NCBI GenBank assembly: GCA_027016315.1
Contig: JALWAP010000053.1
Location: 1 to 40,750, forward strand
DNA: 40,750 nucleotides
Direction of reading: 5' to 3'
From: Anaerolineae bacterium
Lineage (GTDB): Bacteria > Chloroflexota > Anaerolineae > S016-19
The notes beneath the pieces were generated by a model. It saw only the letters and a program-made list of their open reading frames with translations, did no database searches and was not told the origin of the DNA. This document shows positions 1-40,750 of this stretch, piece by piece. Numbering within the stretch: position 1 is the stretch's first letter; each line of letters begins with the position of its first letter. The position numbers and the translations under genes are program-made.

Positions 1-2364
<2,364 letters not shown>

Positions 2365-2561
2365 CGACTCCTCTCAAGAAGCTGGCTGCCACAGCGCAGG
2401 ACTTCGAATAGCAAACCCGAGACTGACCACATTATACCTTCGCGCCCACAAGAGAGTCAACCTCGCCTTCCCGAGCTTTGGGCATGGGTTCAGAGACGTC
2501 AAAGCTCGTGGTTCTTTCTCGCGAGCACCCACCTTTGCCCATTTTCGCGACCGGGTAGTAG

Positions 2562-2855
2562 TGGCTTGTCAAGCGAGAGATTGTGAGCAATGTCTCTCGT
2601 GCATAGGGACACTACGCGTCATTCTGAACCGAGGCAGTAGAGCTCAGCGCTGCTGAGCTCTATGCCGAGGCGAAGAATCTTGCAATGCTCTGGATAAGCC
2701 AGGGGCGTTCAGCAAAAGAGCGTTCAAGATTCTTCGTCGCTGAGGCTCCTCAGAATGACTAAAAGTGTGTGGCAGATAGTAAAGTCATCTGCCTTGAAAA
2801 GGGCGAAACATCGCCTTTCCTATCCGCCACCAACTGAAATATGCTTGACAGCCCA
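2562..2855. repeat. 294-bp MITE-like element, copy 1
   Basis: Termini TGGCTTGTCAAGC / GCTTGACAGCCCA form imperfect inverted repeats; flanked by GTAG on both sides (2558-2561 and 2856-2859); second copy in opposite orientation at 33010-33303. Confidence 0.8.
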
Positions 2856-3009
2856 GTAGGGGTTCGGCGTGCCGAATCCTACTGACGCTCCTTAAAATGG
2901 CGAAAGGTGTGTGAAGGATAACAACGCCTGCCCAGAGCGGGCATGGCACGAACCACCGACAAGTGGTAAAATGCAGCCAGCCATTCATCGGAGGAATACG
3001 CAGAAGCAT

Positions 3010-4359
3010 ATGTCTGAGAAAAAAGTAACAGTCGTCGGGGGCGGTCTGGCGGGATCGGAGGCCGCGTGGCAGATTGCGCAGCGGGGCGTGAATGTTGTCC
3101 TGTACGAAATGCGTCCCCGGAAGACGACCCCGGCTCACACCACCGACAAATTCGCTGAGCTGGTTTGCTCCAACTCGCTCGGCTCAAATCTGATCGACCG
3201 GGCAATGGGGCTGCTGAAAGAGGAAATGCGGCGGGTAGGTTCCCTGATCATTGCAGCAGCAGATGCCACTGCCCTGCCCGCGGGCGGCGCGCTTGCCGTC
3301 GGCAGAGAAGCCTTCTCCGAGTATGTCACAGAGGCGCTTTCAACGCATCCCCGAATCGAAATCAGGCGGGAAGAGGTGACCAGCATCCCATCGGAAGGCC
3401 CGGTGATAATCGCAACCGGGCCGCTGACATCGGAAGCGCTGGCGCGTGAGATCGCCAGGCTGACCGGCCAGGAATACCTGTATTTCTACGACGCCATGGC
3501 CCCGATCGTCGCTGCCGAATCCATCGATATGACCATTGCATTTCGGCAGTCCCGATACGGGAGGGACTCCGGCCAGGGGGATTACATCAACTGTCCGATG
3601 AACCAGGAGGAATACTACCGATTCGTGGACGAGCTGGTCAAAGCTGAAACCATACCCCTCCGAGATTTCGAGAAGGAAGACGAAAGGTTCTTCGAAAGCT
3701 GTCTCCCGGTGGAGGTGATAGCAAAACGTGGGAGGGACGCGCTCGCTTTCGGGCCCCTACGGCCGGTGGGATTGCGTGATCCTCGGACCGGCAAACGTCC
3801 TTTCGCCGTGGTGCAGCTACGGCAAGACAACCTCGCCGGAACGCTCTACAACATGGTCGGGTTTCAGACGAACCTGAAATGGGGGGAGCAAGACCGGGTG
3901 TTCAGGCTAATCCCGGGGCTGGAGCACGCCGAATTCGTCAGGTATGGGCAGATGCACAGGAACACTTTCATCAATTCCCCCAGGCTTCTCCGCCCCACCC
4001 TCCAGTTCAAAGGGCGAGACGACCTGTTCTTCGCCGGGCAGATAACCGGCACAGAAGGGTATGTCGGGTCTGCAATGGGAGGCATGGTGGCAGGGATCAA
4101 CGCTGTCCGGCTGCTCCTGGGACTGGAGCCACTGGTATTTCCGAGGGAGACCATGATCGGCGCCCTGCTCTACTACATCACCCACGCCGAGCCGAAAGAA
4201 TTTCAGCCCATGAAGGCAAACTTCGGCATCCTTCCTCCGCTGAATCCCCCGGTTCGGAACAAGAAACAGAGGTACAGAGCATACGCAGAAAGGTCGCTCA
4301 AGGCGTTGGAACCCATGCTGCAAGAAATCAGGGAGGAGATGAATGAACGAACACCATGA
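3010..4359 (+). CDS. trmFO: Methylenetetrahydrofolate-tRNA-(uracil-5-)-methyltransferase TrmFO
   Basis: [65 protein letters not shown]; internal ATG at 3010 preferred to the ORF start at 2911. Confidence 0.95.
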
Positions 4360-4678
4360 CACCAGGAAAAACATCGCCCGCCCGTTGTTGAACCTCGTCG
4401 TGGCAACGGTTCTCATCCTGGTGGTGATGTATGTCGCAGAATACAAGGGAGACCTGGGGTTCGGGCTCATAAGCGACGCCCTCCTGGTCTTTGCGGCACT
4501 CCACCTGATCCTGTTCTGGCTGGTGAGGGATGGAAGCAAGCTCGGCTACTGGATTTACAGGATGGAATGCCTGCTGGTCGGAGTCGTGATACCAGGCGCG
4601 ATCGGAAGGGAATGCCGGGAAACAGCGCGGCTGCTCGCATCCGGCGAGGTAAAATCGGCTTTCGGGAGGAGGAAATGA
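4343..4678 (+). CDS. Small membrane protein of unknown function
   Basis: 111-aa ORF with hydrophobic segments between trmFO and the threonine synthase-like gene, overlapping both ends. Confidence 0.65.
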
Positions 4679-5781
4679 GCGAACAGGTCTGCACCCATTG
4701 CGGGAGCACTTTCGGGCCGGAAGAGCTCCTTTTCCAATGTCCAAAATGTGGTGGGCCGCTGGAATGGAGAGACCTTCCCCGGTTCGACCCTAAGCTCATC
4801 CAGAAGAACATGCCGGGGTTGTGGAGATACAGGCCATTCTTTCCAGAGGTACTGCCCGAGCGTCCCCTGACTCTGGGAGAAGGCTGGACACCCATCGTCC
4901 ACGTTCCCAAACTGGGGGATAACGTCCTGTTCAAGCTCGAATACGTCTCCCCGACCGCTTCGTTCAAGGACAGAGGCGTGGCACTGGTAATCAACCAACT
5001 GCACCGGTTCGGCGTTTCGGAGTTCGCCGACGATTCCTCCGGCAACGCCGGAGCGTCCATGGCTGCGTACGGGGCGATGGCCGGGATGACAGCGCACATC
5101 TTCTCCCCGGCATACGCTCCAAAAGGCAAAATCGAGCAGATCCGGGCCTTTGGCGCCGAGCTGACGCTGGTTCCCGGGCCGCGGCCAGAGGCGACCAAGG
5201 CAGCGGTGGCGATGGCAGAAAAGGGCGTTTTCTACGCAAGCCATGCCTGGGTGCCTGTGAACATCGTCGGGCAGCAGACGGCGGCCTTCGAGGTGTGGGA
5301 GCAGCTTGGAGGGGAAATGCCAGATGCTGTGGCGATGCCGGTGGGACAGGGAACGCTGCTACTGGGGATGTATCAGGGGTTCAAGCGCCTGCTGGAAGCA
5401 AAGGTGATCGACAGAATCCCGCGGCTGATAGCGGTGCAGGCAAAGAAGGTCTCGCCGGTGGTGCAGGCGTTCGAGAAGTCGCTGGACGACGTCCCGGCGG
5501 TGGAGCCGGATTACACCATCGCCGACGGCATGGCGATCACGCGCCCGGTGCGAGGGAAAGCGATACTGGAAGCGATCCGGGAAAGCTCCGGAACGGCCAT
5601 CGCCGTGACAGAAGAAGAGATCGAGGAAGCAAGGCGGAAGCTGGCGCTGGGAGGCCTTTTCGTGGAGCCGACCAGTGCAGCGCCCTACGCCGCCATCTCC
5701 CGACTCGACATCCCGGCTACCGAGAAAGTTTTGATCATGCTCACAGGCAGCGGGCTGAAGAAACCTGATGGGGGCAAGTAA
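4675..5781 (+). CDS. Threonine synthase-like PLP-dependent enzyme with N-terminal zinc ribbon
   Basis: CTHCGSTF...CPKCGGPL ribbon; PTASFKDRG PLP-lysine motif; DDSSGNAGASMAAYGA. Confidence 0.85.
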   Translation: MSEQVCTHCGSTFGPEELLFQCPKCGGPLEWRDLPRFDPKLIQKNMPGLWRYRPFFPEVLPERPLTLGEGWTPIVHVPKLGDNVLFKLEYVSPTASFKDRGVALVINQLHRFGVSEFADDSSGNAGASMAAYGAMAGMTAHIFSPAYAPKGKIEQIRAFGAELTLVPGPRPEATKAAVAMAEKGVFYASHAWVPVNIVGQQTAAFEVWEQLGGEMPDAVAMPVGQGTLLLGMYQGFKRLLEAKVIDRIPRLIAVQAKKVSPVVQAFEKSLDDVPAVEPDYTIADGMAITRPVRGKAILEAIRESSGTAIAVTEEEIEEARRKLALGGLFVEPTSAAPYAAISRLDIPATEKVLIMLTGSGLKKPDGGK

Positions 5782-5912
5782 CTACCGAAACGATCAAGGA
5801 GCTTCAGCAAAAGGCCGCCGTCAAAAGACACAGGGAAAAGGGTAACCCAAAGGGTTACCTTAGTCATAGAGCGAGTACGTGAAACTATTTCGGCTCTCGG
5901 CACACGAAACCC

Positions 5913-5942
5913 GAGCGACGGAGACTTCTCCCGTGGCCGCTC
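5913..5942 (+). other. Nested hairpin in the leader of the MFS gene
   Basis: GAGCG-AC-GGAG-ACTT-CTCC-CGTGGC-CGCTC stem between 5913 and 5942. Confidence 0.4.
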
Positions 5943-5975
5943 GCCGAGCGTGATGCCCCGAACAACCTGTGGAGG

Positions 5976-7205
5976 ATGGAAATGGATGAAGAGAAATTCA
6001 AGGTCTACGGGTATCGCTGGGCAGTACTTCTTGCTTTCATGTTCGTAGTCGCCACCAATCAGATGTCATGGATCACGTTTGCTCCGATCACCAATACCGC
6101 CGCCAAGTACTACGGTGTCTCCGTGATGAGCATCGGCCTTCTTTCCATGAGTTTCATGCTGGTCTACATCCTCGTGTCCATCCCTGCGTCCTGGGTGATC
6201 GACACTTACGGTATCAAGATCGCTGTCGGGATCGGTGCTATCCTGACGGCGATTTTCGGATTGCTGAGAGGTCTACCGGGGTTCGGGTTCGGGCTCGTTC
6301 TCGCTGCACAAATCGGGATTGCCGTAGGACAGCCGTTCATCCTGAACTCGGTCACGAAAGTCGCTGCCAGATGGTTCCCGATGGAGGAACGAGCGACGGC
6401 TGTGGGAATCGGCACGCTGGCGATGTACCTCGGGATCATCATCGGCATGGTGGTGACGCCGATGCTGACGATCCATTACGGCATTTCGAAGATGCTGCTG
6501 ACATACGGAGCGCTGGCGCTTGCAGCGGCGGTGACTTTCTTCGCCGTGGTGAAAGAGAAACCGCCCACGCCGCCGGGACCACCTGAAATGGAAGAACGCG
6601 CGCTCATGTTCGACGGGCTGAAGCTCGCCCTGCGCACCAGGGATTTTCTGCTGTTGATGGTCGTATTCTTCGTCGGGCTGGGGGCGTTCAACGGAATCAC
6701 CACATGGATCGAGGAGCTGGTTCGCCCCAGGGGCTTTACCATCTCCCAGGCCGGGATGGCGGGCGGCATGATGGTGCTTTTCGGCGTACTTGGCGCTCTG
6801 CTGCTTCCTCCCATCTCCGACAGAACCCGCAAGCGGATACCGTTCATCATCGCAGCGCTCATCGGAGCGACCATTGGAATGGTGGGGCTAACGTTCGTGA
6901 AGAGCTACCCTCTCCTGCTTGTCTCGTCGGCGGTGATGGGCTTCTTCCTGCTGAGCGCAGCGCCCATCGGTTTCCAGTACGGGGCAGAAGTAGCGTACCC
7001 GGCACCCGAAGGCACCACCAATGGGATGCTGTTGCTGGCCGGGCAGATCTCAGGCGTGCTCTTCATCCTCGGGATGGGGCTACTGAAGTCACCCAAGACC
7101 GGCTCCATGACCACGTCAATGCTGGGGCTGATAGCCCTGATGGCGCTGGCGGTGGCGCTTTGCTTCACCATGAAAGAACCAAAGATCGCGGCTCAGGGGC
7201 GTTGA
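5976..7205 (+). CDS. MFS transporter
   Basis: 409-aa multi-TM protein of MFS-like organisation; RBS-like ggagg upstream. Confidence 0.88.
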   Translation: MEMDEEKFKVYGYRWAVLLAFMFVVATNQMSWITFAPITNTAAKYYGVSVMSIGLLSMSFMLVYILVSIPASWVIDTYGIKIAVGIGAILTAIFGLLRGLPGFGFGLVLAAQIGIAVGQPFILNSVTKVAARWFPMEERATAVGIGTLAMYLGIIIGMVVTPMLTIHYGISKMLLTYGALALAAAVTFFAVVKEKPPTPPGPPEMEERALMFDGLKLALRTRDFLLLMVVFFVGLGAFNGITTWIEELVRPRGFTISQAGMAGGMMVLFGVLGALLLPPISDRTRKRIPFIIAALIGATIGMVGLTFVKSYPLLLVSSAVMGFFLLSAAPIGFQYGAEVAYPAPEGTTNGMLLLAGQISGVLFILGMGLLKSPKTGSMTTSMLGLIALMALAVALCFTMKEPKIAAQGR

Positions 7206-7323
7206 GCTTTAGTCATTTACACAGGCACCAAAAGATCAGCAAGAGCAGCAAGCAGCGCGCGACGTGCCCATCACTGAGGGGAAAAGGCTTACCAAAAGCA
7301 CAGGGAGACTGTGCGTTCTCTTG

Positions 7324-8043
7324 TCACGACGACAGCTTTCCACCCATCATCTTGGGGCCGGTTGGGTGCGGGCTTCCGCCCTCCGGCTCCAGCGTTATGC
7401 CAAGCCCCACGTACTCCGAAAGCGGTCGGGGAGCATGGAAGATTACCACACAGTTTCCATCCTGCTCGACCTTGAACACGGCACCGCTATCCCGCTTCTG
7501 ATCTGGCCGGATAAGCCATAGCTGGTAAGCCTTCCCCTTGGGCGAAGCAGGCATCCCGAACACTTCTAGCAGCCCTATTTTTCCGTTAGGGTCGTAGTGA
7601 ACCATCCCCTTAGCCTGCCCGCTCAGTTCCACCACGTGATTGCTGGCTATTAGCGACACTACCGTGGCCTGGTAAGCAACCTGCTTCCTGGTTTTGTGAA
7701 GCGCACCGGCCCAGTAGAGGTTCGTCAGAATCAACGCAATGATGGCAACCGCCGCGAGCCCCCAGGCGATCCTGTGACCCAACGCCGTGCGGAGCCGCCG
7801 GAGCACGCCGACGTAAGCCTGCCGACCGCCATTGCTTCCCAGCACCGCCGCCCGCACCGATGGGGGCGGAGACACCACGGGGATCGCGTACAGCAGCGCT
7901 TCCGTGACCTCTTCGTATTCGCTCAGCAGCGATCGAGCCTCCGGACATTCGTCCAGAAGCTGCTCGACCGCCGTTCGTTCGTCTTTTCCCAGAGCCCCGA
8001 GGGCGTATTCTGGAATCAAGTCCCTGATTTCGTCACAGTTCAT
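7324..8043 (-). CDS. RskA-like anti-sigma factor
   Basis: MNCDEIRDLIPEYALGALGKDERTAVEQLL N-terminus, one TM, C-terminal YQLWLIRPD...; adjacent to an ECF sigma gene. Confidence 0.88.
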   Translation of the reverse strand: MNCDEIRDLIPEYALGALGKDERTAVEQLLDECPEARSLLSEYEEVTEALLYAIPVVSPPPSVRAAVLGSNGGRQAYVGVLRRLRTALGHRIAWGLAAVAIIALILTNLYWAGALHKTRKQVAYQATVVSLIASNHVVELSGQAKGMVHYDPNGKIGLLEVFGMPASPKGKAYQLWLIRPDQKRDSGAVFKVEQDGNCVVIFHAPRPLSEYVGLGITLEPEGGSPHPTGPKMMGGKLSS

Positions 8044-8085
8044 GGTTCCCTCGATATGTAAACGCACCTCATATGCAGTTTGGAT

Positions 8086-8643
8086 TCATGCGCTTTCCTT
8101 CCTCCACATCTCCCTCAGCTTTGCCATGCCCAGACGCATCCTGGTCTTGACCGTGCCCAGCGGGATTCCGAGCCGGTTTGCAATTTCCTGCTGTGTGCAG
8201 CCGCGGAAAAACGACAACTCGATGACCTGGCGCTGCTCCGGAGGAAGCCTTTTCAGCATGGAATTTATCAGAATCGTTCTCTCCAGAGCGGAGATGAGGT
8301 GTGGCGAGGATATCTCGTCCCGGAGCCGGTCGCCGAAATCGGCGAAAAGCGCTTCCGGATCGTACTTTTGCTCTCGCCGCAATCGATCGATGGAAGCGTT
8401 CCTGGTTACTGCCAGGAGCCAACTTGTGAACTTTCCTTTGGAGGAATCGAATCGCTCGCTCTTGCTCCAGAGCTTCATGAACACGTCCTGAGTGATCTCC
8501 TGGGCGAACACCACGTTCTGGAGCACTTTCAGGGCCATGCCGTACACCAGACTGCTGTACCGATCGTAGATTTCGGCCAGCGCCTGCTGATCCCTGTTTC
8601 GTATCAAAGCAAGCAGTTCTTCGTCGCTAAGGTTTTCGTACAT
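8086..8643 (-). CDS. ECF-type RNA polymerase sigma-70 factor
   Basis: DEELLALIRNRDQQALAEIYDRYSSLVYGMALKVL...AQEITQDVFMKLW and QQEIANRLGIPLGTVKTRMRLGMAKLRE. Confidence 0.95.
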   Translation of the reverse strand: MYENLSDEELLALIRNRDQQALAEIYDRYSSLVYGMALKVLQNVVFAQEITQDVFMKLWSKSERFDSSKGKFTSWLLAVTRNASIDRLRREQKYDPEALFADFGDRLRDEISSPHLISALERTILINSMLKRLPPEQRQVIELSFFRGCTQQEIANRLGIPLGTVKTRMRLGMAKLREMWRKESA

Positions 8644-8713
8644 CGGGCTCCGTCCATGGGCAGACTGACGTCTACCAAGAGTATAATACCCGTCGGGGGA
8701 ATGCACAAGGGAG

Positions 8714-8753
8714 AGCGAATAAGCGAATCAGCGAATCAGCGAATGAGCGGATG
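8714..8753. repeat. 8-bp tandem repeat (AGCGAATN) x5
   Basis: agcgaata agcgaatc agcgaatc agcgaatg agcggatg. Confidence 0.85.
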
Positions 8754-9098
8754 AATCCGGTTCTTTAGACAGGCTACGCCCGCCGAACAGGGCGTTGTAT
8801 CGCTCAGAGAGCACTTATGTCGAAAGAGCGCTCTCGGCGCAGGCGACGTCCTGGTCGGCGCCGAAGGCGCCTCAAGTGCCGAATTTTATTCGGTACTGCA
8901 AACGCCGGACACTTGGGCGGGGACAAGCCCTGCCTCTACCGACTGTGACACCCCCGGCATTTTGATCGAAGCATTGAAAATCCTTGCGTCTTGGCCCCTT
9001 CGCGTCTTCGCGTTTTCTTGAATTGCTGATTGGCAGAAATCCGTGAGCCGCCCGTTTTTCGTATCTCCTATGAGAAAACATCGTGGAAAAGGAAAATC

Positions 9099-10892
9099 AT
9101 GTGGCAAGTACGGTTCGTGAAGAAGCATCTGACGTCGGAGGTGCGCTCGCTCCTGCCGGATTTGGGGTTCTGGGCGGCGTTCCTGCTGCTGGACGCCATC
9201 CTGTTCCTGCCGTTCTACCTGCTGACCAGGCATCAGTCGCATCTCTTGCCGCTGCCGAATGGAAAACACATCGATTTCCTTCGGTGGCTGCTCCATCGGG
9301 ACAACTACGACCCCTTCCGGTTGAACGCTGAGGTGGTCGGGCTCCTCGCCGTCTGGGTCTGGGTGCGATGGCTGTGGGAGGAGAGCCGAAGGAAGTGGTA
9401 TCGGCGATTCTTCGTGCTTGTGTTCTTCGTGGCGCTGGTGTACCAGATCTACGCCGGTGTGGACATCTTTCTCTACCACAACGAACCTGCTTTCTACAAT
9501 GACTACCCGTTCATGACCGGCGGGGCGAGATTCGTGTTGGACAGCCTTCAGGTGCCGTCGTGGTACTACCCGGCGGCCGCAGTGGCGCTGGCGATGGCCC
9601 TCGGTGGGCTGTACGCCCTGGCGTCGGCGCCGTTCCGATGGATACCGGTGGAACGGCTGAAGCTCTCCACCCGGCTCGCCATGGCTCTCCTTGCGGCCGC
9701 GGCGATGGCTTTCGTCGTCCATTACGGCAGCGCCGCCTCGGAGCCACAGATGGAAGTCGAAAGCCTGACCGTGCAGCTTGCCGACAACCTCCATCGCTCA
9801 ATCATCGCGCGCCGGGCCGTGAGCAACCTGAACCGGCTCGACCCTTACGCGTTCTACGACTACGCGCGCTACCACCTGCGCGAGAAACCCAACATCTACC
9901 TGTTCTTCGTCGAATCCTACGGAAGCGTGCTCTACACCGACCCCGATTTCCACGACGACTACGTGGAGACGGCGAAGAATCTCCAGGAGAAGCTGGACGC
10001 CGCCGGATTTCACGAGGCGACTGCCCTAAGCATCTCTCCCACGTGGGGCGGCGGGTCGTGGATGGCGTACACTTCCGCGATGTTCGGCGTGCGGGTGAGC
10101 AAGCAGCCCCAGTACCTGGCGCTGCGGGAGAAGTACCAGTTCCTTCCGTACCCGAACCTGGGACGCTACCTGCACAGCCAGGGCTACGAGTACATCTGGC
10201 TGGTGCCGATAGACCGCGGGCTTACGCCCAAAGAGCAGATGGAGAACAGCCGGTTCTACAGCCCCGATCGCTGGATCACGTTCAAAGACCTGAACTACCA
10301 TGGGCCGATGTACGGCTGGGGCCCGTCGCCACCCGACCAGTACACTCTGGGGTTCACACAGGAGTTCCTGAAGCGGGATGTCCACAAGCCGGTGTTCCTC
10401 TTCTTCCTGACCCAGGCGTCACATTTCCCGTTTGCGCCGCTGCCGCCGATGGTGGACGACTGGCGCAGGCTGGACGATCCGAACATCGATCACCCGAAGC
10501 CGCTTCCGGAGCCGGTTTCGTACCGGGAGCGGGCGCGGGACTACGAGGCCGCCATCAGGTACGAACTGAAGCTGCTGACGGATTTCGCGCTGAACATGGC
10601 CGGGCCGAACGACGTGATCGTCCTCATCGGCGACCACCAGCCGCCCGCCGTGTCCGGCCCGTGGGAAGGCTACGCCACGCCCATCCACGTCATCAGCAGG
10701 AACGCCCGCTTCGTGGACGGATTTCGTCAGTACGGGTTCGCACCGGGGATGGTGCCCGGAGACGGCACACCGGACATGCACCACGAGGGCCTGTACTCGA
10801 TGCTCGTGCGCCAGCTTCTGGCCGTCTACGGGGCGGACACCGGGAAACTTCCGCCGTACCTTCCTCACGGCATCGGGGCGTCGGCCCGGTAG
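9099..10892 (+). CDS. Membrane-anchored sulfatase/phosphoglycerol transferase-like protein
   Basis: N-terminal TM helices, then NIYLFFVESYGSVL, SPTWGGGSWMAYTSAMFG, FFLTQASHFPF, DVIVLIGDHQPP; start ATG at 9099 chosen by position. Confidence 0.8.
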   Translation: MWQVRFVKKHLTSEVRSLLPDLGFWAAFLLLDAILFLPFYLLTRHQSHLLPLPNGKHIDFLRWLLHRDNYDPFRLNAEVVGLLAVWVWVRWLWEESRRKWYRRFFVLVFFVALVYQIYAGVDIFLYHNEPAFYNDYPFMTGGARFVLDSLQVPSWYYPAAAVALAMALGGLYALASAPFRWIPVERLKLSTRLAMALLAAAAMAFVVHYGSAASEPQMEVESLTVQLADNLHRSIIARRAVSNLNRLDPYAFYDYARYHLREKPNIYLFFVESYGSVLYTDPDFHDDYVETAKNLQEKLDAAGFHEATALSISPTWGGGSWMAYTSAMFGVRVSKQPQYLALREKYQFLPYPNLGRYLHSQGYEYIWLVPIDRGLTPKEQMENSRFYSPDRWITFKDLNYHGPMYGWGPSPPDQYTLGFTQEFLKRDVHKPVFLFFLTQASHFPFAPLPPMVDDWRRLDDPNIDHPKPLPEPVSYRERARDYEAAIRYELKLLTDFALNMAGPNDVIVLIGDHQPPAVSGPWEGYATPIHVISRNARFVDGFRQYGFAPGMVPGDGTPDMHHEGLYSMLVRQLLAVYGADTGKLPPYLPHGIGASAR

Positions 10893-10993
10893 ATGTGGAA
10901 TGAATCCAAATGGCACATTTGCTGCGTAACACTATTGAAGCCCGTGAAGGCAAGAAAGCCTTTGTGGCCGGCGGTTGAAACGGAGAAGTACAA

Positions 10994-12175
10994 ATGCAAC
11001 GTATCAGAAGACGGTACATCGGGTGGATTGCGCTGGCGCTGGTCGTCGTGGCGGCGTTGGCGACGGTGGCATCCATCCCACTGACGCACACTGCAGAACC
11101 GGAGGTGAAAAGCATGGTTCAGAGCACACCACAGCCGATGAAAGGCCCCTTCGCCACCGCTCGGCCGCAGGAAATCAAGAAAGCTATCTTCGCCGGAGGA
11201 TGTTTCTGGTGCATGGAGGCGCTCTTCGAGCAGGTGCCCGGCGTCGTGGACGTGACATCTGGCTACACGGGCGGCGACGTCCCCAATCCCACCTACGAGC
11301 AGGTCTCCACCGGCACCACCGGCCATTTCGAGTCGGTGCTGGTGCGGTACGCCCCGTCGAAGACATCGTACCGGAAGTTGCTGGAAGCCTACTGGAAGCA
11401 CATAGACCCCACCGATCCCGGCGGGCAGTTCTACGACCGCGGGAGCCAGTATCGCACGGCGATTTTCTATCTCGGCCAGGAGCAGAAACGGCTGGTCGAG
11501 GAATCGAAGCGGGCGCTGAACGAGTCCGGCATTTTCGACAAGCCCATCGTCACCATGATTCTGCCCGCGAAGACTTTCTACCCCGCCGAGGAGTATCACC
11601 AGGATTACTACAAGAAGAACCCGGCCCGCTTCAAGGCGTACGTCGCCGCTTCCGGCAAAGAGCGGTTCTTCGAGAAGGTGTGGAAAGGGCACGAGGACTT
11701 CGATTTCTTCCCGGAGGACGACAGGCCCTGGATGCACTTCAAGAAGCCATCAAAGGAAGAACTCAAGCGCATGCTGACGCCGCTTCAGTACACCGTGACC
11801 CAGGAGAACGGCACCGAGCCGCCGTTCCGGAACGAGTACTGGGACAACCACCGTCCCGGCATCTACGTGGACGTGGTCTCCGGCGAGCCGCTCTTCAGTT
11901 CCCTGGACAAGTTCGATTCCGGCACCGGCTGGCCCAGTTTCACCAAGCCGCTGGAGCCAGGCAACATCGTGGAGCGGCGTGATACGAGCCTTGGCATCGT
12001 GCGGACGGAGGTGCGCAGCAAGCACGCCGATTCTCACCTGGGGCACGTCTTCCACGACGGCCCGCCGCCGACCCATCTTCGCTACTGCATCAACTCCGCT
12101 GCGCTCCGGTTCATCCCCGTGGAAGACCTGGAGAAGGAAGGGTACGGCGAGTACCTGAAACTGTTCAAGAAGTAA
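10994..12175 (+). CDS. msrAB: Fused peptide methionine sulfoxide reductase MsrA-MsrB with N-terminal membrane anchor
   Basis: [21 protein letters not shown] (MsrA); GTGWPSF...[17 protein letters not shown]...[13 protein letters not shown] (MsrB); hydrophobic N-terminus. Confidence 0.95.
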
Positions 12176-12292
12176 GTGTGATTTCTGGAAAGGGCGACGC
12201 CAATGACCTTGCATTTTGGTCGTTCCAGTCGGCGTTCTCCCTTCAGACTGAGTAGTTCATGCCGCAAGTGAAAGGAGATAAGGAGGTGACAA

Positions 12293-12844
12293 ATGGCTAA
12301 AGTAGCACGAGAAATGGTGGAGAAAGCAGGGGTCGATGTCGACCAGCTTGTGAAATTGCTGGTCAAGAATGCATCTGCCGAACTCACAACCTACTATTAT
12401 TACACGATCCTGAGGGTGAATCTGATCGGGTTGGAAGGCGAAGGGATCAAGGAGATAGCGGAGACGGCGCGTATCGAAGACCGCAATCACTTCGAGGCGC
12501 TTGTCCCTCGCATTTACGAACTCGGCGGTGAGCTACCGGCGGATATGAAGACTTTCCATGACATGTCGGCCTGCCCGCCCGCCAGCCTGCCCGAAGACCC
12601 GAGCGACGTTAAGGCCATCCTGAAGGTTCTTGTGGACGCCGAGCGTTGCGCGGTGCGGGGCTACAGCTACATCTGCAGCATGACGGCTGGCAAAGACCAT
12701 CGCACGTACGATCTGGCACTGGCAATACTCAACGAGGAGATCGAGCACGAGTCGTGGTTCTCTGAGTTCCTCGGCGAGGGTCCATCCGGGCACTTCATGC
12801 GGCGCGGCGAGACCTCTCCCTTCGTATCCAAGTTTCTCAGGTAG
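12293..12844 (+). CDS. Dps-like (DPSL/thioferritin-type) ferritin-superfamily protein
   Basis: ASAELTTYYYYTILR, EDRNHFEAL, DAERCAVRGYSYICSM, NEEIEHESWFSEFL; near-perfect SD aaggaggtga upstream. Confidence 0.75.
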   Translation: MAKVAREMVEKAGVDVDQLVKLLVKNASAELTTYYYYTILRVNLIGLEGEGIKEIAETARIEDRNHFEALVPRIYELGGELPADMKTFHDMSACPPASLPEDPSDVKAILKVLVDAERCAVRGYSYICSMTAGKDHRTYDLALAILNEEIEHESWFSEFLGEGPSGHFMRRGETSPFVSKFLR

Positions 12845-12873
12845 CGCGAAATCTGTAGACTCGATCGTTTCTC

Positions 12874-13119
12874 ATGGAGATCAGAAGGTTCACAGAAGAG
12901 GAACTAACGCGATACGACGGAAAGGACAGTGCGCCAGCCTTCGTGGCCTACAAGGGGAGGGTTTATGACGTCTCTCAGAGTTTCCTGTGGCGCGATGGCG
13001 AGCATTGGGTTATACATAGAGCGGGTAGAGACCTGACAGATGAACTGGAGCAGGCACCACATGGGGCAGAACTGCTCGAAAAGTTCCCAGTCGTCGGGTC
13101 TTTCGACGAAGTGAATTGA
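12874..13119 (+). CDS. Cytochrome b5-like heme/steroid-binding domain protein
   Basis: RFTEEELTRYDGKDSAPAFVAYKGRVYDVSQSFLWRDGEHWVIHRAGRDLTDELEQAPHG. Confidence 0.82.
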   Translation: MEIRRFTEEELTRYDGKDSAPAFVAYKGRVYDVSQSFLWRDGEHWVIHRAGRDLTDELEQAPHGAELLEKFPVVGSFDEVN

Positions 13120-13238
13120 CTTGCGGCAGCCACTCAGTCTGAAAGGAGAGCGTCGGCCCAAGTGTGCGGTCGGCAGAAGAGATTTCGTCCATAGCATGTG
13201 ACATAGCATGAGAATTGCCTTTCTGTGGAGATGGTTTC

Positions 13239-14036
13239 ATGGTTGGAGATAGGACGCGCAACGTGGGTAAGCAACTCGGTTCGTTCAGGACGACACGGCA
13301 CTTTGGAATCGTTGTTGCACTCTGTGCAATGATTTTACTGTTGGCCTACGTGTTGCTCGATTTCACGGGGGCTTCGTATATCGGCTGGTGGCTGCTGACG
13401 AGCGCCCTGGTGTCCGCTTACGTTTGCGGCTACGCGTGGAAGCGCCTGCGGACGAACCACCCCTCCGGTGGAGGGAACCCGTTCCGCGATCTCGGCCTCG
13501 CTAACGCCGTGACCCTGATTCGTGGGGTGTTGATCGCCATGGTAGCCGGATTCGTGTGCTTCCGGCATCCGGAGGGCGTGGTTCTGTGGGCCCCGGCCAT
13601 TCTGTACACCGTCGCCGCGGCCATGGACGGGCTCGATGGGAAAATCGCCCGCGCCACCGGGCGCGTCTCGCTGCTTGGCGTGTCCATGGACGTGGAGTTC
13701 GACTCCCTCGGTGTGCTGGCGGCGTCTGCGGTGGCCGTCCGATACGGCAGGCTGCCTGTGTGGTTCCTGCTAGTCGGGCTGGCGCGATACCTGTTCCTTG
13801 CGGGCACGTGGGCCCTGGAGCGGGCGGGGCAGTCGCCCCGGCCGCTGCCGCCCAGCGCAATGCGTCGCTTCATGGCAGGGACGATGATGGCCTTCCTGGC
13901 CGTAGCCCTTTACCCGGTCGTCCCGCATCGCCTTCTGCTTGCGGCGGGGATCGCGGTCTTCGTCCCGTTCATGGGGGGCTTCGTCCGTGACTTCCTCTAC
14001 ATCGCCGGGTGGCTAGGGGAGCGGGAGGAAGCATGA
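13239..14036 (+). CDS. CDP-alcohol phosphatidyltransferase family protein
   Basis: Complete D(x)2DG(x)2AR(x)8G(x)3D(x)3D signature: DGLDGKIARATGRVSLLGVSMDVEFD; multiple TMs. Confidence 0.92.
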   Translation: MVGDRTRNVGKQLGSFRTTRHFGIVVALCAMILLLAYVLLDFTGASYIGWWLLTSALVSAYVCGYAWKRLRTNHPSGGGNPFRDLGLANAVTLIRGVLIAMVAGFVCFRHPEGVVLWAPAILYTVAAAMDGLDGKIARATGRVSLLGVSMDVEFDSLGVLAASAVAVRYGRLPVWFLLVGLARYLFLAGTWALERAGQSPRPLPPSAMRRFMAGTMMAFLAVALYPVVPHRLLLAAGIAVFVPFMGGFVRDFLYIAGWLGEREEA

Positions 14037-15040
14037 TTTCGCTGCGGCGCTCGGTGCGCCCCGTGGCCGGATACGTCACCTGGCTGGCGATAGCAGCCCT
14101 CTCCTGGTGGGCGCTGAAGACCGCTCCCCTGGGCAGGATGTGGGCGGAGGTGCGGGGTATCCATCCGGCGGCCATCCTGGCGCTGGCGGTGCTAAACCTG
14201 CTCATCCTGTGGCTCTTCGGCGTCCGGTGGTGGCTCGTGCTCCGGGCGGGGGAACGCCGGATTTCGTCCCTGAAGCTGGCGGTGTACCGGCTGGCGGCGT
14301 TCGGGATCAGCTACTTTACGCCGGGGACGCAGTTCGGCGGGGAGCCGCTGCAAATCTACCTGCTGAACAGGCGGGATGGTGTGCCGACGGCGGAGGCCAT
14401 TGCTTCGGTTGGGGTGGACAAACTGGTCGAGTTGATGGTGAATTTCGCGTTCCTGGTGATCGGCGTGGCGGCGATGGTGAAGCTGGGCTTCTTCGCCGGA
14501 GCCGTCGGGAACGGAGCGCTTGCCGGGGCGGCTCTGCTTGCGGCGATGCCGATGGTCTACGGCGCTGCCCTCTGCTTCGGCGTGGCCCCAGCGGGATGGG
14601 CGTCCGGGCTTCTGGGCAGGCTCGTGCGGCACGATGCGATGGCGAGGCTGGCGCTCCACGTGGGAGATGCGGAAGGGCAGGTGACCGCCCTCTGCCGCCG
14701 GAAGCCGTGGGGGATGGCTGCTGTGCTGGCGTTTGCCGGAGGGTTGTGGCTGCTGCTGGTGGGCGAGTACCGGCTGATGACCTGGGCGCTTGGCCTCCGG
14801 ATGTCGCTGGCGCAGGTGGTGGCGGCGCTGGCGACGGCCCGGCTGGCGTTCCTGTTCCCCCTGCCCGGCGGCCTGGGCGCGCTGGAGGCGGGACAGGTGC
14901 TGGCGATGAAAGTCCTGGGCTTCGACCCGGCGATGGGCCTGAGCATCAGCCTGCTGATCCGCGCCAGGGACGTGACCTTTGGGCTGGCCGGGCTGTGGCT
15001 TGGAAAATCCCTGGCCGGGGATCAGCGAACAAGCGAATGA
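14033..15040 (+). CDS. Lysylphosphatidylglycerol synthase TM region / UPF0104-like flippase family membrane protein
   Basis: Multi-TM, FGISYFTPGTQFGGEPLQIYLLNRRDGVP and PLPGGLGALEAG motifs; ATGA overlap with the previous gene. Confidence 0.85.
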   Translation: MISLRRSVRPVAGYVTWLAIAALSWWALKTAPLGRMWAEVRGIHPAAILALAVLNLLILWLFGVRWWLVLRAGERRISSLKLAVYRLAAFGISYFTPGTQFGGEPLQIYLLNRRDGVPTAEAIASVGVDKLVELMVNFAFLVIGVAAMVKLGFFAGAVGNGALAGAALLAAMPMVYGAALCFGVAPAGWASGLLGRLVRHDAMARLALHVGDAEGQVTALCRRKPWGMAAVLAFAGGLWLLLVGEYRLMTWALGLRMSLAQVVAALATARLAFLFPLPGGLGALEAGQVLAMKVLGFDPAMGLSISLLIRARDVTFGLAGLWLGKSLAGDQRTSE

Positions 15041-15087
15041 GCGAATAAGCGAGTCAGCGAATGAGCGAATCAGCGAATCGGCGAAAC
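15024..15087. repeat. 8-bp tandem repeat (AGCGAATN) x8, second locus
   Basis: agcgaaca agcgaatg agcgaata agcgagtc agcgaatg agcgaatc agcgaatc ggcgaaac; inverted partner ttcgctgattcgctcgattcgccgattcg just downstream. Confidence 0.85.
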
Positions 15088-15154
15088 CGACCGCTTTGGG
15101 GAAGCCCTTTCGCTGATTCGCTCGATTCGCCGATTCGAAAATGGAGGAGGATTC

Positions 15155-15820
15155 GTGTTGGAAGGATTGATTGTGGAACGGTTGGTTTGCGCGAGGATTC
15201 CGACCAAAGAGGGGACTTTTCAATTGTGCCTTTACGGCAACAACCGTGACGACAAGGAACATCTGGCGCTGGTGGTCGGCGATGTTCAGGGCGGGAACGT
15301 GCTGGTTCGCATCCACTCCGAGTGCTTCACCGGCGATGTCCTGGGCTCCCAACGGTGCGATTGCGGCGAGCAACTACACCGCTCCATGGAACTCATCGCC
15401 CAGGAGGGGCGGGGCGTGCTGGTCTACCTGCGGCAGGAAGGGCGCGGCATCGGCCTGCTGGACAAGCTGAGGGCGTACAATCTCCAGGACGAGGGTTACG
15501 ACACCGTCGAGGCTAACCTGCTCCTGGGGCATCAGGCCGACGAGCGGGATTACGACATCGGGGTGGCGATCTTGCGCGACCTGGGCGTCCGGTCGGTGCG
15601 GCTGCTGACCAACAATCCGGCCAAGATCGAGGCGTTGGAGAAGCTGGGGATGCCCGTGGTGGAGCGGGTTCCGGTGGTCGTCGGCATCACTCCGGAGAAC
15701 CGGCACTACATCCAGACCAAAGTCCGGCGGATGCACCACCTCATCAACCTGGGGCATCTGCATCTGGACGCGCCGAGGGGCAACAATGGAGCCGGTGGAA
15801 GAGATAAGGTCAAGCATTGA
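15155..15820 (+). CDS. ribA: GTP cyclohydrolase II
   Basis: VRIHSECFTGDVLGSQRCDCGEQL zinc site; YLRQEGRGIGLLDKLRAYNLQDEGYDTVEAN; RLLTNNPAKIEAL; GTG start after ggagga. Confidence 0.94.
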   Translation: MLEGLIVERLVCARIPTKEGTFQLCLYGNNRDDKEHLALVVGDVQGGNVLVRIHSECFTGDVLGSQRCDCGEQLHRSMELIAQEGRGVLVYLRQEGRGIGLLDKLRAYNLQDEGYDTVEANLLLGHQADERDYDIGVAILRDLGVRSVRLLTNNPAKIEALEKLGMPVVERVPVVVGITPENRHYIQTKVRRMHHLINLGHLHLDAPRGNNGAGGRDKVKH

Positions 15821-16565
15821 GGAAATGGTGGCGCAGAAGCGCCGGCCGATGGTGACCCTCACCTACGCCCAGAGCCTCGACGGGAGCATTGCCGCACGCC
15901 CCGGCGCTCCGCTGGCCGTCTCGTGCGAGGAGACGAAACTCCTGACCCACAGGCTTCGGGCCGCCCACGACGGTATTCTGGTGGGGATCGGCACGGTGCT
16001 GGCCGACGACCCCAAACTCACCGCCAGGCGAGTCGGCGGGCCCCATCCCCGTCCGGTGATCCTGGACGGCCGACTCCGCACGCCGCCGAATGCGAAAGTG
16101 ATCCGGCACCCGCGCGGCGTCGTCATCGCCACGTCGGAGAACGCGGACGCTGCGTTGGAACGCGATTTGCGTGCCCGCGGGGCTGAGATCGTCCGGCTAC
16201 CCGCTGGCGACGGCGGGTTGAGCCTAACGGCGTTGCTCCGTCGCCTCGGCGAGATGGGCATCCGTAGCGTGATGGTGGAAGGCGGAACGTCGGTGCTGAC
16301 CTCGTTCCTGCGGGCCGGGCTGGTGGACTGGGTTCTGGTGACCATCGCTCCCCGATTCGTCGGCGGCGTGCGGGCGATTGCAGCGTTGCCCCCCGCCGAC
16401 GCGGCCAGCGTCGAGCCGTTCCCCGGCCTGGGCGACGATTGGCGCTGCGGTCGGTTCGCCCGGGACATGGTCGTATGGGGCAGGTTCGTTCCAGGTAAGT
16501 CTACAGAGCGCGAGTCTGCTCGAACGAAGAGAAACGCTGCCGACCGTGATCAAAAGGAACGCTGA
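15786..16565 (+). CDS. Stand-alone RibD C-terminal (DHFR-like) reductase domain protein
   Basis: MVTLTYAQSLDGSIAARPGAPLAVS...HDGILVGIGTVLADDPKLTAR...RSVMVEGGTSVLTSFLRAGLVD; no N-terminal deaminase domain. Confidence 0.9.
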   Translation: MEPVEEIRSSIEEMVAQKRRPMVTLTYAQSLDGSIAARPGAPLAVSCEETKLLTHRLRAAHDGILVGIGTVLADDPKLTARRVGGPHPRPVILDGRLRTPPNAKVIRHPRGVVIATSENADAALERDLRARGAEIVRLPAGDGGLSLTALLRRLGEMGIRSVMVEGGTSVLTSFLRAGLVDWVLVTIAPRFVGGVRAIAALPPADAASVEPFPGLGDDWRCGRFARDMVVWGRFVPGKSTERESARTKRNAADRDQKER

Positions 16566-16566
16566 G

Positions 16567-16620
16567 ACGCAAAAGTGCACAAGCCGCGAAGACTTTTCGA
16601 ATTTGTTTGCGGCTTTGCGT
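16567..16620. repeat. Imperfect palindrome in intergenic gap
   Basis: acgcaaaagtgcacaAGCCGCgaagacttttcgaatttgttTGCGGCTttgcgt folds on itself. Confidence 0.55.
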
Positions 16621-16667
16621 TGACCTGACTGCTTTGCCAACGAGATGTTTTTGGGAAGGAGTAGCGC

Positions 16668-17702
16668 ATGATGCGGCAGAGCCTCTATTTCGTGGCCCCC
16701 AGGCGGGTCGAACTGCGGGAGGAGCGGGTTCCGGAGCCGGGGCCGGGCCAGGTGCTGGTGCGGACGCTCCTTTCCGGCATCAGTTCCGGCACGGAGATGC
16801 TGATCTACCGTGGCGAGATGCCACGCGGCATGGCAGCCGACGAGAGCATACCGTCGCTGGCTGGCAGGCTCGACTACCCTCTGAAGTATGGCTATTCGGC
16901 GGTGGGCAAGGTGGAGGCGCTGGGCCCTGGGGTCGATGAGGCGTGGCTGGGGCAGTCCGTCTTTGCTTTCAATCCCCACGAAAGCCGGTTCGTGGCGTCG
17001 GTGGAAGACCTGATGCCGCTGCCCGACGGCGTGGCTCCGGAGGAAGCCGTGTTCCTGCCCAACGTGGAGACCGCCGTCAATTTCGTGATGGACGGCCGAC
17101 CGGTCATCGGCGAGCGGGTGGTGGTGCTGGGCCAGGGCGTCGTGGGCCTGCTGACGACGGCGCTGCTGGCGCGATTCCCGCTGGAGGCGCTGGCGACGAT
17201 GGATGCGTTCCCGCTCCGGCGGCAGGCATCGCTGGATTTCGGCGCCCATGCTTCGTTCGACCCATCGGACGACGATGCGGTAGCGCGCGTGCGGGAGTTC
17301 CTGGGGGCTGTGGATTTCTACGACGGCGCCGACTTGGTCTACGAGGTCAGCGGCTCTCCGGCGGCGCTGGACGAGGCCATCGCGCTGGCAGGGTTCGACG
17401 GACGCATCGTCGTCGGGTCGTGGTACGGGCAGAAGCGGCACCCCGTCGACTTGGGTGGGCGGTTCCACCGGGGGCGGATGAAGCTGGTGTCGAGCCAGGT
17501 GACCACTCTGGCGCCCGCTTTCTCCGGCCGCTGGGACAAGCGCCGCAGGATGCAGGTTGCGTGGCGGATTCTGCGGGAGATCAGGCCGTCCCGCTTGGTG
17601 ACCCATCGTTTCCCGCTGGCGCGGGCCGCCGAAGCCTACCGCCTGCTGGACGAGCGCCCGCAGGAAGCCATCCAGGTAGTGCTTGAATACGGAGATGTTT
17701 GA
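16668..17702 (+). CDS. MDR-superfamily (BchC-like) alcohol dehydrogenase
   Basis: SGISSGTEMLIYRG, YGYSAVGKVEALGPGV, GERVVVLGQGVVGLL Rossmann motif. Confidence 0.87.
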   Translation: MMRQSLYFVAPRRVELREERVPEPGPGQVLVRTLLSGISSGTEMLIYRGEMPRGMAADESIPSLAGRLDYPLKYGYSAVGKVEALGPGVDEAWLGQSVFAFNPHESRFVASVEDLMPLPDGVAPEEAVFLPNVETAVNFVMDGRPVIGERVVVLGQGVVGLLTTALLARFPLEALATMDAFPLRRQASLDFGAHASFDPSDDDAVARVREFLGAVDFYDGADLVYEVSGSPAALDEAIALAGFDGRIVVGSWYGQKRHPVDLGGRFHRGRMKLVSSQVTTLAPAFSGRWDKRRRMQVAWRILREIRPSRLVTHRFPLARAAEAYRLLDERPQEAIQVVLEYGDV

Positions 17703-17892
17703 CGCAGAGATGTAGGGCGAGCCGTCTGGCTCGCCTGGTCGAGCTGTCCAGCTCGACCTACAAAGTCGGCTGGGGTGATGGGTGAGGGCAAAAGGCAATA
17801 CCAGCTCCCTTGTGCAAGCGCAATGTGCGATGTGTTACACAGAATGACGAGGAGAAAAGTTCTATCCCCGGCGCCTTTGCGTCTCTGCGTCA
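17700..17892. repeat. Palindromic cassette bounded by an 11-bp perfect inverted repeat
   Basis: TGACGCAGAGA (17700-17710) and TCTCTGCGTCA (17882-17892); inside, GGCGAGCC-gtct-GGCTCGCC and GGTCGAGCT-gtcc-AGCTCGACC hairpins. Confidence 0.7.
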
Positions 17893-17907
17893 GAATAGGA
17901 GGGATTG

Positions 17908-18303
17908 ATGTACACAGTTGCGGTCGTTCGTGATTTCATCGCCCGGCATTACCTCGTCGGCGGCGATTGGGGAGCGGAGAACCAGGAGCACTCCCACCAC
18001 TACCGGGTCGAGGTTCGGCTTTCTGGCAGGGAACTGGACGAGCACGGGTATCTGGTGGACATCGTGGAGATCGAAAGCAGCCTCGACGGGCTGGTGGCCC
18101 GCTACAGGGATGCGATGCTCAACGATTTGCCGGAGTTCGCCGGGCTGAACCCCAGCCTGGAGCATTTTTCCCGCTTGCTCTGCCAGGCGCTGGCCCGGAA
18201 GCTCCGTGCGCCGAACCTGGAGCGCATCGCCGTGCGCCTGTGGGAGCACGAATCGGCCTGGGCCGAGTACGAGACGCTCCTGAACGCCGCCGATCGAGGG
18301 TAG
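17908..18303 (+). CDS. 6-pyruvoyl-tetrahydropterin synthase / QueD family protein, catalytic Cys position substituted
   Basis: YTVAVVRDFIARHYL...ENQEHSHHYRVEVRLSGRELDEHGYLVDIVEIE; HxxxHSH-type zinc ligands; LNPSLEHFSRLL; RLWEHESAWAEYE; nearest ATG. Confidence 0.82.
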   Translation: MYTVAVVRDFIARHYLVGGDWGAENQEHSHHYRVEVRLSGRELDEHGYLVDIVEIESSLDGLVARYRDAMLNDLPEFAGLNPSLEHFSRLLCQALARKLRAPNLERIAVRLWEHESAWAEYETLLNAADRG

Positions 18304-18370
18304 CCATGGCCTCGGACTGGGGTTCGTTTCATGCCTACCGACTGGACTTGGAGAAGCGCGGAGCTTTAGG

Positions 18371-19444
18371 ATGCACGTCGGCCTGGTAATCTACGGCTCG
18401 TTGGGCACCCTCTCCGGCGGCTACCTGTACGACCGGAAGCTGGTGGAGCGGTTGCGTTTCCGCGGGCATAGGGTGACGGTTGTGTCACTTCCGTGGCACA
18501 GTTACGCCCACCACCTGCTGGACAATTTCAACCCGTCGCTCCGGCGCAGGCTCCTGACAGCGGAAGTCGACCTCTGGCTCCAGGACGAGCTCAACCACCC
18601 GTCTTTCTTTCTCCTGAACGCCCGGCTGCGGGGCAAGATTCCGCCCGTGATCTCCATCGTCCACCACCTGCGCATCAGCGAGAGGCATTCCCGCCCTGCG
18701 AGCATGCTCTACCGCGCCGTGGAGCGCCGATACCTGGCGAGCGTGGACGGTTTCGTGTTCAACAGCCGCACCACCCGCAGCGTGGTGGAGTCGGTGCTGG
18801 GGCGGAAGACCACGGGCGTGGTGGCCTACCCCGGCGGCGACCGGTTCTCGCCGGATGTGACGTCGGAGGATGTGCGCGCCAGAGCAATGGAGCAGGGCCC
18901 GCTGCGTGTCCTGTTCGTGGGAAACCTGATTCCACGCAAGGGGCTGCACCTGCTCCTGGCGGCAATGCGGACGCTGCCGCCGGGCACCGTGACGCTGGAC
19001 ATGGTGGGCGGCGCTGGTTTCAACCGCCGGTACGCCCGGCGGATGCACGAGATGGCCTCGTCCCTGGACGGTGCGGTGCGGTTCCACGGGCAACTGGACG
19101 ACGAGGCGCTGGCGGCGCTGCTCCGTCGTTCTCATCTGCTGGCCGTGCCGTCGCAGTACGAGGGATTCGGCATCGTGTACCTGGAGGCGATGGGGTTTGG
19201 GCTGCCAGTGGTGGCCGGAACCGGTGGCGCGGCGAGGGAGTTCGTGGAAGAGGGGGTCAACGGATTCCTGGTGCCCCCGGACGGCGCGGCGGCGCTGGCG
19301 GAGCACCTGCTGGCGCTGCATTGGGATCGTGAGCGGCTGGCGGCCATGGGGCGGGCAGCGCTGGAGCGCTACGCCCGCCATCCCACATGGGCAGAGAGCA
19401 TGGATCGCGCGGTTGCGTTTCTGGACGAGCAGCTTACCTACTGA
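18371..19444 (+). CDS. Glycosyltransferase family 4 (GT-B) protein
   Basis: GGYLYDRKLVERLRFRGHRVTVVSLPW; VLFVGNLIPRKGLHLLLAAM; VPSQYEGFGIVYLEAMGFGLPVVA. Confidence 0.92.
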   Translation: MHVGLVIYGSLGTLSGGYLYDRKLVERLRFRGHRVTVVSLPWHSYAHHLLDNFNPSLRRRLLTAEVDLWLQDELNHPSFFLLNARLRGKIPPVISIVHHLRISERHSRPASMLYRAVERRYLASVDGFVFNSRTTRSVVESVLGRKTTGVVAYPGGDRFSPDVTSEDVRARAMEQGPLRVLFVGNLIPRKGLHLLLAAMRTLPPGTVTLDMVGGAGFNRRYARRMHEMASSLDGAVRFHGQLDDEALAALLRRSHLLAVPSQYEGFGIVYLEAMGFGLPVVAGTGGAAREFVEEGVNGFLVPPDGAAALAEHLLALHWDRERLAAMGRAALERYARHPTWAESMDRAVAFLDEQLTY

Positions 19445-19566
19445 TTTATGTTATTGCTTTATGTTCCCTAGTTTCAAAATCGGATCTCAAAGTCTATCCC
19501 TATCCCGGAAAACCTGAAGCAAACTGCGCCGCCCGAATTGTCCGTCCCGATGATTGCTTGCTCTTC

Positions 19567-19595
19567 TTGCCCGTGGCGATGGAGCATGGTAAACT
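19567..19595 (+). promoter_or_regulatory. Possible sigma-70 promoter for dnaX
   Basis: TTGCCC - 17 bp - TAAACT. Confidence 0.35.
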
Positions 19596-19614
19596 TGCCT
19601 ACCAGGAGGTTCTC

Positions 19615-21201
19615 GTGTCGTCGCAATCTCTCTACCGTCGCTGGAGACCACAGGACTTTTCGGAAGTGGTCGGGCAGGAGCATGTATCCCGCACGCTGCA
19701 AAACGCACTGCGTGAGGGCAGGATTTCACATGCCTATCTTTTCGCTGGGCCGAGGGGCACTGGCAAGACCAGCATGGCTCGAATCCTGGCGAAGGCCGTC
19801 AATTGCCTCAACGACAACGTGAACCTGAGGCCGGACAACACATGCCCGGTGTGCGTGGCCATCAACGAAGGACGCTCCATCGACCTCATCGAGATCGACG
19901 CCGCCTCCAACACCAGCGTGGACGACGTAAGAGACCTCAGGGACAAAGTGGCGTTCAGACCCAGCGAGTCCCGCTACAAAGTGTATATCATCGACGAAGT
20001 GCACATGCTCTCCAATGCGGCGTTCAACGCCCTGCTCAAGACATTGGAAGAGCCTCCAGAGCACGTGATTTTCGTGCTCGCCACCACGGAGCCACACAAG
20101 ATTCCGGCAACGATACTGTCGCGATGCCAGCGCTTCGACTTCCGACCGCTATCCGTGGCTGAAATCGAAGGCAGGCTCGCCTTCATAGCCGAGCGCGAGG
20201 GAGTAGAAGCGGAGAAATCGGCACTCACGCTCATTGCCAGAAACGCGCGCGGCAGCATGAGAGACGCCATAACCATGCTGGATCAGGCCATCGCGTTCGG
20301 CGAAAGCAAACTCACCCGTGAGCAAATTCTCGACATGCTGGGCGCAGTCGACGAATCGAAAATAGTGGTGATAGTAGACGCTATGCTCGATGGAGACAGG
20401 CGAAGAGGCCTCGAACTGCTGCACTCGGTGGCGGAACGTGGGATCGACCCTCAGCAGTTAGCTGGTCAGATCGTCGACTTCCTGAGAGACCTGATGCTTC
20501 TGAAAGCAGGCGGCAGCTCGCTGCTCAGTAGATCCAAGTCGGAGATTCAAGAGATGGAACCCCTGGCGGAAAAAGCGAACCTCCGATCGATCATTTCGTC
20601 GATTCGGAATTTCGAGGAAGCTTTCAAATCCAAAGCGGCGCTTGGCCATCCGGACTTACCATTGGAGATCGCATTCCTATCCTCGACGCCATCAGCCCAG
20701 CCCACCACCGCTTTGTCAAAGCCGTTGAAACCCACTGAAGAACCAGATAGGCAACCCCGCCTCGAGTCCAAATCGGGACCTGCCGGATCCAAAGTAACAC
20801 CCTCAGCACCAATTTCTGAAACAAACGTCAAACAACGAATTCTTACGGAGCTCAAGAAAAGGGACATCATGCTGCAAGCGATAATGCGGTCTGGAAAAGT
20901 GCTTAAATCCACCGACGGAGAATTCGTCGTGGGCTTTAAATCCAGGTTCCACAAGCAGAAAATGGAGACAGAAAAAGCCAGGAGCGCGATGGCAGAAGTC
21001 CTGAAGAGTATATTCGGCAAGAAAACTAAGTTCGAAGTCATTCTGCTTACAGGGAACGAGCCACCGGCAAACCTCCAGGTGGACTTTTCTCATAGCAATA
21101 AAATGCCTTCCGATCCGGTAGTGAGTTACCTGATTGAAAAACACGGCGGCGCGCTCTCCAGAGCACAAGGCAATCCGACGGAGGATGAAAATGAAGATTA
21201 G
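19615..21201 (+). CDS. dnaX: DNA polymerase III subunit gamma/tau
   Basis: SSQSLYRRWRPQDFSEVVGQEHVSRTLQNAL, GPRGTGKTSMARILAKAVNC, DEVHMLSNAAFNALLKTLEEPPEHVIFVLATTE; GTG start after aggagg. Confidence 0.96.
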   Translation: MSSQSLYRRWRPQDFSEVVGQEHVSRTLQNALREGRISHAYLFAGPRGTGKTSMARILAKAVNCLNDNVNLRPDNTCPVCVAINEGRSIDLIEIDAASNTSVDDVRDLRDKVAFRPSESRYKVYIIDEVHMLSNAAFNALLKTLEEPPEHVIFVLATTEPHKIPATILSRCQRFDFRPLSVAEIEGRLAFIAEREGVEAEKSALTLIARNARGSMRDAITMLDQAIAFGESKLTREQILDMLGAVDESKIVVIVDAMLDGDRRRGLELLHSVAERGIDPQQLAGQIVDFLRDLMLLKAGGSSLLSRSKSEIQEMEPLAEKANLRSIISSIRNFEEAFKSKAALGHPDLPLEIAFLSSTPSAQPTTALSKPLKPTEEPDRQPRLESKSGPAGSKVTPSAPISETNVKQRILTELKKRDIMLQAIMRSGKVLKSTDGEFVVGFKSRFHKQKMETEKARSAMAEVLKSIFGKKTKFEVILLTGNEPPANLQVDFSHSNKMPSDPVVSYLIEKHGGALSRAQGNPTEDENED

Positions 21202-22495
21202 CAGAATCTCTCCATTGCTACACGAAATCATGGCGAATATACCCGTGGGGCAGAAAATACCGCTGATCGTAGAGCTGGACATAGAGAAAATCACCACCGA
21301 GCGAAGAAGTCCTTTCATCCCAGGTGCGCGACCACTACGCCATTTCCCCTTCGTCGCCGCCGAGGTCACGCTAACAGAGATACAACAATTGGTGGAAGAT
21401 ACCACAATCCTGCACATTTGGCCCGACCTCCCAGTTTACGCGTTCCTGGACATCTCTGTGCCACTAATCCGAGCGCCAAGGGTTTGGGATATCGGCTATA
21501 CCGGGGATGGCGTAAAAGTCGGCGTCGTCGACAGCGGCATCGATCCACACCACCCTGACTTCAAAGGCAGGATTGCGGAAACATACAGCGCCATCGGCGA
21601 CGACGGGATCGACCGATTCGGACACGGGACACATGTAGCGGGGATAATCGCTGGCGATGGAAAGGCCAGCAGGGGTAAATACAAAGGCGTGGCACCAGGA
21701 GCAGTACTCTATTCGGCAAAAGTGCTCAAAGACGATGGATCTGGCAGGAGCAGTGACGTATTGTCCGGATTGGAGTGGCTCTACAGCCGCCATGTGCAGG
21801 TGATCAACATGTCGTTAGGGACTCCCGGGCCATGCGATGGCACCGATGCCGTATCGTACTTCTGCAACAAGCTGGTAGAAGAGCATGGCATAGTCATCGT
21901 GGCAGCGGCAGGAAACAACGGCCCCGCTGGCAAAACAATCGGCTCTCCTGGATGTGCGGAAAAAGTCATTACCGTCGGAGCAACCACAGACATGGACAAA
22001 ATCCCGGACTTTTCTTCCAGAGGGCCGACAGAGGATGGGAGAAAGAAGCCAGACGTGTGCTTCCCTGGAGCCAATATCACTTCAGCCCGGGCAGCAGGAT
22101 CTTCGCTTGGGGCGTTGCGCGGTGACCACTACATGGAGCTTTCAGGCACGAGCATGGCAGCCCCGCATGCGAGCGGGCTTGCTGCATTATTGCTGGAAGC
22201 TAACCCGAACCTCACCCCCAAGGAAGTGAAGGAGGCGATTATGTCGTCCGCCATTGATATCGGCGCTGACGTACTTGCGCAAGGAGCTGGCAGAGGGGAT
22301 GCATTTGAGGCATACAAAGTTTCAAAAATAGAAAAAGAGCCACTTTCTCCAACGCCCAAACGTCCGAAAACCCAAGAGCCGAAGCATCCCCACGTTCCAC
22401 CAGATACACCTCCTTCTCCAACTGAACCCAATCATCCGGGGAAAGGGTGCTTAGGCAGCATTTTCCCCTGGAAAAAGCTTTCCCACGGTACGTAA
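21185..22495 (+). CDS. S8 family serine peptidase (subtilisin-like), no evident signal peptide
   Basis: Catalytic motifs VGVVDSGIDPHH, FGHGTHVAGIIAG, ELSGTSMAAPHASGLAALL; Pro-rich C-terminal tail. Confidence 0.94.
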   Translation: MKMKISRISPLLHEIMANIPVGQKIPLIVELDIEKITTERRSPFIPGARPLRHFPFVAAEVTLTEIQQLVEDTTILHIWPDLPVYAFLDISVPLIRAPRVWDIGYTGDGVKVGVVDSGIDPHHPDFKGRIAETYSAIGDDGIDRFGHGTHVAGIIAGDGKASRGKYKGVAPGAVLYSAKVLKDDGSGRSSDVLSGLEWLYSRHVQVINMSLGTPGPCDGTDAVSYFCNKLVEEHGIVIVAAAGNNGPAGKTIGSPGCAEKVITVGATTDMDKIPDFSSRGPTEDGRKKPDVCFPGANITSARAAGSSLGALRGDHYMELSGTSMAAPHASGLAALLLEANPNLTPKEVKEAIMSSAIDIGADVLAQGAGRGDAFEAYKVSKIEKEPLSPTPKRPKTQEPKHPHVPPDTPPSPTEPNHPGKGCLGSIFPWKKLSHGT

Positions 22496-22501
22496 AAATC
22501 G

Positions 22502-24859
22502 ATGGAACCGAAAGAATCTGACAGCACAATCACCACCTTGGCGCTCATCTTATTTTTATTTTTCATTGCCGTCTACATGACCACTTACGACGGCATTTTC
22601 CATGTGTTCGATGAGGAATATTATGGCCTAAGAGCTCAGGCTTTCGTCCATCGCCCCACAATACGGTTCTTTTCGGCATCTACACACGGACTTTTGCACA
22701 ATATAGCAGCCATCCACAGGATGCCCTTCATCATCACACTGTCTGCCTTTTACAAAGCTGCGCAAGCGTTACCTGCAATTGGGGCCGTACAGTCAATGTA
22801 CGCTGTAAATATCTTCGCGGGAGCAGCGGCTGTAGTCTTTATCTTCCTTGCCGGTATAGAGCTTGGATACAGCGATAAAGCATCACTGGCTGTCGCGCTT
22901 ATCTACGGCTTATGTACTCCGGCATGGGTATACTCAAAAACTCTCCTTAGAGAACCTTTTGTAGGAATGCTGCTAATTGGAGGAATTTATTTTCTCTTTA
23001 AAACCAAGAAACAAAATTCTTCCTTTTTTGCGATAATAAGCATAATTTTTTTTCTAATAGCAATTAGTACTAGAATATCGACAGCGGCCGTACTGCCTTT
23101 TGTAGGGCTCTATCTGTTAGTAATGTTTGTAACAATGGTCAAAAAAACATTACCTACATCTAGAAACATAGCCGATAACAAAGCAACATTGGCACTGAAA
23201 CTCACAATAGAGGGAATGGTAGCAGTTTTTTTATTATTTTTGATCGCGAGAAGTTACTCATTAACTTACCAAATTGAAAAAGCTTACATGAGATATCTCA
23301 AATCTTACTACTTTTTTTTACATTTCAGCAGAACGGAGATAAAAACCTTGGAAGGGCTATTAATCTCTCCCGGTCGTGGATTGTTCGTATATACTCCTCC
23401 CGCGCTACTTGCTTTGCTAGGTACTTATTATTTTACAAAAAAGCATCCCGTAGAATCCACCGTTCTATTTCTTCCTACTTTAGGCTATTTTGTTGCAGTA
23501 GCCCATTATCCGATTTGGTGGGGGGGATGGAGCTGGATGTCAAGATTTATAGTTCCATTTCTTCCTTTTCTCGTGATGCCCATACTTCCCATAGCGGAAA
23601 AAGCCTTAACTTCAAAGAAAACTCCCTGGTACTTTCTGCTACTGATTCTTTCTTTTTTAGGACTGCTTATTCAGATACTGGGAGTAACTGTAGGCATAGG
23701 ATACTTGTCAATGAATTCGCCTGAGGATCCCTCAGGAGCTTTTAGCTGGAAGTTCGCTCCATTTGTCTGGCAATTCCTTCAACATGATTTCCATCACATG
23801 AGTATGAACTTGGCGATTTTTCACATCGCGCATATTGAGATGCGAGTGATCATATTGATTGCATATGCGGTATCAACTCTGTTGCTACTTTCGTTGCTAC
23901 GTAAGGCTCTAAGAAAGCAGAGGCTCACCTCTATGCGTTTCACGATTATTGCGCTGACACTCTCGCTTTTATCGCTGATAATGATGAGCCTTGCTGTATT
24001 CTACAAATACGATGACAGGTATAAAGCTGTGAATGGATATCTGAACGCAATAACATACATCAAACATCAGGCTGTCCATAATGAAGACGCTTTAGTCGTC
24101 GATTGTTACTTACAAGACGAGCTCTACACCTCGGCCAGAGTGATGAACTTTTGTAAGGGCGACTGCCCGCCCCACCAAGTCATCACCAGGGAGGTGTGGG
24201 AGAAGTGGAACGACGACCAACGCTCAAAGCAGCTGAACAAAACTCTTTTGAATAAGGCAAGAGCATGGCTCATCCCCACTGATCTACCCCCCGGCTCTCC
24301 ACAGAGCCAGGTCGAACAGTGGATGGATCAGCACTACTTCAAGCAATCCTGCAAATGGACCGGTAAAACTATTCGGGTCTGCCTATACTATCTTCCACCA
24401 AAAGCAAAAAAGGCCGAGGTCGTCGCCAGCAATGCCACTTTCGGGGACAGAATCCGACTCCTGAAGGCTTCTTTAATCACCTCCAATAATGGCTCCGGCT
24501 CCTTGCACTCACCAGGAGATCCGTTGCTCATCTCATTTTACTGGCAAGCACTAAAACCGATGCACAAAAACTACAAAGTTACTCTGCAAATGCTGGATTC
24601 CAAAGGAAAACTCAGAGCACAGCTCGATAGAGAAATTGGTGATGGTTTCTGGCCAACTTCCTCTTGGACCGACGAAAAGACTATTCACCAGGAAAACTAT
24701 GCGTTCGTGATCCCAACAAACCTGCCTCCAGGAAACTACACTCTGTATCTCGGAGTGTATGATCCAGATGATGGAAAACGTCTGACGCCGATGACTTCAT
24801 TACAGACAACGGCAGACATGATCAAGCTCATGGATATTAAAGTAGGGAACGCAAAGTGA
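22502..24859 (+). CDS. Large multi-TM membrane protein, glycosyltransferase-like (GT-C type suspected), paralogue A
   Basis: Multiple TM helices; HYPIWWGGWSWMSRFIVPFLPF; C-terminal beta-rich domain; paralogous to the next gene. Confidence 0.65.
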   Translation: MEPKESDSTITTLALILFLFFIAVYMTTYDGIFHVFDEEYYGLRAQAFVHRPTIRFFSASTHGLLHNIAAIHRMPFIITLSAFYKAAQALPAIGAVQSMYAVNIFAGAAAVVFIFLAGIELGYSDKASLAVALIYGLCTPAWVYSKTLLREPFVGMLLIGGIYFLFKTKKQNSSFFAIISIIFFLIAISTRISTAAVLPFVGLYLLVMFVTMVKKTLPTSRNIADNKATLALKLTIEGMVAVFLLFLIARSYSLTYQIEKAYMRYLKSYYFFLHFSRTEIKTLEGLLISPGRGLFVYTPPALLALLGTYYFTKKHPVESTVLFLPTLGYFVAVAHYPIWWGGWSWMSRFIVPFLPFLVMPILPIAEKALTSKKTPWYFLLLILSFLGLLIQILGVTVGIGYLSMNSPEDPSGAFSWKFAPFVWQFLQHDFHHMSMNLAIFHIAHIEMRVIILIAYAVSTLLLLSLLRKALRKQRLTSMRFTIIALTLSLLSLIMMSLAVFYKYDDRYKAVNGYLNAITYIKHQAVHNEDALVVDCYLQDELYTSARVMNFCKGDCPPHQVITREVWEKWNDDQRSKQLNKTLLNKARAWLIPTDLPPGSPQSQVEQWMDQHYFKQSCKWTGKTIRVCLYYLPPKAKKAEVVASNATFGDRIRLLKASLITSNNGSGSLHSPGDPLLISFYWQALKPMHKNYKVTLQMLDSKGKLRAQLDREIGDGFWPTSSWTDEKTIHQENYAFVIPTNLPPGNYTLYLGVYDPDDGKRLTPMTSLQTTADMIKLMDIKVGNAK

Positions 24860-27036
24860 AAAAGGCACACGTCATCACCCCGATCGCTGCCACGTTGTTC
24901 CTGCTTTCACTGTATCTGCTGACATTTAAAGGCACGTCGCATTCCACCGACGAGTGGCTATTCATACAACAAATGGGCAAGGTGCTGGTGGAGGGATTCA
25001 GTCGGCCCGCGAGGTTTTACGTCTCCTACTATGCGCTTTTGTTACCATTCCTGTCACTGAGCAGGATAGTGCCGCACATCGGAAGCTACCAGGTTCTAAC
25101 CGTCTGGAATGTGCTTTCCACCGCTACAAACGGACTGCTCGTCTACCTGATTTTGGAAGAACTCGGATACAGCCGCTTGGTAAGCCTAGCCGTAGGCATG
25201 ACTTACGGGGTAGGAACACAAGCATGGCCCTACAGCAACTACTTGCTACGTGAGCCTACCGGTGCCATGTGGGCATTGATAGCCGCACTGTTTGCAATCC
25301 GCTTGCGCAGGTCGAACTTCGGGAAAAATCTAGCTGCCAGTCTAACACTCCTGGCCTTGGGCGTACTCACCAAAAAAGCCCTGACTGTTTTGGTACCTTT
25401 CTACCTCGCCTACCTGGCGATCAAGGCATACAAAACCAACTCCATGTACAAGATTCGGAAAAGCAAAACGACCACCTGGATGCTATCGGCCATCTCGATT
25501 TTCAGCATATCGATTTTGGTTTACGTGCTTCACAGGTACTACTACCTCCCGATCCCGCACAAGCTATCGGATCTGCTTCCGAACTGGAAAACCGGGATAG
25601 CAATGTTTGTCAGCCCAGGATGGGGACTTCTCCTTTTCTCGCCCGTGCTGGCCTTGATCTTCATCGGAATCCCAGGGTTCGTCAAGAAGAATCCACTGGA
25701 CGGTACATTCTTACTTTCCCTTCCATGGCTGTATTTCATCGGTATGAGCCACCATCCACTCTGGTGGGGCACGTGGAACTGGGGGCCAAGGCAAGTAAAC
25801 CCTGTCCTGCCACTTTTCATCTTGCCACTCGCCGAGGTCTATGTGCTTGCTGGGAGAAAGCCGTGGCTCAAAGCCGTAATAGCTGCATTGTTCACCGCAG
25901 GTGCAGCCCTTGCCGCAATGCAAGCGCTCGTCTCTTACCCATTCTACCAGGAAGCCTTCAAGAAAGGCCTAACTCCGCAAAGATTCATGTGGACCTGGAA
26001 GGCCTCCCCCGCACTCAACCAGTGGCGATTCGTCAAACTTTCCAACCTGGAGGTCGCCTGGGGATACAAAGGCAGCATCAAATGGGGACTCTTGTCGCTC
26101 GACCTGATTACATTGTGTGCCGCCGGATGGCTTCTACGGAAAGCCGTGAAGGGCACCATCGGTTCGCGAAAATCCGCCCCGGTGATCCTCGCATTGACAG
26201 CCGCCCTGCTTCTGGAAGTCGGGATGACCCTTGTTGCATCCTACCGAAGCCCGGCTTACGGAGGAAACATTGGATTTCCAGAAGCTGCGGAAACGCTTCA
26301 CAGAGGCTGGCAAGAAGGCGACGCCCTCGTCATCTACATGTGGGGGGACCCACCGGAAGCCTACATCCCGAAAGTGGCGATGCTCAACTACTGCAAGGGA
26401 AGCTGTCTAAACCAGATCTCGGTGATCAAAGAGCAGTTCATAGACGGACATCCCTCGTGGGAGAAAAATCTGTGGAGACACCTGAGCCAATCGGATAGAG
26501 CGTGGCTAATCGAGCAAAAAATCAAAGAGGACGCCCCAGAGAGGCCTGTCGAGTTTGCCCTCGCAAGGAAAATGTATTTCGTAAGCTCTCGGTGGACAGG
26601 CCCAGAAGTCCGGCTGCTGCTCTTTGACAAAGGAGACCATGCTTCCACCGTCGCACAACAGCGCGCTCAAACGAGGTACCCCCACGAAGACTTAGTCTCC
26701 TACTCGGTCTCCCAGGGACAGAAAGGGGCTTACGTCGACCTCGAGTTCCGCATGAACGACCCATCCGCATGGTCTCACAAGATCTCTGTCCAACTGCTCG
26801 ACGCTGACTGGAAACTCAGAGCACAAAAGGACCTTCCGTTGCGAGCCTTCGTGCCCCCTACCCTTCAAAAGCCTGGCGCCTCCATCAAGATCAAGCTCGC
26901 CGAGTATTTCCCTGAAAGGCTCCGCCCGGGCGACTACAAACTCATCCTGGTAGTATACGACCCATCCACAGGCAAGAGGTTCAAGAATCAAAACGGGAAA
27001 GACTTCCTCACTTTAGCCCACGTTCACCTTCCGTAG
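24856..27036 (+). CDS. Large multi-TM membrane protein, glycosyltransferase-like (GT-C type suspected), paralogue B
   Basis: HHPLWWGTWNWGPRQVNPVLPLF; GTG start overlaps upstream stop; shares NYCKGSC and DPSTGKRF motifs with paralogue A. Confidence 0.65.
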   Translation: MKKAHVITPIAATLFLLSLYLLTFKGTSHSTDEWLFIQQMGKVLVEGFSRPARFYVSYYALLLPFLSLSRIVPHIGSYQVLTVWNVLSTATNGLLVYLILEELGYSRLVSLAVGMTYGVGTQAWPYSNYLLREPTGAMWALIAALFAIRLRRSNFGKNLAASLTLLALGVLTKKALTVLVPFYLAYLAIKAYKTNSMYKIRKSKTTTWMLSAISIFSISILVYVLHRYYYLPIPHKLSDLLPNWKTGIAMFVSPGWGLLLFSPVLALIFIGIPGFVKKNPLDGTFLLSLPWLYFIGMSHHPLWWGTWNWGPRQVNPVLPLFILPLAEVYVLAGRKPWLKAVIAALFTAGAALAAMQALVSYPFYQEAFKKGLTPQRFMWTWKASPALNQWRFVKLSNLEVAWGYKGSIKWGLLSLDLITLCAAGWLLRKAVKGTIGSRKSAPVILALTAALLLEVGMTLVASYRSPAYGGNIGFPEAAETLHRGWQEGDALVIYMWGDPPEAYIPKVAMLNYCKGSCLNQISVIKEQFIDGHPSWEKNLWRHLSQSDRAWLIEQKIKEDAPERPVEFALARKMYFVSSRWTGPEVRLLLFDKGDHASTVAQQRAQTRYPHEDLVSYSVSQGQKGAYVDLEFRMNDPSAWSHKISVQLLDADWKLRAQKDLPLRAFVPPTLQKPGASIKIKLAEYFPERLRPGDYKLILVVYDPSTGKRFKNQNGKDFLTLAHVHLP

Positions 27037-27078
27037 GGTATTCCTTCGTTCCATATTGAACAAACCTTTCTGGAAGAT

Positions 27079-27107
27079 TTGCTTAGCTAACGCAAAGAAG
27101 GTATCAT
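27079..27107 (+). promoter_or_regulatory. Probable sigma-70 promoter for maeB
   Basis: TTGCTT - 17 bp - TATCAT. Confidence 0.5.
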
Positions 27108-27134
27108 CAATTTTGGAGAGAAACGGCTATCGTC

Positions 27135-27194
27135 TCCCTTCCAAGCCCGAAAGTTTCGGGAGTGCTTACCACTCGTAGAAAGGGAAGCAGGAGG
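27135..27194 (+). promoter_or_regulatory. Structured 5' leader (candidate three-way junction) next to the maeB Shine-Dalgarno
   Basis: TCCCTT/AAGGGA outer stem, CCCGAAA-g-TTTCGGG, AGTG-cttac-CACT, then gcaggagg. Confidence 0.45.
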
Positions 27195-27199
27195 AACAA

Positions 27200-29452
27200 A
27201 TGACAGAGAAGTCGCTGCGTGAAGCCGCTCTAGAATACCACTCTTCAGGACGGCCTGGTAAAATTGAAGTCGTGCCGACTAAGCCCATGGTCACTCAATG
27301 GGACCTGGGTTTGGCTTACACCCCTGGAGTTGCTCAGCCAGTTCTGGAAATCGACAAAAATCCCGCTGACGTTTTCAAATACACTGCCAAGGGCAACCTT
27401 GTGGCGGTGGTTTCCAACGGAACTGCCATCCTTGGGTTGGGCAATCGCGGTCCCCTCGCTGCAAAGCCGGTCATGGAAGGAAAAGGGGTCCTCTTCAAGA
27501 GGTTCGCAGACGTGGACGTTTTCGATATCGAAGTAGATTCGACCGACCCGGATGAAATCATCAACGTAGTCCGAGCCATCGCACCGACGTTTGGCGGGAT
27601 CAACCTTGAAGACATAAAAGCTCCTGAGTGTTTTTACATCGAAGAGACACTGAAGAAGATGCTCGACATACCGGTGTTCCACGACGATCAGCACGGGACG
27701 GCGATCATCACCGCCGCGGGCCTGATCAACGCGGTCGAGATCCAGGGCAAAAAGCTGGAAGACTTGCGAGTAGTGGTCAATGGCGCAGGTGCGGCAGGTA
27801 TCGCGTGTGCAGAGCTGTACATCAAGCTGGGGGTCAAGCGTGAAAACATCATAATGCTTGACTCTCGAGGCGTGATATACAAAGGTCGCAAAGAGCGGAT
27901 GAACCCTTACAAGGAACGATTCGCCCACGACACGAAACTTCGCACCCTGGAAGAAGCAATGAAAGGTGCAGATGTATTCCTGGGGCTATCGGTAGCCGAC
28001 GTTGTAACTCCAGAAATGGTGAAGAGCATGGCACCCAAGCCGATCATCTTCGCCCTGGCCAACCCTGATCCGGAAATCCGCTACGAACTTGCCAAAGAAG
28101 CACGCCCGGACGCCATCGTCGCCACAGGGCGTTCCGACTACCCGAACCAGGTAAACAACGTCCTTGGGTTCCCCTTCATTTTCCGAGGTGCACTCGACGT
28201 ACACGCAAGGGCGATCAACGACGAAATGAAACTCGCTGCCGCGCACGCTCTGGCAGCCCTGGCCAGGGAGGACGTACCGGATTCGGTGCTGCAAGCCTAC
28301 GGAGTGGAAAGCATACACTTCGGGCCGGACTACATCATCCCCAAGCCGTTCGACCCACGGGTGCTTCTGTGGGAGGCTCCGGCCGTCGCCAAAGCGGCCA
28401 TGGATACCGGCGTAGCCAGGAAGACAATCGACATCGACGAGTACAAAAAGCAGCTCGAAAGCAGGCTCGGCAAGGGCTGGGGACTCATGCGCGGGATCAT
28501 GGATCGCGCAAAAGCCAATCCAAAGAGGATCGTCTTCCCAGAGGGTGAAAATACGAAGATCCTCCGGGCTGCTGCTCAGATACAGAACGAGGGCTTCGGC
28601 AAGCCGGTGCTCGTCGGCAACAAAGAGACTATCGTGGAGAAGATCAAGACCCTTGGGCTCAAACTCGACGCGGAAATCCACGACCCATCCACGGATCCCA
28701 AGAAAGAGACTTACGCGGAGATGCTTTACACCAAACGCCAGCGCAAAGGCGTTACACAGGCAAGAGCAAGAGACCTGGTAAAACAGCCCAACTACTTCGC
28801 TTCTTTGATGGTGGAAAGCGGCGATGCGGATGCCATGGTCTCCGGCATCACTTACAACTATCCCGACGTAATCCGGCCCGCCCTGCAGGTCGTGGGGACA
28901 CAGAGCAATGTGAGCAAAGTGGCAGGGCTCTACATCATGCTCGTCAAAGACAAAGTCTATTTCTTCAGCGATGCCACCGTGAACATCGAGACAACAGCGG
29001 AAGACCTGGCAGACATTGCGATACTGTCGGCCGGAGTCGCCAGGGAACTCGGGATCGAACCGAGAGTCGCAATGCTGTCTTTCTCCAACTTTGGGAGCGT
29101 GCAACACCCGCTCTCCAACAAAGTCAAACGGGCTGTCGAGATCGTCCGTGAGAAAGCCCCAGACCTGGTTATCGACGGAGAAATGCAGGCCGACACCGCA
29201 GTCGTCGAGGAAATCGTCACCGAGCACTACCCATTCAGCCGGGTGAAGGACGCAAACGTCCTCATATTCCCCGACCTGGAAGCTGCAAACGTGGCCTACA
29301 AACTCCTGCAGAGGCTCGGCGGGGCGGAAGCCATCGGGCCGATCCTCATGGGCATGGGAAAGCCGGTTCACATCCTTCAGACCGGTGCTTCCGTCAGGGA
29401 AATCGTCTACATGGCAGCGTTGGCAGCTCTCGACGCTTCTATCAGGGAATAG
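27200..29452 (+). CDS. maeB: NADP-dependent malic enzyme with C-terminal phosphate acetyltransferase-like domain
   Basis: [48 protein letters not shown]-terminal [40 protein letters not shown]. Confidence 0.94.
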
Positions 29453-29460
29453 GGCAAGAC

Positions 29461-29488
29461 AAAGGGCTCTCGGTTCGAGAGCTCTTTG
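29461..29488 (+). terminator. Weak hairpin terminator after maeB
   Basis: AAAGGGCTCTCGGTTCGAGAGCTCTTTG. Confidence 0.5.
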
Positions 29489-29539
29489 TTACCATAACAA
29501 GCACGAAGGTGTACACAAGATTTACAAGGAGGTCAGACA

Positions 29540-30706
29540 ATGGCAGAACAAAAGAAGTTTTACGGCCAGGAAGAATTTTCCAAAGGCCTTGAGGGAGTAA
29601 TCGCCTGCGAAAGCAAAATCGGTTACATCGATGGGCAAAAGGGCTGGCTGATCTACCGAGGGATCGAGATCGGAGACCTTGCCGAGCACTCCACTTACGA
29701 AGAGACGGCCTACCTGCTCCTGTTCGGCAAATTGCCGACCAGAAAAGAACTCGACGAGTTCAACGAAAAGCTCGTAAGCTACAGAAAGATCGACCCACGT
29801 GTGGCGGAGATTATCAAAGACATGCCACCGAAAGCCCACCCCATGGCTCAACTGCGCACGGCATTCTCCGCCCTTGGCACCTACGAAGACCCGGCCAAGG
29901 TCGACGAATTCGATCTGGAGACCTGGACCGAGCTGGGCATCAAGGCGATATCCGAAATGGCGACCGTTGCCGCACAAGTCGGACGCCTGCGCGCCGGGAA
30001 GCCGCCAGTGGAACCCGACCCCACTCTGAACCACGCGTCGAACTTCTTCTACATGCTAACCGGCCGCAAGCCGAACGAGCTGGAAGCGGACGTAATGAAC
30101 AAAGCGCTCATCCTGCACGCCGACCACGGGCTGAACGCTTCTACGTTCACCGCTATGGTGATTGCATCTTCGCTCTCCGACATCTACTCGGCGATCACCG
30201 GCGGTATCGCCTCGCTGAAAGGCCCGCTGCACGGCGGCGCCAACGAGCGAACTCTGAAGATGTTCATGGAGATCGGCGAGCCGGAAAACGCCAAAGCCTA
30301 CATCGAAGAAAAGCTAGCGAAGAAAGAGAAGATCATGGGCATGGGGCACAGGGTTTACAAAGCCTACGACCCCAGGGCCAGGATACTCAGTTCCTACGCC
30401 GAGAGGCTGGCCAAGCTCTCCGGAAACGAGAAACTCTATCTCATCGCCAAAGAAGTGGAAAAGGTGATGATCGAGCGCCTGGGCAAGAAAGGGATTTTCC
30501 CCAACGTCGATTTCTACTCCGGAATCGTGTACTACAGCCTTGGCATCGATCCCAAGATGTTCACGCCGATCTTCGCCGTCGCCAGAGTCGCCGGATGGGT
30601 TGCGAGGGTACTGGAATACCTGCACGACAACAGGATCTTCCGGCCTCGCGCCGTCTACACGGGACCGCTCAAGGCAGAATACATCCCGATCGACCAGAGG
30701 TCCTGA
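29540..30706 (+). CDS. gltA: Citrate synthase
   Basis: GLEGVIACESKIGYIDGQKGWLIYRGIEIGDLAEHSTYEETAYLLLFGKLP; LHADHGLNASTF; KGPLHGGANE; MGMGHRVYKAYDPRA. Confidence 0.96.
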   Translation: MAEQKKFYGQEEFSKGLEGVIACESKIGYIDGQKGWLIYRGIEIGDLAEHSTYEETAYLLLFGKLPTRKELDEFNEKLVSYRKIDPRVAEIIKDMPPKAHPMAQLRTAFSALGTYEDPAKVDEFDLETWTELGIKAISEMATVAAQVGRLRAGKPPVEPDPTLNHASNFFYMLTGRKPNELEADVMNKALILHADHGLNASTFTAMVIASSLSDIYSAITGGIASLKGPLHGGANERTLKMFMEIGEPENAKAYIEEKLAKKEKIMGMGHRVYKAYDPRARILSSYAERLAKLSGNEKLYLIAKEVEKVMIERLGKKGIFPNVDFYSGIVYYSLGIDPKMFTPIFAVARVAGWVARVLEYLHDNRIFRPRAVYTGPLKAEYIPIDQRS

Positions 30707-30724
30707 CAACCTCGAAGAAAAACA

Positions 30725-30755
30725 AGGGCCGGGGAAATCATACCCCGGCCTTTTT
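30725..30755 (+). terminator. Rho-independent terminator after citrate synthase
   Basis: GGCCGGGG-aaatcata-CCCCGGCC-TTTTT. Confidence 0.9.
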
Positions 30756-30775
30756 CGTTCTCATGTGTTCGAAAC

Positions 30776-32263
30776 TCATCCTAAAATGTCGGCAACCTCC
30801 CGCAATACCTCCTCACGTTCCACATCCGTCACCAAAGGAGCCTGCGCCGGTGCCTCACGGATGATCGACCGTATCTCCAAAAGCTCACGCTTGATATCGG
30901 CATTCCCCTCCAGCTCCCTCGCAATTTTCTGACATGCGTATTTCACCGTGGCGTGGCTCCGCCCGCCGAGCAGTTCACCTATTCTCGTAAGCCTCAATCC
31001 CATATCCTCCCGGAGAATGTACATGGCCATCTGGCGCGCCTTGGATACGGAAGCTCGCCTCGACTTGCCCTCGATCTCCCCCACCGGCACACCGTAGAAA
31101 TCGGAGACGGCAGATAGGACTGCCCCTGGCTGCATGGAGCGCCGCGACATGCCGTCAACGAAAGGAGCAATCGCCCGCTGCACAATCTCCATGGTGATCT
31201 CCTGCCGCAGGAATTTGGCATGCGCCACCACGTAGTTCACAACTCCGGAAAGCTCCCGTATCCCGGTTATCGGCGCTTCAGCAATCGCTGTGAGCACGTG
31301 CTTGCCCACGTCCACCGAATGTCTGGAAAACAGGTGCTCGAGCAACTCTGCCCGTTCCGCCGCGTTCGGAGCATTTATGTAAACAGTCAACCCTCCGCTC
31401 AGCATGGACGAAAGAGCTTCGTCGAGTCCAACGGTTTCATAAGGATGGTACAAGCTGGAAGCAATGACCAGACCCCCCTGCTCCGCTATCGAATTCACCG
31501 TGTGGAAGAACTCTTCCTGACTGCTCTCCTTCCCCGCCAGAAAATGCAGGTCGTCTGCTATCAGGACATCCAACTCCCTGAAACGCTTGCGAAACTCGCC
31601 AGTCTGCTTTTTTCGAATAGCGAGGATCAGCTGATTTGTAAACCCTTCTGCAGTTATGTACAGTGAATTGACTCCTGCGTCGGTCAAGAAGCCATGAGCA
31701 GAGCGCAATAGCGTCGTCTTGCCCAACCCGACGCCGCCGTAGATCACCAAGGGGTTGTAGGGGCTTGGCTGTCTCGTCGCTGCAAATTCCTTTACGACGG
31801 TTGTCAGCGACGCAAACGCCATCCTGTTGAAATCGGAGACGACGATATCTGAAAAGTGCCGGGCAGCCTCCGGTTTGGCGCTTTTGGCACCTACTGAAAG
31901 CAAGGGCACATCGTAATCGGGCTGCTCCTTCTGCTGAGATTTTTCCCCGGTGGAAACGACATACCTCACTTCTACCTGCCGGTGAGCTACTTCCGTCAAA
32001 ACCCGATGAATCCTTCTATGAAGCTTGCTCTCGAGCCATCCTTTCGTGTAAGCGTTAGGAACGCCTATGATGAACAGGCCATCTTCCTCACCCAGAAGGT
32101 ACGCATCGCCGAGCCACGTATCGAACGTGGCCCTCGGAAGTTGGACCTGGAGCTTACCAAGAGCACGTTTCCAAATTTCGGCAGAGTTCAATCTGTTCTC
32201 CATGACCGCATTGACGTTAAGAACGCGCAAATGATGCCTTCCGCCCAGCCAGTCGAGCAGCAC
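30776..32263 (-). CDS. dnaA: Chromosomal replication initiator DnaA
   Basis: NPLVIYGGVGLGKTTLLRS Walker A, VLIADDLHFLAGKESSQEEFFHT Walker B, GGRSHATVKYACQKIAREL domain IV; GTG start after ggaggggg, or ATG at 32203. Confidence 0.93.
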   Translation of the reverse strand: MLLDWLGGRHHLRVLNVNAVMENRLNSAEIWKRALGKLQVQLPRATFDTWLGDAYLLGEEDGLFIIGVPNAYTKGWLESKLHRRIHRVLTEVAHRQVEVRYVVSTGEKSQQKEQPDYDVPLLSVGAKSAKPEAARHFSDIVVSDFNRMAFASLTTVVKEFAATRQPSPYNPLVIYGGVGLGKTTLLRSAHGFLTDAGVNSLYITAEGFTNQLILAIRKKQTGEFRKRFRELDVLIADDLHFLAGKESSQEEFFHTVNSIAEQGGLVIASSLYHPYETVGLDEALSSMLSGGLTVYINAPNAAERAELLEHLFSRHSVDVGKHVLTAIAEAPITGIRELSGVVNYVVAHAKFLRQEITMEIVQRAIAPFVDGMSRRSMQPGAVLSAVSDFYGVPVGEIEGKSRRASVSKARQMAMYILREDMGLRLTRIGELLGGRSHATVKYACQKIARELEGNADIKRELLEIRSIIREAPAQAPLVTDVEREEVLREVADILG

Positions 32264-32617
32264 AAAACTCCCCCTCCTGCTCTCCTGGCTTGCAGAGTCA
32301 AAAGCTTTCTATAGATTTTTCTACGAATGGACCATTTCGGTAGGCTGGAGGCATGTCAGCGCTACCCTGTCGATGGTAGCTGCCATTATACATGAGGCTT
32401 TCAGGCAAGCAAGGCGGTCGCCCGTTTGAGAAAGGCTTGCCGGAGCACACATACCTTCACGCCGATTCAAAAGCTATACCCTTATATGCCGACAGATAGG
32501 GAATGTCCAAATGTTGTACTCCCGTCTCAGTAAAGTTTAAAACCCAAGATCTGCGGCGATTTAAGATTTACGTAACTCGATACAGCCGGCGACACCGAGC
32601 TTCTCGGCCAACCGCAT

Positions 32618-32646
32618 TTGACACGCGGACTTTCGATTGCTATACT
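32618..32646 (+). promoter_or_regulatory. Strong sigma-70 promoter for the tRNA cluster
   Basis: TTGACA - 17 bp - TATACT. Confidence 0.8.
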
Positions 32647-32682
32647 GTTGAAGCCAGCGAGGTAGTTTCGAGGATATCTCGT

Positions 32683-32775
<93 letters not shown>

Positions 32776-32794
32776 AAGGTTGGCAACGGAACAC

Positions 32795-32886
<92 letters not shown>

Positions 32887-32893
32887 CCTACAA

Positions 32894-32966
32894 GCCCCAG
32901 TAGCTCAGTGGATAGAGCGCCTCCCTGCGGAGGAGGAGGTCACAGGTTCAAATCCTGTCTGGGGTA
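32894..32966 (+). tRNA. tRNA-Arg (anticodon GCG)
   Basis: 73-nt cloverleaf: GCCCCAG acceptor, CCTCC-CTGCGGA-GGAGG anticodon arm, A20 and C35 arginine identity positions, ACAGG-TTCAAAT-CCTGT T arm. Confidence 0.9.
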
Positions 32967-32970
32967 CCTG

Positions 32971-32995
32971 AAGGCCGGGCCAGACCCGGCCTTTT
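32971..32995 (+). terminator. Rho-independent terminator of the tRNA cluster
   Basis: AAGGCCGGGccagaCCCGGCCTTTT. Confidence 0.9.
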
Positions 32996-33009
32996 CATTT
33001 TTCCTCTAG

Positions 33010-33303
33010 TGGGCTGTCAAGCATATTTCAGTTGGTGGCGGATAGGAGAGGCGATGTTTCGCCCTTTTCAAGGCAAATGACTTCATTACCTGTCACACGC
33101 TTTCAGTCATTCTGAGGAGCGTCAGCGACGAAGAATCTTGAGCGCTCTTTTGCCGAACGCCCCTGGCTTATCCAGAGTGTTGCAAGATTCTTCGCCTCGG
33201 CATCGAGCTCAGCGCTGCTGAGCTCTACTGCCTCGGCTCAGAATGACGCATAGTGTCCCTGGGCACGAGAGACATTGCTCACAATCTCTCGCTCGACAAG
33301 CCA
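33010..33303. repeat. 294-bp MITE-like element, copy 2 (inverted relative to copy 1)
   Basis: Starts TGGGCTGTCAAGC, ends GACAAGCCA; reverse complement closely matches 2562-2855. Confidence 0.8.
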
Positions 33304-33438
33304 TTAACCTGATGCTCCTCACCATCGGCATGCAGGGAGAGCAACGTTTGATAACGAAGTTTGTCGCGAGGTCAAGGATGGAGCACCGCGCGGCACCTCA
33401 CATGTCCAGTGCCTATGTCAAGGACCCATTTTTAGCTT

Positions 33439-33800
33439 TTAGTACCACTCTGAAAGAGAGAAATCAGGTTGCTTGAGACATGGTGATACTCCACTTAAGG
33501 CATCGTGAGGCCTCACCAAGTTGTACTCCTGCAACCACTCCTCCGTTACCCTACGTACCTCCTCCAGCGTATCAAACAGGTAAGCATCTAACACCTCTTC
33601 CCTGTACGTCCGGTGGAAACGCTCAATGTAGCCATTCTGTGCAGGTTTCCCCGGCTGAATCGAACACCTCGCTGCATCGGAGATGAACTCAGGCCCGTTG
33701 CCTATTCGAGCTTACGAGATATCTCTGTTACAGGCACCCCGGATTCCGCTTCCTTCAGAATCTGGGCATTCTGGCTTTGGCTGTACTTCTTCCGTTTCAT
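33439..33800 (-). pseudogene. IS3-family transposase relic (5' of orfA joined to 3' of orfB)
   Basis: Reverse strand: MKRKKYSQSQNAQILKEAESGVPVTEISRKLE* then, in another frame, NGPEFISDAARCSIQPGKPAQNGYIERFHRTYREEVLDAYLFDTLEEVRRVTEEWLQEYNLVRPHDALSGVSP. Confidence 0.88.
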
Positions 33801-33868
33801 GACCTTTTCCCCTCACCTCTATTTTGCCGGGTTTCTCTCTTTCTTGCTGGTACTATTACAGGAGCACC

Positions 33869-34901
33869 TCACCTCCCTTTATAGGGGGTCGGGGTTGGGC
33901 GAACAGTGTGAGGAGCCGGCTCTCCGCAATCTTTGTAGTTGTACGCGTTGTGGTACGGCCCTAAGTCGAATGTCTTATAGTATTCTTGTCCATTCCACCA
34001 AAACTCTACAGCCTTGACCCACTGGTTCCTCGCAATCGGGAAAGCCAGGAATGTCCAGCCAGCGCTCTCTCCTGGATGGATAACCGGCTGTTTGTAAAAT
34101 CCCTTTCTGCTTACCCATTGCCACATTATGTCATTTACGTACTCATGGACGCCGTCTGTAATGATCCACCGAGTTGGCTGCCACGGAGGTTTTACCTCCT
34201 CAGAGCCATTGTTCCTTATGTACATATCCACTTGAAAACTTCTATATCCCCAAATTGGATGAAGCTTCCCATCGTCTCCGGTATACCTCCACTCTCTCTG
34301 CTGACATTCGTAGTGTGGGTTCAAAAAAGAGACTTGTAACGTTCTTGCCGACGATTTTCTGACCGGAGGAGGCGTAGGAATGTCTCGTACTACTTCAATC
34401 CCGGTCACGTTACCGCTAACTACCACTAACTTCCTCGATACCCACCCCGTTCCGCCACCCGACAGCCTGATTTCTAACCAAGTTTTGTCCGCGTTCTGAC
34501 CAAAGACCTGAAAACTTTCCCCTTTCTTAATTTTCGCTACAACGGGATATTCAGTTCCTGGCCCCGCTCGTACGTTTAGCACATTAACGATTACTGTCAC
34601 TTCAGGGACTGCCGTAGGTTCCAAGGTCGCTGTGCAAGTTGGCTTGGGTGGTGGCGTTTGGGTGGGGAGAATAGCCGTGGGAGTTGTAGACGAAGTAACT
34701 GTGGCAGCCACGTATGCCGTCGGAGACTCCCCTACTTCCGCTCTTAAATGTGGCTGGCTTGTCAAGGTTGCAGCTACGGCCGTCTGTGCTACCTGCGCCA
34801 CAACCGTTGGGTTCGGGGTTGCCTCTTTGCTACAGGATGATAAAGTAAAAAAGGATGCTTAGGAAAGCAACCGATACAAAAATCCGTGCATCATGTTTCA
34901 C
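33869..34901 (-). pseudogene. SH3b-domain lipoprotein, N-terminal frameshift at an A6/T6 run
   Basis: ORF 33869-34801 has VTVIVNVLNVRAGPGTEYPVVAKIKKGESFQVFG SH3b; upstream in-frame LSSC lipobox lacks a start, while a GTG+SD signal peptide sits in a shifted frame. Confidence 0.65.
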
Positions 34902-34927
34902 GATACTTAACCTCCTCTGGCTGGCGC

Positions 34928-37900
34928 TTACTCAATTTTTTCTACTCCCATCTGCCGGAGAGTTTCTTCCACTTTGTCCTTGTACTCTTGCTCGCTTATT
35001 TGTCCATCGGACACCTGGATTGTTACCTCCAAACGGTTGAACTTAGCCTGAAGGAAGTACAATAGCCCCAACAGGTCAGACACCTTGCCCTTGGGCACCA
35101 CGAGCCTTAAGTGGAAACTACTCAATACCGGTGAAAGCCCCCCGGAAACGAACTTCCCAGGCTCCTCTTCGATTTGCTTCTCGTCTTGTTCACGTTGTTT
35201 GTCAATCGTGCCTTCAGTGATCGGAGAAAGCGTATCGAACTCCCTCCTTTGTGCTTCGCATATCTCGTCCTTGATTATTATTTCACCTTCGATAAGAGCA
35301 ACCATCGGGGACTCCTTGAACGATTGGCAGCGGATTTCCCCATCTTCCAATACCCCAAGGCCGAACAACCCTCGCCGTACACCTTGGGCGATGCTATCGC
35401 GCCAGGCATCCTCACTAACGACGCGCAATGCGCCAGGTGTGCGCGACCAGCTTCGAGCCAGTTGGGCCGTGGAGACATATGCCTGGTCACGCAGGTAGCT
35501 TTCTTTTAAAACCAAGGGCTCCAGCCGTTCCAGAATTTCGTTGTTGGTGCGCAGAATCTCATAAACCTGTTCATCCAAGGGGGTATCCATTCCGTAAGTT
35601 CCCATCCCCATATCCAGCTCGCGCAGGTCGCCCCCCTGTGCTGGGATGTAAACGAACCGGTAGGCGTTACGCACCTGATCGGTGACGTCGTGTTCCAGTT
35701 TGACGAGACGCTCTCGGACATCCTTGCGCTGTTCTGCATTCAGGCGAAGGGTAGTGTCCCGCTCAATAGAACGCAACGCGGCATATCGACGCAGTAGCCG
35801 CTGTAGGGCTAAGTGCTCGTGCTCCATCGGGGCCAGGAAGAACAAAGTGTTCCGATGCACGCGCGGTGTTTGGCCTTTTTTCTCAAGGAACCGACGCATC
35901 TTCTGCTGGTCGCGTTGGCGGAAAATCAGCAATTTGAGTTCCGGCGTGTCCGCGATGTCATTCTCACTCTCCGGCCAAATATAAACCTTGAATTGACGTC
36001 CGCTCACGCGACGCCTAAGCCGTTCCTGCTCCAGGTTAGCGATTTCCTCAGGTTGAACGTTCTCTTCTCGCATCAACAAAATGCGGTTTAGGTTAGGCTG
36101 ATTGGAAAAGTAAACTTTGCCGTCGGACTGCTGGAGATAGAACAACCGCGTTTTGAGATGCTCCAGGGCTTCGGCCACCACACTGGAGGGGTTCTGGAGG
36201 GTAGTGGCATGGCGTTTGATTTCGCCCAATGTGGCGCCCCGCTCGGTGCCCCCGGAGAAGGAGTACAGGAAGACCGTGGTGGCCACGCGCGTGCCCAGGT
36301 GCAGCCAACGGTACGCGTCGCCCAGTTCCTGATCTACCTTGTGTGCCCCCGCTGTAGCGTCGGTGATGTCGGCAGCGATCACGCTGTCGAATTCAGGACC
36401 GATGTGCTTAAGCAACTCACGGCGAATCTCCGAATCGGCTAGGTCGAAGTCGGCCAGGGTGATGTAGGGCAAGTTGCGCTCCCGCAGGCCGTAAACCACC
36501 AGTGAAAGCAAACGCAACACGCCCCGGGTGCGCTGAAAGGACGTGAAACTGCCCCAACGGTGGTAGAGCACGTCAATGGCGTCGGGCAAGAAGGGGTAGG
36601 AAGCCAGGAAACGATCCCGATACTCGCTGGGCTCCATGCCCGGTGGGAGAAGATTTTCCTTCTCCGCGTAGCGAAGAAATTGCTTCACGATCTGGCGGGC
36701 CGCGGTCTCGTCCACGCGGCTGAACAGGCGGCGACGTATAACGGGGCTGATTTCGTGTTCCTGGACCGGGGTGTAAATCTTCTCCATGCGGCCAAGCACT
36801 TTCTGCATCTGCTGGAAGAGGCGCTCGGCGTTTTCGTCGTAGCGTTCCAGGAGGCTGGAGGGTAGGGTGACCACCAGGCAGGCGCGCTCTAAGGTATCGA
36901 CGGTTTCGGTGAGTTCCTGGAGGAACGCTTGAGTCTGGGCGGCCAGGTTGCTACGACCGACGGTAACGCCTGCTGCTTTAATGGCGTACTCGAGCACTTC
37001 GTCCATGAGAATAAGGACCGGTTGGTGTGCGGCCAACAGCGAGCGCAAGGCTTCTCGACCGGGCGCAGTCTGACCTTTGAAGCCGGACCGCGTGCCAGTC
37101 AACTGCTCGGCCATCACGCCCCACAGGGTATCCTTGTTGGCGTCTAGTACGGTGCCCACAAGCACGACAGTGCGCGCGTTCCACTCGCGCGCCTTGTGAT
37201 ACATGGCGATGAGCGCGTGGGTCTTGCCGCCGCCGAAGGGAGTCTGCACCTGGATGACAGGATCGCCGCCCCCGCCGCTCAAGCGCTTTTCGACCACGGC
37301 AAGCAGGTTGGTCAGGCCTTCGGTGGGATAGGTTTTCTGGAAGAAGCGGGCGGGATCCTGGTACTCGTCCGGCGCCCGACCTTGAAACACTTCCCACAAG
37401 TCTGCAGCGAACACGTCCATGGTCAGACGGCCTTCCAAGATATCGTCATGGGGAATGGCAATGGTGTGGAAGGCTCGCACCACATCGCCGGGCTGTTCCT
37501 GTCTCTCGGTGACGATTTTGCGAGCGTCCTTCAAAGCAGGCCAGCGGTTCTGGATGTACTTCACGGTCTCCCGTGTGTTCAGAGGACGCGTGGTGGTTTG
37601 GACGCGAATGTAAAATTCCTCCCCTTTGGCCCCTTTGAGGAAAACGGGATCCGAGGCAGGTCGCACCTCGATGACATAGACGAGTTTACCATCTACTTCC
37701 TCAAAGCGTCCCTGGATTAGGGGAGCGTACTGGGCACCCAGATGGTCGCTGAGCAAGCTGGCCACGAGCTGTTCGAAGCGGTCGCGCGAGTTCTTCACCA
37801 AGGCCAGGTCTGCGTCAAGGCCCAAGACATTCCCATCGTCTTCGACGCCGATGATCAGGGTGCCGCCGTCGGTATTGAGGAAGGCAGCGATGGTCTTCAG

Positions 37901-38014
37901 TACCTGGTGTCGGAGAGCGGTGTTCTGCTTGTCCTGCCGCACATCCCATTGCAGGCTGCTCTTAAATTCTACAGTCTGGCTTTCGCCGCCGGCGATCAGA
38001 TCTTTGATGTTCAT
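34928..38014 (-). CDS. DUF499-type ATPase with N-terminal AlbA_2 (Schlafen-like) domain
   Basis: N-term VEFKSSLQWDVRQ...GGTLIIGVEDDGNVLGL (AlbA_2); IQVQTPFGGGKTHALIAMYHKA Walker A; VLILMDEVLEYAI Walker B. Confidence 0.85.
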   Translation of the reverse strand: MNIKDLIAGGESQTVEFKSSLQWDVRQDKQNTALRHQVLKTIAAFLNTDGGTLIIGVEDDGNVLGLDADLALVKNSRDRFEQLVASLLSDHLGAQYAPLIQGRFEEVDGKLVYVIEVRPASDPVFLKGAKGEEFYIRVQTTTRPLNTRETVKYIQNRWPALKDARKIVTERQEQPGDVVRAFHTIAIPHDDILEGRLTMDVFAADLWEVFQGRAPDEYQDPARFFQKTYPTEGLTNLLAVVEKRLSGGGGDPVIQVQTPFGGGKTHALIAMYHKAREWNARTVVLVGTVLDANKDTLWGVMAEQLTGTRSGFKGQTAPGREALRSLLAAHQPVLILMDEVLEYAIKAAGVTVGRSNLAAQTQAFLQELTETVDTLERACLVVTLPSSLLERYDENAERLFQQMQKVLGRMEKIYTPVQEHEISPVIRRRLFSRVDETAARQIVKQFLRYAEKENLLPPGMEPSEYRDRFLASYPFLPDAIDVLYHRWGSFTSFQRTRGVLRLLSLVVYGLRERNLPYITLADFDLADSEIRRELLKHIGPEFDSVIAADITDATAGAHKVDQELGDAYRWLHLGTRVATTVFLYSFSGGTERGATLGEIKRHATTLQNPSSVVAEALEHLKTRLFYLQQSDGKVYFSNQPNLNRILLMREENVQPEEIANLEQERLRRRVSGRQFKVYIWPESENDIADTPELKLLIFRQRDQQKMRRFLEKKGQTPRVHRNTLFFLAPMEHEHLALQRLLRRYAALRSIERDTTLRLNAEQRKDVRERLVKLEHDVTDQVRNAYRFVYIPAQGGDLRELDMGMGTYGMDTPLDEQVYEILRTNNEILERLEPLVLKESYLRDQAYVSTAQLARSWSRTPGALRVVSEDAWRDSIAQGVRRGLFGLGVLEDGEIRCQSFKESPMVALIEGEIIIKDEICEAQRREFDTLSPITEGTIDKQREQDEKQIEEEPGKFVSGGLSPVLSSFHLRLVVPKGKVSDLLGLLYFLQAKFNRLEVTIQVSDGQISEQEYKDKVEETLRQMGVEKIE

Positions 38015-38029
38015 GGACTAATCCTCCCC

Positions 38030-40135
38030 TTACGTCCAGTTCATCTGAATGTATTCCACTGTCTGCTCTGGATCCAGGGCCCGTGAGGTAGTGCGCACCC
38101 GAATGTAGAATTCCTTTCCCTTTGGCCCCTTGATGAAGACTGGTTCCGGCGCCTTTTCTACCTCGACCACATACACCAGTTTGCCGTCCACTTCCTCAAA
38201 TCGTCCCCGAATCAGGTGATTGTACTGAGGACCAATTGCTTCCGAGATGAGGTTGGCCAGGAGTTGTTCGAAGCGATCCTGGGAGTTTTGAACAAGGGCC
38301 AGGTCCTGCTCCAAGCCATAGATGTTTCCGTCATCTTCCACCCCGATGATGAGCGTGCCACCTTCTGTGTTGAGAAAAGCGGCAATTGTTTTCAAAACAG
38401 TGTGACGTAGGGCTGTATTTACCTGCCTCTGGCGCACGTCCCATTGAAGGGTGCTCTTGAATTCGACGAAGGGGCTCTCTCCCATTTCAATGAGATCTTT
38501 TACCGGGCGCAGTCGAGTTTCCTCCCGCTTTACCAACAAGCTCCCCAGGAAGTCGTTCAACTTCTTGGCGATCAAGGCCCGCCGGGCTTCCAGGAACTCC
38601 TCATAACGCTCTACTTTCCACAGTTCGGGATTTTTGGGAATGAACTGCTTGTCCAAAGCTCCCGGGAATCGTTCCTCAACTTCGAACAGGTATTCTTCAG
38701 GGCGACGGTTGCTCAATCGCTGGTTGGTCGATGCCGTCAGAAAAGCCCGGTTAGCAATCTCGTTTACTTTCTTCCTATCCAGGTGATTCCCGGGCTCGTA
38801 TAGCTCCTTGTACAGAAGATCTTGAGGGAAAATGTGGTGGCTGTGAATGTAATAGCGGTTCTTTGGAGTGCGGGCTAAAGGCATACCGTTGAACCAATCT
38901 ACAGCGCCAAGGGCTTTGGCCAGGATGAACGTCATCCGGTAAAGCGGATGTTGTGCTCCGCGGCCTACGAAGTCCGCTGGACGAACCTCCACCCTCCCTC
39001 GCTGATCGACGATCTGGATGCGGAGTTCCTCCCAAGGAGACGTTTCTCGCACTACAATGCTCACATCATGCTCAAGGCGTTGATCGGTCTGCCCCGTGTA
39101 GCGGGCCCAGATATGTGCGTTGTACAACCAGTGGATTGCATCCTGAAGGGTCCGCTCATCAGGGAATGTACCACCGTTCAGGGAAAGGTACACGACGATA
39201 GGGATTAGAACGTTGGTGGTATTTAGATCTTCCGTGGAGTGTATATATGCTCGACCAGGCAACAACGCAACCAGGTAGTCGAGCAAGTCAGAAAGCAAAT
39301 TCCAGCCTTTGACAAGCTCTTCGCGTGGCGTGTGGTGGATAGTCTCGAAAAGTGCCCGGCGCACGACGACCCCTGTAAGCGCACGAGTCATGAAGGTGAG
39401 ATCGAAATAAAAATGTCGATCACCCAGCGACGAAATCTTGGCTTTCATCTCCCTGCGTGCAGCAGGCCATTTGCCTGTTACATGGGTCAAAGCGAGTTCG
39501 GCGTCGGTCAGCTTGGTTCCCTGACTGTTCACTCGGTCGAAGATGTCAATAGCTTCGTCTAACCCTGCTTGAGAGGGCACGATTTGCACCGGGAGATCGA
39601 TGTTACGAATTTGCCGAAGACGCTCCAGATTTTCACTATACCGCTCGGCCAACTCTATGACCTGTGCATCATCCTCTGCCTGTTCTCTGGCGATTCCAAA
39701 GACGCTGATTTTTTTCGTGAAGGCATCTACCACCCGTATCCATAGGGGGTTGTCTTGCATCTTGGAGGCCTGGTAATACTGAAATTCGCCCGTTTGCAAG
39801 TTGAAATAGAGTTCCCGGGGATCGGTATGGATGTCCTCATCAGTGTAGAAAGGGGGAATCTCGCCGGTAAGAAGCATGTAAAGAGTGGTCAACCGCTGCT
39901 GTCCATCCAAAATGATAGATACGGTACCCATCTCTGGATCGTAGGTTGCAGTGTTCTTGAGTTCAGGCGGGTGGGTCGTTTTCCAGAAGAGCAGCGCGCC
40001 GATGGGGTATTCTCTGAACAAAGATACCATCAACTGCTTTGCCTGCTCGCGGCTCCATACATACTCCCGCTGAAACTCGGGAAGCACCAAGTCCCTGTTA
40101 CGAATATCAGTAACGAGTTCAGCGATTTTCGTCAT
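38030..40135 (-). CDS. DUF262 (GmrSD-N-like) protein with HNH-like motif and C-terminal AlbA_2 domain
   Basis: RDLVLPEFQREYVWSREQAKQLMVSLFREYPIGALLFW, ILDGQQRLTTLYMLL; HSHHIFPQDLLY...N; C-term VEFKSTLQWDVRQ...GGTLIIGVEDDGNIYGL. Confidence 0.88.
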   Translation of the reverse strand: MTKIAELVTDIRNRDLVLPEFQREYVWSREQAKQLMVSLFREYPIGALLFWKTTHPPELKNTATYDPEMGTVSIILDGQQRLTTLYMLLTGEIPPFYTDEDIHTDPRELYFNLQTGEFQYYQASKMQDNPLWIRVVDAFTKKISVFGIAREQAEDDAQVIELAERYSENLERLRQIRNIDLPVQIVPSQAGLDEAIDIFDRVNSQGTKLTDAELALTHVTGKWPAARREMKAKISSLGDRHFYFDLTFMTRALTGVVVRRALFETIHHTPREELVKGWNLLSDLLDYLVALLPGRAYIHSTEDLNTTNVLIPIVVYLSLNGGTFPDERTLQDAIHWLYNAHIWARYTGQTDQRLEHDVSIVVRETSPWEELRIQIVDQRGRVEVRPADFVGRGAQHPLYRMTFILAKALGAVDWFNGMPLARTPKNRYYIHSHHIFPQDLLYKELYEPGNHLDRKKVNEIANRAFLTASTNQRLSNRRPEEYLFEVEERFPGALDKQFIPKNPELWKVERYEEFLEARRALIAKKLNDFLGSLLVKREETRLRPVKDLIEMGESPFVEFKSTLQWDVRQRQVNTALRHTVLKTIAAFLNTEGGTLIIGVEDDGNIYGLEQDLALVQNSQDRFEQLLANLISEAIGPQYNHLIRGRFEEVDGKLVYVVEVEKAPEPVFIKGPKGKEFYIRVRTTSRALDPEQTVEYIQMNWT

Positions 40136-40150
40136 AGCAATACCTCCAGT

Positions 40151-40750
40151 TTAAATATCATCGAACAGCACTTCCCGCCATTCCCTAACGGCTCGGCGCA
40201 CGCGCTCGCGACCGGCCAGGAAGCCATCCAGCAGCTTCTTCTCCTTGCTGGTGATAGGCAATGTCTCTGAAATGGCCTGGGCGACTCGGTAGAAGGCCTC
40301 ATTGGCCCCGTAACCCGTGACCGAAAGCAAGTTTACCATCTTCTCCTGTTCCCCGGCTTCCCAGTAGCGCAACGCCAGGTGCAGCACGTTGATCAGTTCC
40401 CGCGAGTCTTTCTCCATGTCCTCCACTTTGCGCTGGTGGGGACCCAGAACGCGCACGAACTCCCGCTCTTTCTTGATGAAGGTGCCGCGGCGGTTCCACT
40501 CCTGGGCCAGGTCGATGCCGCAGGACTGGGCCAGTTTGCGGGCCTCGTCGAAGGGCGCGCGGGCTTCGCCGAAGTTCCAGCGCCAGAGGACGTAGAAGCG
40601 GGTGAGGGGGTCGATCTCGCCCGCGAAGCCGTTGTGCAGGATCTGGCGCACCGCGAAGTCGGTGGCCAGGGTGCGTACCTCCTCCAGCAGGCGGTCGGCG
40701 CGGATGATGTTGCCCTCGTAGTCCATGATTTTCTCGTACTTGCCGAAGAC
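40151..40750 (-). CDS. C-terminal part of a DUF1156-like adenine-specific DNA methylase (5' end outside window)
   Basis: Open to the window edge: VFGKYEKIMDYEGNIIRADRLLEEVRTLATDFAVRQIL...; resembles the C-terminus of DUF1156 proteins and adjoins DUF499. Confidence 0.65.
   Translation of the reverse strand, partial: VFGKYEKIMDYEGNIIRADRLLEEVRTLATDFAVRQILHNGFAGEIDPLTRFYVLWRWNFGEARAPFDEARKLAQSCGIDLAQEWNRRGTFIKKEREFVRVLGPHQRKVEDMEKDSRELINVLHLALRYWEAGEQEKMVNLLSVTGYGANEAFYRVAQAISETLPITSKEKKLLDGFLAGRERVRRAVREWREVLFDDI

What the first reader, a model, noticed from the sequence alone, without database searches (positions are those of the whole stretch)
34928..40750. Defence-type operon: DUF1156 methylase, DUF262-HNH-AlbA_2, AlbA_2-DUF499 ATPase
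DUF1156 methylases with DUF499 ATPases are established partners in predicted anti-phage systems (helicase-methylase-ATPase/Hma-like sets, by recollection). DUF262 is related to GmrSD-type modification-dependent nucleases. Seen: all three are adjacent and co-directional with very short gaps, and the DUF262 member carries an HNH-like HSHHIFPQ motif plus an AlbA_2 domain. Inference: a composite methylation-based defence system in which the DUF262-HNH protein is a nuclease effector. More genes (helicase, PLD nuclease) probably lie beyond the right edge.
Basis: partly seen in the sequence, partly recalled or inferred. Interest (0 to 1): 0.72.

Follow-up and report, generated by a model that had tools for sequence, protein, structure and literature searches.

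The report
Hma defence locus with paired Schlafen domains
This is a known kind of bacterial anti-virus system (helicase, DNA methylase and ATPase), but its ATPase and an inserted DNA-cutting enzyme both carry the same Schlafen-type domain, a family known for cutting transfer RNA, in places where a different RNA-cutting domain (HEPN) usually sits.

Summary
Window 34928-40750 holds three minus-strand genes: the 3' part of a methylase, DUF262-HNH-AlbA_2 (701 aa) and AlbA_2-DUF499 (1028 aa). The window is a whole contig of a Chloroflexota MAG. Contig C184 overlaps its right end (876 bp, 95.8%) and completes the operon: SNF2 helicase with NOV_C nuclease (HmaA), SoFic-like Fic, DUF1156 methylase (HmaB). 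So this is a Hma system, which the 2026 BREX survey calls a Type-1 DUF499-centred BREX-related system. The DUF262-HNH gene is a BrxU-like embedded effector (PADLOC HEC-05). That much is known biology.

The unusual part is AlbA_2 (a Schlafen lobe). AlbA_2-DUF499 occurs in six other Anaerolineae loci and nowhere else I sampled; usual DUF499 proteins carry HEPN or nothing there. One of the six (L092) also has DUF262-HNH-AlbA_2 directly upstream, on a different DUF499 lineage, so the module moves. Both copies keep the SLFN13 catalytic E/E/D residues. Swt1-like HEPN occupies the same two slots in relatives.

Best reading: a Hma/BR system whose HEPN-type RNase arm is replaced by Schlafen. RNase activity and any pairing of the lobes are inferred, not shown.

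The parts
40151..40750 (-). 3' part of the DUF1156 adenine methylase gene (HmaB); the rest is on contig C184 (L003 277-3165, minus strand)
   Evidence: Open at the contig end; C184 overlap 95.8% over window 39875-40750; full protein has DUF1156 and HmaB matches
38030..40135 (-). DUF262-HNH-AlbA_2 gene, 701 aa; BrxU/GmrSD-like embedded effector (HEC-05)
   Evidence: Pfam, PADLOC, PDB sequence and fold matches
39488..40126 (-). DUF262 / GmrSD_N domain (residues 4-216) with FQRE and DGQQR motifs
   Evidence: Pfam 4.3e-33; motifs
38825..38845 (-). HNH motif HSHHIFP (residues 431-437)
   Evidence: Motif; second histidine pair H433/H434 invariant in 20 relatives
38075..38479 (-). AlbA_2 (Schlafen lobe) at the C-terminus of the DUF262-HNH protein; E553, E558, D601 match the SLFN13 catalytic triad
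   Evidence: Pfam; conservation; alignment to 5yd0
38015..38029 (-). 15-nt spacer between the two genes with a GGAGG ribosome-binding-type sequence; the two genes are in one reading frame
   Evidence: Sequence
34928..38014 (-). AlbA_2-DUF499 gene, 1028 aa; core ATPase (HmaC)
   Evidence: Pfam and PADLOC HmaC 405 bits
37577..37984 (-). AlbA_2 (Schlafen lobe) at the N-terminus of DUF499; E11, E16, D59 match the SLFN13 catalytic triad; sits where other DUF499 proteins carry HEPN
   Evidence: Pfam; HEPN in relatives
35504..37129 (-). DUF499 region matched by Pfam (residues 296-837); Walker A at 37217-37243 lies just upstream, Walker B LILMDE at 36998-37015 inside
   Evidence: Pfam; motifs

Best explanation
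The locus is a complete Hma (Type-1 DUF499-centred BREX-related) restriction-like system, transcribed helicase-nuclease, Fic, DUF1156 methylase, DUF262-HNH-AlbA_2, AlbA_2-DUF499. Inferred working, by analogy with the published model for these systems: the methylase marks self DNA; the DUF499 ATPase with its variable C-terminus scans for and recognises unmarked invader DNA; the SNF2 helicase with its NOV_C nuclease degrades it; the BrxU-like DUF262-HNH protein, inserted between methylase and ATPase, adds modification-dependent DNA cutting against phages whose modified DNA evades the core. What sets this lineage apart (shown by sequence) is an AlbA_2 Schlafen lobe on both the ATPase and the inserted nuclease, at the two slots where relatives carry a Swt1-like HEPN RNase. 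I infer that AlbA_2 does the same job as HEPN: an RNA-cutting (tRNA-type) last-resort arm, switched on through the ATPase and NTPase domains it is fused to.
For: Operon and families. Same order Hel-Fic-MTase-AlbA_2-DUF499 on one contig in L095. AlbA_2-DUF499 in six other loci. SLFN13 triad E205/E210/D248 (PMC5862951) conserved in both copies and invariant in the sampled set. Fold match to SLFN13 and to the SAMD9 tRNase domain. HEPN_Swt1 at the same slot on DUF499 (L074, E 3e-39) and a weaker HEPN match with RNAxxH motif at the same slot on DUF262-HNH (L049-L052); PMC3710099 lists HEPN fused to both partners. Purifying selection on both copies. Published BR model and HEPN as suicide effector: PMC12839542.
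Against: No biochemical evidence for this family; AlbA_2 domains can also be plain nucleic-acid binders. Each protein has one lobe, whereas SLFN13 uses two. The HEPN match on DUF262-HNH is below Pfam's cut-off. The operon is joined across two contigs that differ by 4%. Target of the DUF262-HNH part is inferred from BrxU/GmrSD only.
Confidence: 0.55

Rival explanations
1. The two AlbA_2 domains are matched docking lobes: the C-terminal lobe of the DUF262-HNH nuclease pairs with the N-terminal lobe of DUF499, so the inserted nuclease is physically coupled to the ATPase, perhaps rebuilding a two-lobed Schlafen RNase across two proteins.
For: The copies are 71% identical to each other, more than the nuclease's copy is to free-standing relatives (61% at best); both lie in one clade (65/89) with the other DUF499 lobes. 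L092 carries the same pair on another DUF499 lineage. SLFN13 is a two-lobed pseudo-dimer with one active site.
Against: L089 and L095 have AlbA_2-DUF499 with no second AlbA_2 in the operon, and L044, L045 and L206 have the reverse, so pairing cannot be obligatory. The tandem model is low-confidence (pTM 0.42) and does not reproduce the Schlafen arrangement. The clade support is weak and the alternative is not rejected.
Confidence: 0.2
2. DUF262-HNH-AlbA_2 is an independent passenger: a self-sufficient type IV-like restriction gene that happens to sit in the Hma operon, with no functional link to the ATPase's AlbA_2.
For: It is free-standing in most genomes where it was found and absent from most AlbA_2-DUF499 loci. 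Hma-embedded GmrSD-like proteins HEC-05 and HEC-06 are reported to work independently (PMC11411939).
Against: In both loci where the gene is embedded beside AlbA_2-DUF499, its lobe is unusually similar to that ATPase lobe, and gene order is tight and conserved.
Confidence: 0.35
3. AlbA_2 here is a non-catalytic nucleic-acid-binding or sensor module that helps both proteins load on phage nucleic acid.
For: The fold also matches a SAMD9 structure solved with DNA (7ksp), and Schlafen-type domains bind DNA as well as RNA.
Against: The three catalytic acidic residues are invariant in all 13 domains compared, and the domain interchanges with an RNase domain at both slots.
Confidence: 0.2
4. Assembly artefact: a chimeric or duplicated contig created the AlbA_2-DUF499 fusion.
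For: MAG with 306 contigs and 5.9% contamination; the operon is split over two contigs that are 96% alike where they overlap.
Against: Six other MAG loci show the same fusion, one of them with the same neighbour; the two copies differ by 29% at the protein level, so neither is a mis-assembled duplicate; gene order is matched by L095.
Confidence: 0.03

Closest known systems
Hma system (HmaA-HmaB-HmaC), called Type-1 DUF499-centred BREX-related (BR) system in PMC12839542
   Same: SNF2 helicase with C-terminal nuclease-type domain, DUF1156 methylase and DUF499 ATPase in one operon; no DUF3780, PLD or PglZ among the five genes
   Different: AlbA_2 instead of HEPN (or nothing) at the DUF499 N-terminus; embedded Fic and DUF262-HNH-AlbA_2
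BrxU / HEC-05 (GmrSD-family type IV restriction enzyme)
   Same: DUF262 NTPase domain plus HNH; embedded in a BREX-related operon; best PDB match by sequence and fold
   Different: About 21% identity over the structural alignment; extra C-terminal AlbA_2 lobe; substrate untested
HEPN-DUF499 ATPases (Ava_2192 type) and HEPN-DUF262-HNH proteins (VNG7073 type), PMC3710099
   Same: Same two partner proteins with an RNase domain fused at the DUF499 N-terminus and to DUF262-HNH
   Different: Schlafen AlbA_2 fold instead of HEPN
Schlafen RNases (SLFN13, SLFN14) and the SAMD9 tRNase domain
   Same: Fold of one lobe and the E/E/D catalytic residues
   Different: One lobe per protein; two lobes exist only across the two adjacent genes
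Schlafen genes linked to BREX/BR loci (PMC12839542)
   Same: Schlafen-type RNase domain associated with a BR system
   Different: There described as separate genes fused to a minimal histidine kinase and wHTH, not as part of the ATPase or the GmrSD-like nuclease

Membership tests
Hma / Type-1 BR system | HmaA (SNF2 helicase), HmaB (DUF1156 methylase) and HmaC (DUF499 ATPase) together in one operon | tested here: met
   PADLOC 719, 467 and 405 bits; adjacency across the C53/C184 join is inferred, supported by L095
Hma / Type-1 BR system | Helicase carries a C-terminal PD-(D/E)XK nuclease domain | tested here: met
   NOV_C/DUF3883 at 999-1088, 5e-24, with EVK at 1044; activity not tested
Hma / Type-1 BR system | No DUF3780 or PLD helicase (Type-2) and no PglZ (Type-3) in the locus | tested here: met
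   Pfam scan of all five genes
HEPN-DUF499 subgroup of Type-1 BR | N-terminal HEPN on DUF499 | tested here: not met
   AlbA_2, not HEPN, at residues 11-146; relatives such as L074 have HEPN_Swt1 at 11-123
GmrSD / BrxU (HEC-05) | DUF262 domain followed by an HNH (DUF1524-type) domain in one protein | tested here: met
   GmrSD_N 4e-33, HSHHIFP and DGQQR motifs, BrxU fold match 1e-15; the Pfam GmrSD_C match is below its cut-off
GmrSD / BrxU (HEC-05) | Cuts modified phage DNA | not testable with these tools
   Needs protein and phage assays
Schlafen RNase | Catalytic E/E/D triad of SLFN13 | tested here: met
   E11/E16/D59 and E553/E558/D601
Schlafen RNase | Two AlbA_2-like lobes forming one U-shaped core | tested here: inconclusive
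   One lobe per protein; tandem model low-confidence
Schlafen RNase | Cleaves tRNA | not testable with these tools
   Needs biochemistry

The most novel reading that the evidence does not exclude
A split Schlafen enzyme: two matched AlbA_2 lobes, one on the inserted type IV-like nuclease and one on the core ATPase, assemble into a two-lobed tRNA-cutting Schlafen core and tie the embedded effector to its host system; lobe and partner gene move together between DUF499 lineages as a plug-in.
Probability: 0.15. Interest if true: 0.75.

Novelty: new variant of a known kind. Interest (0 to 1): 0.45.

Why it matters
It suggests that the RNase arm of DUF499 systems is a replaceable module: Swt1-like HEPN and Schlafen AlbA_2, two unrelated folds, occupy the same two positions. 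It offers a concrete case of how a gene embedded inside a defence operon may become coupled to its host system through a shared domain, and it places a Schlafen-type domain on the core ATPase of a BREX-related system.

Tried and rejected
(1) PLD nuclease beyond the right edge: not there; the extension shows methylase, Fic and helicase-NOV_C. (2) AlbA_2-DUF499 as a single old fusion inherited with its DUF499 core: the DUF499 tree rejects one clade for the fused proteins (quick tree, p-AU 3e-97, at least 3 changes; one very long branch, L065, was left in). (3) The nuclease's AlbA_2 descending from the ATPase's, or the reverse: suggestive, not shown (52/74 and 65/89 support; the alternative is not rejected, p-AU 0.475). 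A first test with eight DUF262 rows (p 0.006) included L205, which falls elsewhere in the tree, so I do not rely on it. (4) Docked tandem lobes by AlphaFold (in-frame stops read as Gly only to make one chain): low confidence, no conclusion. (5) Whether HEPN on the nuclease is matched by HEPN on a neighbouring DUF499: five HEPN-type DUF262-HNH proteins were found, but none of the regions fetched showed a DUF499 match, so it could not be tested. (6) AlbA_2-DUF499 on plasmids or viral contigs: none of 171 plasmid records has a place covering 80% of the query, and none of 36 viral loci covers the AlbA_2 part. (7) The ~125-bp repeats on both sides of the locus as island ends: they are a dispersed family of about 20 copies, so not diagnostic.
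Full report
What is there. The window is a complete contig (G000:C53, 40,750 bp) of a 2.45-Mb, 306-contig MAG. I infer Chloroflexota, probably Anaerolineae: genomes listed as 'same phylum' include DUF499 loci practically identical to named Roseiflexus ones, and the other AlbA_2-DUF499 loci are named Anaerolineae. The 701-aa protein has DUF262/GmrSD_N and C-terminal SLFN_AlbA_2; the 1028-aa protein has N-terminal SLFN_AlbA_2 and DUF499.

Past the right edge. Contig C184 (24.9 kb) overlaps window 39875-40750 at 95.8% identity without gaps and continues the operon. In transcription order it is: SNF2 helicase with C-terminal NOV_C (1119 aa, HmaA 719 bits; L003 4437-7796), Fic (422 aa, SoFic 418 bits, HPFLDGNGR and an SxxxEG inhibitory-type motif; L003 3162-4430), DUF1156 methylase (962 aa, HmaB 467 bits; L003 277-3165), then DUF262-HNH-AlbA_2 and AlbA_2-DUF499 (HmaC 405 bits). 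The overlap shows strain-level variation under purifying selection (dN/dS 0.07-0.16). The join is an inference, but L095, an independent Anaerolineales contig, has the same order Hel-Fic-MTase-AlbA_2-DUF499 on one piece.

Known frame. The set meets the definition of Hma and of the Type-1 DUF499-centred BREX-related system (PMC12839542). GmrSD-like genes embedded in Hma clusters are known as HEC-05 (equated with BrxU) and HEC-06 (PMC11411939); the window protein hits HEC-05 at 173 bits and matches BrxU structures from a confident model (mean pLDDT 88.2). Up to here the locus is a new member of a known kind.

The unusual feature. AlbA_2 sits on both the ATPase and the embedded nuclease, and the two copies are 71% identical. 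The N-terminus of DUF499 is where 1370 Type-1 BR taxa are reported to have HEPN. The DUF499 query matched 92 of 400 Chloroflexota genomes, and no other AlbA_2-DUF499 protein was seen in the 30 loci I annotated. None of 171 plasmid records has a place covering 80% of the query, and none of 36 viral-contig loci covers the AlbA_2 part. In the genome-wide scan, 7 of the 79 closest loci matched the query from its first residues on; annotation shows six AlbA_2-DUF499 loci, all Anaerolineae MAGs: L089, L091, L092, L093, L095 and L119 (the last broken in frame). The seventh, L105, has an unfused DUF499 with a separate weak AlbA_2 match in the next gene.

Movement of the module. L092 has a DUF262-HNH-AlbA_2 gene directly upstream of its AlbA_2-DUF499, 88% (HNH part) and 81-82% (AlbA_2) identical to the window's. 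Its DUF499 core, however, is nearest L112, which has no AlbA_2 (67-82% along the core), and falls to 37-54% identity with the window over the C-terminal half; L112's contig begins at its DUF499 gene, so what lies upstream of it is unknown, but L061, the next nearest, is complete and unfused. The DUF499 tree rejects a single clade of AlbA_2-bearing proteins, while the AlbA_2 domain tree keeps the L092, L089 and window copies together (95/92). So AlbA_2, and in two loci its partner gene, has moved between DUF499 lineages. In L092, L093 and L095 a methionine at the place of the start of unfused DUF499 relatives lies at the junction, as expected if AlbA_2 was joined in front of a complete DUF499 gene. 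Relatives carry other cargo between methylase and DUF499: a REP-associated transposase-like protein (my reading of the sequence; L089, L090, L119) and a pair including a gamma-glutamylcyclotransferase-like protein (my reading; L096, L208).

Which lobe came first. DUF262-HNH-AlbA_2 occurs free-standing in Chloroflexota, haloarchaea and Sinorhizobium, and inside a different Hma arrangement without AlbA_2 on DUF499 (L044, L045, L206). That breadth makes it the likely donor. The AlbA_2 tree is compatible with this but does not settle it.

What AlbA_2 probably does. A profile of these domains matches SLFN8/13, SLFN5, SLFN11, SLFN14 and SLFN12 in the PDB, and the model matches SLFN13 and the SAMD9 tRNase domain. 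The residues whose mutation diminishes SLFN13 activity (PMC5862951) correspond to E11/E16/D59 and E553/E558/D601; this mapping is mine, from the printed alignment to 5yd0. They are invariant in the set. DUF262-HNH relatives L049-L052 have a C-terminal HEPN-like domain with an RNAxxH-type motif where the window protein has AlbA_2, and DUF499 relative L074 has Swt1-like HEPN where the window protein has AlbA_2. The HEPN match on the nuclease is below Pfam's cut-off (E 3e-3 to 4e-4); PMC3710099 independently lists HEPN fused to DUF262-HNH and to DUF499. Interchange at both slots is the best argument that AlbA_2 is a functional substitute for a HEPN RNase. It remains an inference.

Lobe pairing. 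SLFN13 has two lobes in one chain, with the active site in one (PMC5862951). Two lobes on adjacent gene products invite a split-Schlafen model. Against it as a general rule: L089 and L095 have only one AlbA_2 in the operon, and the tandem model did not dock (pTM 0.42; the alignment was shallow, so this is weak evidence either way).

Novelty. I found no description of AlbA_2-DUF499 or of DUF262-HNH-AlbA_2 in the texts I could search; supplements and subscription papers were not available, and the proteins themselves may well be in public databases. I rate it a new variant of a known kind.

Noticed in passing
window 32990-33130 and 2735-2862; L003 8053-8162: Members of a dispersed ~125-bp repeat family with about 20 copies in this genome (76-94% identity); copies lie on both sides of the defence locus.
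   Followed up: partly
window 32683-32968: Cluster of three tRNA genes (Ser-TGA, Ser-GCT, Arg-GCG) about 2 kb from the 3' end of the defence operon, next to dnaA (30776-32263): a plausible island insertion site.
   Followed up: no
L089 4378-6267 and 9289-10014: This relative of the locus has an OLD-type ATPase (PADLOC HEC-01A, 144 bits) where the window locus has Fic, and a REP-associated transposase-like gene where the window has DUF262-HNH: the same two embedding slots with other cargo.
   Followed up: partly
L044, L045, L206: A second Hma arrangement (helicase, DUF262-HNH-AlbA_2, methylase, DUF499 without AlbA_2) in other Chloroflexota.
   Followed up: partly
L049, L050, L051, L052, L274: DUF262-HNH proteins with a C-terminal HEPN-like domain in place of AlbA_2.
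   Followed up: partly
window 38015-38029 and L092 940-981: In both loci the DUF262-HNH-AlbA_2 and AlbA_2-DUF499 genes are in the same reading frame, separated only by stop codons; may be chance or a trace of tandem duplication.
   Followed up: no
L003 8551-16255: The far side of the defence operon on C184 looks like a phosphate regulon (response regulator, sensor kinase, Pst transporter and PhoU-like proteins), read from the sequences only.
   Followed up: no
L168 (halophilic archaeon DL31 plasmid phalar01): A DUF262-HNH-AlbA_2 gene 6 kb from a DUF1156 methylase gene: another possible link to a BR system.
   Followed up: no
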